This document shows positions 1 through 64,000 of a stretch of DNA of 64,000 nucleotides, piece by piece; position 1 is the stretch's first letter, and the number at the start of each line of letters is the position of its first letter. The notes below the pieces were generated by a model. That model did no database searches, was not told the origin of the DNA, and was given only the letters and a program-made list of their open reading frames with translations. This DNA comes from Maricaulis sp. (lineage in GTDB: Bacteria > Pseudomonadota > Alphaproteobacteria > Caulobacterales > Maricaulaceae): assembly GCA_017643585.1 (NCBI GenBank), contig JAEPND010000009.1:1-64000 (forward strand), read 5' to 3'. The position numbers were made by a program, and so were the translations under genes.

Positions 1-1
1 C

Positions 2-313
2 TGGATGCGCGGGATGCTGGTGAAGGAGCTCAAGCCCGGCGACGTCGTGGTCATGGACAACCTGCCCGCCCACAAGGGGCCGCGCGCCCGAACGCTGATA
101 GAGGCGGCCGGGGCCAACCTCGTCTTCTTGCCGCCCTACAGCCCGGATTTTAATCCTATCGAGAAGGCCTTCTTCAAGCTCAAAGCCCTGCTCAGGAAGG
201 CCGCCGGCCGCACCGTCGACGATCTTTACCAAGCCGTCGCCAGCGCCATCGACGCCATCACCCCAGCTGAATGCGTCAACTACTTCCAAGCCTGCGGATA
301 CGACCTCGATTAA
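2..313 (+). CDS. IS630-family transposase, C-terminal part (5' end outside window)
   Basis: The reading frame is open to the left edge, so this is the 3' part of a longer transposase gene. It carries the second catalytic Asp in VMDNLPAHK (residue 18 counted from the first ATG at 5) and the final Glu in YSPDFNPIE (residue 53). The 34 residues between them fit the DD34E spacing of IS630/Tc1-type DDE transposases. The tail ends in the family-typical run [14 protein letters not shown]. Right behind the stop lies a second, decayed copy of the same type of tail (330-413), so this spot has received IS630 elements more than once. Whether the left part is intact cannot be seen. Confidence 0.93.
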
Positions 314-329
314 AATGAAAATGCTCTAG

Positions 330-413
330 AACACAATCGGCCGGATCTCCGAAACCTTCACACCAACCGAGTGCGCCAACGACTTCGCCGCATGCGGATA
401 CGATCCAGACTGA
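330..413 (+). pseudogene. Remnant of a second IS630-type transposase tail
   Basis: In the frame ending at the TGA at 411-413 the last codons read TPTECANDFAACGYDPD, which aligns residue for residue with the end of the transposase just upstream ([17 protein letters not shown]). The DNA differs at many positions, so it is not a recent duplication of that copy but the tail of a related, diverged element. The frame is closed by a TAG at 327-329, so only about 27 codons survive. It marks the scar of an older insertion or a nested pair of elements. Confidence 0.75.
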
Positions 414-438
414 TAGGACCCCGCGCTGGTTATCACGC

Positions 439-1563
439 CTATAACGAAATAAAACTGTATTTTCCGCCAAGTGCGGACGCGAATTCGCGGTATACGTCGT
501 AAGCGTCGTCCACCTCGAGCCGGTTGGGTTTTGCGCGCGGCAAACGGAATTCCCAAAAGTCGCAGATGTGATTGACAGCGGCCAAGTCTTGGCCGATTTC
601 GTTAAAAAGAGCCGGCGCGCGTAAAAGGAAATTGCGAAATGTGCCAGGGTCTTTTTTGTTTACCAAGGCATCAAATGCTTCGTCGTAAGAAACCATCGTT
701 TTCTGCACCGCTTTGAATTTCATCGCGACGTTTCTGAGGATTGCTTTACGTGTGGCGTTCAACTGAGCTTCGTCCTCGGGATGAGCGCGAATGAACCGCG
801 TTGTCGACATGCGTCCGAGAATCTCTTTGATCTTTGGCTTCAGCTCGTTGATGTTCCATTTGTAGTACAGCAGACCCTTCCAGCCGAAAATTCCTTCCTT
901 GTAATCGCTTGGGTTAAGTCGGAGGGTTCTTCGTAGTGGTTCAAGTGCAGATGATTGTTCGTTGCGCATAATGAGTTGCGCCAACTTTACCGAAATGGCT
1001 TTTGCTTCGTTCCCGGCGATATCATAAGCCAGTGCCACAAGAGAGCAGATTTCATCTTGGACGTAACTTTCTACCCGGATCAGGTCAGCGTCGGAAATAT
1101 CAAAATATAGAGCGGCTACGTCCGTGCCGGTCTGTTGGACCCGTTCTCTTAATAAATAAGGGTCAAGAGATGGAAGACGCGCAAATTCGCGCAAAATGTT
1201 TAAGTCTGATTCATAGTTCCCATCGCTCACCTTGACACCAAGAGCGACCTGTAGCGCGTCTTGCAGATCATTTTGTTCTACAAAAAAGCTGAAGCCCCCG
1301 AGGCGCAGATCATTATGGTCGAGCGCGAAGATGATTTTGGTAGCGGTCAGCTGTTCCGAATTTACGAGATGGCGTTCGTGTGTGCGGAGCGTATGTTTAA
1401 TTATGATCGCTTGATTGAGGCGAGAATGTTGAAATAGAGGCTTTTGGGAATACTCTGCATCATCGCTATGACGTTCTCGAACGCGTATCAGGTTCAGAAT
1501 ACGGGATGTGGAAGCTGTTTCGCGCAATAGCGCCAAGCTTCGTATTTTCATTCCATTTGGCAT
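439..1563 (-). CDS. Hypothetical protein, orphan-like, AT-richer than neighbours
   Basis: I do not recognise a family. The frame is open for 397 codons. I prefer the ATG at 1563 (374 residues) because GGAAG lies 7 bases upstream, while no ribosome site precedes the upstream in-frame start at 1632. The protein looks soluble, with no signal peptide or membrane segment, and is rich in charged, probably helical stretches. A TPR-like or all-helical fold is possible but not demonstrated. Codon use is visibly more AT-rich than in rsmD next door, and the gene sits between IS630 debris and rsmD. This suggests acquired cargo rather than a core gene. Confidence 0.7.
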   Translation of the reverse strand: MPNGMKIRSLALLRETASTSRILNLIRVRERHSDDAEYSQKPLFQHSRLNQAIIIKHTLRTHERHLVNSEQLTATKIIFALDHNDLRLGGFSFFVEQNDLQDALQVALGVKVSDGNYESDLNILREFARLPSLDPYLLRERVQQTGTDVAALYFDISDADLIRVESYVQDEICSLVALAYDIAGNEAKAISVKLAQLIMRNEQSSALEPLRRTLRLNPSDYKEGIFGWKGLLYYKWNINELKPKIKEILGRMSTTRFIRAHPEDEAQLNATRKAILRNVAMKFKAVQKTMVSYDEAFDALVNKKDPGTFRNFLLRAPALFNEIGQDLAAVNHICDFWEFRLPRAKPNRLEVDDAYDVYREFASALGGKYSFISL

Positions 1564-1663
1564 GTGCGTGCTTCCGTGTCCGGACGTCAACGTAGTGGCA
1601 AAACGTAATGGCTGTGTGCGATAGACAAGCACAGAGTTAGGGAATTTATTGGTTAAGCTGACG

Positions 1664-2242
1664 CTAATACATCATTCCGCTCGATTCGGGTTTCAGGAAT
1701 AAAATCTTTGTGGCTCGGTAGTCTTTGATAACGTGAGTGTCCCACCCTGGCGTTTCGGGCGCCTCATCAAAACCGATTTCCAGTACTGCGACGCTGTTTT
1801 CGTTCACCCAGCCGCCACTGACAAGCCGGTCCAGACATTGCTCCCCAAGCCCCTTGCCATAGGGCGGGTCCAGGAACACCAGATCGAACGGGGCGCCCAG
1901 ATTGGCCGGTTTGTCACCCAGGGCTGTCGCGTCGCGCCGGTGCAGGCGTGTATGACCGAATAATTGCAGCGCATCGATATTATCGCGGATCGCCCCGCGT
2001 GCGGCGGCCTCTGTTTCCACGAACAGGCAGAAGCCGGCCCCGCGTGACATGGCCTCGAGCCCGAGGGCGCCGGAACCTGCAAACAGGTCGATGACGCGGG
2101 CATCTTCCAGCTCAGGCGCCCAGTCCGCATGCGCCAGCACATTGAACATGGCTTCGCGGGCCCGGTCCGAGGTGGGCCGGGTATTGCGTCCCCTGGGGGC
2201 CGCGAGGGCGCGTCCCTTGAAGCGACCGCCCACTATTCTCAT
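1664..2242 (-). CDS. rsmD: 16S rRNA (guanine(966)-N(2))-methyltransferase
   Basis: RsmD methylates N2 of G966 in 16S rRNA during 30S assembly, using S-adenosylmethionine. The 192 residues match the family length. The N-terminal family signature TRPTSDRAREAMFN (21-34), the SAM-binding loop DLFAGSGALGLEA (52-64) and the catalytic LDPPY (124-128) are all present. The start overlaps the stop of the upstream pseudouridine synthase gene by 4 bases (ATGA), so the two rRNA-modifying enzymes are translationally coupled, a common alphaproteobacterial order. Confidence 0.96.
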   Translation of the reverse strand: MRIVGGRFKGRALAAPRGRNTRPTSDRAREAMFNVLAHADWAPELEDARVIDLFAGSGALGLEAMSRGAGFCLFVETEAAARGAIRDNIDALQLFGHTRLHRRDATALGDKPANLGAPFDLVFLDPPYGKGLGEQCLDRLVSGGWVNENSVAVLEIGFDEAPETPGWDTHVIKDYRATKILFLKPESSGMMY

Positions 2243-3117
2243 GAACGCGGCCCTTTGCCCTTGGTGGGACGGGACTGGTGTGCGCGGGAGGGCGGGCGCG
2301 GAGCGGACGGGCGTTTAGTGCGTGTCGGCTTGCGCAATGGAGGGCGTTTCTTGGCGACCGCCTCGCCGGAAATATCGCCAAGCTCCACCATGTGGCCACA
2401 CTGATCTTTCAGGACGCGATGCGGAATGACCTTGATTTCGTTCTTGTCCAGCTGACCCAGCTGGAAGGGGCCATAGGCGGTCCGGATCAGGCGGTTCACG
2501 CGCAGGCCCACCGAGTCGAGGGCCTTGCGGACCTCGCGGTTCTTGCCTTCGCGAATACCAATATTGAGCCAGATATTGTGACCGGTCTCGCGTTCGATAT
2601 CGACTTCCATCGGGCCGTATTTGATGCCCTCGACAGTGACGCCCTTGCGCAGTTTCTCGACCGCTGCATCATCCACCCGGCCATAGGCGCGGGCCTTGTA
2701 GCGCCGCATCCATGCCGTTGATGGCAATTCCAGCGCTCGGGCCAGCTCGCCGTCATTGGTCAACAGCAGCAGGCCTTCGGACGTTAGATCGAGACGCCCG
2801 ACAGATATGACCCGGCCAAGATCCTTCGGCAGTTTATCGAATACGGTCTCGCGGCCTTCCGGATCACGATGAGTCGTCACTAGGCCCGTGGGCTTGTGAT
2901 AACGCCACAGACGTGTGGGCGCTTTCTCCTCGACGGGATTGCCATCGACCTCGATCTTTTCCTTGCCGGTGACCTTGAAGGCCGGGGTGTCCAGGACCTT
3001 GCCGTTCACGCGCACGCGACCCGCCTCGATCATGCGCTCGACTTCGCGGCGGGAGGCGATCCCGGCGCGAGCGAGAAATTTGGCGATGCGTTCGGAATTG
3101 TCGGCAGGTGCGGTCAA
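2239..3117 (-). CDS. rluB: 23S rRNA pseudouridine synthase, RluB/RsuA type
   Basis: This is a pseudouridine synthase of the RsuA/RluB/RluE/RluF group. An S4 RNA-binding domain covers about residues 9-60. The catalytic loop GRLDLTSEGLLLLT starts at 107, with Asp110 the expected nucleophile. A strongly basic Lys/Arg/Pro tail follows residue 255 and probably adds RNA contacts. The gene is first in a two-gene minus-strand operon with rsmD and divergent from tadA, whose start is only 37 bases away. RluB rather than RsuA is inferred from overall resemblance and length; the exact uridine modified cannot be read from sequence. Confidence 0.9.
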   Translation of the reverse strand: MTAPADNSERIAKFLARAGIASRREVERMIEAGRVRVNGKVLDTPAFKVTGKEKIEVDGNPVEEKAPTRLWRYHKPTGLVTTHRDPEGRETVFDKLPKDLGRVISVGRLDLTSEGLLLLTNDGELARALELPSTAWMRRYKARAYGRVDDAAVEKLRKGVTVEGIKYGPMEVDIERETGHNIWLNIGIREGKNREVRKALDSVGLRVNRLIRTAYGPFQLGQLDKNEIKVIPHRVLKDQCGHMVELGDISGEAVAKKRPPLRKPTRTKRPSAPRPPSRAHQSRPTKGKGPRS

Positions 3118-3154
3118 GCTTGACCCTTTCGCAGATGAGTTCTAGGCCGCCAGT

Positions 3155-3637
3155 ATGACGGACGCGCGGGATACACGGTTTATGCAGCGAGCGCTAGAAC
3201 TAGCGCAGCAGGCTGCGGATATGGGCGAAGCGCCGATCGGCGCGGTGATCGTTGATCCCGCGACTGATCAGATCATTGCCGAGGCCCACAATCAACCGAT
3301 CCGGGATCACGATCCGACGGCGCATGCCGAAATTCTTGCCCTGCGCCGGGCTGCCAAGGCGTTGGGTAATTACCGGCTGACGGGATTGGAAATGTTTGTG
3401 ACGCTGGAACCCTGTGCCATGTGCGCCGGCGCCATAAGTCATGCCCGCATCGGGCGCCTGGTCTATGCTGCGTCCGATGAAAAGGGTGGGGCCATAACCC
3501 ACGGCCCGAAATTCTTTGACCAGCCGACCTGTCACTGGCGCACCGAATTTCATTCCGGAGTGCTGTCGGAGGAAAGTGCTGACATGTTGCGCAGCTTTTT
3601 CCGGGCTCGACGAAAGGCCAGAACCGATGCCACATGA
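3155..3637 (+). CDS. tadA: tRNA-specific adenosine deaminase
   Basis: TadA deaminates A34 to inosine in the anticodon of tRNA-Arg(ACG). The cytidine/adenosine deaminase zinc site is complete: His57-Ala-Glu59 (zinc ligand and proton shuttle) and Pro86-Cys87-Ala-Met-Cys90. The 160-residue length is normal for the family. It is divergent from rluB, and its last 11 bases overlap the start of the TfoX-like gene, so the two are probably cotranscribed. Confidence 0.95.
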   Translation: MTDARDTRFMQRALELAQQAADMGEAPIGAVIVDPATDQIIAEAHNQPIRDHDPTAHAEILALRRAAKALGNYRLTGLEMFVTLEPCAMCAGAISHARIGRLVYAASDEKGGAITHGPKFFDQPTCHWRTEFHSGVLSEESADMLRSFFRARRKARTDAT

Positions 3638-3959
3638 TGCCGATCTCGCAGACCGTATGAAAGCGGCCCTCCGAGCCCGCGGAGCCGATCCCGTCCTCCG
3701 CAAGATGTTTGGCGGCGTGGCGTTCATGGTCAATGGAAACATGAGTTTCGGGACCTCGAACGAGGAAATGCATGTTCGTGTGGGCCCGGATCAGTACGAC
3801 GCCTGCCTCAAGCGCCCTGGCGCGCGACTGATGGAGTTTACCGGTCGGGCCATGAAAGGGTGGGTGACCGTCGACGGGCCAGCTGATCTGAGTGAGGAAG
3901 AACTGGGCGAGTGGGCGGAACTGACACTCAATTTCGTGCGGACCTTGCCGGCGAAATAA
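3627..3959 (+). CDS. TfoX N-terminal domain protein
   Basis: A 110-residue protein consisting of a TfoX N-terminal domain only; the family-typical MFGGVAFMVNGNMSFG is at about residues 27-42. TfoX/Sxy proteins govern competence in some gammaproteobacteria, but the stand-alone N-terminal domain in alphaproteobacteria has no settled function, so no competence role is claimed. The frame is open further upstream inside tadA. I chose the ATG at 3627 because the homologous region begins there. This start lies 11 bases inside the tadA coding region, suggesting coupling. Confidence 0.85.
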   Translation: MPHDADLADRMKAALRARGADPVLRKMFGGVAFMVNGNMSFGTSNEEMHVRVGPDQYDACLKRPGARLMEFTGRAMKGWVTVDGPADLSEEELGEWAELTLNFVRTLPAK

Positions 3960-3979
3960 TGCGTCGAAACGCGTTTTTT
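3958..3979 (+). terminator. Probable Rho-independent terminator after tadA-tfoX
   Basis: A short stem AATGCGT / ACGCGTT with a CGAA tetraloop (one T-G wobble) is followed by a run of six T. It begins at the stop codon of the TfoX-like gene. The stem is small, so strength is uncertain. Confidence 0.5.
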
Positions 3980-4031
3980 CGAAGCTGTCATAAAACTATG
4001 ATTTGAAATTAATCCACGTACCGAAGAGTTA

Positions 4032-4469
4032 GTGCCGGTCTTCAACAGGCTGAACCTGATTCTGATGATTGCGACCCTTGCTCTTGCATCGACATTGCTG
4101 GCCAATTCCTCATCTGCGCTGGACTTTGACCAGTGTCTGGATGCCCGTCTTGTTCTGCGCGACGTGACCATTGCCGACGGCTCCGGCCGCTGGAGCCATC
4201 AGGATGTCCTGATTGAGAATGGCCGGTTCACCGCCATGGGGCGCGAACTGATGATCGAGAGCGAGACGGTTGTGGCCGAAGTCTCCGCAGCAGGCGTTGT
4301 CATCTCTCCGCTGGTCGAGCGTGATGTCATTCTCATCCGCGCCAGTTATGACGATGACGCTCCCGTCCTTATGGTCGGTGAGGATGCTGATTTCTCGATG
4401 ATGACCCCGGACGGTGCGCACCTCGCTGATTTCCGTCAGGGCCAGCCGGTTGGTCAGTGCGGCTTCTAG
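4032..4469 (+). CDS. Exported protein resembling an amidohydrolase composite domain without the catalytic barrel
   Basis: A 145-residue protein starting at GTG, with a hydrophobic N-terminus (about residues 7-29) that looks like a signal peptide. The next stretch, LVLRDVTIADGSGRWSHQDV then LIENGRFTAMG, follows the pattern of the N-terminal beta-sandwich of imidazolonepropionase-type amidohydrolases. Near the C-terminus VGEDADFSMMTPDG resembles the VGKDADFVV strand that closes the same sandwich at the end of full-length enzymes. The TIM barrel with its metal-binding HxH, Lys, His and Asp should lie between them and is absent. The protein is therefore presumably non-catalytic. No frameshift explains the loss, because the whole remaining frame is open. 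Family assignment is inference. Confidence 0.65.
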   Translation: MPVFNRLNLILMIATLALASTLLANSSSALDFDQCLDARLVLRDVTIADGSGRWSHQDVLIENGRFTAMGRELMIESETVVAEVSAAGVVISPLVERDVILIRASYDDDAPVLMVGEDADFSMMTPDGAHLADFRQGQPVGQCGF

Positions 4470-4535
4470 GCCGAGACTTCCCTTGAACCGTAATGCATGC
4501 CAGTAAAAATCCGGATGTTCCGGAGGGGCAGTGCG

Positions 4536-5717
4536 TTGAAAATCCTGATGGTTCATAGCCGCTACCAGGAATTGGGCGGCGAGGATATCTCGACCCGCAA
4601 TGAAGCCCGGTTATTGCGGGATACAGGCCATGCGGTCGAGCTGGTCGAATACGACAATCACGAGGTCGAGCAGATGGGCGCCGCGCGGGCGGGCCTGCGC
4701 GCGATCTGGTCGCGCACCGCTCGGCGCGATCTGTCGGCCCGGCTGGCCGGTGGCGGATTTGATATCCTGCATGTCCAGAATTATCTGCCCATGGTTTCGC
4801 CGGCCGTCCTGCGCCTCGGCAAGCGCTATGGCGTGGCGACCGTCCAGGCCCTGCGCAATTACCGGCTGATCTGTACCAAGGCGCAGTTCTTCCGGGACGG
4901 GAAGGACTGCCATGATTGCCTGGGCAAGACGCTGCCCTGGGCGGGGATCAAACATCGCTGCTATCGCGACAGCCTGCCGGCGACCCTGGCACTGACGGGC
5001 ATGATCGCGACCCATCGGGCTTTGGGCACGTGGTCACGGGAAACAGATGCTTTCATCGCGGTGTCCGAATATGTGCGCTGCAAATATCTTGAAGGCGGAT
5101 TTGATCCGGCCAGGGTCCATGCCAAGCCCAACGTTGTGGCTGCCGCCGGGCCGGCCAGCACAGCACTGTCGCACAAGCTGGTCTATGTCGGGCGCCTGTC
5201 AGCGGAAAAGGGGATAGACGTGCTGATCGAGGCCTGGCGCAGGGCCGGGGTCGAGGGCGAGCTGGTCATTGCCGGTGATGGTCCGGCCCGCGAGGCCCTC
5301 GGGCAGCAGGCAGCGGATCTCCCGGGTGTGCGTTTTCTGGGCCGCGTTCCCAGCCAGGAAGCCAGGGCCCTGATGCGCGAGGCGCGCGCCATGGTGATCC
5401 CGTCGATCTGGGCCGAACCTTTCCCGCGCACCGGTGTCGAAGCCATGTCAGAAGGCACGCCGGTGATCGGGGCTGCCTCCGGCGGAATTCCCGAACTGTT
5501 TCCGGATGGACGCGGCGGCGCGCTGTATCCGGCGACGGATGCAGATGCGCTGGCGACGCAAATCCGCACGCTGTTCGAGAGCGATGAGATGGCGGCTCGC
5601 TGGCGTGCTGACGCCCGCGCCGTATTCGATGAACACTTCTCGCCCGCTGCTGTTACCCGGCGCACCGAAGAGATCTATGCCGCCGCCATTGCGCGTCGAA
5701 AAACCCGTTCCGCCTAA
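4536..5717 (+). CDS. Glycosyltransferase, GT4-type (group 1)
   Basis: A GT-B fold glycosyltransferase that would move a sugar from a nucleotide donor to a polysaccharide or lipid acceptor. The N-terminal domain begins KILMVHSRYQELGGED. The C-terminal Rossmann domain has LVYVGRLSAEKGIDVLIEA and the donor-site E-x7-E pattern in EPFPRTGVEAMSEG, typical of GT4. The frame reaches back to an ATG at 4497, but GGAGGGG at 4522-4528 lies just ahead of a TTG at 4536, which begins exactly at the first beta strand, so I take TTG as the start (393 residues). A CxxC pair (DCHDC) about one-third in may hold a structural metal. It ends by overlapping the convergent GNAT gene by 4 bases. The acceptor is unknown. 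Confidence 0.88.
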   Translation: MKILMVHSRYQELGGEDISTRNEARLLRDTGHAVELVEYDNHEVEQMGAARAGLRAIWSRTARRDLSARLAGGGFDILHVQNYLPMVSPAVLRLGKRYGVATVQALRNYRLICTKAQFFRDGKDCHDCLGKTLPWAGIKHRCYRDSLPATLALTGMIATHRALGTWSRETDAFIAVSEYVRCKYLEGGFDPARVHAKPNVVAAAGPASTALSHKLVYVGRLSAEKGIDVLIEAWRRAGVEGELVIAGDGPAREALGQQAADLPGVRFLGRVPSQEARALMREARAMVIPSIWAEPFPRTGVEAMSEGTPVIGAASGGIPELFPDGRGGALYPATDADALATQIRTLFESDEMAARWRADARAVFDEHFSPAAVTRRTEEIYAAAIARRKTRSA

Positions 5718-6286
5718 AGGCGGGCTTCCAGTCCTGCGCTGACAGCGGGCCATTCATCCTTGAGGACAGAGAACCAGACGGTGTCGCGGAAGTCGCCCCG
5801 CCAGGTCCTGGTATGGCTGCGAAGCGTGCCCTCATAGGTCGCGCCCATCTTTTTCATCGCATTCTGGGAGTGTTTGTTGAGGCCGTGGGTCTTCAGCTCG
5901 ACCCGCTGGGCACCACACGCGAAGGCGCGGCCGAGCAGAAGGTGTTTGCAGGCGGGATTGATCCGGGTCCCGCGCATCGCCGCCTCATACCAGGTCCAGC
6001 CAATCTCCAGGCGCTCATGTTTCGGGCTGATCACCAGGAAGGATGAATGTCCCACATAGCGTTCATCCGCATTGGACCAGACTGCATGGGAAATCTGATC
6101 GCCCTTGTCCTGGCCGGCCAGCATGAGGTCGAACCAGGCGTCAAAGAAGGCGCCATCTCCGCGAATGGTTGTCAGCTGCCAGGTCTGCGGATCATTCGCC
6201 GGGCCGCGCAGTTGTTCGCGGTGGCGCTCCTCGAGGGGTTCGAGGCGGACAATGTTGTTTTCCAGAACGATCGGATCGAGGTGCAC
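5714..6286 (-). CDS. GNAT-family N-acetyltransferase
   Basis: A 190-residue acetyltransferase of the RimJ/RimL-like GNAT group. IVRLEPLEERHREQL at the start and the acyl-CoA region ending in ALNKHSQNAMKKMGA-like sequence (here GLNKHSQNAMKKMGATYEG) are the family marks. It starts at GTG, with AGGGAG 7 bases ahead inside the end of the upstream TauE gene, whose stop is only 3 bases away, so the pair is translationally coupled. The substrate (protein N-terminus, small amine or antibiotic) cannot be told. Confidence 0.85.
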   Translation of the reverse strand: MHLDPIVLENNIVRLEPLEERHREQLRGPANDPQTWQLTTIRGDGAFFDAWFDLMLAGQDKGDQISHAVWSNADERYVGHSSFLVISPKHERLEIGWTWYEAAMRGTRINPACKHLLLGRAFACGAQRVELKTHGLNKHSQNAMKKMGATYEGTLRSHTRTWRGDFRDTVWFSVLKDEWPAVSAGLEARL

Positions 6287-6289
6287 GCG

Positions 6290-7027
6290 CTAACTCCCTG
6301 ACAAGGTGAGCACTCCGCGTATCACATAGATTGCGCCGACACCTGTCACGATCCATTTCGTCCAGTTTCTGAACTGCACATCGCTCATCAGGTCCAGCAC
6401 CCGTGCGCCCAGCGTGGTGCCCAGCATGGACAGCGGGATGGCGATCAGCAGCCAGTGTGTCTGGGGCAGGGCGCCGGCCGCGATGGCGGGCAGGATGTAG
6501 TAGCCGATCTTGACGGTATGGGAGATGACCTGGGTGGCGGCCTTGGTGGCAACGATCGCACGCCGGTCGGCTTTCGTTTCGGTGAAGAAGACATCCAGCA
6601 AGGGCCCGGAAACACCGGAAATGACGTTGAGCCCGGTCACCACGAACCCGCACAGGACGGCATGGGCAGGGCGTTCGGCATCGAGGTGGACGAATTTGCG
6701 CGGCACCCAGATCAGTCCCGGCGTCAGGCCGAGAATGATGAACAGCCAGGCCTTATCGAGTTCGACTGTGAGGAAAAGCAGCACCGCACCGGCGGACAAC
6801 GAGCCGGCGAGATAGATCGCCAGCGGCTGCCACATCACCCATTTGACCAACAAGACCGCGCGCCAGCCATTGGACACGAACTGGATGATCCCGTGCACGA
6901 CCATGGCGGCGGAGACCGGCAGGATCAGCGCCAAAACGCCCATCAGGATCAACCCGCCCGCCATCCCGAACACGCCGGAAATAAAGGCCGTGGCGAAGAC
7001 CGAGAGAAGGAGGATCAGAATGGGCAT
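6290..7027 (-). CDS. TauE/SafE-family membrane exporter
   Basis: A polytopic inner-membrane protein of 245 residues with about eight hydrophobic segments and the family's repeated glycine-rich helices (FISGVFGMAGGLILMG near the start, GLNVISGVSGPLLDVFF in the second half). Members export sulfite, sulfoacetate or other organosulfur anions in some bacteria, but most are uncharacterised, and no sulfur-metabolism gene is adjacent. It is the first gene of a two-gene minus-strand unit with the GNAT gene. Confidence 0.85.
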   Translation of the reverse strand: MPILILLLSVFATAFISGVFGMAGGLILMGVLALILPVSAAMVVHGIIQFVSNGWRAVLLVKWVMWQPLAIYLAGSLSAGAVLLFLTVELDKAWLFIILGLTPGLIWVPRKFVHLDAERPAHAVLCGFVVTGLNVISGVSGPLLDVFFTETKADRRAIVATKAATQVISHTVKIGYYILPAIAAGALPQTHWLLIAIPLSMLGTTLGARVLDLMSDVQFRNWTKWIVTGVGAIYVIRGVLTLSGS

Positions 7028-7101
7028 GCTGGAGGCTTAGATCGCGTTGCCCGTTCGAGGCAAGGCTTGCGGAACAAAGAAAAAACAATTATAGGTTGTG
7101 C

Positions 7102-7362
7102 GTGCGGCGTTTACGGAAAACCATTATCCGCGCGAAGCGGCGCCTGAAAGCGCTGTTGAGCTACAGGTTTCGACCTAACCTCGCAGTCTGGCGAAGTTGG
7201 GAGCAATCATCTCGCGCGGCTGGCCTGGCTCTGGTCGGGCTGTCGATGTATGCAACGGGCGGTAGCGTGAACCCGGCCAGCCTTGCGGTTGGTCTCGCCT
7301 TCCTTGTGCTCAATGTTTATATTGCAAGGCGTCTGGGGCAGGCAGAAGAGGAAAGGTCATGA
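7102..7362 (+). CDS. Small membrane protein, unknown function
   Basis: A plausible 86-residue protein from a GTG at 7102 (a TTG at 7096 is also possible). The N-terminus is strongly basic (Arg/Lys-rich up to residue 24). It is followed by an aromatic stretch and two hydrophobic segments around AGLALVGLSMYA and LAVGLAFLVLNVYIA, ending in a charged tail. I recognise no family. It heads a string of three tiny membrane-protein frames on the plus strand (with 7367-7462 and 7485-7694), a context that supports it being real. Confidence 0.5.
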   Translation: MRRLRKTIIRAKRRLKALLSYRFRPNLAVWRSWEQSSRAAGLALVGLSMYATGGSVNPASLAVGLAFLVLNVYIARRLGQAEEERS

Positions 7363-7366
7363 CATT

Positions 7367-7462
7367 ATGGAAGTGACACTCTGGCCCGCAGTCGTGCTCC
7401 TGGTTGTCGCTTGCGTTGCTGTCGGCATCGCGAGCTGGGCGGAGGACAACCGTCCTGACTGA
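7367..7462 (+). CDS. 31-residue single-span membrane protein
   Basis: ATG at 7367 preceded by GAGGAAAGG at about 10-18 bases upstream. The product is one hydrophobic helix (WPAVVLLVVACVAVGIASWA) with a short acidic tail EDNRPD. It starts 4 bases after the stop of the preceding small membrane gene. No family is recognised; its size and ribosome site make it a candidate small-protein subunit or regulator. Confidence 0.45.
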   Translation: MEVTLWPAVVLLVVACVAVGIASWAEDNRPD

Positions 7463-7484
7463 TGAGGTTCCGGAAAAAGCCACG

Positions 7485-7694
7485 GTGCAGCTGACTCGAC
7501 GCCTAGCAGTCGCGTGGTTGCGGGGGACGCTAGTGCTCATGGCTATCTACTTGCTCATGGTGCTGGTCGACGAATTCCTCTTTGAGGTGAACATCGCGAT
7601 TGCCTGGTTCCATGTGCCGGTTCTGACGACTCTTGGCTTCGTCCTACAGCTCTCATTCGTTCTGCTTCTTAATAGGCGCCGTTCCTGGCCCTAG
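7485..7694 (+). CDS. Small two-span membrane protein, unknown function
   Basis: The open frame begins at about 7404. I place the start at the GTG at 7485, giving 69 residues, because the upstream part overlaps the 31-residue gene and is not membrane-like. Two hydrophobic segments (GTLVLMAIYLLMVLVDEF and VLTTLGFVLQLSFVLLL) flank a short loop with acidic and aromatic residues. It ends by overlapping the convergent kinase gene by 4 bases. The start is uncertain and no family is recognised. Confidence 0.45.
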   Translation: MQLTRRLAVAWLRGTLVLMAIYLLMVLVDEFLFEVNIAIAWFHVPVLTTLGFVLQLSFVLLLNRRRSWP

Positions 7695-8755
7695 GCCCCT
7701 GCATTCTTCGCAAAGCCCAGTGCGCCCTGTGCCAGCGGCGTCACGGCCTTGCCCATTTCCATCGCCTTGGCGTTGGAGGCATTGCCCTGAAGCGCGCGGG
7801 CATACACGCCCTGGACGATCGAGGCGAGGCGGAAGATGTTGTAGGCGAAGTAGAAATCCAGCTCGGGAATGCCGTCGCGCTGGGTCCGTTTGCAGTAGGC
7901 TTCGACATAGGTCTGCATGGACGGGATGCCGTGTGCATCCAGGTCAATGCCCAGGAAACCGCCACGCACTTCCGGCGGCATGACCCAGCCCATCAGCTGA
8001 TAGGTGAAATCGGCCAGCGGATCGCCCAGCGTCGAGAGTTCCCAGTCCAGCACCGCAATCACGCGTGGCTCGGTGGGATGGAAGATCATGTTGTCGAGGC
8101 GATAGTCGCCGTGAACGACCGAGGTGCGTTCCTGTTCCGGTGCCGCCTGCGGCAGCCAGTCCATCAACTGGTCCATCTCGGCCACAGTATCGGTTTCAGC
8201 GGCCCGGTATTGCTTGGACCAGCGGCCAATCTGACGTTCGAAATAATTGCCCGGCTTGCCATATTCACCCAGGCCAGCGGCAGCGAAATCGATCGAGTGC
8301 AGCTGTGCGAGCGTGGCGTTGGACGCGTCATAGATCGCGGCGCGTTCGTCCTTGGAAACGTCCGGCAACAGCCCATCCCAGAAGATCCGGCCCTCGACGA
8401 AATCCATCACATAGAATTCCGTACCGATGACATCGCGATCCATACACAGCCCGAACATGTGGGGCGCGGGAAAGCCCTGTTCGCCCAGCGCTTTCATCAC
8501 CTGGTGTTCGCGATCAACGGCGTGGGCGGATGGCAACAGCTTGCCCGGCGGCTTGCGCCGCAGGACGTAGGACTTGCCTGGCGTGTCCAGCTTGTAGGTA
8601 GGGTTGGACTGCCCGCCCTTGAACTGGCTGACGCTGAGTGGCCCGGAGAACCCGTCCACATGGGCCTGCATCCATTCGGTCAGCCGGCCCTCGTCAAAGG
8701 CCAGAGCATCGGCGACCGCCTTGGTGCCGGAGAAGCTGTTGTCGAGTTCACTCAT
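7691..8755 (-). CDS. Phosphotransferase (APH family, ACAD10/11 kinase-like)
   Basis: A 354-residue protein with the aminoglycoside-phosphotransferase fold. It has the nucleotide loop FKGGQSNPTYKL, the Lys region YVLRRKPPG, the catalytic HGDYRLDN and the metal-binding VLDWELSTLGDPLAD. The closest known type is the kinase domain found in ACAD10/ACAD11, which phosphorylates hydroxyacyl-CoAs before beta-oxidation. A drug-resistance role is therefore less likely. Its start overlaps the stop of the upstream amidohydrolase gene by 4 bases, so the two are cotranslated, although no shared pathway is evident. Confidence 0.88.
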   Translation of the reverse strand: MSELDNSFSGTKAVADALAFDEGRLTEWMQAHVDGFSGPLSVSQFKGGQSNPTYKLDTPGKSYVLRRKPPGKLLPSAHAVDREHQVMKALGEQGFPAPHMFGLCMDRDVIGTEFYVMDFVEGRIFWDGLLPDVSKDERAAIYDASNATLAQLHSIDFAAAGLGEYGKPGNYFERQIGRWSKQYRAAETDTVAEMDQLMDWLPQAAPEQERTSVVHGDYRLDNMIFHPTEPRVIAVLDWELSTLGDPLADFTYQLMGWVMPPEVRGGFLGIDLDAHGIPSMQTYVEAYCKRTQRDGIPELDFYFAYNIFRLASIVQGVYARALQGNASNAKAMEMGKAVTPLAQGALGFAKNAGA

Positions 8756-10041
8756 TGGTTCTTGTGTACCCTTCCGCCTTGCATCACGAAATCAACGTCC
8801 ATCAGTTCGCTGATGTCCTCAAGCGGGTTTCCGTCCACGGCGATGATGTCCGCAAACTTGCCCGCTTCGATGGTGCCGATGTCATCGGCCATTTCAATAT
8901 GATCGGCTGCATTCACCGTTGCCGTCACGATGGCTTCCATCTCGGTCATGCCGGCTTCGACGAGCAGCTGGAATTCGCGGGCGTTGAGACCGTGGCGCGA
9001 AACACCGCTGTCCGTGCCAAAGGCGATCATGACGCCGCCTTCGTGGGCGCGACGCGCCATGGCCAGCATTTGCGGCCCGACCATGCGGGATTTCGCGCGG
9101 ATCGGCGGGGTCATCCAGTCAGCTGTCTCGGCGATTTCACTCACCGTGACACCAGCCAGAACCGTCGGCACAAGGTAGGCACCATTGCGGCGGAACAGGC
9201 GAATGCTGTCGCGGTCCAGATAGGTGCCGTGCTCGATCGAGGCACCGCCGGCTTCCAGGAAGCTGTCAATGCCGCTCTCGCCATGGGCATGGGCGGTGAC
9301 ACGGCGGCCCATCATGCGCGCCGCCTCGACAATGGCTTCCAGCTCGTCATCGAAGAATTGCTGTTCAACACCGGCCGCCGTGTTGGACAGCACGCCCCCG
9401 GTCGCGGTGATCTTGATGACATCCACTCCGGCACGCACCAGTTCACGCACGGCGCGGCGACAATCAGCCGGGCCATTGCAGGCGGCGCGGCTGGACAACA
9501 GGTCCATCACCTCGGTGGAGTAGCCATTGATATCGCCATGACCACCAGTCGGTGTGACAGCGGGGCCGGAGACGCGCAGGCGCGGTCCGATGACATCGCC
9601 GTCGCGGATCGCATTGCGCAGGGCAATCGAGGCCTCGAGCTGGCCACCGACTTCCTGGGCGGAAGTGAAACCGGCCATCAGGGTGGTGCGGGCATGGCGT
9701 GCAGCATCAAGCGCATTGTCGGCGCTGGACAGCGTCACCGTATCGAGCCGTCCGCTGGGGCTCAGCTCGCCCTGCAGGTGGACATGGCTGTCGATCAGGC
9801 CGGGCAGCACGAACTGGTCGGACAGGTCAATGATCTCGGCCCCGTCAGGCGTGATATAGCCGGCCTGGACACTTTCGATACGGCCATTGCGAACCAGGAT
9901 AGATTGCTGGCTCGCCGGTTCCTCACCCGGCACTGCGAGCAGCTGACCGGCATGGATGACCGTAAGCGGTGCCTCATTTTGCGCGTATGCAGCGGACAGG
10001 CCGATAGCGGCGATGCCCGCCGCCAGAATGGTTTTGATCAT
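8752..10041 (-). CDS. Exported amidohydrolase, imidazolonepropionase-like
   Basis: A metal-dependent amidohydrolase of 429 residues with a cleavable signal peptide ending near AAYAQ (residue 21), so it acts in the periplasm. All metal ligands of the family are visible: HVH in GLIDSHVH, the carboxylated-Lys region VIKITATGG, HAHGESG, IEHGTYLD and the final Asp in FGTDSGV. Homologues in marine alphaproteobacteria hydrolyse dipeptides with C-terminal Lys, Arg or Pro (Sgx9260-like prolidases), which fits the peptide-using character of this window. The substrate is inferred only. Confidence 0.9.
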   Translation of the reverse strand: MIKTILAAGIAAIGLSAAYAQNEAPLTVIHAGQLLAVPGEEPASQQSILVRNGRIESVQAGYITPDGAEIIDLSDQFVLPGLIDSHVHLQGELSPSGRLDTVTLSSADNALDAARHARTTLMAGFTSAQEVGGQLEASIALRNAIRDGDVIGPRLRVSGPAVTPTGGHGDINGYSTEVMDLLSSRAACNGPADCRRAVRELVRAGVDVIKITATGGVLSNTAAGVEQQFFDDELEAIVEAARMMGRRVTAHAHGESGIDSFLEAGGASIEHGTYLDRDSIRLFRRNGAYLVPTVLAGVTVSEIAETADWMTPPIRAKSRMVGPQMLAMARRAHEGGVMIAFGTDSGVSRHGLNAREFQLLVEAGMTEMEAIVTATVNAADHIEMADDIGTIEAGKFADIIAVDGNPLEDISELMDVDFVMQGGRVHKNQ

Positions 10042-10105
10042 GACTTGCTCCCCTTCTTGGCAGACAAGATGGAGAAGAAAATCGCTGTGTCAAATGACGT
10101 CGGGG

Positions 10106-11383
10106 TCAGTGCCGCTTGAGTGCACGCCAGGCGATGTCGCGGCGGCAGAAGCCCTCCGGCCAGTCGATCGTGTCGACACCGGCATAGGCCCGGTCGACCG
10201 CATAATGCAGGTTTTCGCCAGTGGCGGTGACGTTCAAAACGCGCCCACCCGCGGCCGTGCGACTGCCAGCGCTGTCGCGAGCAGTGCCCGCCTCGAACAC
10301 GGTGACACCTTGCATGGCATTGGCCTCGTCAACGCCGTTGATGATCGTGCCCTTTTTATAGGAGCCCGGATATCCGTTGGCGGCCATCACGACGGTGATC
10401 GCCGGGCGGTCCGACCAGGCAAGCGGCGGCATATCCGCCAGCGTACCGTTCGCGCAGGCGAGCAGATAAGGCAGGAGGTCGCTGTCGATCCGGCTCATCA
10501 GCACCTGGCATTCCGGATCGCCGAAGCGGATATTGAACTCGACTGTCTTGGGGCCCTCATCGGTCACCATCAGGCCGGCAAAGAGGACGCCCTGAAAAGG
10601 TGCGTCTTCGCTGGCCAGGCCCCGGGCGACCGGTTCGATTATCGTGCGCATGGCGGTCTCGACCAGTTCATCAGTGGCGATCGGAGCGGGACTGTAGGCG
10701 CCCATGCCACCAGTATTCAGGCCGGTATCGCCTTCGCCGACACGCTTGTGGTCCTGGGCCGCGCCGCAGAACATCACCGTCTTGCCGTCGCTGAGCGCGA
10801 AGATGGAGACTTCCTCGCCCTGCATGAATTCCTCGATCACCAGCGTCTTGGAGGCGTCGCCGAACTTGCCGGAGAGGAATTCATCGATCTCGGCCTCGGC
10901 CTCCTCGCGGGTTGTCGGGATGACCACGCCCTTGCCGGCCGCCAGACCGTCAGCCTTGAGCACATAGGGCGGAGTGAACTGGCCCAGAAAGGCCTTGGCC
11001 TCCGCCGCGTCGGAGAAAATGCCGTAGCGCGCGGTCGGTACGTTGTGGCGGGCATAGAAATCCTTGGCGAAGGCCTTGGAGGTTTCCAGCATGGAGGCCG
11101 CCTTGGACGGTCCGAAAACGGCGATACCAGCGTCGCGCAGCTTGTCCGCCAAGCCATCGCACAGCGGGTTTTCCGGCCCGACCACGACCAGATCGACGGC
11201 CTCGGTTTTCGCCAGCTCTGTGAGAGCCTCAAGATCAGAGACCGGGATGTTGTGACAGGTCGCGAGCTCGGCAATGGCTGCGCTGCCCGGGGCTGCGAGG
11301 ATCTGGGTGGCCTTGTCGCTCTTGGCGATTTTCCAGACGAGGGCGTGCTCTCGTCCACCGGAACCGACAACAAGAATCTTCAT
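10106..11383 (-). CDS. purD: Phosphoribosylamine-glycine ligase
   Basis: PurD joins glycine to phosphoribosylamine with ATP in step 2 of de novo purine synthesis. The N-terminal domain opens with [17 protein letters not shown], and the ATP-grasp core has [27 protein letters not shown] and the metal-binding [12 protein letters not shown]. The length of 425 residues is normal. It is divergent from xseA across about 120 bases that must hold both promoters. The downstream amidohydrolase gene follows after 64 bases. Confidence 0.97.
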
Positions 11384-11503
11384 GGCATGCCTCGCTCGCT
11401 GTTAGGCCAGTCACTTGTTCGACCGTCACTAGCTCAAAGCCGGGCCCTTGTTGAGTCTCACTTGCCGTTGCAGATCCGGACGATCCGGAATACCTAGATT
11501 CCA

Positions 11504-12958
11504 ATGTCTGAAACGAGCGGCAATATCCACGAATTCTCCGTATCCGAACTGGCGGGCTCGCTGAAGCGCACCGTTGAGGATGCCTTTGGCCATGTCCGCG
11601 TCCGCGGCGAGCTGGGGCGCGTGGTTGTGGCCAAGTCCGGCCATGTCTATTTCGACATCAAGGATGAGCGCGCGGTCATCAATTCCATCGCCTGGAAGGG
11701 GACGGCGGCGCGGTTCCGCTTCCGTCCGGAAGAAGGCCTGGAAGTCATCATCGAAGGTCGCATGTCGACCTATCCGGGGCGATCGCAATACCAGCTGATC
11801 GTCGAGACCATGGAGCCTGCCGGCGCCGGTGCGCTGATGGCGCTGCTGGAAGAGCGCAAGAAGCAACTGGCCGCCGAGGGATTATTCTCCCCGGACCGCA
11901 AGAAGGCCATTCCCTTCCTGCCGCGCACGATCGGTGTTGTGACATCGCCGACCGGGGCGGTGATCCGCGACATCCTGCATCGCCTGGAAGATCGTTTCCC
12001 GCGTCATGTCCTGCTCTGGCCGGTGCTGGTGCAGGGCGAGGGCGCTGCCAAACAGGTGTCCGAGGCCATTCGCGGTTTCAACGCGATCGAGCCGGGTGGG
12101 CCTGTGCCGCGCCCGGATGTGCTCATTGTTGCCCGGGGCGGTGGCTCCATAGAGGACCTGTGGGGGTTCAACGAGGAAGCTGTCGTTCGTGCGGCAGCCG
12201 ACAGCGATATCCCGCTGATCTCGGCTGTGGGCCATGAGACCGATACGACCCTAATTGATTATGCCTCCGACAAACGCGCGCCGACCCCGACGGGTGCTGC
12301 CGAGATGGCGGTGCCGGTGCGGGCCGAGCTCAAGGCGCGCCTGGATACGCTGAGTGGCCGCCTCGTTGGTGCGCTCTCACGTCTGATCGAGCGTCGTCGC
12401 ACCGATCTGCGTTCTGCTGCGCGGGCGCTGCCGAGGCCGAATGCGCTGCTGGAGCTCAAGCGTCAGCGGTTCGACATGGTCGCCGACCAGCTTGACGGTG
12501 CGCTGCTCAATGCCACGGCGGAAAAGCGCTCGCGCCTTCTGGTCATCAGCGCGGGGCTGAAGCCCGGCGCCTTGTCCCGCGATATCGGCCAGCGCCGCGA
12601 ACGCACCAATGACCGGGCCCGTCGTCTCGAACCCGCCATGCAGCGGCAATTGCGCGATCAGCGCCAGCGGCTGGACAGCTGGGGCGCGCGGCTCAATTCA
12701 CTCAGCCACCAATCCGTGCTCTCGCGCGGGTTTGCGCTGGTCTACAATGCCGATGGCAAGCTGGTGCGCCAGGGGGCGGACCTGCAATCCGGCGAAATGA
12801 TCGATCTGGAGTTTGCCGATGTGCGCCGTCATGCCTTGGTTGATGGAACTGCGAGCGAAACGCCGCCATCTCCTCAATCCGCGCCCGTCATCAAAAAGCC
12901 GAAACCCAAGCCCAAGAAGGCCAAGCCAACACCGGAAGGCCAGGGTACATTATTCTGA
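11504..12958 (+). CDS. xseA: Exodeoxyribonuclease VII large subunit
   Basis: The large subunit of the single-strand-specific exonuclease VII. The N-terminal OB fold (about residues 8-105) contains VRGELGRVVVAKSGHVYFDIKD-type sequence. It is followed by the catalytic domain with IGVVTSPTGAVIRDILHR, VLIVARGGGSIEDLWGFNEE and SAVGHETD, then a long helical region. A proline/lysine-rich tail (KPKPKPKKAKP) ends the protein. The small subunit xseB is not next to it. The DUF2093 gene directly downstream is the usual alphaproteobacterial neighbour. Confidence 0.96.
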   Translation: MSETSGNIHEFSVSELAGSLKRTVEDAFGHVRVRGELGRVVVAKSGHVYFDIKDERAVINSIAWKGTAARFRFRPEEGLEVIIEGRMSTYPGRSQYQLIVETMEPAGAGALMALLEERKKQLAAEGLFSPDRKKAIPFLPRTIGVVTSPTGAVIRDILHRLEDRFPRHVLLWPVLVQGEGAAKQVSEAIRGFNAIEPGGPVPRPDVLIVARGGGSIEDLWGFNEEAVVRAAADSDIPLISAVGHETDTTLIDYASDKRAPTPTGAAEMAVPVRAELKARLDTLSGRLVGALSRLIERRRTDLRSAARALPRPNALLELKRQRFDMVADQLDGALLNATAEKRSRLLVISAGLKPGALSRDIGQRRERTNDRARRLEPAMQRQLRDQRQRLDSWGARLNSLSHQSVLSRGFALVYNADGKLVRQGADLQSGEMIDLEFADVRRHALVDGTASETPPSPQSAPVIKKPKPKPKKAKPTPEGQGTLF

Positions 12959-13002
12959 TAAGCTCACTCCCGGTTCACCGGGTGCCGTGTTAGAAAGTCG
13001 AT

Positions 13003-13233
13003 ATGACCGATAATTCCTTTGATGCCGAATTCCAGGGCGAAGCCATTCTTGAGTATGGCGACAGCGATTTCATCACTCTCAAGCCGGGTGCCTATGTGAA
13101 ATGCGCCGTGAGCGGTGACACCATCCCGCTGGGTGAGTTGCGCTACTGGAATGTGGACGAGCAGGAGGCCTACAAGGACTCCCTCATCGCCACCGCCCGC
13201 TGGCGCGAGCTCAACGCGGTGCCGGGCAAATGA
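13003..13233 (+). CDS. DUF2093 domain protein
   Basis: A 76-residue protein of the DUF2093 family (characteristic ILEYGDSDF...G.YV.CAVSG..IPLGELRYWN). The family is alphaproteobacterial and commonly follows xseA; the function is not known. Its stop overlaps the start of the M23 peptidase gene by 4 bases. Confidence 0.85.
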   Translation: MTDNSFDAEFQGEAILEYGDSDFITLKPGAYVKCAVSGDTIPLGELRYWNVDEQEAYKDSLIATARWRELNAVPGK

Positions 13234-14111
13234 TCAGCTTGCTGCTTTCCCTGGCAGTGCTGGCCCAGGACGCGGACCCGATCGGCGATCTGATCGCGGA
13301 AAGCGAAGTGCCGACGGTTACAAGGGTCGGACCTTTCATCCCAATGGGCTGTTCGGGCGAATACATCGAAGGCGGAATCCTGGCTTGCCGGTTTGTGCCC
13401 GGGACGGAAGCTCAGCTCGGCGATGTGACGGGAACAGCTGATCAGTATGGCTGGGTTCTGCTGGCCATTCCGCGACAAGCGCCGGACTCGCTTCCCTTTC
13501 GTGTCACTTTGCCTCAAGGCGACCGGCTGGCTGACGAGACCCGAACCATCACCCAGCGCGAATACAATCTTCAGCGTGTCGATGGCGTGCCGCAGTCGAC
13601 CGTGACGCCGGACCCCTCGACCCTGCCACGCCGTCAGCGCGAATACGCGCAGAAACAGGATGCCTTCAATTCAACCTGGGACGGGCAAGGGTTTCTTGAT
13701 GGCTTCATCGCGCCGGCCGACGGTGTCACAACCGGCGTTTACGGCTCGGCGCGCATCTACAATGACGGGTCCGAACGCGGCGTGCACTGGGGGCTCGACT
13801 GGGCCAACGCAGAAGGCACACCGGTCGTTGCACCTGCCAGTGGTCTCGTCACCCTGGCTGAACCGGACATGTATTACGAAGGCGGGCTGATCTTTATTGA
13901 TCATGGGCAGGGACTGGTTTCAGCCTTCCTGCACCTGTCGGGCGTTGAGGTTGAAGCCGGCCAGGTCGTCGAGCAGGGCCAGGTCATCGGCGCGATCGGT
14001 TCAACCGGTCGCTCGACCGGGCCGCATCTGGACTGGCGTGTGAAGCTGCGCAACCAGTTCTACATCGATCCGGCCCTGCTGCTCGAGCTCGACGTTCACA
14101 GCCTGCGCTAG
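13230..14111 (+). CDS. M23-family (LytM/NlpD-type) metallopeptidase
   Basis: A probable peptidoglycan endopeptidase or murein hydrolase activator acting in the periplasm. A short hydrophobic N-terminus (MISLLLSLAVLAQ) is the likely signal peptide. The C-terminal M23 domain (about 165-290) has the zinc ligands His186 and Asp190 in HWGLD and the loop GRSTGPHLDWR at 260-270. The canonical HxH reads His266-Leu-Asp268, so the usual second His zinc ligand is Asp, a variant seen in alphaproteobacterial members. The gene overlaps the DUF2093 stop by 4 bases, extending the xseA operon. Confidence 0.88.
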   Translation: MISLLLSLAVLAQDADPIGDLIAESEVPTVTRVGPFIPMGCSGEYIEGGILACRFVPGTEAQLGDVTGTADQYGWVLLAIPRQAPDSLPFRVTLPQGDRLADETRTITQREYNLQRVDGVPQSTVTPDPSTLPRRQREYAQKQDAFNSTWDGQGFLDGFIAPADGVTTGVYGSARIYNDGSERGVHWGLDWANAEGTPVVAPASGLVTLAEPDMYYEGGLIFIDHGQGLVSAFLHLSGVEVEAGQVVEQGQVIGAIGSTGRSTGPHLDWRVKLRNQFYIDPALLLELDVHSLR

Positions 14112-14116
14112 TCATC

Positions 14117-14130
14117 TGGACTTAAGTCCA
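14117..14130. promoter_or_regulatory. Palindromic operator upstream of tetR gene
   Basis: TGGACTTAAGTCCA is a perfect 14-base palindrome 22 bases before the ATG of the TetR gene. The same sequence with two changed central bases recurs at 14813-14826, in front of the peptidase gene downstream. The pair is best explained as the operator of this TetR protein. Confidence 0.75.
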
Positions 14131-14151
14131 AAACTGCCGGATCCTTCCGGC

Positions 14152-14754
14152 ATGGATGAGCTCGCACCCCCGCGTCCCTTGTCGCAACGGGCAAAGGCCA
14201 ATCGCGACCGTATCTATACGGCAGCGATCGAGCTGATCCGTGAGCGCGGCTATGGCGCCGTCACCATGACCGACATCGCCAAGGCAGCAGGGGTCGCCCG
14301 GGCGAGCGTGTTCAATCATTTTCCGGCCAAGCTCGCTTTCCTGGGGGAATGGTTCGAGCGGTTTACCCGCGCGGTCCTGCACGAGGCCAGCCAGCAGACC
14401 GGCAACAGCGCCTGGACGCGTTTGTGTTTTGTGCTGGAGGCTCTGGCTCGGGGTGCCGAGGCCAACAAGGACATCATCGTGCATGTTGCATCGCTGGCGA
14501 TGGGGCATGGCCCGTTGGCAGCGACGGAAGCGGAGCTGGATGATGAGCTGCAGCTCTATTTTGCCCGCATCATTCGCGACGGACAGGCGTCCGGGGAGAT
14601 CGATCGGGATATCGACGTCGATTTTCTGGCGGATATGTGGGTCGGCCTGTTGACGGTCACCGCCCATGACTGGGTCAACCGGGGCCAGACGTCGGATTTG
14701 GGTGCAGAATTAAAGGCCCGTTTCAAAACGCTTTTTCGTGGCATCGAAAAATAA
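14152..14754 (+). CDS. TetR-family transcriptional regulator
   Basis: A 200-residue repressor. The N-terminal helix-turn-helix covers about residues 20-65, with the recognition region TMTDIAKAAGVARASVFNHF (39-58) matching the TetR consensus. The C-terminal ligand domain is helical and unassigned. No Shine-Dalgarno sequence precedes the ATG at 14152; instead the hairpin GCCGGA-TCCT-TCCGGC (14136-14151) touches it. Translation may therefore be leaderless or weak. The matching palindromes before this gene and before the next operon indicate autoregulation plus control of the S41 peptidase and its partner. Confidence 0.92.
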   Translation: MDELAPPRPLSQRAKANRDRIYTAAIELIRERGYGAVTMTDIAKAAGVARASVFNHFPAKLAFLGEWFERFTRAVLHEASQQTGNSAWTRLCFVLEALARGAEANKDIIVHVASLAMGHGPLAATEAELDDELQLYFARIIRDGQASGEIDRDIDVDFLADMWVGLLTVTAHDWVNRGQTSDLGAELKARFKTLFRGIEK

Positions 14755-14777
14755 TCACTGAATTCTGCATCCAAACT

Positions 14778-14791
14778 TGGACCTGAGTACA
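14778..14791. promoter_or_regulatory. Imperfect copy of the TetR operator
   Basis: TGGACCTGAGTACA matches 11 of 14 positions of the palindrome at 14117-14130. Its centre is 35 bases upstream of the better copy at 14813-14826, so two dimers could bind ahead of the peptidase gene. Confidence 0.5.
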
Positions 14792-14812
14792 TCTTAGGGT
14801 CAGACAACAAAT

Positions 14813-14826
14813 TGGACTTGGGTCCA
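14813..14826. promoter_or_regulatory. TetR operator upstream of the S41-like peptidase gene
   Basis: TGGACTTGGGTCCA keeps both arms of the tetR-upstream palindrome (TGGACTT / GTCCA). It lies 35 bases before the ATG at 14861, a position suited to blocking RNA polymerase. Confidence 0.72.
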
Positions 14827-14860
14827 TTTTGTGATGATCCGGTTTCAGGAAGGAGTTTCG

Positions 14861-16144
14861 ATGTCCCGATTTCTAAAGGCCTCTGCGGCGGTGCTCGCCC
14901 TGTGCTCAGCCGGTACCGCACATGCGCAGTCCGATGATGCGCCCTGGCAGGAGGATCTGACCGCTTTCCTGGACGTGTTGCATGCCGAGCATGACAATCC
15001 GTACTTCCACACCCCGCGCGATGAGTTCGAGGCCGCGGTTGCGGCATATCGTGCCGCGCTCCCGGGGATGGACCGCGCCGAGCGTATCACCGGCTTTGCC
15101 CGGATTATCGCCCTCGTTGGCGATGGCCATACCTGGATGCCGATGCACCGGCTGCCATTTGAGGGCCTGCCGGCCGGGCCGGGCTTTTCCTCCCTGCCTG
15201 TACGGTTCGAACTGTTCGATGACGGTCTTTACGTGGTCGGTGCGGGAGATGCCCACTCAGATCTTCTCGGCGCACAGGTATCCGCGTTCGGATCGGTTCC
15301 GGTCGATCAGGCGATCGCCGATGCCCTGCAGCTGCTGCCGACAGACGCCACCAATTTCGCGCGTGAGTTTGTCGCCGAATGGCTGATGCAGTTCGAGCTG
15401 CTCCAGGCGCTCGGGCTGGCCGGCGAGCGTGCCGAGCTGCGCTTTGCTGATGGTCGTTCTGTCGAGCTGCAGCCCCTGGCGCCCGATGCGCAGTACAACT
15501 GGGTCTTCTCCATGGATGGCGGGCCGGCAGGGCAGGCGGACTGGCAGACAGCCACCGATACAGCCCCGTTCTGGCTGGGCACGTTCGACCCGGCCTATCG
15601 CATCGTTGAGCTGGACGGGGCGACCGATCTCCAGTTCACCGAGATCCGCGACTGGGACGGGCGCGGCTTTGCCGAGCTGGCACAGGCGGCCGTTGCACAG
15701 GCCGAGGCGCGCGACAATCCGGCGCTGATTATCGACCTGCGTCGATGCCTGGGGGGAGACGGCTCTCGCAATGAGGGTTTCATCGCGGCTCTGGCCGAGA
15801 GTGAGGCAATCAATCGCGAGGGGCGGCTGATGATCCTGACCGGCCGGTCCACCCACTCCGCTGCCGTGATGCTGGTGTCTGCGCTGGAGCAGCGCACCCA
15901 GGCAGTATTCTTGGGCCAGGGAACAGCAGACCGTCCCAATCACTATGGCGAAACGAATATCTTCGTGACGCCAAACTCCCTGCTGCCGGTTATTCACGCC
16001 AGCGAGTACTACCAGACCTCATTCGAGGGCGATGAGCGTCGCTTCCGCGCGCCTGATATCGCCATCCCCTACACCTTTGCGGACTATGCAGCCGGCACTG
16101 ACGCCGTGCTGGCCGCCGCCATCAATGCCATCAACGGAGACTGA
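14861..16144 (+). CDS. Exported S41-like (tail-specific-type) serine peptidase
   Basis: I place the start at the ATG at 14861, with AAGGAG 7 bases upstream, giving 427 residues. A signal peptide ends near GTAHAQ (residue 23). The C-terminal half follows the S41/C-terminal-processing peptidase pattern: ALIIDLRRCLGGDGSRNEG (about 286-304), then LMILTGRSTHSAAVML, in which Ser333 aligns with the nucleophile. A clear PDZ domain is not visible, so it belongs to the shorter, PDZ-less group. It is likely cotranscribed with the exported unknown that begins 1 base after its stop and likely repressed by the adjacent TetR protein. Confidence 0.8.
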   Translation: MSRFLKASAAVLALCSAGTAHAQSDDAPWQEDLTAFLDVLHAEHDNPYFHTPRDEFEAAVAAYRAALPGMDRAERITGFARIIALVGDGHTWMPMHRLPFEGLPAGPGFSSLPVRFELFDDGLYVVGAGDAHSDLLGAQVSAFGSVPVDQAIADALQLLPTDATNFAREFVAEWLMQFELLQALGLAGERAELRFADGRSVELQPLAPDAQYNWVFSMDGGPAGQADWQTATDTAPFWLGTFDPAYRIVELDGATDLQFTEIRDWDGRGFAELAQAAVAQAEARDNPALIIDLRRCLGGDGSRNEGFIAALAESEAINREGRLMILTGRSTHSAAVMLVSALEQRTQAVFLGQGTADRPNHYGETNIFVTPNSLLPVIHASEYYQTSFEGDERRFRAPDIAIPYTFADYAAGTDAVLAAAINAINGD

Positions 16145-16145
16145 C

Positions 16146-16982
16146 ATGTCATTCAAGACCTTCCTGCTGGGCGCGGTCGCGGTCGCGAGCTGCCTTGCCG
16201 CCGGAGCCGCCGCTGAAACACCCTGGACCCATGATGCCAGCGATAATGCGATCGGTCGGATCTATTACTATGAGCGCTCGAACACGGACGGCAGCCTCGA
16301 TGAGCGCATCACCATCTCCCGCCGCGATGCCACGCATATCGAGGTCTACAAGGAAAACGGCCTGTGCCGGAACGCGTCGGTGGTGCGGGCTGAGCTGGAT
16401 CTCGACACGCTGTCGGCGCCTGTGATCACGGGCGGGCAGTTGCAGCCGGGCGCAGAGATCATGGATTTCGCCTTCCTGGAGCTGAACGAGGCGGGTGATC
16501 AGATGGACCTGCTGGTGCAATTGCCAAACATGGAGATCCGCAACGAGTCGGAGATCGGTCACGCCCACTGGGTGTTGTTCGATTTCGATTTCGCCAGTTT
16601 CACGGTCGCGACGCCGCACCTTGACGCGCCGCGTGACGGTTTCGATTTTGGAATGGCGCTGGTCTGGGCAGATCCGTCCTCGCCTGACCCCTTCTTCTGG
16701 ATGGGTGGTCTGCAGGCGCAGTATGTGGGTGCCACCGAGCATCTGGGCGTGCAGTCCGACCAGTATCGACTGACCGGCAGCGCGCTGGACCACGATTTGG
16801 CGACGGGTGATGAAGGCCAGCTCTGGCTCGGCGCCGAGGAGGGCCATATCGTCGACATCGTCATGCCGGCTCCCAGTCATCCCGGATACACGGACTATCG
16901 CCTGCGCCTGCTCGACATCAGCGATGGCGGAGAAGCCGAGTGGACGGCGCTGCTGACGGCTCATTTTGAAGGGTGCGAATAG
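16146..16982 (+). CDS. Exported protein of unknown function
   Basis: 278 residues from the ATG at 16146; the frame is open farther upstream but that part lies inside the peptidase gene. The signal peptide ends near GAAAE (residue 23). The mature part is acidic and beta-rich, with many Asp, Trp and Phe residues and two cysteines far apart (in NGLCRNASV and at the very C-terminus). I recognise no family. It follows the S41-like peptidase with a 1-base gap, so the two are almost certainly made together; a substrate, inhibitor or partner role is possible. A strong terminator follows. Confidence 0.75.
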   Translation: MSFKTFLLGAVAVASCLAAGAAAETPWTHDASDNAIGRIYYYERSNTDGSLDERITISRRDATHIEVYKENGLCRNASVVRAELDLDTLSAPVITGGQLQPGAEIMDFAFLELNEAGDQMDLLVQLPNMEIRNESEIGHAHWVLFDFDFASFTVATPHLDAPRDGFDFGMALVWADPSSPDPFFWMGGLQAQYVGATEHLGVQSDQYRLTGSALDHDLATGDEGQLWLGAEEGHIVDIVMPAPSHPGYTDYRLRLLDISDGGEAEWTALLTAHFEGCE

Positions 16983-17029
16983 CCCCCGACGTGGCCAGTT
17001 GTCCCGGTTCCATCAGACTTGCCAGGCAC

Positions 17030-17062
17030 AGCCTCCGGGGCCCGCACCCCCGGTGGCTTTTT
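17030..17062 (+). terminator. Rho-independent terminator after the S41/exported-protein operon
   Basis: The stem AGCC-T-CCGGGG pairs with CCCCGG-T-GGCT (10 pairs, one T-T mismatch) around a 7-base loop and runs into TTTTT. It separates the TetR-controlled operon from alaC. Confidence 0.75.
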
Positions 17063-17150
17063 CGTATGGCCACAATCTCTGCATCAACCTGCCGATTTGC
17101 TGCCTGATCCTGCGCATAGGCTCTTGCCATCAGGGAGAAGGAGGCGTTCT

Positions 17151-18377
17151 ATGGAAAATAATTCTGTGTGTAGAGATTTATCGATGGAATTTCACCGAAC
17201 AAAGCGTCTTCCGCCCTATGTTTTCGAAGAAGTAAATCGTCTCAAGGCGGATTTACGGTCAAAAGGTGCGGATATCATCGATTTCGGGATGGGAAATCCC
17301 GATCTGCCCACGCCCCAGCATATTCTCGACAAGCTGAAAGAGACAGCCGAGGCGCCGCGGACCAATGGTTACTCCGCCTCGCGCGGCATTCCCGGCCTGC
17401 GCAAGGCGCATGCGCGCTATTACGAGCGCCGTTTCGGGGTCAAGCTGAACCCGGAGACCGAGACGATTGTCACTCTGGGCAGCAAGGAGGGTTTTGCCAA
17501 CCTCGCCCAGGCCATCACCGCGCCCGGCGACGTTATCCTGGCGCCAAGTCCGTCCTACCCAATTCATACGTTCGGGTTCCTGATCGCCGGCGGAACCATC
17601 CGCCATGTCGAGGCGCCGAGCCCGGAAGATTATCTGCGTGGGCTGGAACACGCTGTGAAACACACCGTGCCCAGTCCGATTGCTGTCGTGATTTGTTATC
17701 CCTCCAATCCGACAGCCCAGGTGGCCAATCTCGATTTCTACAAGGATGTCGTGAAATTTGCCGCCAAACACGATCTCCTGATCCTGTCCGACCTGGCCTA
17801 TTCAGAGATCTATTTCGGGGACGAGCCAAGCCCGTCCGTTCTCCAGGTTGAAGGCGCACGTGAGCGGACGATCGAGTTCACGTCCATGTCCAAGACCTAT
17901 TCCATGGCTGGTTTCCGGGTCGGTTTTGCTGCCGGCTCGGAACGGCTTGTGGGGGCCCTGGCCCGTGTCAAATCTTACCTCGACTATGGCGCCTATACGC
18001 CGGTCCAGGTCGCGGCCTGTGCCGCCCTTGATGGTCCGCAGGACTGCGTTGAGGAGACCCGGGCGATCTACAAGCACCGCCGTGATGTCCTGGTGGAGAG
18101 TTTCAGTCGTGCAGGCTGGGATATTCCACCACCCGAGGCTTCCATGTTTGCCTGGGCGCCTTTGCCACGACGGTTCGAGGACATGAGCTCACTCGCATTT
18201 TCCAAGGCCTTGATGGAGCACGCCGGCGTCGCCGTCGCGCCGGGCATTGGTTTTGGTGAGCACGGGGAAGGGTATGTGCGCCTGGCGCTGGTCGAGAATG
18301 AACAGCGTATTCGACAGGCTGCGCGCGGGGTTGGCGAGTATCTGAAGACCCGCCAACCCCAGCTCAGAGTGGTCTAG
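17151..18377 (+). CDS. alaC: Alanine-synthesising transaminase, AlaC-like
   Basis: A fold-type I PLP aminotransferase that makes alanine from pyruvate and glutamate. Its sequence tracks E. coli AlaC from RLPPYVF and IIDFGMGNPD at the start to ALVENEQRIRQAARG at the end. PLP would sit on Lys248 in TSMSKTYSMAGFRVGF. I chose the ATG at 17151 because AAGGAGG lies 6 bases upstream; an in-frame ATG at 17184 (MEFHRTKRLPP) would also keep the whole domain. It converges on the DUF1232 gene with a 3-base gap. Confidence 0.92.
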   Translation: MENNSVCRDLSMEFHRTKRLPPYVFEEVNRLKADLRSKGADIIDFGMGNPDLPTPQHILDKLKETAEAPRTNGYSASRGIPGLRKAHARYYERRFGVKLNPETETIVTLGSKEGFANLAQAITAPGDVILAPSPSYPIHTFGFLIAGGTIRHVEAPSPEDYLRGLEHAVKHTVPSPIAVVICYPSNPTAQVANLDFYKDVVKFAAKHDLLILSDLAYSEIYFGDEPSPSVLQVEGARERTIEFTSMSKTYSMAGFRVGFAAGSERLVGALARVKSYLDYGAYTPVQVAACAALDGPQDCVEETRAIYKHRRDVLVESFSRAGWDIPPPEASMFAWAPLPRRFEDMSSLAFSKALMEHAGVAVAPGIGFGEHGEGYVRLALVENEQRIRQAARGVGEYLKTRQPQLRVV

Positions 18378-18380
18378 AGC

Positions 18381-18947
18381 CTAGAAGTAGCGGATCGCGA
18401 AACCCGGTCCGCCGCCAAAGCCACCGGTCAGCGAGCGTGAACGCTTGCGCCGACGGTGCATGCGCGACTGCATGACCTTGCGCGCTTCCTCAAGCGTCGG
18501 CTTGTCCTCGCCACCCTCTTCCGCGAGGTCTTCACGGTGAGCGACGAAGTCGGCATAGGCATCCAGCTCCGGTGCGAGACCGGCGCTGACCAGGTCGATC
18601 ATGATGGCATCATCGATATAGCCGATGCCGGGAATGCGATCAGGAATCAGATCATCCGGGTCGGCAAAATAGGCGAGGGCATCGAGGACGCGTTTACGGT
18701 CTTCGCCGGACAGTTTCCAGTCTTCGTCCCGGACCATGTTGACCAGCGGGTCGAGCTTCTCCAGGCGGTCGGTGACAAATTTCGGCGGATTGGCCGCAAT
18801 GGCTTCCTTTTTCATCGCGGCAATGCCTTCGATGATCATCTGTTCGTCATCGGCGCGATTATCACGAGCCTTGTCCAGGCGTTCCTTGAAAAAAGCGAGG
18901 TCGTTCTCGCTCAGTTCGAATTCGACTTTCAATGTATCGCCCGACAT
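18381..18947 (-). CDS. DUF1232 (YkvA-like) protein
   Basis: 188 residues from the ATG at 18947, chosen because GAGGA lies just upstream; the frame extends to 19016. The DUF1232 motif ALAYFADPDDLIPDRIPGIGYIDDA is in the middle, flanked by charged helical regions, and the C-terminus is Arg/Lys-rich followed by glycine-rich GGFGGGPGF. YkvA-type proteins are uncharacterised. This one lacks the strong membrane segments of some members. Confidence 0.8.
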   Translation of the reverse strand: MSGDTLKVEFELSENDLAFFKERLDKARDNRADDEQMIIEGIAAMKKEAIAANPPKFVTDRLEKLDPLVNMVRDEDWKLSGEDRKRVLDALAYFADPDDLIPDRIPGIGYIDDAIMIDLVSAGLAPELDAYADFVAHREDLAEEGGEDKPTLEEARKVMQSRMHRRRKRSRSLTGGFGGGPGFAIRYF

Positions 18948-19095
18948 GGATTCCTCACGATTTGGGGGTGGATGCTCTGGGAGCAGGATGAGACTCGAAT
19001 CGACCGCAAAGGTCAAACGAACTTGCTAAGTATTGCTTAACCTTCTCCACAGTTCCGGCTCGCATTACAGTCGCTGGCGTGTCTAAGCTTCCTGC

Positions 19096-19314
19096 ATGAT
19101 TATCGCCTTCAATACCGCCGTCTCAGGCATGCTAGCTGCTGAAGCTCAGTTCAACGCCGCCGCGAAGAACGTGGTCGAGAAATCAGCGCAGGGCGATAAT
19201 GTAATCCAGGCGAGCGTCGCCGTGAAAAAGGCCGAGGCCACGCACAGCGCAGCTGCGGCCATGGTTCAAGTCACCAGCGAGATGACGGACACACTTCTCG
19301 ACATAACCGTCTGA
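19096..19314 (+). CDS. Small flagellar-rod-like protein
   Basis: A 72-residue protein that looks like the two termini of a flagellar axial protein joined together. FNTAVSGMLAAEAQFNAAAKNV resembles the N-terminal signature of FlgB/FlgC/FlgG (A.SGM.A.......A.N), and the C-terminal half, ending SEMTDTLLDITV, resembles the coiled C-terminus of rod and hook proteins. No other flagellar gene is nearby. Similar minimal proteins exist in related bacteria without a known function. Assignment rests on pattern only. Confidence 0.6.
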   Translation: MIIAFNTAVSGMLAAEAQFNAAAKNVVEKSAQGDNVIQASVAVKKAEATHSAAAAMVQVTSEMTDTLLDITV

Positions 19315-19322
19315 TCGCATCC

Positions 19323-19413
19323 GGTCCTGGGTGGCCGGTGGGCATCATCCCCGCTTCGTAGTCTCCATTGGCGTGTAGTCCACAGGAGGGGATGATCGCC
19401 CCACCCGGGGACC
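19323..19413. repeat. Long imperfect inverted repeat (hairpin) in intergenic region
   Basis: Arms 19323-19352 and 19388-19413 pair as GGTCC, GGGTGG, GGC and ATCATCCCC blocks with a 6-base bulge, around a 35-base loop. A T5 run follows at 19430-19434. It lies between the rod-like gene and the FrnE-like gene. It could end transcription of the former, form a stable RNA, or be a copy of a dispersed palindromic repeat. Confidence 0.65.
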
Positions 19414-19459
19414 GTATCCGGGCCTCGCATTTTTCCGCAAAACATCCTAACTGACGGTC

Positions 19460-20131
19460 ATGAGCAAAACCGTCTCCGTCGACATTGTCGCTGATTTCGT
19501 CTGCCCGTGGTGCTGGCTGGGCAAGCGGAATTGGGATGCCGCCCTGAAACAGGTGCCGGATATCAAGGTTGAAACGACCTGGCGACCCTATCAGCTTGAC
19601 CCCACCATCGCGCGCGAGGGGCGGCCCTATCGCGATTACATGAAAGCGAAATTCTCCGGCGAGCATGCCGAACGCTGGGCCCAGATGCGTGACTATCTGG
19701 AAGCCGCTGCACCCGAGGCCGGGATCGAGTTCAATTTCGATGCGATCAAGACGCGACCCAATACGCTCAACGCACACCGCCTGATGCGGTGGGCCACCGG
19801 CCAGGGCAAGGCAGAAGCTATGGTCGAAGAGCTCTTCGACGCATTTTTCAGGCGCACCCTGGACATTGGTGATCCGGCGGTCCTGACAAGTTGTGCTGAA
19901 GCGGCGGGTCTGGAGCGTGCAATCATCGAGGACCTGCTGGCCTCTGATCGTGACGAGAAAGCCGTTTGGGACGAAGAGATGTTCTACCGCAAGCTCGGTG
20001 TCTCCGGCGTGCCCACCTATATTTTCAATGGCCAGTTCGCCGTCTCGGGTGCGCAGGACCCTGCCGCTCTCGCGGACGCCATCCAAGAAGCCCTGAAGCA
20101 TCCAGTTGAGCAAGAGGACATTTCCCAATGA
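19460..20131 (+). CDS. DsbA-family oxidoreductase, FrnE-like
   Basis: A cytoplasmic thioredoxin-fold protein of 223 residues (no signal peptide) with the active site Cys15-Pro-Trp-Cys18 in ADFVCPWCWLGKR and the cis-Pro loop VSGVPTYIFNGQFAVSGAQ near the C-terminus. It belongs to the FrnE / 2-hydroxychromene-2-carboxylate-isomerase-like branch, implicated in disulfide handling under oxidative stress in some bacteria. Its stop overlaps the MAPEG gene by 4 bases. Confidence 0.9.
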   Translation: MSKTVSVDIVADFVCPWCWLGKRNWDAALKQVPDIKVETTWRPYQLDPTIAREGRPYRDYMKAKFSGEHAERWAQMRDYLEAAAPEAGIEFNFDAIKTRPNTLNAHRLMRWATGQGKAEAMVEELFDAFFRRTLDIGDPAVLTSCAEAAGLERAIIEDLLASDRDEKAVWDEEMFYRKLGVSGVPTYIFNGQFAVSGAQDPAALADAIQEALKHPVEQEDISQ

Positions 20132-20532
20132 CCGAGATCCAGGCCGTCGGCCTTTATGCTGGCGTGAACATCCTGCTAATGTTGTTCCTGGCTGCAAATG
20201 TTGTCCAGCATCGTCGCCGTACATCCATCAGCCTGGGGATCGGAACGGATGCCGGTCTTGAACAGGCCGTCCGGGCGCAGGCGAATTGTCTGGAAAACGC
20301 TGTGCCGGGCCTGCTCGCCCTCACCCTGCTGGCCCTGACTGGCGCTTCATCACTGATCCTGCACGGGTTTGGTGTGGCCCTGACGTTTGGTCGATTGGCC
20401 CATGCCCATGGACTGCTCAGCCAGCCCGGGCGCTCCTTCGGGCGGTTTTATGGCACGTTGATCACCTGGGTCAGCCTGTTGGGTATGGCCGTTCTGCTGG
20501 TGCTGACGCCCTTCATTCCGGCATTGCAGTAA
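20128..20532 (+). CDS. MAPEG-family membrane protein
   Basis: 134 residues with about four membrane segments and the family-typical ...RAQANCLENAVPGLLALTLLAL (split here as QANCLENAVPGLL) and RLAHAHGLL motifs of the membrane-associated eicosanoid/glutathione metabolism family. Bacterial members are mostly uncharacterised; some have glutathione transferase activity. It is coupled to the FrnE-like oxidoreductase by a 4-base overlap, which suggests a shared thiol or detoxification role. Confidence 0.88.
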   Translation: MTEIQAVGLYAGVNILLMLFLAANVVQHRRRTSISLGIGTDAGLEQAVRAQANCLENAVPGLLALTLLALTGASSLILHGFGVALTFGRLAHAHGLLSQPGRSFGRFYGTLITWVSLLGMAVLLVLTPFIPALQ

Positions 20533-20559
20533 ACAGGGGCAGAGGGCTATAGCCGGACC

Positions 20560-21921
20560 ATGACAGACACGATGACTTCCCCCGACAAACAACGCCTGCA
20601 GGATATCGCCGCCGACCTCATCGAGCGGGCGATCAAGGCTGGTGCCGATGCGGCCGAGGCTTCGGTCAGCGAGTCCAGAAATACCGAGCTCTCAGTCCGT
20701 GACGGGAAGCTTGAGGACATCGAAGGCTCGGAGAGTCTGGATGCCGGTGTGCGGGTCTTCATTGGCAAGCAACAGGCCGGTGTTGCCTTCTCTGACTTGT
20801 CCGCGGACGGCCGAGCGCAATCCATCGAACGGGCCGTCGCCATGGCGCGCGTGGCCCCGGAGGATCCGTACTCGGCGCTTGCCGAGGCAGAGCGGCTTTG
20901 TGACAACCCGCCGGAGATACAACTGTTTGACGCGACTGTCTGGTCGCCCCAGGAGCTGGAAGCCCGGGCGATCGAAGTCGAGGAAGCGGCGCGCGCCATT
21001 GATGGCGTGTCGATGACAGACAGCGCCTTCGCCAGCTTTGGCCAGGGCGCGGCGGCCTATGCCACGTCGACCGGTTTCAACCAGGGTTGGCGCAAGAGCG
21101 TGTTTTCCTATGGCGCAAGCGTTATCGCAGAGAAAGATGGCGCCATGGAGCGCGATTATTCCGCGACCAGTGCGCGGCGTCCGGCCGACTTGCGCCCTAC
21201 AGGCGAGATCGGAACAGAGGCCGGTGAGCGCACGGCGCGCCGGGTCGGTCCGCGCAAGATCGATAGCGGGACCTTGCCCGTCGTCTTTGATCGCCGGGTC
21301 GCCTCGACCTTTCTCAGCGCGCTTTGCGGCGCCATTTCCGGGCCGGCCGTCGCGCGCGGCGTGTCCTTCCTGCGCGAGAAGATGGGCGAGGCGGTGTTTG
21401 CTGATGGAATCACAATTCACGACGAGCCGCACCGGGACTGGGGCCATGGCTCAGCGCCCTTTGATGGCGAGGGCACTGTCAACCGCGCCAGCCGCATCAT
21501 TGACGATGGTCGCCTGACGACCTGGTTCCTAAACTCCGCAGCGGCCCGCCAGCTGAAACTCGCACCGACCGGGCATGCCCGGCGCAGCATGGGCGGTCCA
21601 CCGGGGGCGGGGCCGACCAATCTGCACCTTGAAGCCGGCGCCATGAGTCGGGACGATCTGATCGGCGGTATGTCCGACGGTATCGTGGTGATGGAGATGT
21701 TCGGCCCGTCGCTGAATTCCAATACGGGTGACTGGTCTGTGGGCGTCTCGGGGTATCGCATCGAGAACGGTGTCATGACGTATCCGGTGAGCGAAATCAC
21801 GGTCGCCGGTAATCTGATTGAAATCTTTGCGCGGCTTGTTCCGGCGAGTGACCTGGAATTCCGCGGTTCCATCAATTCACCCAGTGTCCTGGTCGACGCC
21901 ATGTCGGTCGGCGGGCTCTGA
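20560..21921 (+). CDS. pmbA: PmbA/TldE metalloprotease subunit
   Basis: The non-catalytic-type subunit of the TldD/TldE (PmbA) peptidase, which trims modified peptides and CcdA-type antitoxins in E. coli. The 453 residues cover the whole family length. AAEASVSESRNTELSVRDG and the C-terminal FGPSLNSNTGDWSVGVSGYRIENG are diagnostic. The HExxxH motif of TldD is absent, as expected. The TldD partner is in this window at 52220-53632, about 30 kb away, so the subunits are not in one operon. DUF4170 and an MsbA-like gene follow. Confidence 0.95.
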   Translation: MTDTMTSPDKQRLQDIAADLIERAIKAGADAAEASVSESRNTELSVRDGKLEDIEGSESLDAGVRVFIGKQQAGVAFSDLSADGRAQSIERAVAMARVAPEDPYSALAEAERLCDNPPEIQLFDATVWSPQELEARAIEVEEAARAIDGVSMTDSAFASFGQGAAAYATSTGFNQGWRKSVFSYGASVIAEKDGAMERDYSATSARRPADLRPTGEIGTEAGERTARRVGPRKIDSGTLPVVFDRRVASTFLSALCGAISGPAVARGVSFLREKMGEAVFADGITIHDEPHRDWGHGSAPFDGEGTVNRASRIIDDGRLTTWFLNSAAARQLKLAPTGHARRSMGGPPGAGPTNLHLEAGAMSRDDLIGGMSDGIVVMEMFGPSLNSNTGDWSVGVSGYRIENGVMTYPVSEITVAGNLIEIFARLVPASDLEFRGSINSPSVLVDAMSVGGL

Positions 21922-21944
21922 GTTTCAATCCCAAGAGGGCTGAG

Positions 21945-22193
21945 ATGAAAAAAGACAACGAACTGAACCAGCAGCTGCTGCACATCGTCATTGGCGGTGA
22001 GCTGGCCTGTGTGACCCCGGACAATTGCGAGTTCAAGGATCTGGAAGAAGTCGATTTTGTCGGCGCTTTCGGGACCTATGAAGAAGCCCGCGCTGCCTGG
22101 AAGGGTGCGGCACAGCGCACCGTCGACAATGCGCACATGCGGTATTTCATCATTCACGCGCACAAGCTGCTCGAACCGCAGACCAGCAAATAG
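21945..22193 (+). CDS. DUF4170 domain protein
   Basis: An 82-residue soluble protein of the alphaproteobacterial DUF4170 family, with HIVIGGEL...F...VDFVGAFGTYEEARAAWKG. The family is often found beside lipid A genes (DUF374, waaA, lpxK), as here, but has no known activity. A good ribosome site (AGAGGG) precedes it. It lies between pmbA and the ABC exporter, with 23- and 9-base gaps. Confidence 0.85.
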   Translation: MKKDNELNQQLLHIVIGGELACVTPDNCEFKDLEEVDFVGAFGTYEEARAAWKGAAQRTVDNAHMRYFIIHAHKLLEPQTSK

Positions 22194-22202
22194 TCTGACG
22201 TC

Positions 22203-23960
22203 TTGAGCGAGCAGGGTCGCACATCAACCGGCGCGCTGGGCAAGCGCCTGTGGCGGGACTGGGTCTGGAAACGACCCGGCCTGTTTCTGCTCGGAACCCT
22301 GTTTGCGGCCATCACCGCCGGAGCTGCCGCCAGTTATGCCGGCGTCATCGCCTGGACGTTCGACATGCTCGATCAGCGCGATCCGGGTATTTTCCCCGCA
22401 GCGCCGCTGGCCATTATCGCACTGGCGACCCTGCGCTCGCTGAGCCTTTACGCCCAGACCGTCCAGACCAACAAGCTGGCCCTGCACGTCATGCAGGACA
22501 TGCAAAATGCCATGTTTGCCAAGCTGATCCAAGCCGACTTCGCCCGTTTGCAGAGCGAGTCGGTGGGATCTGTGGTCTCGCGTTTTACCAATGAAATCAC
22601 GCTGCTGCGCGAAACGCTCGTGCGCCTGGCCAATAATCTGGTGCGCGATATCCTCACCGTGTTCGGGACCATCGGCTGGATGCTATATCTGGACTGGACG
22701 CTGACGGCGATGATCCTGGTGGTCTATCCGATCGCCTTCTACCCGGTGGTGCGCATCGGCCAGAAGCTGCGCAAGACCTCTGCCGATGCGCAGTCACAAA
22801 TGGGCGCGGTGACGGGCCAGCTGGAAGAAAGCTTTTCCGGCGCGCGCATGATCAAGACCTATGGGCTGGAGTCCTATGAAACCCAGCGCGCTGACCGGTC
22901 TTTCGGTGACCGCCTGCGCTTTCTGCTTCGCATTACCGAGAACAAGGCCCGGGTGGATCCGATCCTGGAGATTGTGGGCGGGCTTGCCATGGCCGGTCTT
23001 GTCGCCTTCGCAGGCTGGCGTCTGATCAATGGCGAGACGTCGCTGGGCAATCTGATGGGTATTCTCACCGGATTGGGCATCATGTCTCCGCCAATCCGGG
23101 CAATCGGCACGCTGAACGCTGTTGTTCAGGAAGGCTTCGCGGTCCTGGACCGCGTGTTTGCCGTGCTGGACGAAAAGCCCGCGGTTGCGGGGGCGTTGGA
23201 CGCTCCATCGCTGAATGTGGAGCAAGGGGCTGTCGCGCTTAACGCTGTCAGCTTCAACTATCCCGACGGTACGCCGGCTCTCAAGGATGTGAGTCTCAAG
23301 GCGGATAGCGGCAAGACGATCGCGCTGGTGGGCGCGTCAGGCTCCGGCAAGTCGACCATCATCAATCTGATCCCGCGTCTCTATGATGTATCGGCCGGGG
23401 TGTTGGCGATTGATGGCCAGGATATTCGTTCCGTTTCGCTCGCCAGCCTGCGCCAGTCCATGGCTCTGGTCAGCCAGGATGTGACCCTGTTCGATGACAG
23501 TGTTCGCGCCAATATCGCCTTCGGTCGTCTCGATGCGAGCGATGCAGAGATCGAAGCGGCGGCTCGCGCGGCTGACGCCCACGATTTCATCATGGAATTG
23601 CCGGAGGGCTATGCCAGCCCGGTCGGGCCGCGCGGCGGTAATCTGTCCGGCGGGCAACGCCAGCGGATATCGATCGCACGGGCTATCTTGAAGGATGCGC
23701 CGATCCTGCTGCTCGACGAGGCGACCAGCGCGCTGGACACGCAGTCGGAGAAACGGGTGCAGGGCGCGCTCGACCGGCTGTCGGAAGGGCGGACCACGAT
23801 TGTCATCGCCCACAGGCTCTCGACGGTGCGCAATGCGGACTGGATCTATGTGATGCAGGATGGCGAGATCTGTGAACAGGGGCAGCATGAGGCCCTTGTC
23901 GCCCAAGGCGGCGTGTATGCGCGTCTGAGCGAGATGCAATTCGGCGACGAGCCGGGCTAG
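22203..23960 (+). CDS. ABC exporter, MsbA-like (membrane + ATPase fusion)
   Basis: A type-I ABC half-transporter of 585 residues. Six membrane helices lie in residues 20-310, followed by an ATPase with Walker A GASGSGKST (about 378-386), signature LSGGQRQRIS (481-490), Walker B ILLLDEATSALD and H-loop IVIAHRLSTV. The context with DUF4170, DUF374, waaA, lpxK and an lpxL-like gene argues for lipid A/LPS core flipping at the inner membrane (MsbA role), but drug exporters look alike. The start appears to be TTG at 22203 with a poor ribosome site; no better in-frame start precedes the first helix. Confidence 0.88.
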   Translation: MSEQGRTSTGALGKRLWRDWVWKRPGLFLLGTLFAAITAGAAASYAGVIAWTFDMLDQRDPGIFPAAPLAIIALATLRSLSLYAQTVQTNKLALHVMQDMQNAMFAKLIQADFARLQSESVGSVVSRFTNEITLLRETLVRLANNLVRDILTVFGTIGWMLYLDWTLTAMILVVYPIAFYPVVRIGQKLRKTSADAQSQMGAVTGQLEESFSGARMIKTYGLESYETQRADRSFGDRLRFLLRITENKARVDPILEIVGGLAMAGLVAFAGWRLINGETSLGNLMGILTGLGIMSPPIRAIGTLNAVVQEGFAVLDRVFAVLDEKPAVAGALDAPSLNVEQGAVALNAVSFNYPDGTPALKDVSLKADSGKTIALVGASGSGKSTIINLIPRLYDVSAGVLAIDGQDIRSVSLASLRQSMALVSQDVTLFDDSVRANIAFGRLDASDAEIEAAARAADAHDFIMELPEGYASPVGPRGGNLSGGQRQRISIARAILKDAPILLLDEATSALDTQSEKRVQGALDRLSEGRTTIVIAHRLSTVRNADWIYVMQDGEICEQGQHEALVAQGGVYARLSEMQFGDEPG

Positions 23961-25565
23961 TTATTCTGCCGCGGTGCCGAGGGCTTCCGACCGGGCCGCT
24001 TCCGGCAGTTCCACCGAGAAAACCGAACCTGCGCCCGGCGCGCTTTCAACGGAAATATCGCCGCCCATCAATTCCGCGAGTTTCTTGGCGATGGCCAGAC
24101 CGAGGCCTGTCCCCCCATTCTTGCGCGCCAGTTCGGATTCAGCCTGGCTGAATGGCATGAAGATGCGATTGACCAGGTCCCCGTCCATGCCGATGCCGGT
24201 GTCGGCGACTTGCAGCAGGACCTTGTGTTCGCCGGTCGCCATTTGTGAGGTCAGGCATTTGACGCGGATTTCGCCGCGCTCCGTGAATTTGACCGCGTTG
24301 GAGAGCAGGTTGGACAGGATCTGGCGGATGCGTGCCGGATCGCCGACGGCCTCACGATCCGCACAAGGGGCGATCTCGACATGCATGTTGAGACCCTTCT
24401 CGCTGGCCTTCATGCGATAGGGGCCGGTAACACCTTGCACCAGTTCAGACGGGTTGTAGGTCGCCTGTTCGACTTCAAACCGGCCATTCTCGATATTCGC
24501 CAGATCCAGAATGTCGTTCAGAATGTCCAGCAAAGCTTCGCCGGAGTGGTGGATCAGATCGACCATTTCGCTCTGGGACGCGGTAAGTTCGGTACTCGCC
24601 AGTAGGCTGGACATGCCCAGCACACCATTCATCGGCGTGCGGATCTCATGACTCATCGTCGCCAGAAATTTGGATTTGGCGCGACTGGCCTCTGTGGCTT
24701 GCTGGCGGGCTTCGACCAGGTCGTGAATATCGGTCATGGCGCCCACAAACCGGCTCGGATCGCCGTCCGGGGTGCGGACCGCTTCACCGCGCAGCCGGAA
24801 CCAGCGATAGGTGCCACCCACCACCTTCATGCGCGCGGTCATGTCGAATGTGCCACCCGTATCGAAATGGCGTTGCTGGGTGGCCTGGAAACGGTTGCGA
24901 TCGTCACGATGGAGAAGCGTCTTGAAGGCGTCGGACCCGGCGGTGAATTCGCGGGACTGATAACCCAGGAGCTCGCGGGCGCGGGCCGAGAGATAGACCT
25001 GGTCGGTTTCCAGACACCAGTCGATGATCCCGTCCGATGTACCCTTGACCGCCAGGGCGGCACGCTGCCCGGATTCAATGGTCAGGATGTCGCCCGTCAG
25101 GCGGCGTTTGTAGTGATTGAAGACAGCCAGCAATTCGTCGGCATGCTCGATGGCCCGCTTGAACTGGGCGACGACAATGCCGATGGATTGTGCGCCCTGG
25201 AACAGCGGCATCGCTACATAGGCGCGAATGCCCATCTGCTCGAGAACGATGTCATCGGGAAACAGGCTGGTGACCTGGTCGTCATAGATGGCGGCGCCCA
25301 CCCGCAGCACTTCCTCGCACGGGGTCGCGGCGATGGGGTAGCAGAAATTCCCGGCCGGTTTCCGGTCGGTCATCACATGCAGGGTGCGTATGTAGCGATG
25401 GGCGACATCGGTCCGACCGATATAGAGGCAGTCCGCGTCAAACAGCTCCGCCGTGCGCTTGACGAAGGCTTGCAGGAGGCCCTGGCAACTCTCGCGTGAA
25501 AGAACAAAGTTCAGCCGTTCCAGGCGTCCACTTGTTGTCTCACCCTTGATTGCCAGATCCCGCAT
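23961..25565 (-). CDS. Sensor histidine kinase with GAF and PAS domains
   Basis: A soluble 534-residue kinase. A GAF domain spans about 25-165 and a PAS domain with its PAC extension about 170-285 (YRWFRLRGEAVRTPDG). The HisKA helix holds the phospho-acceptor His306 in MSHEIRTPMNGVLGM, and the HATPase has the N box (ILSNLLSNAVKFTERG), DTGIGM and GGTGLGLAIAKKL. There is no receiver domain and no response regulator gene nearby, so it is an orphan kinase. The signal is unknown; a GAF with Cys residues (FCYPIAATPCEEV) may bind a small ligand or redox cofactor. It converges on the ABC exporter with no gap. Confidence 0.92.
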   Translation of the reverse strand: MRDLAIKGETTSGRLERLNFVLSRESCQGLLQAFVKRTAELFDADCLYIGRTDVAHRYIRTLHVMTDRKPAGNFCYPIAATPCEEVLRVGAAIYDDQVTSLFPDDIVLEQMGIRAYVAMPLFQGAQSIGIVVAQFKRAIEHADELLAVFNHYKRRLTGDILTIESGQRAALAVKGTSDGIIDWCLETDQVYLSARARELLGYQSREFTAGSDAFKTLLHRDDRNRFQATQQRHFDTGGTFDMTARMKVVGGTYRWFRLRGEAVRTPDGDPSRFVGAMTDIHDLVEARQQATEASRAKSKFLATMSHEIRTPMNGVLGMSSLLASTELTASQSEMVDLIHHSGEALLDILNDILDLANIENGRFEVEQATYNPSELVQGVTGPYRMKASEKGLNMHVEIAPCADREAVGDPARIRQILSNLLSNAVKFTERGEIRVKCLTSQMATGEHKVLLQVADTGIGMDGDLVNRIFMPFSQAESELARKNGGTGLGLAIAKKLAELMGGDISVESAPGAGSVFSVELPEAARSEALGTAAE

Positions 25566-25699
25566 TGCCCGTCTCCCAGTCCCGCACGCCGGGTCGAGGA
25601 AGACGCCAACGTGGTTAACAGGGATTAATGTGGCGGAAGGCTGTGTAAAGTTGGCGTCATATCTGATGATTCAGTGGGTTATAAAGAATCAACGCCCGG

Positions 25700-26362
25700 C
25701 TATTCGCGGCGAAGAATACGCTCTGTCAGTAGGTTACCCCACCAGCTCGCCATGAATTCCGACTGCACTGCATCTCGGTCATAGACATTCTCGACCCAGT
25801 CCCAGAATCCGATCGGATTCGATTCGTTATAGAGCCGATAGGTCTCGAAAAAGTGGTCGAGTACACCCGTTTTTCCGGCCTTAACGTGCAGATATTTAAG
25901 GGAGAGGTGGGTGATCGCCTCGTCATAGGGCATTTTCAGGTGGATCAGTCTGAACAGCACCGACATCAGGCCCGCACGGTCTGCCCCTGACTTGCAGTGC
26001 AGGAAGGCCGGGTATTCGATCGATTCGAAGATCTTCTTGGCGCGCTGCATGCGATCGAGATAGGGCGCTTCGCGGGACCCGAACGGCATGTCGATCATCT
26101 CGAGGCCGAGTTCTTCACACGCTTCTTTCTCGAGATCGTAATAGCAAACCCCCGGCTGGGTGCCGCGGATATTGAGGATTGTCTTGAAACCCTGTTCCTT
26201 GAGAAAGGCGAGGCGTTCCGGAGACGGCTGATTGCCGCGCCACATGCCACCACCGACTTCGTGGAAATTGTGGAAGCGCTGGCGCAGGATGCCGTGGTCC
26301 TTCCAGAGATAGTCACTCCAGGCGCGCTTGCGATCCTCCGGATCGTTCAGATCATAACTCAT
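25700..26362 (-). CDS. Cysteine-based (dual-specificity/tyrosine-type) phosphatase
   Basis: A protein of 220 residues from the ATG at 26362 (the frame opens at 26389, which has no ribosome site). The CX5R phosphatase loop is HCKSGADRAG, with Cys123 and Arg129, and the upstream general-acid region is in MPFGSREAP. NQPSPERLAFLKEQGFKTILN is typical of bacterial DSP-like phosphatases. It is divergent from, and about 100 bases away from, the DUF374 acyltransferase gene, so a role on a phospholipid or lipid A phosphate is possible; protein phosphatase activity is equally open. Confidence 0.85.
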   Translation of the reverse strand: MSYDLNDPEDRKRAWSDYLWKDHGILRQRFHNFHEVGGGMWRGNQPSPERLAFLKEQGFKTILNIRGTQPGVCYYDLEKEACEELGLEMIDMPFGSREAPYLDRMQRAKKIFESIEYPAFLHCKSGADRAGLMSVLFRLIHLKMPYDEAITHLSLKYLHVKAGKTGVLDHFFETYRLYNESNPIGFWDWVENVYDRDAVQSEFMASWWGNLLTERILRRE

Positions 26363-26465
26363 AGTGGTTTCATTCTCCCTCAGCGGCATTTAGGCTGCCG
26401 GGCGCGTGCTGGCAACAGCTTGGCGCTCTTGACCTTTGCAGTATTGGGGGCGAGCAAGGGATATC

Positions 26466-27224
26466 ATGTTGAAACGATTGCTTGCTCAGGGATGGCTACA
26501 GGAAATCATCGCGTTTCTTGTCGTCGTCTATATCGAAACCGTCCGGCGTTCCATTCGATGGGAAATTCGCAATAGCGAGTTCATCGACAAGGCCAAGGCC
26601 GAGAATATCCCGATCATCGGTGTGATCTGGCATGGACGCATTCTGATGGCGCTTGAGGGCTGGAACCGCGATCGGGATCGCATGATGGCCGTTGCCTCGC
26701 GTTCGCGCGACGCTGAGTTCGGGGCCAAGCTGGTCAAGTGGTATAATGTGAAACTCGCACGGGGATCATCCTACAATCCCGCCAAGCCGGGCGAGAACAA
26801 GGGCGGCGGCCAGGCCTATCGCGAAGTCCTGCGTCATATTGAAACCGGTGGAAGTGGCGCGCTGACCCCGGACGGCCCGCGCGGTCCGCGCATGCGCTCG
26901 AGCTATGGCGCCGTGCGACTGGCGCGCGATACCGGTGCGCCCATCATCCCGTTCACCTGGTCGACCCGCCGCAAGACCGTCGTGCACAAGTCCTGGGACA
27001 AGCATTGCCTGCCCAGCTATTTCACCAAGGGCGTGATCGTCTGGGGTGACCCCATCTATGTCGCTGCCGAGGCCAGCCAGGACGAGCTGGAGGCCGCGCG
27101 CCTGGAGGTCGAGCAGGTCATGAACCGGATCACGCGTGAGGCGGACGAGGCGGTTGGTGGCGAAATCATCGATCCGGATCCGGCACCGCGCCCCCAGAAG
27201 GGTGCGGATGGCGTGCCCGTATGA
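26466..27224 (+). CDS. DUF374 lysophospholipid/lipid A acyltransferase-like protein
   Basis: 252 residues from the ATG at 26466 (AGGGATA just upstream). The N-terminal hydrophobic helix WLQEIIAFLVVVYIETV anchors it to the inner membrane. IIGVIWHGRILMA (the acyltransferase His in place of HX4D) and LTPDGPRGPRMRSSYGAVRLAR mark the DUF374 family. Alphaproteobacterial members next to waaA and lpxK are presumed to add a secondary acyl chain to lipid A, in some species the very-long-chain or Kdo-linked step. Its stop overlaps the waaA start by 4 bases. Confidence 0.88.
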   Translation: MLKRLLAQGWLQEIIAFLVVVYIETVRRSIRWEIRNSEFIDKAKAENIPIIGVIWHGRILMALEGWNRDRDRMMAVASRSRDAEFGAKLVKWYNVKLARGSSYNPAKPGENKGGGQAYREVLRHIETGGSGALTPDGPRGPRMRSSYGAVRLARDTGAPIIPFTWSTRRKTVVHKSWDKHCLPSYFTKGVIVWGDPIYVAAEASQDELEAARLEVEQVMNRITREADEAVGGEIIDPDPAPRPQKGADGVPV

Positions 27225-28510
27225 GCGGCGCTCCCTCGCTTGGCTGGTACCGGCTCCTGATGCGGGCCCTGACACCCTTCTCCGGATGGGTGCTCGATCG
27301 TCGCGCCCGGGCGGGAAAGGAAGACGCGTCTCGCCGTCATGAACGGCTGGGTCAGCCGGATAGGCGGCGCCCGGAAGGGTGTCTGGTCTGGATGCACGGG
27401 GCGAGCGTTGGCGAAAGTCTTGTGCTGGCGACCCTGGTAGAAGAAATGGCGGGGCAGCGCCCCGATCTGAATTTCCTTGTGACCACAGGCACGGTGACGT
27501 CCGCGAACATGATGGCGGATCGACTTCCCTCGCGCGCCCTGCACCAATATGTCCCTCTGGACACGCCCAAGGCGGTGAAGGGCTTCCTGGATCACTGGTC
27601 GCCTGACCTGGCCGTGTTCGCAGAGTCCGAGCTGTGGCCCAATCTGATATCGGCGACACACGAGCGCGGCACGCCCATGGCACTGGTCAACGCGCGGATG
27701 AACGAAAAGTCGATCCGCAGCTGGCGTCGTCGGCGTGAGGCGGCCCGCTATCTGCTGGGATGTTTCAACTGGATTGGTCCGGCCGATGAGCGGACCCGGT
27801 CCGGTATCTCCGAACTGCTGGGCAACAAACCGCTGGATCTGGTCGGCAATATAAAGCTGGAAGCCAAGCCCATGCCGCCGGACTCGCATGAATTGTCACG
27901 CGTTCGTGTGGCCTTGGGCGGCCGACCGGTCTGGTTGGCGGCCTCGACCCATTCCGGCGAGGAGGGCGTGGCGCTTGCAGCCAATGCCATGCTCAAGACG
28001 CGGCATCCCAATACCTTGCTGATCCTGGCTCCGCGCCACCCGGACCGTGCGGGTGAGATCGAAAAGCTCATGAAGCGCCATGGGCATAGCTGGGCGTGCA
28101 GATCGCTGGACGAGACGCCGGATACGAGTTGTGACGTGTGGCTGGCCGATACGCTGGGTGAAATGGGATTGTGGTATTCCAGCGCATCGGCGTCCTTCAT
28201 CGGCGGTAGCCTGGTGCGCGACATTGGCGGGCATAACCCGATCGAAGCCAGCCAGCTGGGCTCTGCCGTCATTTCCGGGGAGCATGTCGCCAGTTTCCAG
28301 GATGTCTATGACGCCTATCGTGAACACAAGGCGGTGAGCTGGGTGGATGACGCGCTGACGCTGTCCGAGGCGGTCGAGGCCATCTGGGAGATTGCCGGCC
28401 CGACATCCGAGGGCGGAATGGCCGCCGTGCGGCAGTTGTCAGGCGGTGCACTGGCCCTGACCACGCAGAACTTGCTGGACCTGCTGTCTGAAGCGGAGGG
28501 CGAGGCGTGA
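27221..28510 (+). CDS. waaA: 3-deoxy-D-manno-octulosonic acid transferase
   Basis: WaaA (KdtA) transfers Kdo from CMP-Kdo to lipid IVA at the cytoplasmic face of the inner membrane. The 429 residues have the N-terminal GT-B domain with WMHGASVGESLVLATLVEEM and FLVTTGTVTSANMM, the ELWPNLI motif, and the C-terminal LILAPRHPDRAGEIEKL and FIGGSLVRDIGGHNPIEASQLG. It is translationally coupled on both sides (4-base overlaps with DUF374 and lpxK). Confidence 0.96.
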   Translation: MSGAPSLGWYRLLMRALTPFSGWVLDRRARAGKEDASRRHERLGQPDRRRPEGCLVWMHGASVGESLVLATLVEEMAGQRPDLNFLVTTGTVTSANMMADRLPSRALHQYVPLDTPKAVKGFLDHWSPDLAVFAESELWPNLISATHERGTPMALVNARMNEKSIRSWRRRREAARYLLGCFNWIGPADERTRSGISELLGNKPLDLVGNIKLEAKPMPPDSHELSRVRVALGGRPVWLAASTHSGEEGVALAANAMLKTRHPNTLLILAPRHPDRAGEIEKLMKRHGHSWACRSLDETPDTSCDVWLADTLGEMGLWYSSASASFIGGSLVRDIGGHNPIEASQLGSAVISGEHVASFQDVYDAYREHKAVSWVDDALTLSEAVEAIWEIAGPTSEGGMAAVRQLSGGALALTTQNLLDLLSEAEGEA

Positions 28511-29514
28511 AGGAACCGGCATTCTGGCGGACCGATGGCGGGCGTGGATCCGGTGCGTTGGCGCGGGCACTCTTGTCTCCGTTGGGGCGTGTCTATGCCT
28601 GGGCCGTGGCCCGGCGCATTCGCAAGACAGAACCGGTAGATCCGGGTGCGCCGGTCATCTGCGTTGGCAATATTACCCTGGGTGGGACGGGCAAGACCCC
28701 GGTGACCCAGGCCATATTGCGCCGCCTGGAAGAGTTCGACTGTTCACCGGCAGCCCTCAGCCGAGGTTATGGCGGATCGGAATCCGGGCCGCTCGAGGTT
28801 TCGGACCAACACAGCGCCGATCAGGTCGGCGACGAGCCCAGCCTGCTGGCCCGCAATGCCCGTGTATGGATTTCGCGCGACCGGGTCGAGGGTGCGCACG
28901 CCGCCGTGGAGGCCGGCGCCGATGTCATCGTGATGGATGACGGACATCAAAATCCGAGCTTGCTCAAAACGCTTTCCATCGTGGTGATCGACAGTGTTGC
29001 CGGATGGGGTGCCGATCTCGTTTTTCCGGCGGGGCCGCTGCGCGAGCCGGTCGCGGTCGGGCTGGCCCGTGCAGATGCGGTCATCGTGATGACCCCCGAC
29101 GCGGACGCCGTGCCCAATTATGCGCGCCTGAAACTGGCCGAGCTGGAAATCCCCGTCCTGCAAGCCTGGCTGGAGCCAAAGGAAGCACCGCCGAACGGTC
29201 CCTTGCTGGCCTTCGCCGGTATTGGGCGGCCGCAGAAATTCTTTGATGCCCTGGAAGCGGCGGGCGGTGAGCTGACGGACGGGATCGAGTTCGCGGACCA
29301 TCATCCCTATACCCAGCGTGATCTGGATCATCTGTATGAACACGCCCGGAGCTATGACGCACAACTGATCACGACCGAAAAGGACTGGGTGCGATTGCCG
29401 GCCGAGGCGCGCGCCCTCATCAAGGCCTGGCCGGTTGAGGCGCGCTTTGCCAATCCCGCCGCTCTCGATGCCCTGTTGCTGGATGTTGTGGACGCCAGGG
29501 GTTCGGCCCGCTAA
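28507..29514 (+). CDS. lpxK: Tetraacyldisaccharide 4'-kinase
   Basis: LpxK phosphorylates the 4' position of the lipid A disaccharide at the inner membrane. The P-loop ICVGNITLGGTGKTPV lies at residues 51-66, SRGYGG follows, and the DDGHQN motif (about 141-146) supplies the catalytic Asp and neighbouring His. Translation starts at GTG, overlapping the waaA stop by 4 bases. Length (335) is standard. Confidence 0.96.
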   Translation: MKEPAFWRTDGGRGSGALARALLSPLGRVYAWAVARRIRKTEPVDPGAPVICVGNITLGGTGKTPVTQAILRRLEEFDCSPAALSRGYGGSESGPLEVSDQHSADQVGDEPSLLARNARVWISRDRVEGAHAAVEAGADVIVMDDGHQNPSLLKTLSIVVIDSVAGWGADLVFPAGPLREPVAVGLARADAVIVMTPDADAVPNYARLKLAELEIPVLQAWLEPKEAPPNGPLLAFAGIGRPQKFFDALEAAGGELTDGIEFADHHPYTQRDLDHLYEHARSYDAQLITTEKDWVRLPAEARALIKAWPVEARFANPAALDALLLDVVDARGSAR

Positions 29515-29523
29515 ATCCTGTTC

Positions 29524-30456
29524 ATGAGTGAAACTATCCCTCAGCCTTCCGTGATGACGCGTATCGGCTGGCGCCTCGAGGCGCTGGCCTGGGACACCTA
29601 TCTGGCCTGGTACAAGGCCAAGGGCATTGACCGGGCATCGGATGCCGCTGGTGAACTGCTGCAGCGTATCGGCCCGATGACGCCGGTACACAATGTGGCT
29701 CGCATCAACATGCAGCGCTGTTTTCCCGAAGCCGAGCCGATGGAAATCGAACGGCTGTTGCGGGGCATGTGGGATAATTTCGGCCGTCTGGGCGGTGAGA
29801 TGCCACATCTGGGCGTGTTCGCCGGCGATGAGTTCAACGAACGAGTTGATTTTGTCGGGCGGGAGAAGCTGGAAAAGGCCCGCGATGAAGGCCGGCCGCT
29901 GGTCATCATCTCGATGCATCACTCCAACTGGGAAATCGCCGGCGCAGCGATCAGCCAGACCGGCCTGCCGTGTCACATCACCTATCGCGCGGCGAACAAT
30001 CCGCTGATCGACAAGCGCATTTCCGCGACCCGCAAGGACTATGGTGTGAAAACACTGACGGCCAAGGGCGGGGACGGGGCCAAGGCGTTGATGAATGCGC
30101 TCAAGCGCGGTGAGTCCGTGGCGCTGATGAACGATCAGAAGATGAATGATGGCGTCGAGGCGCCCTTCTTCGGGCACCCGTCCATGACGGCGCCGGGGCC
30201 CACGCGGCTGGCGATGCGATACAACGCTCCGCTGACACCGATATCGGTGCGTCGTACCGGCGGTGCGCGTTTCCGGGTCGAGGTCCATGATCCGATCGAA
30301 TTGTCCGACAATCCCGACAAGGCAGAGGCGATTGTCGAGACGGTCGGGCGCATCAATCAATGGGTCGAGGCCGAGGTTCGCAAGGCCCCGGAGCAATGGT
30401 TCTGGGTGCACCGCCGCTGGGCCAAGCCGGTCTACAAACAGGCACGCGAGGCCTGA
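29524..30456 (+). CDS. Lipid A biosynthesis acyltransferase, LpxL/HtrB-like
   Basis: A 310-residue member of the lysophospholipid acyltransferase superfamily that adds a secondary fatty acid to Kdo2-lipid IVA. The catalytic HX4E motif is in ISMHHSNWEIAG (about 134-143), followed by MNDQKMNDGVEAPFFG (family DQ...G...PFFG) and FWVHRRWA near the end. It follows lpxK by 9 bases and closes the lipid A operon. Whether it is the first (LpxL) or second (LpxM) acyltransferase cannot be decided. Confidence 0.92.
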   Translation: MSETIPQPSVMTRIGWRLEALAWDTYLAWYKAKGIDRASDAAGELLQRIGPMTPVHNVARINMQRCFPEAEPMEIERLLRGMWDNFGRLGGEMPHLGVFAGDEFNERVDFVGREKLEKARDEGRPLVIISMHHSNWEIAGAAISQTGLPCHITYRAANNPLIDKRISATRKDYGVKTLTAKGGDGAKALMNALKRGESVALMNDQKMNDGVEAPFFGHPSMTAPGPTRLAMRYNAPLTPISVRRTGGARFRVEVHDPIELSDNPDKAEAIVETVGRINQWVEAEVRKAPEQWFWVHRRWAKPVYKQAREA

Positions 30457-30502
30457 TCTCTCGGGCCCTGTCGGGGCCCAATCACCCCTTGTCAGCGTGC
30501 CG

Positions 30503-30520
30503 GCGTGATCGAGATCACGC
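30503..30520. promoter_or_regulatory. CRP/FNR-like palindrome
   Basis: GCGTGATC-GA-GATCACGC is a perfect inverted repeat containing the GTGA-N6-TCAC core of CRP-type sites. It lies 77 bases before the LysM gene start, in the gap after the lpxL-like gene, and could control the LysM gene. Confidence 0.55.
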
Positions 30521-30596
30521 GCCGAAACCGTGTGGAATGATAGACCTCTTGGGCCGGGCGTGTCCGGCACGCTCCGTCCAGCAAGGGAGGTCTTCG

Positions 30597-31238
30597 ATGT
30601 TGGTCATGTATTCCATCCGCCCGGGAGACAGTCTCAGCCGGATCGCCGGGTTTCACGGGATTTCGCTCAAACTCCTGCTGGCGCTCAATCCGCAGATCGA
30701 CAACCCCAATCTCATTCATCCGGGGCAGGTCATCCTGGTGCCCGAACACTCGACTTCACCCGCCGCCGAACTGGCGGAGGAAAGCAATCCGGCCGACGAG
30801 CCGGTCTGGCTGAAGATCGCCCGTCGTGAGGAGGGGGTCGCCGAGATCAAGGGCGACCAGCACAATCACCGCGTCCTGGAATATCTCGCCACCTGTACCA
30901 AGACCGACCCGGACCTGCGCACCCGGGACGAAACCGCCTGGTGTTCGGCCTTTGCCTGCTGGGTGATGGAAGAGGCTGGCTTTGAAAGCCCACGCACGGC
31001 CTGGGCGCGGACCTGGTTCGACGCCAGATGGGGCCGGGAGGAACCGATCGACAATCCGCGCCTCGGCGCCATCGCCGTCTTCCGACGCGGTACCGGCGGC
31101 CATGTGGGCTTCTTCCTGGAGGACCTGGGCAACAAGGTCGCCATTCTCGGCGGCAACCAGGCCAACAAGGTCAAGGTCAGCCACTATCCCAAATCCAGCG
31201 AACACTACGACCTGCTCGGCTATCGCTGGCCGGAATGA
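30597..31238 (+). CDS. LysM protein with C-terminal TIGR02594/CHAP-like domain
   Basis: A 213-residue protein from the ATG at 30597 (AAGGGAGG 6 bases upstream). A LysM peptidoglycan-binding module occupies about residues 4-47 (YSIRPGDSLSRIAGFHGISL to HPGQVILVPE). The C-terminal part has WCSAFACWVMEEAGFESP and GHVGFFLE, the Cys and His context of the TIGR02594/CHAP-NlpC superfamily, so Cys and His could form a peptidase or amidase site. There is no signal peptide, unusual for a wall-acting protein; it may leave by another route or act on lysis. A CRP-like palindrome sits upstream. Confidence 0.85.
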   Translation: MLVMYSIRPGDSLSRIAGFHGISLKLLLALNPQIDNPNLIHPGQVILVPEHSTSPAAELAEESNPADEPVWLKIARREEGVAEIKGDQHNHRVLEYLATCTKTDPDLRTRDETAWCSAFACWVMEEAGFESPRTAWARTWFDARWGREEPIDNPRLGAIAVFRRGTGGHVGFFLEDLGNKVAILGGNQANKVKVSHYPKSSEHYDLLGYRWPE

Positions 31239-31663
31239 TGGGGTGTTGGGGGGCGCGCGATGAGGGCGATCTGGTATTCCTCCTTTCCCTTGATGGGCTG
31301 AGGCGCCCGAGAACATGCCGGGGGCATGTTCGAAGTGCCGAAGGTCCCTCCGAAGCCTTGGCGAAGGAGAGGGATAGGGTGCGGCCCGAAGGGCCCACTT
31401 TCAGCCGCGCCTCACGGCGCGCACCCACTCCGCCATTGCTCCGCACCCCCAGCCCAACAAGGGCAAGGATGAGCTTGCCAGCCCGACAAACCTCCGTCAT
31501 CACCCGGCTTGTCCGGGTGACCTCAGCTCGCCTGTCGACAGGATAGTCGAGGTCCCCCGGATGTCCGCTCCGCGGCCACCGTGGGATGACGAGGAAAGTG
31601 ATTGCTCTTTGACAATGTTGCCGGCTTAAAGAGGCAGTGATTTACGAAAATCAGGAGTGGGAC
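31239..31663. repeat. Repeat-rich intergenic region
   Basis: About 425 bases without a convincing gene. It holds several small palindromes: 9-base arms starting GAACATGCC (31311-31331), CGCGCC-TCAC-GGCGCG, GGCCC-GAA-GGGCC, and at 31496-31590 a unit that opens GTCATC and closes GGATGAC, with an internal TCACCCGG-CTTGT-CCGGGTGA stem. This composition is typical of dispersed intergenic repeats in alphaproteobacterial genomes. The 108-codon minus-strand frame here looks like an accident of composition. Confidence 0.6.
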
Positions 31664-32029
31664 ATGGGAATTTTCGGCGCTTCGGCAGGGCATTTTCGAG
31701 CGCAGATCGAGATATCTCCCTGCGGTCCGGAGACACGAGAGCGCCCGGCCTACAACGGAATCCGATGGAGCTTCGTATTCGCCGAAGAGTGGGATGAGGA
31801 TCCGGAGCGAACCACGCATTCGGAGATCTGGCCAGAATTTCTGGCTGACGATCAATCGCCCGTGCCCGTGGATGTCCCTCTCGAGGGAGTAAACGATGCG
31901 CGCATGCACATCGTTTTTACCGATCGCGTAGACTACTACATGAAACGCATCCAGATCGGGCAGCGATTCTATTGCATGGAAGGTGCGCGCAAAGTGGCAG
32001 CCGGAATTGTCACTGCTATGGAAGCGTAA
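31664..32029 (+). CDS. Hypothetical protein
   Basis: 121 residues from the ATG at 31664, with GGAG 7 bases upstream; the frame opens at a GTG at 31637. The protein is soluble and acidic, with several Trp and Phe residues ([15 protein letters not shown]) and no recognisable domain. It overlaps the convergent ubiD gene by 14 bases. Codon use is less GC-biased than in ubiD. No function is suggested. Confidence 0.6.
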
Positions 32030-33530
32030 TCCCCAACGCCCCCCAGATCTCATCGACTCGCGCTTTGGTCGCGTCGTCCATGTCCAGCTTTTCACCCCAT
32101 TCGCGCTGGGTTTCATTGCCGATCTTGTTGGTGGCGTCCAGGCCGATCTTGGAGCCGAGGCCCGAGACGGGTGAGGCGAAGTCGAGATAGTCGATGGGCG
32201 TGTTTTCGACGGTGACGATATCACGCGCCGGGTCCATGCGGGTCGAGACGGCCCACATCACGTCCTTCCAGTCGCGCGCATCGATGTCTTCATCCACTAC
32301 GATGATCCACTTGGTGTACATGAACTGGCGCAGGAAGGACCAGGCGCCCATCATCACGCGCTTGGCGTGGCCGGCATAGGCCTTCTTCATCGAGATGACG
32401 GCGATGCGGTAGGAACAGCCTTCCGGCGGCAGCCAGAAATCAAGGATCTCCGGGAATTGCTGCTGCAACAGCGGGATGAAGACCTCGTTCAGGGCCTCGC
32501 CGAGAATGGCCGGCTCGTCCGGCGGCCGGCCGGTATAGGTGGTCAGATAGATCGGGTCCTTGCGCATGGTGATGGCGCTGACCTTGAAGACCGGGAAATG
32601 CTCCACCGAATTGTAGTAGCCCGTGTGATCGCCATAGGGGCCTTCCGGGCCGTACTCGTCGAGCATGACATGGCCTTCCAGCACGATCTCCGCTTCGGCG
32701 GGGACTTTCAGCGGCACCGTCTTGCAATCGACCAGCTCGGCCTTCTTGCCGCGAAGAATGCCGGCGAACTGGTATTCCGACAGCGTATCCGGGACCGGCG
32801 TGACAGCCGCCAGGATCGTACCCGGGTCGGCGCCCAGCACGACGGCCGCCGGGAGCGGCTCAGGTTTCTTGTCCTTCCAGCGCTGATAGTGCTGGGCACC
32901 ACCGCGATGTTTCAGCCAGCGCATCAGCGTCTTGTCCTTGCCCAGCTTCTGCATGCGATAGATGCCGAGATTATAGTCGTCCTGGCGGTCGCCCTTCACA
33001 TTGGGGCCCTGGGTGACCACCAGCGGCCAGGTGATCAACGGGGCGGGCTCGCCCGGCCAGCAGGTCTGGATGGGCAGGCGGTCAAGATCAATCTCATCGC
33101 CGGTCAGCACCACGTCCTGGCAGGGCGCCCTGGAGACGTTCTTCGGGCGCATGGACATGACCGTCTTGGCCAGCGGCAGCATCTCCATCGCGTCCTTTAC
33201 ACCGCGCGGAGGCTCGGGCTGACGCAGGAAGGCCAGCAGCTCGCCGACCTCACGCAATTCCTCGCCCGTGGTCCGGCTTTCACCGCCCAGCGTGACGGCC
33301 TGGGCGACACGCTTCACCGTACCGAACAGGTTGACGAGACAGGGCATCTCGCTCTTTTCGCCCTTCTCGTTGACGACATTCTCGAACAACAGGGCCGGGC
33401 CCCCGGCGTGCAGGGTCCGCTTGTGGATCTCGGTCATCTCCTTGTCGGTGGAGACAGGGTGAGTGATGCGCACGAGATCGCCTTCGGCTTCCAGCATGTC
33501 GATGAATTCGCGCAGGGATTTGTACGCCAT
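32016..33530 (-). CDS. ubiD: UbiD-family decarboxylase (3-octaprenyl-4-hydroxybenzoate carboxy-lyase)
   Basis: A prenylated-FMN-dependent decarboxylase for ubiquinone synthesis. I start at the ATG at 33530 (GGAG upstream; [22 protein letters not shown] is the family opening), giving 504 residues. The mid-protein [16 protein letters not shown] and [21 protein letters not shown] match UbiD, which supplies the Glu-Arg-Glu catalytic residues. The ubiX flavin prenyltransferase is not in the window; ubiA is 8 kb away at 40972-41898. Confidence 0.95.
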
Positions 33531-33723
33531 GGGGGCTCCACTCTGGTTTCCAGCGGAACCTAGGCTGATCGGCCTGTCCCGCCAAGTCCGGTGCGGCAAG
33601 GTGAGGCAGTCCAAGATGACGCCGATTTAAGCCCGCCCGTCCTGTTGATCGGCTAGGCTGCTCTGGGTCTGGACCCGGCCTCACGCCGGATCTCGCTGGG
33701 GGCGGGATAAGGAGTGTGGTGCA

Positions 33724-33801
33724 GTGAACATGTTCGGGTGTGTCAATTGGCGGCGGGTGGATGCGTGGCTGTGCCACCTCTTCCGCGAGCTCCGTTTCTG
33801 A
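33724..33801 (+). CDS. Possible 25-residue small protein or leader peptide
   Basis: GTG at 33724 (or ATG at 33730, same frame) with AAGGAG 9 bases upstream of the GTG. The product is short, rich in Trp, Cys, Arg and Phe, and has no known family. It lies about 220 bases upstream of the BLUF gene. Only the ribosome site supports it. Confidence 0.25.
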   Translation: MNMFGCVNWRRVDAWLCHLFRELRF

Positions 33802-33888
33802 GCCGTTTGGGATCATATCATATGAGCCTGCACGGCCGGGCGGGCGCAGGTGATCCAGATCGTGAAGCCAGGCAGAGAAATCCGGCTT

Positions 33889-33910
33889 TTGAGCTCAATT
33901 TGAGTCAAAT
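33889..33910. promoter_or_regulatory. Twin palindromes, probable operator
   Basis: TTGAGCTCAA (33889-33898, perfect) is followed by ATTTGAGTCAAAT (33898-33910, perfect around one central base). The two TTGAG/CTCAA-type cores are about one helical turn apart, as expected for side-by-side dimers. They lie about 115 bases before the BLUF gene. Confidence 0.5.
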
Positions 33911-34022
33911 GTTCCAGTTATTTAAGCCAAATTCTCCGCGAATTGTTGAGGCGTTGTTCAAACCTGGCGCCTAGGTATGCGCTCATCGATGAGAACACTC
34001 GATCAGGAAGCGGGACGGCAGC

Positions 34023-34463
34023 ATGATTTACCGCGCAGTGATGATGTCACGCGCCAAGGTCGCCTTGGGGTTCAGGGGTCTGAATGGCGAGCTCGGACGC
34101 ATCATTTCTTGCAGCATGATGTCATGCGTGGATCGGCAGCTCACGGGCGCGCTGATCTGGGACTCCGGTTATTTCATGCAGGTTCTTGAAGGTGACCCGG
34201 ATCATCTTCGGGACTTCATGAAAAAGGTGGCGCGAGACGGTCGCCACCAGGATTACCGTCAGCTGGAATTCGTGCAGGCCATGCGGCGCGAATACCAGAC
34301 GTGGAGCGTGGGAGCTTCACGAACCGGGTGCAAGCCCGCTGCCTTTATCAGGAAAGCCCAGACCATGGTCCCGACTGCAGATGAGGTGCGGACCCATGTC
34401 CGTCACCTCATCTCTCTCGGGGTGGTCGCCGAGACACCGCCACTGGTCACAGCGGCGGCGTGA
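34023..34463 (+). CDS. BLUF-domain protein (blue-light sensor fold), atypical
   Basis: 146 residues, with a BLUF fold over about 1-93. The first-strand Tyr3 in MIYRAV and the Gln in YFMQVLEGD that switch with flavin in known BLUF photoreceptors are present, followed by DGRHQDYRQLEF. The Asn that contacts the flavin ring, six residues before the conserved TG, is Cys here (SCVDRQLTG). Flavin binding or photochemistry may therefore be altered or lost. There is no attached output domain; short BLUF proteins act through partners. Stop codons of this gene and the convergent serine hydrolase touch. Confidence 0.85.
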   Translation: MIYRAVMMSRAKVALGFRGLNGELGRIISCSMMSCVDRQLTGALIWDSGYFMQVLEGDPDHLRDFMKKVARDGRHQDYRQLEFVQAMRREYQTWSVGASRTGCKPAAFIRKAQTMVPTADEVRTHVRHLISLGVVAETPPLVTAAA

Positions 34464-35849
34464 TTACTGGGCATCCTCGACGGCGGCTTGCGGCTCTTCC
34501 GGCGCCGGCTCACGTAGCGCGGCAACGATCTCGCGCGCCAGGTTGTAGGAACCCGAGCTGACATTATTCGTCGCGCCGAACCGCACCACGACCAGCTCCT
34601 GTTCCGGCATTATGAAAGCCAGCTGAGACTGGAAACCGTGCATCGTGTAGGTGCCGGCGGGCAGGTTGTTGCTCGCAGGGGGATTCCAGAAGCCCAAACC
34701 ATAGGGATCTGCAGATCCTGGCGTGGCATCGGTCGCCAAGTCCGGCCAGTTGGCGGGGATGATGCGCTGGCCATCCACCAGGCCGCTATCGAGATAGAGC
34801 TGGGCCAGCCGTGCCCAGTCATGTGCTGTCGCATACATGTAGGACGAGCCCACCAGCGTACCGGACGCGTCCGGCTCCATGACGGCTGTGTGGATGCCCA
34901 GCGGTTCGAACAGGCGTTCGCGCAGGCCGGTCACCTGGTCTTCCAGCGTGTCACCCAGACGATCCTGCAGGGCGCGCGTCGCCAACACGGTACTGCCACT
35001 CATATATTCCCAGTGCTCTCCCGGGGCATGCAGACGTTCACGAGTGGCGGCAAACTGCGCCATGTCGCGCTGTGTAAACAGCATCTGGGAGGTCGGGTCG
35101 GTCCCGTCATTGCCTTCGCGCAGGGCAAGGCCGGCATTCATGCGCAACAGGTGATCCAGCGTGATGTCCTGGCGATCTTCAAGACCCGCAAAGCTTTCCG
35201 GTACGTGGTCCAGGGTGATGTCTCCATCCTGTACCAGCACGCCGGCCAGGGTCGCCGCGACGCTCTTGGTCATCGACCAGCCCAGGAAGCGCGTGTTGCG
35301 ATCGGCTTGCGGAGCATAGCGCTCGGCGACCAGGCGGCCCCGGTGCAGGACCGCGACGCCCAGCGTGTGGCGGCGGGCGGGCTTGGTGTCTGCAAACGCA
35401 TTGTCCAGCGCCGCATTGATTGCGTCCGTGTCGAAATGCGCGTCACGATGGGCAGTGTTGAGCGGAAGCGGGTCAAATTCCCGTGCCAGCGGCAGCGTCA
35501 GGTCAGGGTCAAACTGACGTCCGCCCCGGTCCAGCGTACAGCCGAGGCCTTCGCGATAAATGGCATGCTGACGCCAGAACAGACCGAACACACTGGCGCG
35601 CACGCTTTGTTGCTCATGGTCGACAGAGACGCTGAGCAAGTCAGCGGCATCGCCCAGCAGCGGGTCGATATAGGCGTCGCGGGCGAAGGCCTCGTCCAGG
35701 CGAGACACGAACACCATCGAGCACAATTGCTTGGCGGTGATACCGGTCCCGGAGGGCAGATAGATGCGTCCGATCGGGGACAGGTTCAGATAGGCGATCG
35801 CGCCCAGAAACACGGCGGCCACAACACCGCCCGCAATACGCAGGATCAT
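34464..35849 (-). CDS. Serine hydrolase, beta-lactamase/class C fold
   Basis: A 461-residue membrane-anchored or exported hydrolase, with N-terminal hydrophobic segment 1-21. The nucleophile motif is Ser192-Met-Thr-Lys195 in FLGWSMTKSV, and the second motif is Tyr282-Met-Ser284 in HWEYMSGST. Near the C-terminus HGFQSQ takes the place of KTG. This is the pattern of the NylB/esterase EstB-like branch rather than a true beta-lactamase. The substrate is unknown. It lies 20 bases downstream of the enoyl-CoA hydratase gene on the same strand. Confidence 0.88.
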   Translation of the reverse strand: MILRIAGGVVAAVFLGAIAYLNLSPIGRIYLPSGTGITAKQLCSMVFVSRLDEAFARDAYIDPLLGDAADLLSVSVDHEQQSVRASVFGLFWRQHAIYREGLGCTLDRGGRQFDPDLTLPLAREFDPLPLNTAHRDAHFDTDAINAALDNAFADTKPARRHTLGVAVLHRGRLVAERYAPQADRNTRFLGWSMTKSVAATLAGVLVQDGDITLDHVPESFAGLEDRQDITLDHLLRMNAGLALREGNDGTDPTSQMLFTQRDMAQFAATRERLHAPGEHWEYMSGSTVLATRALQDRLGDTLEDQVTGLRERLFEPLGIHTAVMEPDASGTLVGSSYMYATAHDWARLAQLYLDSGLVDGQRIIPANWPDLATDATPGSADPYGLGFWNPPASNNLPAGTYTMHGFQSQLAFIMPEQELVVVRFGATNNVSSGSYNLAREIVAALREPAPEEPQAAVEDAQ

Positions 35850-35869
35850 GAGATTTTTCCCAACTTGTC

Positions 35870-36646
35870 TCAGCCGAAACGTGAAAAGTCCGGCAGACGC
35901 CGTTCCATGAAGGCGGCAGCGGCCTCTGCAAACTCTTCGGATCTCAACAATTCCGCGAACATACCGCCCTCGCGGGAGATGCGATCAGACAGGTCTTCCG
36001 GCGGCGTGCGCATCAGGGCCTTGGCGGCCCGCATGGAGCCGGGCGCCTTGGCCGCCATGACGCTGGCTGCGAAATGCGCGGCACCTGCGAGATCATCTGC
36101 GCTGTGCACGCCGGTGACCAGGCCGGTCTGGAGCGCACGATTGGCATCCCAGGTTGCGCCCAGCATCAAGAGGTCGGCAGCCACCGCGTGACCGAACATC
36201 TGCGGCATGACCTGGCTCGATCCGAATTCCGGCGCCAGCGCAAGGTCCACGAACGGGGTCTTGAAGGTCGCCCGATCAGAGCAATAGACGATGTCACAAT
36301 GCATCAAGAGGGTAACGCCGATACCGATGGCGAGGCCGTCGACGGCTGCGACGACCGGTTTCTTGACCTCGAGCAGGGCACGCATGAAGCGTTCAACCGG
36401 CGGCATGTCGCCCCCGCCCACATGCGGCGGGCGTTCCATGAAATCACCGATATCATTGCCAGCGGTGAAAATGCCGTCGGTACCGGTGATGATGAATACC
36501 TTGATGGATTGTTCGGTGTCGCCGCTTTCCAGCGCTTCGGCGGCGGCGGCGTACATCTCGCGCGTCAGCGCGTTTTTCTTGTCCGGGCGATTGAACCGGA
36601 TTGTGCGGATCCCCTCCGCATCTTCGACCAAAACCAGTGAGCTCAC
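35870..36646 (-). CDS. Enoyl-CoA hydratase/isomerase
   Basis: A crotonase-fold enzyme of 258 residues. IRFNRPDKKNALTREMY opens the fold, TGTDGIFTAGNDIGDF supplies the oxyanion-hole loop, and ALAPEFGSSQVMPQMFG contains a Glu at the position used in catalysis. The exact acyl-CoA substrate is open; delta3,delta2-enoyl isomerase type is also possible because of the single visible acidic residue. A MarR gene lies 40 bases upstream on the same strand. Confidence 0.9.
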   Translation of the reverse strand: MSSLVLVEDAEGIRTIRFNRPDKKNALTREMYAAAAEALESGDTEQSIKVFIITGTDGIFTAGNDIGDFMERPPHVGGGDMPPVERFMRALLEVKKPVVAAVDGLAIGIGVTLLMHCDIVYCSDRATFKTPFVDLALAPEFGSSQVMPQMFGHAVAADLLMLGATWDANRALQTGLVTGVHSADDLAGAAHFAASVMAAKAPGSMRAAKALMRTPPEDLSDRISREGGMFAELLRSEEFAEAAAAFMERRLPDFSRFG

Positions 36647-36686
36647 TTGGGCCCTCCTTTATTTTATGGAGGGCAAACTAGAGCGT

Positions 36687-37118
36687 TCAGGCGCTGACCG
36701 CCAGACTTGTCAGAACCCGGTGCAGCATATCGCTGTCATCATCGCCCAGCTGGGTTTCCAGTTCCTGGTTCATTTCCTTGAACACATGGTCAGCCGCATC
36801 GCCCATGGCGCGGCCTTTTTCAGTCAGGGAGACAATGGCGGAGCGCTTGTCACTGGTCGAAGCGGTCTTGGTCACCAGGTTCAGGGCACTCATGCGATTG
36901 ACCAGGCCGGTGACCGCGGGCGGGTTGAGCGACAGCATCTCGCCGATCTCACCCATTTTCCGCTCACCACGACGGGCCAGCAAGAACAGCACGGCCGCCT
37001 GCGCGGAGGTCACGCCAGCTTCTGCTTTCAGTCGCGCATCAGCTTCGCGATTGAGTTTGCGTGCGGCGATTTCCAGCAAGAGAAACAGCCGACGATCCAC
37101 CGCACGTACGCGGGCCAT
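36687..37118 (-). CDS. MarR-family transcriptional regulator
   Basis: 143 residues with the winged helix over about 35-105 (GVTSAQAAVLFLLARRGERKMGEIGEML, recognition helix NPPAVTGLVNRM, and wing STSDKRSAIVSLTEKG). It precedes the enoyl-CoA hydratase gene and is probably cotranscribed with it, a typical layout for acyl-CoA-responsive MarR control. An inverted repeat upstream (37209-37222) is a candidate self-operator. Confidence 0.92.
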   Translation of the reverse strand: MARVRAVDRRLFLLLEIAARKLNREADARLKAEAGVTSAQAAVLFLLARRGERKMGEIGEMLSLNPPAVTGLVNRMSALNLVTKTASTSDKRSAIVSLTEKGRAMGDAADHVFKEMNQELETQLGDDDSDMLHRVLTSLAVSA

Positions 37119-37208
37119 GATTAGTCTCCACCAGAAACGGCAACGAGGATTCGCGCCGGAAGCGAAATATTCGGCCGGACATTGCCCTAAACTGCTGCGA
37201 CTGTAAAC

Positions 37209-37222
37209 GAATTTGCGAATTC
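37209..37222. promoter_or_regulatory. Inverted repeat upstream of marR gene
   Basis: GAATT-TGCG-AATTC, about 90 bases before the MarR start on its upstream side. A second small repeat CGAA-ATA-TTCG lies nearer the gene, around 37160. Position and symmetry suit a MarR dimer, but no second genomic copy is visible in this window. Confidence 0.35.
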
Positions 37223-37234
37223 TCCAGCCTGTTT

Positions 37235-37897
37235 TCAGGTCGCTTTAAACGACCAGACCTTCGCCTGTCGGATTTCCCGGTCTTCCAGGTCCCGCGTGAC
37301 GGGAACCGTGTATTCCGCCAGCTTGTTCAAGCGTCCGCTCGGCAGGAAAGACCGGCCCGGATCGCCGATCAGAACGGTTGTTCCGCGACGCGCGTGTTCT
37401 TCCAGCCAGCCGCCAATATGGCGTGCGGGTTCGTCCTCGTAGAACACGTCGCCGGCGATGATCACGTCCCAGTCGTCGAACCGGCCGACTACATCGCCCA
37501 GTTCCATTGCGAGCTCCACGCCATTCAGCGCGGCATTGGCCCGGCAGGCTTCGATGGCGAACGGGTCCAGCTCGCTGGCGATGACGGTTTCAGCACCGGC
37601 CAGTTTGGCGGCTATGCCAGAGACGGCGCCGCCGGCCGCAAAGTCCAGCACCCGCTTGCCCTTCACAATGTCCGGATTGTCCAGGCAGTAGCGCGCCAGG
37701 GCCTGGCCGCCGGCCCAGGCAAAGGCCCAGAAAGGCGGCGGGAGACCCATCTCGCCGAGTGCCTCCTCGGTCTGTTCCCAGATGTCCACGGTCTCGGTGG
37801 CCAGGTGCAGCTTGATTTCCGGCACAAGCGGAGGCGCGAGCACTTCGGTGTGATCGCGAATGAAGTCCTGGGGGTTGTCGAGTGAAAGCGGTTGCAC
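37235..37897 (-). CDS. Class I methyltransferase, ETFB-lysine methyltransferase-like
   Basis: 220 residues from a GTG at 37897 with AGGAG 5 bases upstream; the frame opens much earlier, but that part crosses a terminator. DFIRDHTEVLAPPLVPEIKLHLA and PPFWAFAWAGGQALARYCLD, then the SAM loop VLDFAAGGAVSGIAA and the GDVFYEDE motif, match the METTL20/ETFB-lysine methyltransferase group. Bacterial members methylate the electron-transfer flavoprotein beta subunit. No ETF gene is nearby. Confidence 0.82.
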   Translation of the reverse strand: MQPLSLDNPQDFIRDHTEVLAPPLVPEIKLHLATETVDIWEQTEEALGEMGLPPPFWAFAWAGGQALARYCLDNPDIVKGKRVLDFAAGGAVSGIAAKLAGAETVIASELDPFAIEACRANAALNGVELAMELGDVVGRFDDWDVIIAGDVFYEDEPARHIGGWLEEHARRGTTVLIGDPGRSFLPSGRLNKLAEYTVPVTRDLEDREIRQAKVWSFKAT

Positions 37898-37970
37898 GAG
37901 CACTCCTGCGGTTAGTCTGACCGGAATAGCGCAAGCGTGACGCCGCGCAAGGCGGGCTCGCATCAAACAA

Positions 37971-37999
37971 AAACGGCCGGGCACCAGGCCCGGCCGTTT
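37971..37999 (-). terminator. Rho-independent terminator of the M16 peptidase operon
   Basis: A perfect 12-pair stem AAACGGCCGGGC / GCCCGGCCGTTT around a 5-base loop. On the minus strand it continues TTTTGTTTG. It lies 23 bases after the stop of the second M16 gene. Confidence 0.85.
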
Positions 38000-38021
38000 C
38001 GTTTCGGATCTGCATCCCGGA

Positions 38022-39446
38022 CTAGTGTTCAGCGTCCGTCGGTGCCGGCAGGATGAACCGTGCATTGGCCAGTTCCGGCAGGGCGCGGACCTGTTCCTCG
38101 ATCACGGCAAGATCGCCGACCACGACCAGGACGACATTGTCCAGGTCCAGATAGGTCGAAGCCACGCGGGAGATGTCGTCATTGGTGACGGCATTGAGGC
38201 TCGGCACGTAGTTCTCCAGGTAATCATCCGGCAGATCATAGAGATCGCGGAAGTTCAGCTGGCCGATAATGCCACCGGTCGACGCATTCTGCAGGATGAA
38301 GATGCCGGACATCCAGGTGCGAATGCCATCGGCTTCGACAGCGTCAGGCGCGTTTTCGGACAGACGCGTGATCTCGCCGAAGGTTTCCATCAGGGCTGCG
38401 CCTGTCACCTCGGTGTTCACATCGGCATTGAAGGTCCAGTAACCGCCGCCCATGCCCCAGGTGACACCACTGCCCGGGGAGTAGGTGTAACCCTTGTCCT
38501 CGCGCAGATTGCGGGTCAGGCGGGAGGTGAAGCTGCCGCCCAGGAGCGCGTTCATGACGGCCAGGTCCGGGGCATCGGGATGATCGACACCGACGGCCGG
38601 GAAGCCGACACGCAGCGTTGACTGGGGGGCGCCCGGGCGGTCGATGAACTGGACGACCGGACCACCGCGAGGAGCAGCCGGGGTCAAGGCATCGGCTGAA
38701 CCGCTGGCCCAGTCGGAGAACGCCTCACGGATGGCGGCTTCCATCGCGGCCTCGTCAAAGCGACCGGCCACATAGAGGCGTGTTCGACCGGCGCCGAAAT
38801 TGCCGTCATAGAACGCCTGGACATCGGCCAGCTCATAGCCGCGGACTTGTTCCTCGGTCGGCAGGGAGTTCCCGTAGGGATGTCCACCGCCAAACAGCAG
38901 CCGACGATAGGCTTCCGTGGCAATCGGGCCAGGCTGGGCTCGTGATACCGAGACGTCTCGGACCATGTTCTGGCGAACCCGGTCAAACTCGGCTTCGTCG
39001 AAATTCGGACGCATCACAACATCCGCCACAATGCCCATGGCGTCGGGGGCATATTGTGAGAGCACATTCACCCCGAAATTGGTCGAGTGCCAGCCAACGC
39101 CGACACCCAGCTCGCCCCCCATTGAAGCGATCTCGGTCGCGATGTCCTCGGCCGTGCGCCCGTTGGAGCCTTCCTCCATCATGCTGGCGGTCAGGTCCGA
39201 GATATAGGTCTGGCTGCCATCATCGATATTGCCGGCGCGAACACGCAGTGAAATCTGCGTTGTCGGGGCCAGGCCGTACTGGATGAAGGTGACTTCCAGG
39301 CCGTTGTCGAGCGTGAAGCTGCGATTGTCTGGCACGGTGAAGGAGACCGGTTCTCCAAGGGCGGGTTGTTCATTGATCTGCGCGACGGACGGCGCGGCGA
39401 TAAGGCTGGTGGCCGCGAGGGCGGCGCTGAACAGTTTGACTGTCAT
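38022..39446 (-). CDS. Exported M16-family peptidase-like subunit (no zinc motif)
   Basis: 474 residues from the ATG at 39446 (GAGGAG upstream). The signal peptide ends near APSVAQ (residue 23). It has the two-repeat M16 architecture but lacks HxxEH: the corresponding helix reads ISDLTASMMEEGSNG. The C-terminal half keeps the GYTYSPGSG region that supplies substrate-binding residues. Such subunits pair with a zinc-bearing M16 partner, here encoded immediately upstream. Together they probably form a periplasmic heterodimer degrading peptides. Confidence 0.9.
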   Translation of the reverse strand: MTVKLFSAALAATSLIAAPSVAQINEQPALGEPVSFTVPDNRSFTLDNGLEVTFIQYGLAPTTQISLRVRAGNIDDGSQTYISDLTASMMEEGSNGRTAEDIATEIASMGGELGVGVGWHSTNFGVNVLSQYAPDAMGIVADVVMRPNFDEAEFDRVRQNMVRDVSVSRAQPGPIATEAYRRLLFGGGHPYGNSLPTEEQVRGYELADVQAFYDGNFGAGRTRLYVAGRFDEAAMEAAIREAFSDWASGSADALTPAAPRGGPVVQFIDRPGAPQSTLRVGFPAVGVDHPDAPDLAVMNALLGGSFTSRLTRNLREDKGYTYSPGSGVTWGMGGGYWTFNADVNTEVTGAALMETFGEITRLSENAPDAVEADGIRTWMSGIFILQNASTGGIIGQLNFRDLYDLPDDYLENYVPSLNAVTNDDISRVASTYLDLDNVVLVVVGDLAVIEEQVRALPELANARFILPAPTDAEH

Positions 39447-39465
39447 GGCTTTGTCTCCTCGGGAC

Positions 39466-40884
39466 TTACTGGCTGTCATCGCCGGCAAGGCGAACTTCCA
39501 GCACGGTGCGGTTGGTTGGACGCAGATATTCCTGCGCTGTGCTCATCACCAGTTCCGGCGTGACCTGTTCAAAGCCCTCCGTAATGCGGTTGATGCGGCT
39601 CGGATCGTCATCGAACATCGCAAAGGAGGCCAACAGGTCCACCAGTCCAAAGCGCGTGGATGTGTCCACCGTTCCGTAGAAGTCCGAGAGCAGCTTGGTA
39701 CGCGCACGCTCCAGCTCTGCCTCGGTCACCGGCGTGGTGCGGATGCCCTCGATCGTGGTGTCCATCGTGCCCATGACTTCAGACACGGTGAACTCGCTGT
39801 CGTGGATCAGGCCGACCGTCCACAGCATGGGGCCGGAATAGTTGAAGGCGTTGCCCAGAAGGTTGATGCCGCCAAACACGCCGGACGCATAGCCTTCCTC
39901 ACTGACCAGGGACTGGGTCAGGCGGCTGTCATCGCCCTGGACCAGCAGCTGATCGATCAGGATCATGGCGTAATATTCCGGGGTGCCGCGTTCCGGCATG
40001 TGATAGCCAACGGCGAGGGCTGGCTGGTTGGCCAGATTGTCCTCGATATAGTCGAACTTCTCTTCTTCCTGGCGCGGTTCGGAAGTGTCGATCTCCGGCA
40101 GCGGATCACCCGCCTCGATGTAGGAGAAATACTGCTCGATCCAGCCGAGTGTCTCGTCCTTGTCGATATCGCCGGCCACGACGATGACAGCATTGTTCGG
40201 TGCATAGAACTGGTCGAAGAACGCCTGGGCATCTTCCAGCGATGCCGCGTCGAGATCGGTCAGATCGCCGTAGAAATTGTGCGCATTGTGCCAGTTTTCA
40301 TTGGCGACCATCGGCAGGTCGATCCAGATCCAGCCGCCATAGGGCTGGTTGATGACATTGACGAAGACCTCGTTGCGAACGACTTCGCGCTGATTGTCCA
40401 GCTGGCTCTCGTCCAGGTTCGGCTGACCCATGCGGTCGGCCTCGGCCCAGATGATCGCTTCCAGCGCGTTGGACGGAACGACCTCGAAATAGTTGGTGAA
40501 GTCATACCGGGTGGAGCCATTGTTCACGCCGCCCGATCCATAGATCAGCGTATCGAAGGCGCCGTGCGGGAGATTGCGCGAGCCCTGGAACATAAGGTGT
40601 TCGAACAGGTGCGCAAAACCGGTGCGTCCGCGCGGCTCGTTGCGAAAGCCGACGCCGTAATAGACGGCAACGGTCGCGGTCGGCACGGTGTGGTCCTCGG
40701 ACAGGACAACGCGCAGGCCGTTGTCCAGCGTGTGATAGCTGACATCGACGGTGAAACTGGTTGAGGCGGCGGAAGTGTCCGCGCCGTTCGTATTGGCTGC
40801 TTGCTCGCTGCTGTCTGTCGCAGATTGGCAGGCTGCCAGTGCCAGGCTTCCCAGTGCCAGCACAAGAGATTTTCTGATCGTCAT
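39466..40884 (-). CDS. M16-family zinc metallopeptidase lipoprotein
   Basis: 472 residues from the ATG at 40884 (GGGGAG upstream). A lipoprotein signal with lipobox LAAC places Cys19 at the mature N-terminus. The inverted zinc motif His92-Leu-Phe-Glu-His96 (GFAHLFEHLMFQ) makes this the catalytic subunit. It is followed after 19 bases by the zinc-less M16 gene, the standard active/inactive pair. It probably works in the periplasm, tethered to a membrane. Confidence 0.93.
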   Translation of the reverse strand: MTIRKSLVLALGSLALAACQSATDSSEQAANTNGADTSAASTSFTVDVSYHTLDNGLRVVLSEDHTVPTATVAVYYGVGFRNEPRGRTGFAHLFEHLMFQGSRNLPHGAFDTLIYGSGGVNNGSTRYDFTNYFEVVPSNALEAIIWAEADRMGQPNLDESQLDNQREVVRNEVFVNVINQPYGGWIWIDLPMVANENWHNAHNFYGDLTDLDAASLEDAQAFFDQFYAPNNAVIVVAGDIDKDETLGWIEQYFSYIEAGDPLPEIDTSEPRQEEEKFDYIEDNLANQPALAVGYHMPERGTPEYYAMILIDQLLVQGDDSRLTQSLVSEEGYASGVFGGINLLGNAFNYSGPMLWTVGLIHDSEFTVSEVMGTMDTTIEGIRTTPVTEAELERARTKLLSDFYGTVDTSTRFGLVDLLASFAMFDDDPSRINRITEGFEQVTPELVMSTAQEYLRPTNRTVLEVRLAGDDSQ

Positions 40885-40971
40885 GCTCTCCCCATATCGC
40901 TCAGAATAGACATGGAGACAGTTTGGGCCCAGCCGTGCGGCAGGGTCAAACAAGGAAGCGCTACTGACGCA

Positions 40972-41898
40972 TTACATGATCGTAACAAGCGCCAGGGTCG
41001 CGCAGAGCAGAAGCCCGGTTTCCCGATTGGATTTGAAGACCTTCAGGCACCCAGCGCCATCGTCCGTATCCATCAGCCGGATCTGGTTAAACAGGTGCGC
41101 GGCGTAGACCGCGAAGGCGATGGCGGCCAGCGGTGCGGCGTTGACCAGGTAAAGCGCTACGCCGACCAGCAGCGTCGTCAGGGCGTAGAAGCCCCCCACC
41201 CAGATCGGCGAGTGCCGGCCGAACAGCCGGGCGGTGGACCGAACCCCCACCAGTGCATCGTCCTCGCTGTCCTGATGGGCGTAGATGGTGTCATAGCCCA
41301 GCGTCCAGAATACGCACGACGCATACAGGGCCAGCACGGCGAGGTCGAACTGGCCGCTGGCGGCGACATAGGCCACGGGCACACCCCAGTTGAAGGTCAG
41401 GCCCAGCCAGGCCTGCGGCCACCATGTGATGCGCTTCATGAAAGGATAGGCCGCGACCAGCACGAGCGAGCCGAGACCGGTCAGGATGGCGATCAGCGGC
41501 AATTGTACCAATACGATCAGCCCGACCAGGGCCTGTCCGCCGAGGAAGGCCCAGGCCTGTTTCAGCGACACGGTTCCTGCCGCCAGCGGCCGGTCTGCCG
41601 TCCGGGCCACCTGGGCGTCGAGATCCCGATCGATGATGTCGTTATAGGTGCAGCCGGCCCCGCGCATGGCGATGGCGCCAATGGCGAACAGGATTGCATA
41701 ATACAGATCGACCCAGCCGAGTCCGGTCTCGGCGCGCGCCAGCAGCAGCCCCATCCAGCAGGGCAGGGCGAGCAGCCAGAAGCCGATCGGACGGTCATAG
41801 CGCGCCAGGCGCAGAAAGGGTCTCAGGGCGGTCGGTGCACGATCCACCCAGGTCTGGGGGATGCTGTCTGCGACTCGCCGGTCGAAATTCAAGTGCAT
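40972..41898 (-). CDS. ubiA: 4-hydroxybenzoate polyprenyltransferase
   Basis: UbiA prenylates 4-hydroxybenzoate in ubiquinone synthesis. It is an inner-membrane protein of 308 residues with about eight to nine helices. The two Asp-rich prenyl-diphosphate/Mg sites are visible: NDIIDRDLD (86-94) and DSEDDALVGVRSTA. RYDRPIGFWLLALPCWMG opens helix 1. It is divergent from rsmE across 77 bases. Confidence 0.95.
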   Translation of the reverse strand: MHLNFDRRVADSIPQTWVDRAPTALRPFLRLARYDRPIGFWLLALPCWMGLLLARAETGLGWVDLYYAILFAIGAIAMRGAGCTYNDIIDRDLDAQVARTADRPLAAGTVSLKQAWAFLGGQALVGLIVLVQLPLIAILTGLGSLVLVAAYPFMKRITWWPQAWLGLTFNWGVPVAYVAASGQFDLAVLALYASCVFWTLGYDTIYAHQDSEDDALVGVRSTARLFGRHSPIWVGGFYALTTLLVGVALYLVNAAPLAAIAFAVYAAHLFNQIRLMDTDDGAGCLKVFKSNRETGLLLCATLALVTIM

Positions 41899-41975
41899 GA
41901 TCGTGGTTTGGCACTGCTAATCGACCAATTCAAGGCAGGTTGACGGACAAGGGCAGCACGAGGCAAAGCGAAGAC

Positions 41976-42740
41976 ATGAGCAATGATCCACGCCTTTTTA
42001 TCGATGCGCCCCTCGGCGAAGGGCAGGCCGTGCCACTCTCGCGGGAGGACAGCCACTACCTGATCAATGTCATGCGCCGGGAAGAGGGTGACCCCGTTCG
42101 CCTGTTCAACGGCCGCGATGGCGAATGGCAGGCCACGGTGGCCAAGGCCCACAAGAAAAACGCGGTGCTGGCCTGTGAAACGCAGAACCGGCTGCAGGCC
42201 GCTGTGCCGGATCTCTGGCTGATGTTTGCCCCGGTGAAGCGCCAGAAAAACGAGCTGATCGTGGAAAAGGCGACCGAGCTCGGCGTGGCGCAGATCCGCC
42301 CGGTCATTACCACGCGCACCCAGTCGGAGCGCTTGCGTCTTGATCGTTTCGAGATCATCGCGAAGGAAGCAGCCGAACAGACCGAACGGCTCGACCTGCC
42401 GGTGGTCCACGAGGCCGTGAAACTCGACCAGATGCTCGAGGACTGGGATGAAAGCCGGGTGATCATCTATTGCGATGAAGCCGGCGATGACGGTGCCCGC
42501 CCCTGGGGCGGCGATACCGGCCGGGCCAGCCAGGCGCTGGGGCCGCTGACAGCACTGCGCGGCAAGCCCGCAGCCCTGTTGATCGGTCCGGAAGGCGGTT
42601 TCACCCCGGAAGAACGCGACCGCCTGCGCAGTCTGGATTTTGTCCACGCCGTCGGCCTGGGCCCGCGCATCCTGCGCGCCGAGACGGCGGTGATCTCGGC
42701 GCTGACACTGTGGCAGAGCGTTTGCGGGGATTGGGAGTAG
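41976..42740 (+). CDS. rsmE: 16S rRNA (uracil(1498)-N(3))-methyltransferase
   Basis: RsmE methylates U1498 of 16S rRNA. It is a SPOUT (knotted) methyltransferase. PRLFIDAPL opens the PUA-like domain, and KRQKNELIVEKATELGVAQIRPVIT and LLIGPEGGFTPEERD...LGPRILRAETA mark the knot. I start at the ATG at 41976 (254 residues) rather than the TTG at 41940. It usually neighbours gshA in this group; here a lipoprotein gene lies between. Confidence 0.94.
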   Translation: MSNDPRLFIDAPLGEGQAVPLSREDSHYLINVMRREEGDPVRLFNGRDGEWQATVAKAHKKNAVLACETQNRLQAAVPDLWLMFAPVKRQKNELIVEKATELGVAQIRPVITTRTQSERLRLDRFEIIAKEAAEQTERLDLPVVHEAVKLDQMLEDWDESRVIIYCDEAGDDGARPWGGDTGRASQALGPLTALRGKPAALLIGPEGGFTPEERDRLRSLDFVHAVGLGPRILRAETAVISALTLWQSVCGDWE

Positions 42741-42742
42741 GG

Positions 42743-44188
42743 ATGGCTCAGAAGTGTTTCACGACGTGTGTGCTGATCGCGTCGACTTTGCTCTCTTCGT
42801 GCGATGAATCGTTGGTTGTGGCGTGCGATTATTCTGCTCAAACCGTAATTGGCGTCGGACCCTTCTCTGCTGATAGAGGGCATGAGCTGCAGCGCAGTTT
42901 TAATGAGGCGATTGCGCATCAATCTCGCCTGGTTGGAGCGGAAGCTTCGGACATCAGCGTCTGCACGGCTGATCTACCGGCAAACGCGCTTTGGCAGCCT
43001 GGCCGTGATCGGGACTACAACGATGTTAATTGGGCTGTCTTCCATGGCCGAGTTGCGATCACCGAGACTGAACATGATTTCGTCGTTTGGGGTGCTGCCC
43101 CAGACAATCGCAGCGAAGAAATCATGTGGTTCGCGACCGAGGATCAAGATGAGCATCCTCCGACCGATGGCTCTTTTCTGATCGCATCGGCTTCGGAAGG
43201 TGATGGAATTGATCGTGCTGCGCTCTGGACCTTGGTGGCCGCACTGGAAAGCAAGATAGAGACCCTCCCACCTGAGCCTCGCAGAACAATGGCGCGAGAG
43301 CTGATACAGCTCGCCGCGGAGCGCGGTGCCATGGGGCGCGAGCTTAGAGGGTATGCCGAAATGGCATCCGCCTTGTTGTATCCTCGCTACATGTTGTCTG
43401 GGGACACCGGTGAGGCGACCGACAATTTGTCGATGGAGACGTCGTATGTGTTGACCCGCGAGACGGCATTCCTCAGCGGCAGCAACGCCTATCGAGTGGC
43501 GACGGAGTTCTGGCCAGATGGGCAACATCCAGCTGGCTTAGAGAGGATTTTGGACGCGCGTTCGTATTATCTCCACGCTGAGGCGAGAGACACGGAGGAT
43601 TTCGAGGAGCTCCTCGGTATAATAGATCGTCGGCAAGCACTTTTGTCCGAAACCCAGGAACTCACCATTCGGGAGGTTTCTGGTCTCGACCTGGAGCGGG
43701 CGCGAGTACTATACGACCATGCTCACGCGATGGCGGATTTGGACTTGCTAGAAGCGGCTCTTTGGTTAGTTGCTGATTTGCGAACCCGTGCGATCCCCGA
43801 GGGACCCGGCTTAATAATTCGAGACAATTTGGCTGCTCAGTCCTTGGCGGGCCTCCAAGCGGAAATCGCTGCCACAGGATTCGAAATATCGCGGGATCAG
43901 GGCGGAAGTAGTGAGAAACAAGTTCAATATCTTGAGCAGGCGGTCCTAGCGTCGAGTAGCGCACTCGAAGCTGGGGAAGGGACAATCTTTCGCCATCAGC
44001 GCCTGGAACTTCAATGGTTGCGCGCTAGAGCTTATTTGCGTCTGGCCGATCTACTTCGCGATCGCGAATTGCTAGATCGCGCGGATCAGGAGTTCGAAGA
44101 ACTGGCGAGATGGGCTGGAGATCCAGCGCCGCAAGAATGGCTCGATGATATGACGATGCTGGAACGCGTACGGTCTGAGCTCGGTTGA
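42743..44188 (+). CDS. Orphan lipoprotein of unknown function
   Basis: 481 residues from the ATG at 42743, 2 bases after the rsmE stop. The N-terminus has a lipoprotein signal, with Cys in LIASTLLSSCDES near residue 20. The second half is rich in Ala, Leu and Glu helices (YLHAEARDTEDFEELL, ALWLVADLRTRA, RAYLRLADLLRDRELLDRADQEFEEL-type pattern) that look like degenerate TPR/solenoid repeats. No family is recognised. Codon use is visibly less GC-rich than in rsmE and gshA, consistent with recent acquisition. Confidence 0.72.
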   Translation: MAQKCFTTCVLIASTLLSSCDESLVVACDYSAQTVIGVGPFSADRGHELQRSFNEAIAHQSRLVGAEASDISVCTADLPANALWQPGRDRDYNDVNWAVFHGRVAITETEHDFVVWGAAPDNRSEEIMWFATEDQDEHPPTDGSFLIASASEGDGIDRAALWTLVAALESKIETLPPEPRRTMARELIQLAAERGAMGRELRGYAEMASALLYPRYMLSGDTGEATDNLSMETSYVLTRETAFLSGSNAYRVATEFWPDGQHPAGLERILDARSYYLHAEARDTEDFEELLGIIDRRQALLSETQELTIREVSGLDLERARVLYDHAHAMADLDLLEAALWLVADLRTRAIPEGPGLIIRDNLAAQSLAGLQAEIAATGFEISRDQGGSSEKQVQYLEQAVLASSSALEAGEGTIFRHQRLELQWLRARAYLRLADLLRDRELLDRADQEFEELARWAGDPAPQEWLDDMTMLERVRSELG

Positions 44189-44316
44189 GCCGTGAAAGAT
44201 CGAACCATGTCTTTGATGTTTTCATCAAGTCGTTGTGAAACTCAGTGCTTACCCCTTGTTTCACTCCGAACACCCACATATCTGTTGCGGACATTGCTTT
44301 AGGCGGGGGCGCTTTG

Positions 44317-45690
44317 ATGAGCGGCACTTATAATCCCGGTGGCGAAGGCGCTCCGATCGAATCCACGGATCAGCTCGGCGAGTACCTGGCGACCGGTTGC
44401 AAGCCGGCGGAAAACTTCCGCATCGGCACCGAGCACGAAAAATTCGGCTTTGCGCTCGAGACGCATGACCCGCTTCCCTATGACACGGACGGCCCCTCGG
44501 TCCTGAAGATGCTGGAAGGCCTCAAGCGGTTTGACTGGCAGCCGGTGGAAGAAGGCGGCTATCTGATCGCGTTGAAGCGCGAGGGGGCCTCGATCACCCT
44601 CGAGCCGGGTGGCCAGTTCGAGCTGTCGGGAGCCCCCCTGGAAAACGTCCACCAGACCTGCGCCGAGGTGAACCGCCACCTCAAGGAAGTGCGCGAAGTG
44701 GCCGACGAGATCGGTGCCGGTTTCCTGGGGCTGGGCTTTTCGCCGAAATGGTCGCTGGAAGACACGCCGATGATGCCCAAGGCGCGTTATGGTCTGATGA
44801 AGGCCTACATGCCCAAGGTCGGCACGCTGGGGCATCAGATGATGTTCCGCTCCTGTACGGTCCAGACCAATCTGGATTTCTCCAGTGAAGCCGACATGGT
44901 CAAGAAATTCCGTGTCTCCCTGGCCCTGCAGCCCGTTGCGACGGCGCTGTTTGCCAATTCACCTTTCGGGGATGGTGGTCTCAACGGTTTCCAGTCCTAT
45001 CGGTCCCATGTCTGGACCGACACGGATAACAACCGCACCGGCATGCTGCCCTTCGTCTTTGAAGACGGGATGAGTTTCCAGCGTTATGCGGATTATGCCC
45101 TTGATGTGCCGATGTATTTCGTCAAACGAAACGGCGAGTATCTCGACGCGACGGGCCAGAGTTTCCGCGACTTCCTGGAGGGGCGCCTGCCCGCGCTGCC
45201 GGGTGAGAAGCCGGTGATGAACGACTGGGAGGATCACCTGTCGACCCTCTTCCCGGAAGTGCGTCTGAAAACCTTCCTGGAAATGCGCGGCGCCGACAGT
45301 GGCGCGTGGGACAGCCTGTGTGCCCTGCCGGCCTTCTGGGTCGGTCTTCTGTATGACGATACGGCGCTGGATGCAGCCTGGGATCTGGTCAAGGATTGGA
45401 CCGCGGACGAACGCGAGGGCCTGCGCCTGGCTGCCGGCAAACACGGTCTGCGAGCCGGTTGGCGCGACCACTCCATGGCCGAGCTGGCCAGGGAGGTCCT
45501 GGCGATCTCCCGTGAAGGGCTGAACAAGCGGCGCATGCTGAACGGTTATGGCGAGAATGAAGGCCATTTCCTCGACGAGCTGGATGAGATCGTCACCAGC
45601 GGGCGGACCCGGGCCGACATGCTGATCGAGCGGTTCAATGGTGAATGGGATGGTTCCATCGAACCGGTCTTCACCGAAGCCGCCTATTAG
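44317..45690 (+). CDS. gshA: Glutamate-cysteine ligase, plant/alphaproteobacterial type
   Basis: First enzyme of glutathione synthesis, cytoplasmic. I start at the ATG at 44317, which gives 457 residues. FRIGTEHEKFGF, the glycine-rich ITLEPGGQFELSGAP, the MMFRSCTVQTNLDF strand and RSHVWTDTDNNRTGMLPF are diagnostic of this class, which is unlike the E. coli enzyme. It lies 130 bases after the orphan lipoprotein gene, in which span a small TTGATG-TTTT-CATCAA repeat occurs. Confidence 0.95.
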   Translation: MSGTYNPGGEGAPIESTDQLGEYLATGCKPAENFRIGTEHEKFGFALETHDPLPYDTDGPSVLKMLEGLKRFDWQPVEEGGYLIALKREGASITLEPGGQFELSGAPLENVHQTCAEVNRHLKEVREVADEIGAGFLGLGFSPKWSLEDTPMMPKARYGLMKAYMPKVGTLGHQMMFRSCTVQTNLDFSSEADMVKKFRVSLALQPVATALFANSPFGDGGLNGFQSYRSHVWTDTDNNRTGMLPFVFEDGMSFQRYADYALDVPMYFVKRNGEYLDATGQSFRDFLEGRLPALPGEKPVMNDWEDHLSTLFPEVRLKTFLEMRGADSGAWDSLCALPAFWVGLLYDDTALDAAWDLVKDWTADEREGLRLAAGKHGLRAGWRDHSMAELAREVLAISREGLNKRRMLNGYGENEGHFLDELDEIVTSGRTRADMLIERFNGEWDGSIEPVFTEAAY

Positions 45691-45707
45691 GTGTCAGCGC
45701 TAACACC
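45690..45707. promoter_or_regulatory. LacI-family-type operator upstream of POT gene
   Basis: GGTGTCAGCGCTAACACC is an 18-base palindrome with one mismatch pair. Its core TGTCAGCGCTAACA is one base from TGTTAGCGCTAACA, the kind of site bound by LacI-family sugar regulators in Caulobacterales. It overlaps the gshA stop and lies about 115 bases before the transporter gene. Confidence 0.55.
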
Positions 45708-45822
45708 CGAAATTGTGAGGCGGGGCGTCAGTCCCAGCCGTTACAAAAGCTTGTGACTTCGCCGTCCCCATGATCAATTGACGCCCGAGTAATGACCCGC
45801 GGGGAGCGGGTACGGGGAGATT

Positions 45823-47736
45823 ATGGTTATCAATCTTGTTGTCGCCATTGGTGTTCTGGTGACGGTGGCTACGGCCATTCCGGTCTTCACGGAGATGCGT
45901 AAGCACCCGAAAGGCCTGCACATTCTGTTCTTCGCCGAAATGTGGGAGCGTTTCTCCTACTACGGCATGCGGGGTCTTCTGATTTTCTATCTGACCCAGC
46001 ACTTCCTCTTTGACGATGCGTTCTCGAGCGCCCAGTACGGTGCCTACACCGCCCTGGTCTACCTGCTGCCGCTGGTGGGGGGCTTTCTGGCCGACAAGTA
46101 TCTGGGTAACCGCAAGGCCATTGCCTTCGGTGCGCTCCTGCTCGTCGCCGGTCACTTCACCATGGGTATTGAGGGCGAAGAAGCGCGTGAGGCGCTCGTC
46201 TATGACGGCGCGCAATACGAGTTGGTGACCGAGGGACGCGGTGCCTCGCGTACCGTTCAGGTCGAGATTGATGGTTCCGCCTACGATTTCACCGCGCAGC
46301 AGGATGGTTCGCTGGTGATCGAAGGCCTGCCGGCGTCTGCGTCTGTTCCACCGACCCTGGCCGCAGGTTCATTCGACACGGAAGTGGTCGAGCGTGACCG
46401 TACCTATGTGAATATCTTCTATCTCGCCCTGGCCCTGATCATCATGGGGGTTGGCTTCCTGAAGGCGAATATCTCCTCGATCGTGGGTCAGCTCTATGAG
46501 GAAAATGACCCGCGCCGAGATGGCGGTTTCACCCTGTATTATTACGGCATCAATCTCGGTTCCTTCTGGGCGGCCATCCTGTGTGGCCTGCTGGGCGAGA
46601 CCGTGGGCTGGTGGGCTGGTTTCGGCCTCGCCGGTGTCGGCATGCTGCTGGGCTGGCTGGTCTTTGTGCGTGGTCGCGCACTCTTCTTCCTGCCGGGCAA
46701 GAACCTCATCGATCATGTCGGTAATCCGCCCGAGCCGGAAAAGCTCAAGCAGAAGGCCCTTGGTCCGCTCAATGTCGAGAACCTGATCTACGTCCTCGCC
46801 ATTCTGGGCGTCGGTGTCGTCTGGTTCATGGTCCAGGCGCACACGGTCACGATCGGCAGCTTCGATCTGCTGGGACTGTTGCTGATTGTCGGTGGTCTCG
46901 GTTTCACCGGCTACATGATCTATTACATGGTCACCAAGTGCACGATAGTTGAGGCCCAGCGGCTGATCCTCGCGATATTCCTGATTGTGACGTCGGTTGT
47001 CTTCTGGGCGTTGTTCGAACAGGCCGGTTCGTCCATGAACCTGTTTGCGGCCCGAAACACCAATCTTGATGTCTCGGCAGCGGATATCGTTCAGCTTGGA
47101 CCGATCGCGATCGAGATGACGCTGACCGCGTCGCAGATCCAGTCCTTCAACGCCGGTTTCATCCTGATCTTCGCACCGATATTTGCCGCGCTGTGGGCCT
47201 TCCTGGCCAAGCTGCAACGCAATCCGAACACGGTGTTGAAGTTCGGCCTGGCCCTGGTCCAGGTCGGTCTCGGCTTCATGCTGCTGGTCTGGGGTGTGAA
47301 TTTCGCAGACGACAGCTATCGGGTGCCGCTGATCTTCCTGGCGGGTGCCTATCTGCTGCACACCACGGGTGAACTTTGCCTGTCGCCGGTTGGCCTGTCA
47401 GCGATCACCAAACTATCTCCGGGAGCGGTTGTCTCCTTCATGATGGCAGGCTGGTTCCTGTCCAGTGCCTTCGCGCAATATGTGGCTGGTATCATTTCCG
47501 CCTTCACCGCGACGGACACGGTGGCGGGACAGGTGCTGGATCCGCAGGCCGCGCTGAACGGTTATGCCCAGGTCTTCCAGGCGATTGGTGTGTTTGCCAT
47601 CGGTCTGGGTGTTGTCGTCGGCTTGCTCAGCTTCTTCCTCAAGAAGCTGGGGCATGGTCGCGCAGAAGACCAGGCCGTGATCGCGGGTGCAGCGGAAGCT
47701 GCGGGACCCGATCAGGACGCTCATCCGAAGGCTTAG
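45823..47736 (+). CDS. POT/PTR-family proton-coupled oligopeptide transporter
   Basis: A 637-residue inner-membrane symporter importing di- and tripeptides. The proton/peptide motif Glu39-Met-Trp-Glu42-Arg43 in FFAEMWERFSYYGMRG and the FYYGINLGSF-type helix (YYYGINLGSFWA) are present. Between early helices, at about residues 113-190, lies an extra hydrophilic, beta-rich stretch (YELVTEGRGASRTVQVEIDG and following) that would sit in the periplasm; ordinary bacterial POTs lack it. A bidirectional terminator follows. Exported peptidases nearby fit a peptide-scavenging lifestyle. Confidence 0.92.
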   Translation: MVINLVVAIGVLVTVATAIPVFTEMRKHPKGLHILFFAEMWERFSYYGMRGLLIFYLTQHFLFDDAFSSAQYGAYTALVYLLPLVGGFLADKYLGNRKAIAFGALLLVAGHFTMGIEGEEAREALVYDGAQYELVTEGRGASRTVQVEIDGSAYDFTAQQDGSLVIEGLPASASVPPTLAAGSFDTEVVERDRTYVNIFYLALALIIMGVGFLKANISSIVGQLYEENDPRRDGGFTLYYYGINLGSFWAAILCGLLGETVGWWAGFGLAGVGMLLGWLVFVRGRALFFLPGKNLIDHVGNPPEPEKLKQKALGPLNVENLIYVLAILGVGVVWFMVQAHTVTIGSFDLLGLLLIVGGLGFTGYMIYYMVTKCTIVEAQRLILAIFLIVTSVVFWALFEQAGSSMNLFAARNTNLDVSAADIVQLGPIAIEMTLTASQIQSFNAGFILIFAPIFAALWAFLAKLQRNPNTVLKFGLALVQVGLGFMLLVWGVNFADDSYRVPLIFLAGAYLLHTTGELCLSPVGLSAITKLSPGAVVSFMMAGWFLSSAFAQYVAGIISAFTATDTVAGQVLDPQAALNGYAQVFQAIGVFAIGLGVVVGLLSFFLKKLGHGRAEDQAVIAGAAEAAGPDQDAHPKA

Positions 47737-47757
47737 CGCTTTTGGACATTCACAAAG

Positions 47758-47788
47758 AAAGCCGCGGCGTTCGCTCCGCGGCTTTTTT
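47758..47788 (+). terminator. Bidirectional terminator between POT and aspartyl protease genes
   Basis: AAAGCCGCGG / CCGCGGCTTT stem with an 8-base loop and six T on the plus strand. The minus strand reads TTTCTTTG after the stem, so it can also end the convergent aspartyl protease operon at 47806. Confidence 0.88.
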
Positions 47789-47805
47789 CTTGGCTGGTGC
47801 GGGCT

Positions 47806-48747
47806 TCAGTCGGCGCCCAGTGCGTCCAGATTGACCCGTTCGGACGAGCTGCATCGAAAGGCGCTGCCGGCGGGATCAATGTCCCACTGGCCGGTCTGGC
47901 GATCAATGGTCACGCGCGCTTCTGCGAGGATATCCATGCCGATCACAATGGCCGGTCCATCCTGCCAGCCAACCGCATGGAAAATATCCAGATCAGCCTG
48001 CAGGATCGGGTGGCGGCGAATGCACAGATTGCCGATGCGGAACTGGCGAACGGTGAAATAGTCCGCATCATCGCCGGTGCGGCCATCAACGCCGGAAATG
48101 CGATAGCGAATGCCGTCACGCGACATGAAGCGAAAGTGCAGGGTCGGATTGGCGATCGTATAGGGCGATCCGCTGTCGATGATCACCCGGGCCACACGCG
48201 CTGTGCTGCCCAGGCGTGCCGCCCCGAACAGCAAGCCATATTCCGGATCGACGCGGCCATCGCCCTGAAACTCATGGTCCGGATTGAGGTCGATGCGCGC
48301 ATTCTGGAAGTCGATCCGGTAGCGCAATCCCTGGAAGGCATCCAGGCCCAGCAGGCCGGCAACGTCCGAGCTGTGAGTGGGGGGGACCGGGACAACAACC
48401 ATGTTCAGGTTTTGTGGTTCCAGCTGCGGCACGTCGATATCGGCCATGTGGAACCGCTCGGCTTCAAACAGGCGGGTCAGGGATTGCACGTCATCCGGCG
48501 CGGACCAGGTCGAAACGAAGCCCAGGCGCTCGGCAACATCCTGGGCGATCGCGGTGCGATTGGCACCGGTGTCGAGGGCAAAGGTGAAGTCGCCATGATC
48601 GCCGATACCCACATCCAGCGCGAGATGTCCGGAGACGGTGCGTTCCAGCTCGATGGTCTGGCCGAAGACGGGGGCGCCGGCGATGGCGAGCAGGGCGCTG
48701 CCGCTGACCAGGGCGGTACGAAACAGGTCTGACGATGATCGGGTCAT
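47806..48747 (-). CDS. Exported two-lobed aspartyl protease-like protein
   Basis: 313 residues from the ATG at 48747. The signal peptide ends near GAPVFGQ (residue 30). Two retropepsin-like halves each carry a catalytic triplet: Asp59-Thr-Gly in TFALDTGANRTAI and Asp191-Ser-Gly in RVIIDSGSPYTIA. Each half also has a hydrophobic-Gly strand (GLLGLDAF and the C-terminal VIGMDIL). Bacterial retropepsin-like proteins normally have one DTG and dimerise; having both in one chain resembles pepsin. A close paralogue is encoded just upstream. Confidence 0.8.
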   Translation of the reverse strand: MTRSSSDLFRTALVSGSALLAIAGAPVFGQTIELERTVSGHLALDVGIGDHGDFTFALDTGANRTAIAQDVAERLGFVSTWSAPDDVQSLTRLFEAERFHMADIDVPQLEPQNLNMVVVPVPPTHSSDVAGLLGLDAFQGLRYRIDFQNARIDLNPDHEFQGDGRVDPEYGLLFGAARLGSTARVARVIIDSGSPYTIANPTLHFRFMSRDGIRYRISGVDGRTGDDADYFTVRQFRIGNLCIRRHPILQADLDIFHAVGWQDGPAIVIGMDILAEARVTIDRQTGQWDIDPAGSAFRCSSSERVNLDALGAD

Positions 48748-48790
48748 TGGCCTAAGTCCTCGAGATCGCTGAACTGGATGTGATGCTCCG

Positions 48791-49756
48791 CTAGGGCATG
48801 CCGACCGGCACTGCTCCCCTGAGCTGGACACGGCCATAGCGGCACCGGGTGTGGCGTGTGCTGGGGCTGAGTTCGACTATTCCGGACGGCAGGTCCACGG
48901 TCATTCGTGTCCGGCTGAGCAGGTCCATGCCCAGTATGATTGCGGGTTCGTCCGCCCAGCCCAGGGAATCGAAAATCTCCAGATCGGCCAGCAGCGTATC
49001 CGCATTGTCAAAACACACCCCACCAATGCGCAGGCTACGAATGGTCATGGTGCGTGTTCGCGAGGGATCGCCCTGACCGACGCCCCGGGCATGAAACTCG
49101 ATGGTGCTGGCACGACCGGGTACGAGGTTGAACAGCGCAGCGTTGATAAAGGACCGCGGCGAACCGGTGTCGATCATGACCCGCACCGGTGTCAGCCGGT
49201 CACTGACCCGCCCTTCGGCGAAAATCAGGCCTCGGGTGCTGGAGTAATAGGCGTCACGATAACGCGGCGCGCGAGGATTGAGCATCAGTTCGCCATCGGC
49301 AAAATTCAGACGGTAACGGTCTGAGCCCAGCGCATTGGTTGCGAAAAACCCGACGACTTCCAGGGATGCATCATCCTCTGAGGGCAGGACCACGCTTTCA
49401 ATATCGCCGATATCCAGTCCGTTGACGCTGACATCGCGGAGGGGGAAGACGTCGGCGGTAAACACTGCGTCCAGTGCCTGGACGGTGTTCTCCTCGCCCA
49501 ACTCGGGCAGGTAGCCGGCGGCTTGTGCGATCGGCAGCGCGATAGCGCTGTGGCTGGCGCCCGTGTCCACGATGAAGTGATAGGGACCAAGTTCGCCGAT
49601 CTCGACCAGCAAGGTGCGATGCCCCGCATTCGTCTCGCCCATGCGAAGCAGAAGTCTATCTTCTGTTGGGTCCGGATCCTGTGCAGTGGATGGAAAGGAA
49701 AGGCAAAGTGCGCCAGCCAGTGCAGACGCCAGTATTTTCACAGATACTCGTCCCAT
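48791..49756 (-). CDS. Exported two-lobed aspartyl protease-like protein (paralogue)
   Basis: 321 residues from the ATG at 49756 (a TTG at 49762 is in frame; AGGAAG lies upstream). The signal peptide ends near PSTAQ (residue 26). Catalytic triplets are Asp64-Thr-Gly in HFIVDTGASHSAIAL and Asp196-Thr-Gly in RVMIDTGSPRSFIN, with a C-terminal IILGMDLLSRTRM strand. It has the same order of elements as the downstream gene (43-base gap) but clearly diverged sequence, so this is an old tandem duplication. Substrate and activity are unknown. Confidence 0.8.
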   Translation of the reverse strand: MGRVSVKILASALAGALCLSFPSTAQDPDPTEDRLLLRMGETNAGHRTLLVEIGELGPYHFIVDTGASHSAIALPIAQAAGYLPELGEENTVQALDAVFTADVFPLRDVSVNGLDIGDIESVVLPSEDDASLEVVGFFATNALGSDRYRLNFADGELMLNPRAPRYRDAYYSSTRGLIFAEGRVSDRLTPVRVMIDTGSPRSFINAALFNLVPGRASTIEFHARGVGQGDPSRTRTMTIRSLRIGGVCFDNADTLLADLEIFDSLGWADEPAIILGMDLLSRTRMTVDLPSGIVELSPSTRHTRCRYGRVQLRGAVPVGMP

Positions 49757-49870
49757 GGCCAATCTTCCTACCTCGTTTTCACATGCGCGCTCTGGTGCGC
49801 TGGATCAGTACTTCTTCATTCTTCGAAATCACTACAAACGGCTCAAGTCAGACTATAGCACAAGGCCGTG

Positions 49871-49894
49871 AAAAGGGACGGGTTGCCCCGTCCC
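49871..49894 (-). terminator. Rho-independent terminator of the TonB receptor gene
   Basis: GGGACGGG / CCCGTCCC stem with a TTGC loop; on the minus strand four T follow. It lies 18 bases after the receptor stop codon. Confidence 0.8.
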
Positions 49895-49911
49895 TGTGAC
49901 GAATTCACGGA

Positions 49912-52020
49912 TCAGAATGTGCCGCGGGCGCGGATGTAGAAGGTCTTGCCCATCGATTCGTTCTGATACTCGATGCGGTCGATAATCCCGTCCGCGCGTG
50001 ACCCGTTATAGAACACCCGTTCGCGGTCATCGCCATTATTGATGACGGCGTCGACACCGGCGCGAAGGGTCAGACCCAACCAGCGCGTGGTCTCGACATA
50101 GAGATCGAGATCACCGTCGGTAAAGCCCTGAACGCGGTATTCCTGGGCGCGGAAGACTTCACCGTCCGAGAGCCAGAAATAGTCCCAGCCCCAGGCAAAC
50201 TGGCTTTCCGGGAAGGTCTGGCGATAGTCCAGCCGCAGCTCCCACATGCGGTAGCCGGACCAGTGCCGGTCCATCATGGTCAGCTGATCTTCCACATTGG
50301 TGTCATAGTATTCTAGGAAGACGTCGATCACGGCATTGGAGAGCCCGAAATCGTCGAGCGGGGTGGTCATGTTTGTGGTGACCCGGAAGTTCGACCCGTC
50401 GCCGATATTGCCCGGCGCGTCGAACACGGAGCCATTGGCTTCGATTGGCACCCAACCATCCAGGTCCTCGATCTTGTCATAGCCGATGACCAGCGAGAAA
50501 GATCCGTCACCAAAGCGACGTTCCCATTCGCCCTCCAGGGTCCAGGTGCGCTGGGGCACATAGTCCGGATTGCCCAGGGTGGAATTGTTGTCGGTCAGAT
50601 CAACCTGGCTGGCGAAACGCCCGAAATTCAGCTGGGCGACATCACGGCGCAGAGTAATCCGATACCGGTTCTGCTCATCCTGGCGATAATTGAAGGTGAA
50701 AGAGGGCTTGGCATAGGTGAAGGAGCGCGACTGCTCGGCATCACCGGTCTGCTCGATCTCCGAGAATTCATACCGCAGTCCGCTTTCAAGGCTGATCCGG
50801 TCCGAGACTGTCCAGGTGTGATTGGCGAACAGTTCCGAACGGGTCTCTTCGACCATGGTGTCGGAAACGGGCAGATCGAGCATGGTGATCGACGTGCCGT
50901 CATCGATGGCCAGGCTGAAACTGGTATCGCGGGAGTTGATCGCTGTCTCACCGCCAAATTCGACGGAATGGCGTTCATTGGGGTTCCACGAGAAAGTCTG
51001 GCGTATCGCCGTTTCCTTGTACTCGCCCTCGCCCTCATAGATGGACGCCTGGACAAACCCGCTCAGGGGAGAAAACGTTTCGAAACGCTCCGGACCATCA
51101 AACCAGTCCTCGCGACTGACCAGGCCGATGGTTTCCGAGGAGAGGTTGTCACCGAGTTCGAGTGTATAGGTCGATGACATCGACCAGGACGAGCCATGAT
51201 TATCCGTGTTGCTCTGCTCGAACCGCAGGTCAGCACCGGTTTCATCAACGACATCGGAACGCATTCCACGGCGCCACTCCCAGGTCTGATAGCGCAGGTC
51301 GGTGCGCAGGCTGGAGGCCTCGTTGATGCGCCAGTTCAGCGAGAAGGTCGGAATGAATTCCTGATAGTGGCGCTGGTCGTTATCCCAGCGCAGTTCGGCC
51401 AGGTCTCGCCCGCCATTGTCGTAGAGAGACTCGCGGCGGCGGAACAGATTGCCCTGCCAGCCGCCCTCGAAGCCAAACGTCATCTCGGCCGATCCGGCCT
51501 GGGTTGTGTAGGAGATCTCGCCGCCCGGTCCGACCCGGTTCGATGGAGACAGACGCGCCACCGCAGACCAGGAGCCCGAATTGCCGGCACCTTCGCGCAG
51601 GATCACATTCACAAGCCGCGGATGTCCACGCATGTCGAATTGCGGAAGCGCTTCTCGGACGAGTTCGATGCGTTCAACATCATTGGCGTCAATCCGCTGC
51701 AGAACGGTCTGCAGGGACAGTGACTTGTTCGATGGGCGTGCACCATTGATCAGCAGGTTGCCAAAACTGTCAGCGAGCCCGCGGCGTCCCGAATCCCCCC
51801 CGGAAAGCGAAAAGCCTGGTACGCGCTGAACCATGTCCAGTGCCGTGGTCGGTGAAAAAGCGGTGAAAAAGGCCGGCGCGTAGCCGAGCACGCCGGATTG
51901 AAGTTCGACCACCGACGCGGCGCTGTCTGCCACCATGATTTCCTGTTGCGCCAAAGCGCTCGGCTGTAAAGCCGAAAGCAGCGCGATCGCTGCCGTCGCG
52001 CGCATGAAAGTCCCTCGCAT
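49912..52020 (-). CDS. TonB-dependent outer-membrane receptor
   Basis: 702 residues from the ATG at 52020 (GGGGAA upstream; MRGTFMRATAAIALLSALQPSALAQ-type signal peptide). The plug domain contains ALDMVQRVPGFSLSGGDSGRRG, LLINGARPSNKSLSL and IERIELVREA-like sequence. The rest is a beta barrel ending in the aromatic C-terminal GKTFYIRARGTF, required for outer-membrane assembly. The ligand is unknown; neither siderophore nor sugar genes adjoin. Proximity to peptide transporter and proteases allows a peptide-uptake guess only. Confidence 0.93.
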   Translation of the reverse strand: MRGTFMRATAAIALLSALQPSALAQQEIMVADSAASVVELQSGVLGYAPAFFTAFSPTTALDMVQRVPGFSLSGGDSGRRGLADSFGNLLINGARPSNKSLSLQTVLQRIDANDVERIELVREALPQFDMRGHPRLVNVILREGAGNSGSWSAVARLSPSNRVGPGGEISYTTQAGSAEMTFGFEGGWQGNLFRRRESLYDNGGRDLAELRWDNDQRHYQEFIPTFSLNWRINEASSLRTDLRYQTWEWRRGMRSDVVDETGADLRFEQSNTDNHGSSWSMSSTYTLELGDNLSSETIGLVSREDWFDGPERFETFSPLSGFVQASIYEGEGEYKETAIRQTFSWNPNERHSVEFGGETAINSRDTSFSLAIDDGTSITMLDLPVSDTMVEETRSELFANHTWTVSDRISLESGLRYEFSEIEQTGDAEQSRSFTYAKPSFTFNYRQDEQNRYRITLRRDVAQLNFGRFASQVDLTDNNSTLGNPDYVPQRTWTLEGEWERRFGDGSFSLVIGYDKIEDLDGWVPIEANGSVFDAPGNIGDGSNFRVTTNMTTPLDDFGLSNAVIDVFLEYYDTNVEDQLTMMDRHWSGYRMWELRLDYRQTFPESQFAWGWDYFWLSDGEVFRAQEYRVQGFTDGDLDLYVETTRWLGLTLRAGVDAVINNGDDRERVFYNGSRADGIIDRIEYQNESMGKTFYIRARGTF

Positions 52021-52219
52021 GTATTCCCCGAGTTTGTGCCTGCCCAACTTCCCCGCGCTTTGGAATAGTCGAGCTCGTTACGAGGAACCATGTAATATTC
52101 GGTAACCTGCATCACTGCGGCGTGAGCGGGGCAATTGTAGAACCTTGTTCGCTTATCATAGCGTCATGAATACAGGGACTTGCCCTGTCACTCATCCGTG
52201 AGTGGCGAGTGCAATTCGC

Positions 52220-53632
52220 TTAGCCAGCCCCGCCGACTGTCAGGCCTGCGATCTTGAGCGAGGGCTGGCCGACGCCAACCGGGACACCCTGTCCGGCCTT
52301 CCCACAGACCCCGACGCCGGGGTCCATCTCGAAATCATCGCCAATCATCGTGATCTGGGTGAGGGCGGTCGGACCATCACCGATCAGGGTGGCGCCCTTT
52401 ACGGGCGTGTCGATCTTGCCGTCGATCACGCGATAGGCCTCGGTGCACTGGAACACGAACTTGCCGGAGGTGATGTCGACCTGGCCGCCGCCGAAATTCA
52501 CGGCATAGATACCGTCCTTCAGGCTTTCGACCATTTCATCACGCTTGTGCTGGCCGGCCAGCATGTAGGTATTGGTCATGCGCGGCAGGGGCGGGTGTGC
52601 ATAGGACTGGCGGCGCCCATTACCGGTTGGCTTGTGCCCCATCAGACGCGCATTCATGCGGTCCTGCATGTAGCCGGTCAGGATGCCGTCCTCGATCAGC
52701 ACGGTGCGTTCGGTCGGCGTGCCCTCATCATCAATGGTCAGTGACCCGCGACGCTCGGCCATGGTGCCGTCATCAATGACGGTGACACCCGCCGCGGCCA
52801 CGCGCTCGCCCATGCGACCGGCAAAGGCGGAAGAACCCTTGCGATTGAAATCGCCTTCCAGGCCGTGACCAACCGCCTCGTGTAGCAGGACAGCAGGCCA
52901 GCCTGCACCCAGGACCACGTCCATCACACCAGCTGGGGCATCGACCGCGTCCAGATTGACCCGCGCGATGCGCATCGCTTCGTCGGCGAGGGCCTTCCAG
53001 CTGTCCGGCTTGATCCAGTCGTCGAACATGGCACGGCCACCGGCGCCGGCCGAACCGCTTTCGCGGCGACCATCACGTTCCACTGTCACTGAGACATTGA
53101 GCCGGACCAGCGGGCGGATGTCGGACTTGATGTCACCATCCGCGCGAATGACAGAGATCGCCTGGCGCGAGCCGGCGATCGAGGCGCTGACCTGGACCAC
53201 GCTGCCATCCTTGGCCCGGCAATAGGCGTCGATTTCCTGCAGCAGGGCCGATTTGACCTCGAAGGTCGGCGAGGAGACCGGGTCGACGGCGTCATAGAGT
53301 TTGGTATTCGTGCCCACTGGCGGTGCAGCGAGGGTGCCGGCGGCGCCACGTTTTACGGCGGCGGCCGTTTCGGCGGCGCGCTTGACGGCGTCAAGGGTCG
53401 AGTCAGAAGAGTGTGCAAAGCCGAAGGCCTCACCCTGCACACAGCGCAGGCCGAAGCCGCGACTGGAATCAAAGCTCGAGGATTTCAGGCGGCCATCATC
53501 AAAGACCAGCGCTTCTGCCGTTGCCGTTTCGAGGAAGAGTTCGCCGTCATCGGCGCCGGCCATCGTGTTCTCAAGGACGGGCAGGACATCGTCCGCTGTA
53601 AAGTCGAATTGTTCGATCGGATCGTTGGACAT
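52220..53632 (-). CDS. tldD: TldD metalloprotease subunit
   Basis: 470 residues from the ATG at 53632. The zinc motif His251-Glu252-Ala-Val-Gly-His256 in LLHEAVGHGLEGD makes this the catalytic half of the TldD/TldE protease. Other marks are GFGLRCVQGEAFGFA and the C-terminal GVGVCGKAGQGVPVGVGQPSL-type region. Its partner pmbA is at 20560-21921. TldD divergent from the cytochrome oxidase genes is a conserved alphaproteobacterial arrangement. Confidence 0.96.
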   Translation of the reverse strand: MSNDPIEQFDFTADDVLPVLENTMAGADDGELFLETATAEALVFDDGRLKSSSFDSSRGFGLRCVQGEAFGFAHSSDSTLDAVKRAAETAAAVKRGAAGTLAAPPVGTNTKLYDAVDPVSSPTFEVKSALLQEIDAYCRAKDGSVVQVSASIAGSRQAISVIRADGDIKSDIRPLVRLNVSVTVERDGRRESGSAGAGGRAMFDDWIKPDSWKALADEAMRIARVNLDAVDAPAGVMDVVLGAGWPAVLLHEAVGHGLEGDFNRKGSSAFAGRMGERVAAAGVTVIDDGTMAERRGSLTIDDEGTPTERTVLIEDGILTGYMQDRMNARLMGHKPTGNGRRQSYAHPPLPRMTNTYMLAGQHKRDEMVESLKDGIYAVNFGGGQVDITSGKFVFQCTEAYRVIDGKIDTPVKGATLIGDGPTALTQITMIGDDFEMDPGVGVCGKAGQGVPVGVGQPSLKIAGLTVGGAG

Positions 53633-54032
53633 GACAGGGCTCGCTTCGCAAATCGGATGTACCAGACATAATCGAGTGCGCCGGGAGTGCAAACAGATCA
53701 GCCACAGCGCGATCGGTGACCGTCTCGAATCGGAATCTGCAAATCCATCGCATAACCTTGAAAGTGAGACGATTTGGCGCAGCACATAGCTCTGGCTGAG
53801 GGTATAAAGAGTATCAGTTCTTTCTTCCGACGGAGTGATGTGCAGTCGTGCTTTCGATGCTGCATGGTCAAGGGTTTGTTTTTGTTTGATTTTCCAGCGT
53901 CAGCGGGCTGCGGGTGCTAATGATCATCAAAAAATGCCGTTCATGGCCTGACAGCGCTGGCGACCGGCACTATATTCCGCCGCCATCGGCAGGGGCGACC
54001 CTGCCTTCACGCCTGACTTGTATGGGGAAGCC
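53633..54032. other. Intergenic regulatory region between tldD and ctaC
   Basis: 400 bases between divergent genes. The half near tldD shows no distinctive element; a T-rich tract lies at about 53870-53890. A sigma-70-like promoter facing ctaC is at 53948-53976. No small gene is supported. Confidence 0.6.
53948..53976 (+). promoter_or_regulatory. Sigma-70-type promoter of the cytochrome oxidase operon
   Basis: CTGACA (53948-53953), exactly 17 bases, then TATATT (53971-53976). Both boxes are one or two bases from consensus. Transcription would begin near 53984, leaving a leader of about 50 bases before ctaC. Confidence 0.6.
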
Positions 54033-54908
54033 ATGCGTTTTCTGACCGCATTAGCGCTCACCGCGATCACCTCGGCCAGCGCCTTCGCAACACCGCTCGT
54101 CGGACAACCGACGGATCGAGCCCTCGGTTTCCAGCCCGGTGTTACTCCGATCATGGAGCAAGTGAACGATTTCCATAATATCCTGTTGTGGATCATCATT
54201 CCGATATCCGTCTTTGTGATGGGCCTGCTCGGCTGGATCATCATTCGCTACAACAAGAAAGCGAACCCGGTACCGGCCAAGTTCAGCCACAACACGCTGC
54301 TCGAGGTTGTCTGGACCGGTATTCCGGTTCTGATCCTTGTCGTGATCTCTTTCTTCTCGTTCCCGCTGCTGTATCTGCAGGACACGATCCCGAGTGATCC
54401 GGATGGCGAGATCCCGCCGGCCGAGTTCACGATCAAGGCTGTCGGCTATCAGTGGTATTGGGGTTACGAATACCCCGATCACGGTATCGAGGAATTTGCC
54501 TCGACGATGATCGCTGACGAGGACCTGCGTCCGGACCAGCCGCGCAATCTGGCTGTTGACCAGCCGATCGTGATCCCGGTCGACACGACGATCCGCCTGC
54601 AGGTGGTCGCTGCCGACGTCATTCACAACTGGGCCATGCCGGCCTTTGGCACCAAGATGGATGCCATTCCGGGCCGCATCAACGAAGCCTGGTTCCACGT
54701 CACCCAGGAAGGCACCTACTACGGTCAGTGCTCTGAACTGTGTGGCCTGCGTCATGCCTTCATGCCCATCGAAGTGCATGCCGTCAGCCGTGACGTGTTC
54801 GACCGCTGGGTCGAAATGGTTGCCGAGGACCCGTACTCCACGGAAGCCTATCAACTGATTGCCGACAATTCCGCAGAGCGCATGACGCGCCTGGCGCAAC
54901 TGGACTAA
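54033..54908 (+). CDS. ctaC: Cytochrome c oxidase subunit II (aa3 type)
   Basis: 291 residues from the ATG at 54033 (GGGGAAG upstream). After a signal peptide (to about residue 20) come two membrane helices (about 50-72 and 93-115) and a periplasmic cupredoxin domain. The CuA ligands His198, Cys233, Glu235, Cys237, His241 and Met244 are all present (GQCSELCGLRHAFM). The aromatic YQWYWGYEYP is the electron entry patch. First gene of the cta operon. Confidence 0.97.
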   Translation: MRFLTALALTAITSASAFATPLVGQPTDRALGFQPGVTPIMEQVNDFHNILLWIIIPISVFVMGLLGWIIIRYNKKANPVPAKFSHNTLLEVVWTGIPVLILVVISFFSFPLLYLQDTIPSDPDGEIPPAEFTIKAVGYQWYWGYEYPDHGIEEFASTMIADEDLRPDQPRNLAVDQPIVIPVDTTIRLQVVAADVIHNWAMPAFGTKMDAIPGRINEAWFHVTQEGTYYGQCSELCGLRHAFMPIEVHAVSRDVFDRWVEMVAEDPYSTEAYQLIADNSAERMTRLAQLD

Positions 54909-54916
54909 GGGGCTGA

Positions 54917-56557
<1,641 letters not shown>

Positions 56558-56564
56558 GTAGACC

Positions 56565-57557
56565 TTGAACCAAACGACGAACTCCAGCGTTCATCGCGCA
56601 GAGGGCGAGGCTGTTTCAACAGCCTCGCCCCGCGACTATTTTGACTTGATGAAACCGCGGGTGATGACGCTGGTCGTTTTCACCGCCTTTGCCGGTCTCA
56701 TCGCGGCGCCGACGGATGTCGATCCCTTCCTGGCGCTGATCTCGATCATTTCCCTGGCCATCGGGGCGGGCGCGGCTGGAGCGCTCAACATGGCCTATGA
56801 CGCCGATATCGACGCCACCATGAAGCGCACGCAAAAGCGCCCGGTGCCGCGCGGTGCGGTGTCCATCTCCAATGCCTATGGCATGGGCCTGGTGGCTTCC
56901 ATCCTGTCTGTGCTGATGATGGCCCTGGCGGCCAATTATCTGGCGGCCGGCCTGCTGGCCTTCTCGATCTTCTTCTATGCCGTCATCTACACGATGATCC
57001 TCAAGCGCTCGACGCCGCAGAATATCGTCATTGGTGGTGCGGCCGGTGCCTTTCCGCCGATGATCGGCTGGGTGATCGCGACCGGCGAGATCTCGCTGGA
57101 TGCGGTGATCCTGTTCATGATCATCTTCCTGTGGACGCCGCCGCATTCCTGGGCCCTGGCGCTGTACAAGTCCGGTGACTATGCCGCAGCTAATGTGCCG
57201 ATGATGCCGGTCGCCAAGGGCGCCAAGTCCACGCGCCTGCAGATCCTTTTGTATTCCATCGTGCTGGTGATCTTTGCCGGCGCGCCCGTCCTGACCGGCC
57301 TTGGCGGACTGGTCTATGCCGCAACATCGCTGGGCGGTGGCGCGCTCTTCCTGCTGCTGGCCGTGCGCATCTACAAGTCCCGCGCGGGTGAAGCCGGCTC
57401 CGCTGAAGAGGGCGCCCTCTATGCCGTGCGTGCCGGTGACAAGGCCGCGCGTGATCTCTTTGCCTTCTCGATCGGCTATCTGACGGTCCTTTTTGCCGCA
57501 TTGATTGTTGAGCACGCATTTGGTGCTTATTGGGCAGTTCCCGGAGTAAATGGCTAA
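56565..57557 (+). CDS. ctaB: Protoheme IX farnesyltransferase (heme O synthase)
   Basis: CtaB farnesylates heme b to heme o for the oxidase. Polytopic membrane protein of 330 residues with the Asp-rich NMAYDADIDATMKRTQKRP motif (about 74) and DYFDLMKPRVMTLVVFTAF at the first helix. The start is taken as TTG at 56565, 7 bases after ctaD; no better upstream-compatible start is visible. Its stop TAA shares a base with the ATG of coxF. Confidence 0.95.
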   Translation: MNQTTNSSVHRAEGEAVSTASPRDYFDLMKPRVMTLVVFTAFAGLIAAPTDVDPFLALISIISLAIGAGAAGALNMAYDADIDATMKRTQKRPVPRGAVSISNAYGMGLVASILSVLMMALAANYLAAGLLAFSIFFYAVIYTMILKRSTPQNIVIGGAAGAFPPMIGWVIATGEISLDAVILFMIIFLWTPPHSWALALYKSGDYAAANVPMMPVAKGAKSTRLQILLYSIVLVIFAGAPVLTGLGGLVYAATSLGGGALFLLLAVRIYKSRAGEAGSAEEGALYAVRAGDKAARDLFAFSIGYLTVLFAALIVEHAFGAYWAVPGVNG

Positions 57558-57838
57558 TGGTCCCCGATAACGGTTCCGACACCCAGAATGATACCGCCAC
57601 AGAGGTGGACACCGAGACAACCGATCCGGCGCTCGACAGTTCGGGTGCGCCAACGTCGGAGAATTTCGGCTTCTACCACCGCGAAGGTCAGCCGTCCGGT
57701 GAGAGTGTGGAACTGAACGAGGACCAGATCGCCGCACGCAAGAAGCGCAATGTCGCAATCGCCTGGAGCCTGGTGGCCTTCATGGTTGTGATATTCCTTG
57801 TCACGGTCGCGCGGTTGAGCCAGAACGTGTCCAGCTGA
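57557..57838 (+). CDS. CoxF-like small membrane protein
   Basis: 93 residues with one C-terminal membrane span (VAIAWSLVAFMVVIFLVTVARL). This span and its preceding ARKKRN match the CoxF protein found between ctaB and ctaG in alphaproteobacteria. The first 60 residues are an acidic, disordered-looking extension (Thr, Asp, Glu, Ser-rich) not found in the short rhizobial versions. The role in oxidase assembly is presumed from context. The start overlaps the ctaB stop (TAATG). Confidence 0.75.
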   Translation: MVPDNGSDTQNDTATEVDTETTDPALDSSGAPTSENFGFYHREGQPSGESVELNEDQIAARKKRNVAIAWSLVAFMVVIFLVTVARLSQNVSS

Positions 57839-57878
57839 CGCCGGTCGTTTTCGCGATCCCCGTTGGCCCGGGGGACAG

Positions 57879-58943
57879 ATGCGCATTCAAGATACCTACA
57901 ACCAGATCGCTGACCGATTTGTCGGGCTGGATCGCAAGTATTGGGTGATCGCCCTGAGCGTTCTGGTCGGGCTGACGATCATCCAGCAAATACTGTTTTC
58001 GATCATGGCCTCAACGGGCGGGCTAGGGGGCTTTGCGGCGCAGGTTTACAGCTTCGCCGCCGGCTTTACGCGTCAGCCGGTCAGCGTGCCTGTACTCGTG
58101 CTCTTGTTGCACAGCGTGTCCACCTTCTGGCTTGGCGAAATCGGTACCCGCTTCCGGCGTTGTCTTGTGCCCGTAGCGCTGCTGCTGGTGGCGGCCATCC
58201 TGGTTGGCTGGATCGCCCGATATTGGCTTTATCAGGGACATACGGGTGCGCTCGCCTTGGGTGTTCTGACAGATCTTTTGATGCTCATTGCCGTTGCGTT
58301 ACCGACGATTATCAAAGTGCAACTCCTGTCCCGGGAGAGTTCGGGGCGCCCAAGCACGGCACTCTGGTGGGAGATGTCGGCACTCGCCTTGCTGGTCATA
58401 CCTGAGCTGGCTCAGATCCTGTCAATGATCACGCAGCTGGTCATGGGGGCGGGTTCCGCCGCTCGGTCTGGAGGCGGAGGGGCAAGTTCTGTTCTCGGCG
58501 TCGCAGTCATGGCCAGCTGGTATTTCTGGTTCGACCGGATGTGGCGCGTGCGCTTCAATCGAGTATTGGCGACGCTGCATCTGGCGACAGCGATGGTGGG
58601 GCCGCTGACGCTGGCTATTTACGCGATCGGTCTGGACGCCCTCTCGGTCTGGCGCCGGCTAGAGACTGGAGATCGTTGGTCAATGCCCGCCAGTGGGGAT
58701 GGCGTGGACTACGCCGCAGTCGTTGCGATGGGCGATCATGTGACGCTCTTTAACCTGATCGCGAATGCCCTATTTCTGATCGTGTTCCTCGAAGCCATGG
58801 TCAGGAAAATGATGGGCGGAACCGATCCGTCGTATGATGCGGCAACAGCACGCAGCCTGCGCCGCTATGCCGCTCTTGTATTGTTGGCCGGACTCCTGTT
58901 TATGGGCGGGAATTTTATCGTGTATTCATCGCTGACTCTATGA
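57879..58943 (+). CDS. Unrecognised polytopic membrane protein in the cytochrome oxidase operon
   Basis: 354 residues with about eight hydrophobic segments (around 22-44, 68-88, 96-115, 122-148, 163-185, 203-218, 230-251, 286-308 and 330-352, some weak). Only four histidines occur, at 78, 121, 234 and 287, three of them in or at the edge of predicted helices (LLLHSVSTFW, ATLHLATAMVG, GDHVTLFNLIANALF), a pattern that could bind heme or metal. A glycine-rich loop (GSAARSGGGGASS) lies at 192-204. I recognise no family. It lies between coxF and ctaG and overlaps the ctaG start by 4 bases, where the usual alphaproteobacterial operon has no gene. Transcription and translation with the oxidase genes are therefore nearly certain. 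Confidence 0.8.
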   Translation: MRIQDTYNQIADRFVGLDRKYWVIALSVLVGLTIIQQILFSIMASTGGLGGFAAQVYSFAAGFTRQPVSVPVLVLLLHSVSTFWLGEIGTRFRRCLVPVALLLVAAILVGWIARYWLYQGHTGALALGVLTDLLMLIAVALPTIIKVQLLSRESSGRPSTALWWEMSALALLVIPELAQILSMITQLVMGAGSAARSGGGGASSVLGVAVMASWYFWFDRMWRVRFNRVLATLHLATAMVGPLTLAIYAIGLDALSVWRRLETGDRWSMPASGDGVDYAAVVAMGDHVTLFNLIANALFLIVFLEAMVRKMMGGTDPSYDAATARSLRRYAALVLLAGLLFMGGNFIVYSSLTL

Positions 58944-59506
58944 TCCGCTTGCCACAAGACAAAAACACCCGTGTTGCCGTGATGGCTGCCTTTGGCGCCG
59001 TGACCATGGTGGGCGCTGCCTTTGCCGCCGTGCCGCTGTATGACCTGTTCTGCCGGGTGACCGGTTACGGGGGTACCACGCAGGTTGCCGTGGGTGAGGC
59101 GGGCGAGATCCTTGACCGTCAGGTGACGGTCTATTTCGACGCCAATACTGAACGCGACATGCCGTGGAGTTTCGAGCCGCTGCAGCGCTCGCTGACCGTC
59201 CAGGTCGGGGAGAGCGGGCTGGCCTATTACCGGGCCACCAACACGTCGGACCAGCCGGTCACCGGTGTCGCCTCTTATAATGTCGCGCCCTACAAGGCTG
59301 CGCCCTATTTTTCCAAGATCCAGTGTTTCTGCTTTACCGAGCAGACCCTGGCACCGGGCGAAAGCATGGACATGCCGGTCCTGTTCTTCGTCGACCCTCT
59401 CATGGATGGGGAGCGCCGCATGGATGATGTGACGTCCTTCACCCTCTCTTACACCTTCTTTGAAACCGACGGTGCTGCGTCCTCTTCCAGCGACGCCGCG
59501 CCTTAG
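58940..59506 (+). CDS. ctaG: Cytochrome c oxidase assembly protein CtaG (Cox11)
   Basis: CtaG delivers copper to the CuB site of subunit I. A single N-terminal membrane span (about 13-32) is followed by a periplasmic domain. VPLYDLFCRVTGYGGTTQ opens the domain, and the copper-binding Cys129-Phe-Cys131 lies in KIQCFCFTEQ. Length 188 is typical. It is coupled by a 4-base overlap to the unknown membrane protein upstream. Confidence 0.96.
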   Translation: MIRLPQDKNTRVAVMAAFGAVTMVGAAFAAVPLYDLFCRVTGYGGTTQVAVGEAGEILDRQVTVYFDANTERDMPWSFEPLQRSLTVQVGESGLAYYRATNTSDQPVTGVASYNVAPYKAAPYFSKIQCFCFTEQTLAPGESMDMPVLFFVDPLMDGERRMDDVTSFTLSYTFFETDGAASSSSDAAP

Positions 59507-59576
59507 CATTGAACCTTTCGCCGCGTCCGGGTATCACCGGGCCAAGTGGCTGATTTGATATCGCAGGAGATTCGCG

Positions 59577-60428
59577 ATGGCTGGGCAGGCTGTTAAGCAC
59601 GACTACCACCTTGTGGACCCGTCACCATGGCCGTTTGTCGGCTCGTTGGGTGCCTTTTTGATGGCCGTTGGCGCGGTCGCCTGGATGAAGGGACTGGTGG
59701 ACGCTGACCACTGGCTGGCCTTTTTCTATGGCCCGAACGCCGCTGCCGGCTTCTTCATCGGCCTTCTCATCGTGCTGATCACGATGTTTGGCTGGTGGGC
59801 AGATATTATCAAGGAATCGCGTGCGGGTGACCACACGCCGGTCGTTGATATTCACCTTCGCTACGGCATGATCATGTTCATCGCTTCTGAAGTGATGTTC
59901 TTCGTGGCGTGGTTCTGGGCCTTCTTCGAATACGCGATCTTCCACGAGGTCCGCCTTGATCCGGGCCTGGCCAGCTGGCCGCCGGCAGGTGTCGAGACCT
60001 TCAACCCGTGGCACATCCCGCTGATGAACACGCTGATCCTGCTGCTGTCCGGCACCACCGTGACCTGGGGTCACCACGCGCTGCAGCACGGCGATCGCAA
60101 GGGCGCCAAGCTGGGCCTGCTGTTCACCGTGATCCTCGGCCTCTGCTTCACCGCACTGCAGGTCTACGAGTATCAGGAAGCACACTTTGCCTTCTCCATG
60201 GCCGATGGCGGCAATCTCTATGGTTCCACCTTCTACATGGCGACCGGCTTCCACGGTGCGCACGTGGTCATCGGTACCATCTTCCTCGCTGTCTGCCTGT
60301 TGCGCCTGATGGCTGGCCACTTCACACCGGAGAAGCATTTCGGTCTGGAAGCGGCGGCCTGGTACTGGCACTTCGTTGACGTTGTCTGGCTGTTCCTGTT
60401 CGCCTTCGTCTACGTCGTCTACCAATAA
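59577..60428 (+). CDS. ctaE: Cytochrome c oxidase subunit III
   Basis: 283 residues with seven membrane helices; [20 protein letters not shown] at the N-terminus, then [18 protein letters not shown], the [11 protein letters not shown] helix and a C-terminal [22 protein letters not shown] lies 8 bases upstream. It follows ctaG by 70 bases. Confidence 0.97.
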
Positions 60429-60439
60429 GGCGAGACCAC

Positions 60440-60802
60440 ATGGATAATCCCTCTCCGTTTTCGACGGGCTTTCACGGCCGGTGTCCGAAATGCGGAGAGG
60501 GCGCCATGTTCAAGGGACTGCTCGAAATAGCGCCGCGGTGTGATGCCTGCGGCGTTAGTTTTGAGGGGGCTGATGTTGGTGACGGCGCCTCGGTGTTTGC
60601 GCTCTTCATCGTCGGCTTCATCGCCATGGTGGCCTACCTGCTGGTCGCCGTGACGTTCAACCATCCCCCGCTCTGGGTTCACGCCCTGATCCAGCTGCCC
60701 CTGATCCCGATCGCGACGATCGCCTGTATCCGCCCGCTCAAGGGCGTGTTGTTTGCCCTCCAGTTCAAGCACGACGCCCAAGAGGCCCGTCTGGACGATT
60801 AG
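60440..60802 (+). CDS. DUF983 membrane protein
   Basis: 120 residues. An N-terminal four-cysteine cluster (GRCPKCGEGAMF then CDACGVSF) probably binds zinc, followed by two membrane helices (FALFIVGFIAMVAYLLVAVTF and ALIQLPLIPIATIACI). DUF983 proteins are typical of this position between ctaE and surf1 in alphaproteobacteria and are presumed oxidase accessory factors. Confidence 0.9.
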   Translation: MDNPSPFSTGFHGRCPKCGEGAMFKGLLEIAPRCDACGVSFEGADVGDGASVFALFIVGFIAMVAYLLVAVTFNHPPLWVHALIQLPLIPIATIACIRPLKGVLFALQFKHDAQEARLDD

Positions 60803-60815
60803 CCGGAGACCCGAT

Positions 60816-61469
60816 TTGCGCCGCTTCCCTGTCATCCTGACCGGCTTCACGCTCGCCTCGCTGGCCCTGCTGGTGTCACTGGGTACCTGGCAGATGCAGC
60901 GCATGGCCTGGAAGCGCGATCTGATTGCCCAGTATGAGGCACGCGGCGAGGCGGTGAGTTTCCAGGCGGCCCTGTGCGAGATGGGCGAGGGGTTTTTCAG
61001 CCCGCGCGTGTCCGGACCTGCGCCGCTGAGCGGCGAGGAATTGCGGTTCTACGTTTTGCGCGGTGAGCCTGGCTGGGTGCGCCTCGGGGTGCTGCAGGTC
61101 GAGGATTGCGACAGTGGTGAAGACCGGTTTGTCCTGATCGAGAGCGGGTTTGAAAACCTGGCCGGCGAGCGTGTCTCGCGCCCGGCCGTGTGGAGAGCGG
61201 AAGCTGCACCGGCTGCAGGAATGTTCACACCCGGCAACGAAGCAGATACCAATCAGTGGTATAGCTTTGATCAGATCGAAATGGCGCGTGCCCTGAATAT
61301 CGCTCCCGACCAGCTTTTGCCGGTCTGGCTGCGAGAGGATAGCGGCATGCCGGCCAGTCTGAGCCTGACCCCGCCGTCCAAGCATTTTGGATATGCGCTG
61401 ACCTGGTATGGCCTGGCCCTGGCGCTGATGGCGGTCTATGCCGCGATGCTGTTCAAGCGTCGCCAATAA
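60816..61469 (+). CDS. SURF1-family oxidase assembly protein
   Basis: 217 residues from a TTG at 60816, chosen because GGAG lies 7 bases upstream and the first membrane helix starts right after. SURF1 has two membrane spans (about 8-26 and 190-212) around a periplasmic domain. LASLALLVSLGTWQMQRMAWK and the C-terminal HFGYALTWYGLALALMAVY are family marks. It helps insert heme a into subunit I. It starts 13 bases after DUF983. Confidence 0.92.
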   Translation: MRRFPVILTGFTLASLALLVSLGTWQMQRMAWKRDLIAQYEARGEAVSFQAALCEMGEGFFSPRVSGPAPLSGEELRFYVLRGEPGWVRLGVLQVEDCDSGEDRFVLIESGFENLAGERVSRPAVWRAEAAPAAGMFTPGNEADTNQWYSFDQIEMARALNIAPDQLLPVWLREDSGMPASLSLTPPSKHFGYALTWYGLALALMAVYAAMLFKRRQ

Positions 61470-61531
61470 CACCGCTCCGGCGGAACATGGTATAAGAGCG
61501 GGTGGCTAGCCCACCGTATTGGGAGAGATGC

Positions 61532-62110
61532 GTGGCACTTTGGCGCGATGATCCGGAAGAAGACATCCTGTTCGGACAGGGGATCAAGCTGCGAGCCCCG
61601 GTGCTCGAGGACTATGATGCCTGGGCGAAGCTGCGCGGCGCCTCGCGCGCGCACACCGAGCCGTGGGAGCCGGCCTGGGCGGTCAATGAATTGTCCAAGG
61701 GAGCATTCCGCCGCCGTATTGCGCGCTACCAGGCCGACCGTCAGTCCGGTCTGGGCTATCCGTTTTTCATCGTGCGGCGGGAGGATGATGTCCTGCTTGG
61801 CGCGTGCAATCTGAACAATGTCCGGCGCGGCGTGCTGCAGGCGGCGGATATCGGCTACTGGGTCGGCAGCCCCTATGTGCGCAAGGGCTACACGCGCGCT
61901 GCGGTGAAGCGGGTTTTGTGTTTCGCTTTCGACTCGCTGGGTCTGCACCGCATCGAGGCGGCCTGCCGCCCGGAAAACCATGCCTCCCGCAAATTGCTGG
62001 AGGGCGTCGGCTTCCAGTTCGAGGGGCGCTCGCGTTCCTTCCTCAATATTGCTGGCGAGTGGCGTGACCATGATCGTTTTGCCCTGCTCAGCACTGACGA
62101 GCGCAAATGA
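61532..62110 (+). CDS. GNAT acetyltransferase, RimJ-like
   Basis: 192 residues from a GTG at 61532 with GGGAG 7 bases upstream; a GTG at 61502 is also in frame but lacks a ribosome site. IKLRAPVLEDYDAWAKLRGASR starts the fold, and YWVGSPYVRKGYTRAAVKRVL and ENHASRKLLEGVGFQFEG are the acetyl-CoA and C-terminal motifs of ribosomal-protein acetyltransferases. The substrate is unproven. It overlaps the EAL gene by 4 bases. Confidence 0.88.
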   Translation: MALWRDDPEEDILFGQGIKLRAPVLEDYDAWAKLRGASRAHTEPWEPAWAVNELSKGAFRRRIARYQADRQSGLGYPFFIVRREDDVLLGACNLNNVRRGVLQAADIGYWVGSPYVRKGYTRAAVKRVLCFAFDSLGLHRIEAACRPENHASRKLLEGVGFQFEGRSRSFLNIAGEWRDHDRFALLSTDERK

Positions 62111-63240
62111 GTTCCGATCCGTTTGAAGTCGGTGCCGCAGCCGCGGGCGCGGTGGCGTTCAGCATCCATCCTGGGACCGGCGCCGTGACCCTGTCCGGCG
62201 AGCGAGCTCGCTTTGGCCTAAATGGCGATACCCTGACGCTGGAGGACTTCCTCGCGCGCATGGGCCCGACGGACCAGGATGCGGTGCGCCGGGACCTGGC
62301 GGCGGGCCGGATCGATGTGCGTGTGCGCCTGACCGGTCTGGACCAGCAGCTGAGTTATGTGCGCCTGATCGGTGCCCGGCGTGAGGGTGAGCGGGTCGAC
62401 GGTCTGATGATCCCGGCCGGTGACACAGCCCACAAGGCCAACCGGATTGTCGACGAGCACGCCCTGGCGCGGGCTGTGGAGGCGGGCGAGGTGCTGGCCT
62501 TTTACCAACCGATCATCTGTCTGAAGAGCCAGCGCCTGGCCGGTTTCGAAGCGCTGGCACGCTGGCGACGTCCAGGTGTTGGCGTGCTGGCCCCGCCAGA
62601 CTTCCTGGCCATGGCCGATGATATCGATCAGCTGGGCAAGCTCAGTTCCAATATCCGCTCGAATGCGATCGATGACCTGGCCGCCTGGCGCCGTGCCTCA
62701 CCGCCGGCGCAGCAGCTCTTCGTCGCCGCGAATGTCTCGGTCAGTGAGCTCGTCGATACCGGCTTCCAGGATCGTATCATCGCTTACGTACAGCGTGCCG
62801 GCTTGCCAGCCGGTGTGTTCAAGCTGGAGATCGCCGAAACGGAGATCATGCGCGATCCGGAAGCGGCAGCAGATGCCATGACACGTCTGTCCGAGGCCGG
62901 CATTGCCCTGGCGCTGGATGATTTCGGGACGGGTTACTCTTCGCTCGCGCGGCTGGAGATGCTGCCTTTTGATGTGGTCAAGATCGACCAGTATTTCGTC
63001 CGCGCCATGGTCGGCAATGAAAGTGCAACCACGGTCGTGCAATCGGTGATCCAGCTGGCCCAGCATTTCGAGATGAAAGTTGTCGCCGAAGGCGTGGAAA
63101 CCGAGGAGACGGCGCAAACCCTGGCGGAGATCGGCTGCGATTTCGCGCAGGGCTATCGATATTCCGGAGCGCTGGCGCCGCAGGATGCCTATGAGCTGAT
63201 CGGGGCCGGGCTGGAAGGTCGGTTCAGGGCTGCCAGCTAG
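62107..63240 (+). CDS. EAL-domain c-di-GMP phosphodiesterase
   Basis: 377 residues. An N-terminal region of about 105 residues resembles a degenerate PAS sensor. The EAL domain follows with Glu148-Ala-Leu150 in GFEALARWRRPG, ANVSVSEL (metal-site Asn), AETEIM, LDDFGTGYSSL, KIDQYFV and EGVETEE, so the catalytic set appears complete and hydrolysis of c-di-GMP to pGpG is expected. No GGDEF domain is attached. It is translationally coupled to the GNAT gene behind SURF1 and converges with yqgE, overlapping 4 bases. Confidence 0.92.
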   Translation: MSSDPFEVGAAAAGAVAFSIHPGTGAVTLSGERARFGLNGDTLTLEDFLARMGPTDQDAVRRDLAAGRIDVRVRLTGLDQQLSYVRLIGARREGERVDGLMIPAGDTAHKANRIVDEHALARAVEAGEVLAFYQPIICLKSQRLAGFEALARWRRPGVGVLAPPDFLAMADDIDQLGKLSSNIRSNAIDDLAAWRRASPPAQQLFVAANVSVSELVDTGFQDRIIAYVQRAGLPAGVFKLEIAETEIMRDPEAAADAMTRLSEAGIALALDDFGTGYSSLARLEMLPFDVVKIDQYFVRAMVGNESATTVVQSVIQLAQHFEMKVVAEGVETEETAQTLAEIGCDFAQGYRYSGALAPQDAYELIGAGLEGRFRAAS

Positions 63241-63824
63241 GCATTGCCACTGAGACTGGACAGGCGTTCGGGGTCGATACCCAGCAGGTCCAGCGCGCGT
63301 TCCCACTTGTCATCAGCGCTCTCGGCGAAGATCAGGTCTTCGTCCGGATCCGCGACGAACCAGGCATTGCTGGCCAGTTCCTCTTCCAGCTGCCCGGCAC
63401 CCCAGCCGGAATAGCCCAGGGCGAGCAGGCTGCGGCGCGGTGGTCTGGGCGAGGCGATGGCCTCCAGCGCGTCCTTGGTCGCTGTCAGCCCGATCGTGTC
63501 GCTGACGGGCAGGGTCGAATCACTCGATTCGAAATCGGCGCTGTGCAGGACAAAACCGCGATCTCGCTCGACCGGTCCGCCCACCAGTACGGCGCGGTCC
63601 GGTGCATGGGGCTCGCCCTCGATGCCCAATTGTTCCAGCAGGGAGGGGAGTCGGAGGCCTTCAACAGGCTTGTTCAGTACGATTCCCATTGCATGATCCT
63701 CGGAATGATCGCACATGAGGATGACGGTGCGATCGAAACGCGGATCGCCGATCGATGGAGAGGCGATCAACAGCTTGCCTCCGAGATATCTGTCGGCTGT
63801 CAGCGTATCATCTTTCCGATTCAT
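63237..63824 (-). CDS. YqgE/AlgH (DUF179) family protein
   Basis: 195 residues. LGGKLLIASPSIGDPRFDRTV, VLNKPVEGLRL, VLVGGPVERDRGFVLH and LALGYSGWGAGQLEEEL are the family signature. The function is uncertain; AlgH has been tied to alginate regulation, but homologues are widespread. It is divergent from the peroxiredoxin gene at the window edge. Confidence 0.92.
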   Translation of the reverse strand: MNRKDDTLTADRYLGGKLLIASPSIGDPRFDRTVILMCDHSEDHAMGIVLNKPVEGLRLPSLLEQLGIEGEPHAPDRAVLVGGPVERDRGFVLHSADFESSDSTLPVSDTIGLTATKDALEAIASPRPPRRSLLALGYSGWGAGQLEEELASNAWFVADPDEDLIFAESADDKWERALDLLGIDPERLSSLSGNA

Positions 63825-63922
63825 ACCGGCATGATCGCCTCAAATAGGGGATGCGTCTAGCCGGGTTCCCGCTATCTTAAAGTGCGCGTCCGCGCTCTAA
63901 TAAACCTTCAGGAGAATAGACC

Positions 63923-64000
63923 ATGACGATTAAGGTCGGTGACCGCCTCCCCGAGGCCACTTTCATGACGATGACGGCCGATGGCCCAGCCCCCGTCTCC
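63923..64000 (+). CDS. Peroxiredoxin, Prx5-like (N-terminal part, runs off window)
   Basis: ATG at 63923 with AGGAGA 8 bases upstream. The 26 visible residues, with KVGDRLPEATFMTMTADGPA, match the start of Prx5/AhpE-type redoxins (often annotated peroxiredoxin or glutaredoxin-dependent peroxiredoxin). The active-site Cys lies beyond the edge. Confidence 0.8.
   Translation, partial: MTIKVGDRLPEATFMTMTADGPAPVS

Follow-up and report, generated by a model that had tools for sequence, protein, structure and literature searches.

A membrane protein with a probable COX1-derived C-terminal third encoded between coxF and ctaG in a Maricaulis aa3 oxidase operon

The oxidase operon in the 64,000-nucleotide stretch of Maricaulis sp. 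DNA analysed here (the window) carries, directly before the gene of the CuB copper chaperone, a reading frame that raises three questions: what its product is, where it came from and what it does beside the oxidase genes.

The genes of the operon run in the order ctaC, ctaD, ctaB, coxF, X, ctaG, ctaE, DUF983 and SURF1, where X denotes the reading frame in question. Pfam assigned the neighbours of X to COX2, COX1, UbiA (ctaB), CtaG_Cox11, COX3, DUF983 and SURF1. Among them are ctaD, the intact catalytic COX1 gene of the operon (54920..56557, + strand), ctaB, encoding a heme O synthase of the UbiA family (56565..57557, +), and ctaG, encoding the Cox11-type CuB copper chaperone (58940..59506, +). 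The 94-residue, single-helix product of coxF (57554..57838, +) was without a Pfam match; its name was taken from an earlier note on this DNA, and its start was set at the ATG that overlaps ctaB. X itself is an intact ORF of 354 codons (57879-58943, +) that opens with ATG, and its stop shares the four bases ATGA with the start of ctaG, which begins at 58940. Place and overlap were therefore found as the earlier note had given them, and its description of a polytopic protein was right as well, with about nine membrane helices counted by eye.

Scans with the whole X protein found no family in Pfam (E ≤ 5), NCBIfam (E ≤ 10), PADLOC or PHROGs (E ≤ 1), and a phage or defence gene was ruled out by the lack of a match in PHROGs and PADLOC. 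The statement of the earlier note that X belongs to no family thus holds for the protein as a whole and fails for its C-terminal third, which very probably descends from COX1. A confident match to an unrelated family, which would have spoken against a tie to the oxidase, did not turn up in these searches.

Ancestry of the C-terminal third and the metal ligands

Comparisons at the sequence level make it highly likely that residues 208-324 of X (58500..58850, +) share ancestry with CtaD/COX1, covering the end of helix X and helices XI and XII. First, a profile built from 12 CtaDs scored X at 36.3 bits and its homologue in a second genome, G004, at 27.0 bits, as compared with a maximum of 10.3 bits for block shuffles of the two proteins (1300 each) and 6.9 bits for the best other ORF of the window. 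Second, BLAST matched X to 12 of 12 CtaDs (E 5e-9 to 6e-5), and hhalign of the pair of X and its G004 copy against CtaD plus the slot protein of G011 (see below) gave a probability of 95% over residues 138-323. Third, segment 206-330 searched alone matched a single model of 18950 in NCBIfam, which was CtaD (E 0.0055, 15.4 bits), and a single model of 24736 in Pfam, which was COX1 (E 0.079, 12.2 bits). The curated COX1 cut-offs (PF00115, 34.8 bits; TIGR02891, 670.75 bits) were reached neither by X nor by its segment, and COX1 was found among PDB sequences neither by a two-row X profile nor by segment 206-330. In addition, tblastn of X against 61 related genomes returned the G004 orthologue and, at E 4e-6 to 8.5e-4, a further 12 matches that were weak and partial. 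Each of these begins at X residue 208 or 209, and ctaD is present at all 11 of the loci that were checked (L003 and 10 others; the twelfth, L009, is a contig end).

The COX1 features kept in X comprise WYFWFD (within the stretch WYFWFDRMW-RFNR) at the turn between helices X and XI, RFNRVLATLH of helix XI, the WRR and DY of the loop that joins helices XI and XII, and the LEAMVRK that follows helix XII. Past helix XII, residues 304-354 (58788..58940, +) provide an additional C-terminal helix and are the best-kept part of the protein, 42 of the 51 being identical in G004. A recent duplication of the operon's own ctaD is disfavoured, since among the 12 CtaDs tested the own one was the weakest BLAST match (34.3 bits; other CtaDs, 38.9-47.4 bits). 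Because the C-terminal third appears to derive from oxidase subunit I, the link of X to the oxidase is strongly supported, and in this respect the proposal of the earlier note stands.

An AlphaFold2 model of X from a 25-row alignment was helical throughout (pLDDT 62.7, pTM 0.60); an earlier two-row model was poor (pLDDT 45.4). The 25-row alignment includes COX1 rows, and the model is therefore partly circular. None of its 373 Foldseek matches reached E ≤ 0.001, and the first heme-copper oxidase, cbb3 subunit I, appeared at rank 23 (TM 0.40); the fold comparison with heme-copper oxidase subunits that had been proposed earlier thus gave no significant match (best E 1.3). We take the predicted model as evidence neither for nor against a COX1 fold. 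X, with 354 residues and about nine membrane helices, falls short of the twelve helices of that fold.

X has four histidines only (78, 121, 234 and 287), exactly as listed in the earlier note, which had placed weight on them as possible heme or copper ligands. The comparison with G004 and COX1 did not justify that weight. His78 and His121 are lost in G004, and the two that are kept, His234 and His287, do not lie at a COX1 metal ligand; His234 sits where some CtaDs carry a non-ligand histidine in helix XI. The ligand positions of heme a, heme a3 and CuB are taken by us to be those of known oxidase structures, in COX1 helices II, VI, VII and X. Measured against them, none of the COX1 metal ligands is kept in X and no X histidine aligns with a ligand position: X is without the HxH of helix X, without a counterpart of the CuB histidines and without the first four COX1 helices, and neither an HxH nor a CxxC-type site was seen in it by eye. 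X itself probably binds neither heme nor copper. A membrane protein that handles heme or copper through histidine ligands in its helices might be expected from the company of ctaB and ctaG and from the two histidines shared with G004; however, the loss of the other two, the non-ligand position of His234 and the lack of a recognisable HxH or CxxC-type site make this very improbable. Furthermore, the search against CtaA, NnrS and copper transporters suggested in the earlier note, extended to SURF1 and CtaG, revealed no relation to X in Pfam (E ≤ 5) or NCBIfam (E ≤ 10). Since X keeps no COX1 metal-binding residues, it probably assists or mimics the oxidase and is not a heme or copper carrier.

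Selection on X and its divergent core

Between this genome (G000) and G004, X showed a dN/dS of 0.45 (95% interval 0.33-0.59), with 134, 105 and 186 differences at the three codon positions, and its replacements keep hydrophobicity to a degree that only 2 of 2000 permutations equalled. The dN/dS value indicates a gene that is under selection yet fast-evolving, and together with the homologue in the same slot of G004 it marks X as more than a chance reading frame. Protein identity was 50% for X, as compared with 93-97% for ctaC, ctaD, ctaB, ctaG and ctaE (CtaG 93%), 89% for DUF983, 76% for SURF1 and 74% for coxF, and dS was 1.03 for X versus 0.28-0.53 for ctaC to ctaE and coxF, 0.69 for DUF983 and 0.85 for SURF1. 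The coxF gene (window 57554-57838) is likewise fast-evolving, with 73.6% identity to G004 and a dN/dS of about 0.36.

These values bear on the strongest rival explanation, namely that X is a relic: a COX1-derived gene that no longer has a function and is decaying, and whose reading frame persists through the overlap with ctaG, stops and frameshifts in X being purged because they would harm translation of the overlapping gene. The four-base overlap and the rapid divergence of X next to a CtaG at 93% identity are what such a relic would show. However, selection acts at the residue level, as seen from the upper bound of 0.59 on dN/dS and the kept hydrophobicity, and the N-terminal 35 and C-terminal 51 residues are very conserved; we regard the relic as unlikely.

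Divergence is unevenly spread along X. Residues 1-35 (57879..57983, +), with a helix predicted at 3-15, are identical to G004 at 23 of 35 positions, and the variable core of residues 36-205 (57984..58493, +) at 55 of 170. Among codons whose encoded residue is the same in both genomes, synonymous differences amounted to 7/22 in residues 1-35, 38/51 in residues 36-205 and 30/89 in residues 206-354 (core versus C-terminal part, Fisher p 3.8e-6), and to a fraction of 0.19-0.28 in ctaD, ctaB, ctaG and ctaE. Such far higher synonymous divergence in residues 36-205 suggests that the core predates the species split or was exchanged.

No significant COX1 similarity was detected by shuffle tests in residues 1-205, either alone or anchored to the C-terminal match. 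With the N-terminal part of X alone, 58 of 1929 reported shuffles scored as high as or higher than the real sequence on the best profile and 1485 of 1870 on the other; for G004 the two profiles gave 731 of 1741 and 911 of 1641, and with anchoring 483 to 1912 of 2000 shuffles did so. As the two shuffle tests gave no support, we do not claim a COX1 origin for this part. In alignments, residues 1-205 can be placed against COX1 helices V-IX, where PTIIK of the core (142-146) stands opposite COX1 PTGIK and resembles COX1 helix VIII, and with hand-set helix bounds most K and R residues fall on the inner side of X, which fits the N-in topology of COX1.

X might, then, be a chimera, in which an unrelated and exchangeable membrane domain (36-205), for example a decoy or a lineage-specific regulator, would do the work and the COX1-derived tail would only target it to the oxidase. 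The absence of a COX1 signal in residues 1-205, together with the synonymous divergence of the core relative to the C-terminal part and to ctaD, ctaB, ctaG and ctaE, points in this direction. The number of helices, PTIIK and W164 nevertheless fit COX1 helices V-IX without strain, and the core matches no other family in Pfam, NCBIfam, PADLOC or PHROGs; a chimera seems rather unlikely to us.

The slot before ctaG and other truncated COX1-like ORFs

According to the earlier note, related operons have nothing between coxF and ctaG. Our survey of this slot covered 30 of 57 genomes with CtaG, and the CtaG locus was obtained for 16 of 19 genomes of the genus. A slot ORF occurred in 3 of the 16 genus loci (G000, G004 and G011) and in none of 14 loci from other genera; the claim therefore holds for 13 genus loci and all of those from other genera, and does not for G004 and G011. 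A CtaB+CtaG+CtaE tree needed two changes to account for the occupied slot. The absence of X from 13 of 16 genus loci implies that X is dispensable for the oxidase, and is also compatible with a relic. In the empty genus loci coxF and ctaG are adjacent or overlapping, save in G003. There (L018) an ORF-free gap of 117 bp separates the two genes, which overlap by four bases in most genomes of the genus; in the operon tree G003 falls close to G000 and G004, and the gap might mark the place of an X that has since been lost.

The G004 homologue of X, with about 50-51% protein identity, lies in the same slot, so the one direct homologue is not scattered away from oxidase genes. X was found in two of 299 genomes of the order (G000 and G004), along with six partial matches (E 4e-5 to 8.5e-4), and in the same two among 61 relatives. 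A search of the class found it in its own genome only of 385, with four partial matches at 208-324; a scan of genome contigs gave one X locus, and tblastn of a plasmid collection gave no match at E ≤ 0.01.

The slot of G011 is occupied by a protein of 395 residues (L030:2138-3319:-) with COX1 sequence over helices IV to XII (157 bits); it scores above the cut-off for Pfam COX1 (94.6 bits, E 8e-27) and matches PDB COX1 chains at E 2e-28. Its ligands have been replaced, HFH by QVQ and GHPEVY by GQWEVS, and the HH of helix VII is absent. X showed no significant similarity to it (BLAST E 0.065), and a tree of the helix IX-XII segments, which has long branches, did not join the two; this dissimilarity and the tree are compatible both with a single origin followed by many losses and with two separate origins. 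The G011 ORF ends 64 bp clear of ctaG with its 395 codons open, which argues against a relic held open by overlap.

Searching 119 genomes of the family with the G011 protein revealed more truncated COX1-like ORFs, and the short ones have dN/dS values of 0.22-0.44. Between ctaD and ctaB, they were found in four of six genomes of genus g18 (228-255 aa; L067:3779-4486:+, L068:4065-4748:-, L069:4321-5007:- and L071:305-1069:+) and in G715 (163 aa; L070:4557-5045:-), the latter with a Pfam E of 1e-4, below the cut-off. The g18 ORFs begin with a lipobox-like start (FLLAGC and variants), followed by a COX1 helix VI-like piece and then by helices IX-XII, and the HFH of helix X has become HAQ, HYR or HYQ or is gone. 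Apart from the operon, orphan ORFs of 225 aa with COX1 helices IX-XII were found in G029, G708 and G709 (L072:4669-5343:+, L074:3362-4036:- and L075:3715-4389:+). These have TANRHAY in place of COX1 VAHFHY and a dN/dS of 0.22-0.27, and the G029 ORF matched NCBIfam CtaD at E 2e-13; an impression by eye that the orphans keep COX1 helices I-II was unsupported on testing. In G029, about 4 kb with an unrelated 399-aa ORF part ctaB from ctaG (L073, 4346-8503, reverse strand). In a search of 398 genomes of the order, G035, G011, G708 and G029 ranked above full-length CtaD among the matches listed, a set from which short ORFs with low scores may be missing. Some of the short ORFs in other genomes have comparable four-base overlaps with ctaB, a point in favour of a relic.

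We tentatively suggest from these sequences that Maricaulaceae may repeatedly keep a heme-less truncated COX1 in or near the oxidase operon, as mimics or decoys, and that the Maricaulis slot may have held at least two forms, the core of one having been exchanged between lineages. Such pseudo-subunits would act by loading or retaining CtaG and further assembly factors, or would shield the oxidase as decoys.

A possible role in oxidase assembly and comparison with known systems

According to one study, CtaG of Paracoccus becomes associated with freshly synthesised subunit I at an early stage, and both co-precipitate (PMC5249081). As CtaG has subunit I for its client, and X is apparently COX1-derived, metal-free and coupled to CtaG, a mimic, placeholder or accessory is the simplest reading. 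We put at about even the chance that X is a non-catalytic, COX1-derived mimic or placeholder that aids oxidase assembly together with CtaG, or an accessory subunit. Specifically, X would be made in step with CtaG through the four-base overlap and would dock where subunit I docks, either on CtaG or on an assembly intermediate of subunit I; as a placeholder or mimic it would help or tune oxidase assembly, or it would remain as an accessory subunit.

The last alternative can also be framed separately, within the same broad reading: X would remain attached to the mature aa3 oxidase or its supercomplex as a heme-less partner packed against CtaD, with no role in assembly. Helices XI-XII of X, being COX1-derived, might make use of surfaces already present on CtaD, and its position in the operon agrees with this; yet X is lineage-restricted and very divergent, and it is coupled to ctaG and not to the gene of a structural subunit, which makes a purely accessory subunit decidedly doubtful.

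Few catalytic membrane proteins are as conserved as cytochrome oxidase subunit I. A ligand-free COX1 derivative kept by selection beside the CuB chaperone would represent a respiratory-chain pseudoenzyme and a natural probe of how subunit I is recognised by CtaG/Cox11 and related factors. The G011 form, plainly COX1 with QVQ for HFH, would be the best experimental entry point. Such a pseudo-subunit I was not described in the portions of the literature searched (including excerpts of PMC4013037, PMC9145763 and PMC5249081, and a term count in PMC6431628 that came to zero).

Compared with CtaD/COX1 (PF00115, TIGR02891), X is homologous at residues 208-324 and is encoded in the same operon, but it lacks helices I-IV as well as the heme and CuB ligands, scores below the curated values, has an extra C-terminal helix and shows no significant COX1 similarity in residues 1-205. 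With CtaG/Cox11, SURF1 and CtaA it shares the company of the operon, and a role of X directed at subunit I would match theirs in outcome; however, X has no sequence relation to them in Pfam or NCBIfam, and CtaG carries a metal site whereas none is recognisable in X. The short ORFs beside ctaD (G035, G690, G697, G703 and G715) and elsewhere (G029, G708 and G709) resemble X as truncated COX1 derivatives under selection, all retaining the helix IX-XII part; they differ in their length of 163-255 aa, in their other helix sets and loci, in the lipobox-like FLLAGC-type start of four of them and in the single ligand-like histidines that persist in some. Finally, although the G011 slot protein is clearly COX1 throughout, spanning helices IV-XII with about 32% identity to CtaD, and its gene does not overlap ctaG, it resembles X in occupying the same coxF-ctaG slot with an intact, COX1-derived and ligand-free reading frame.
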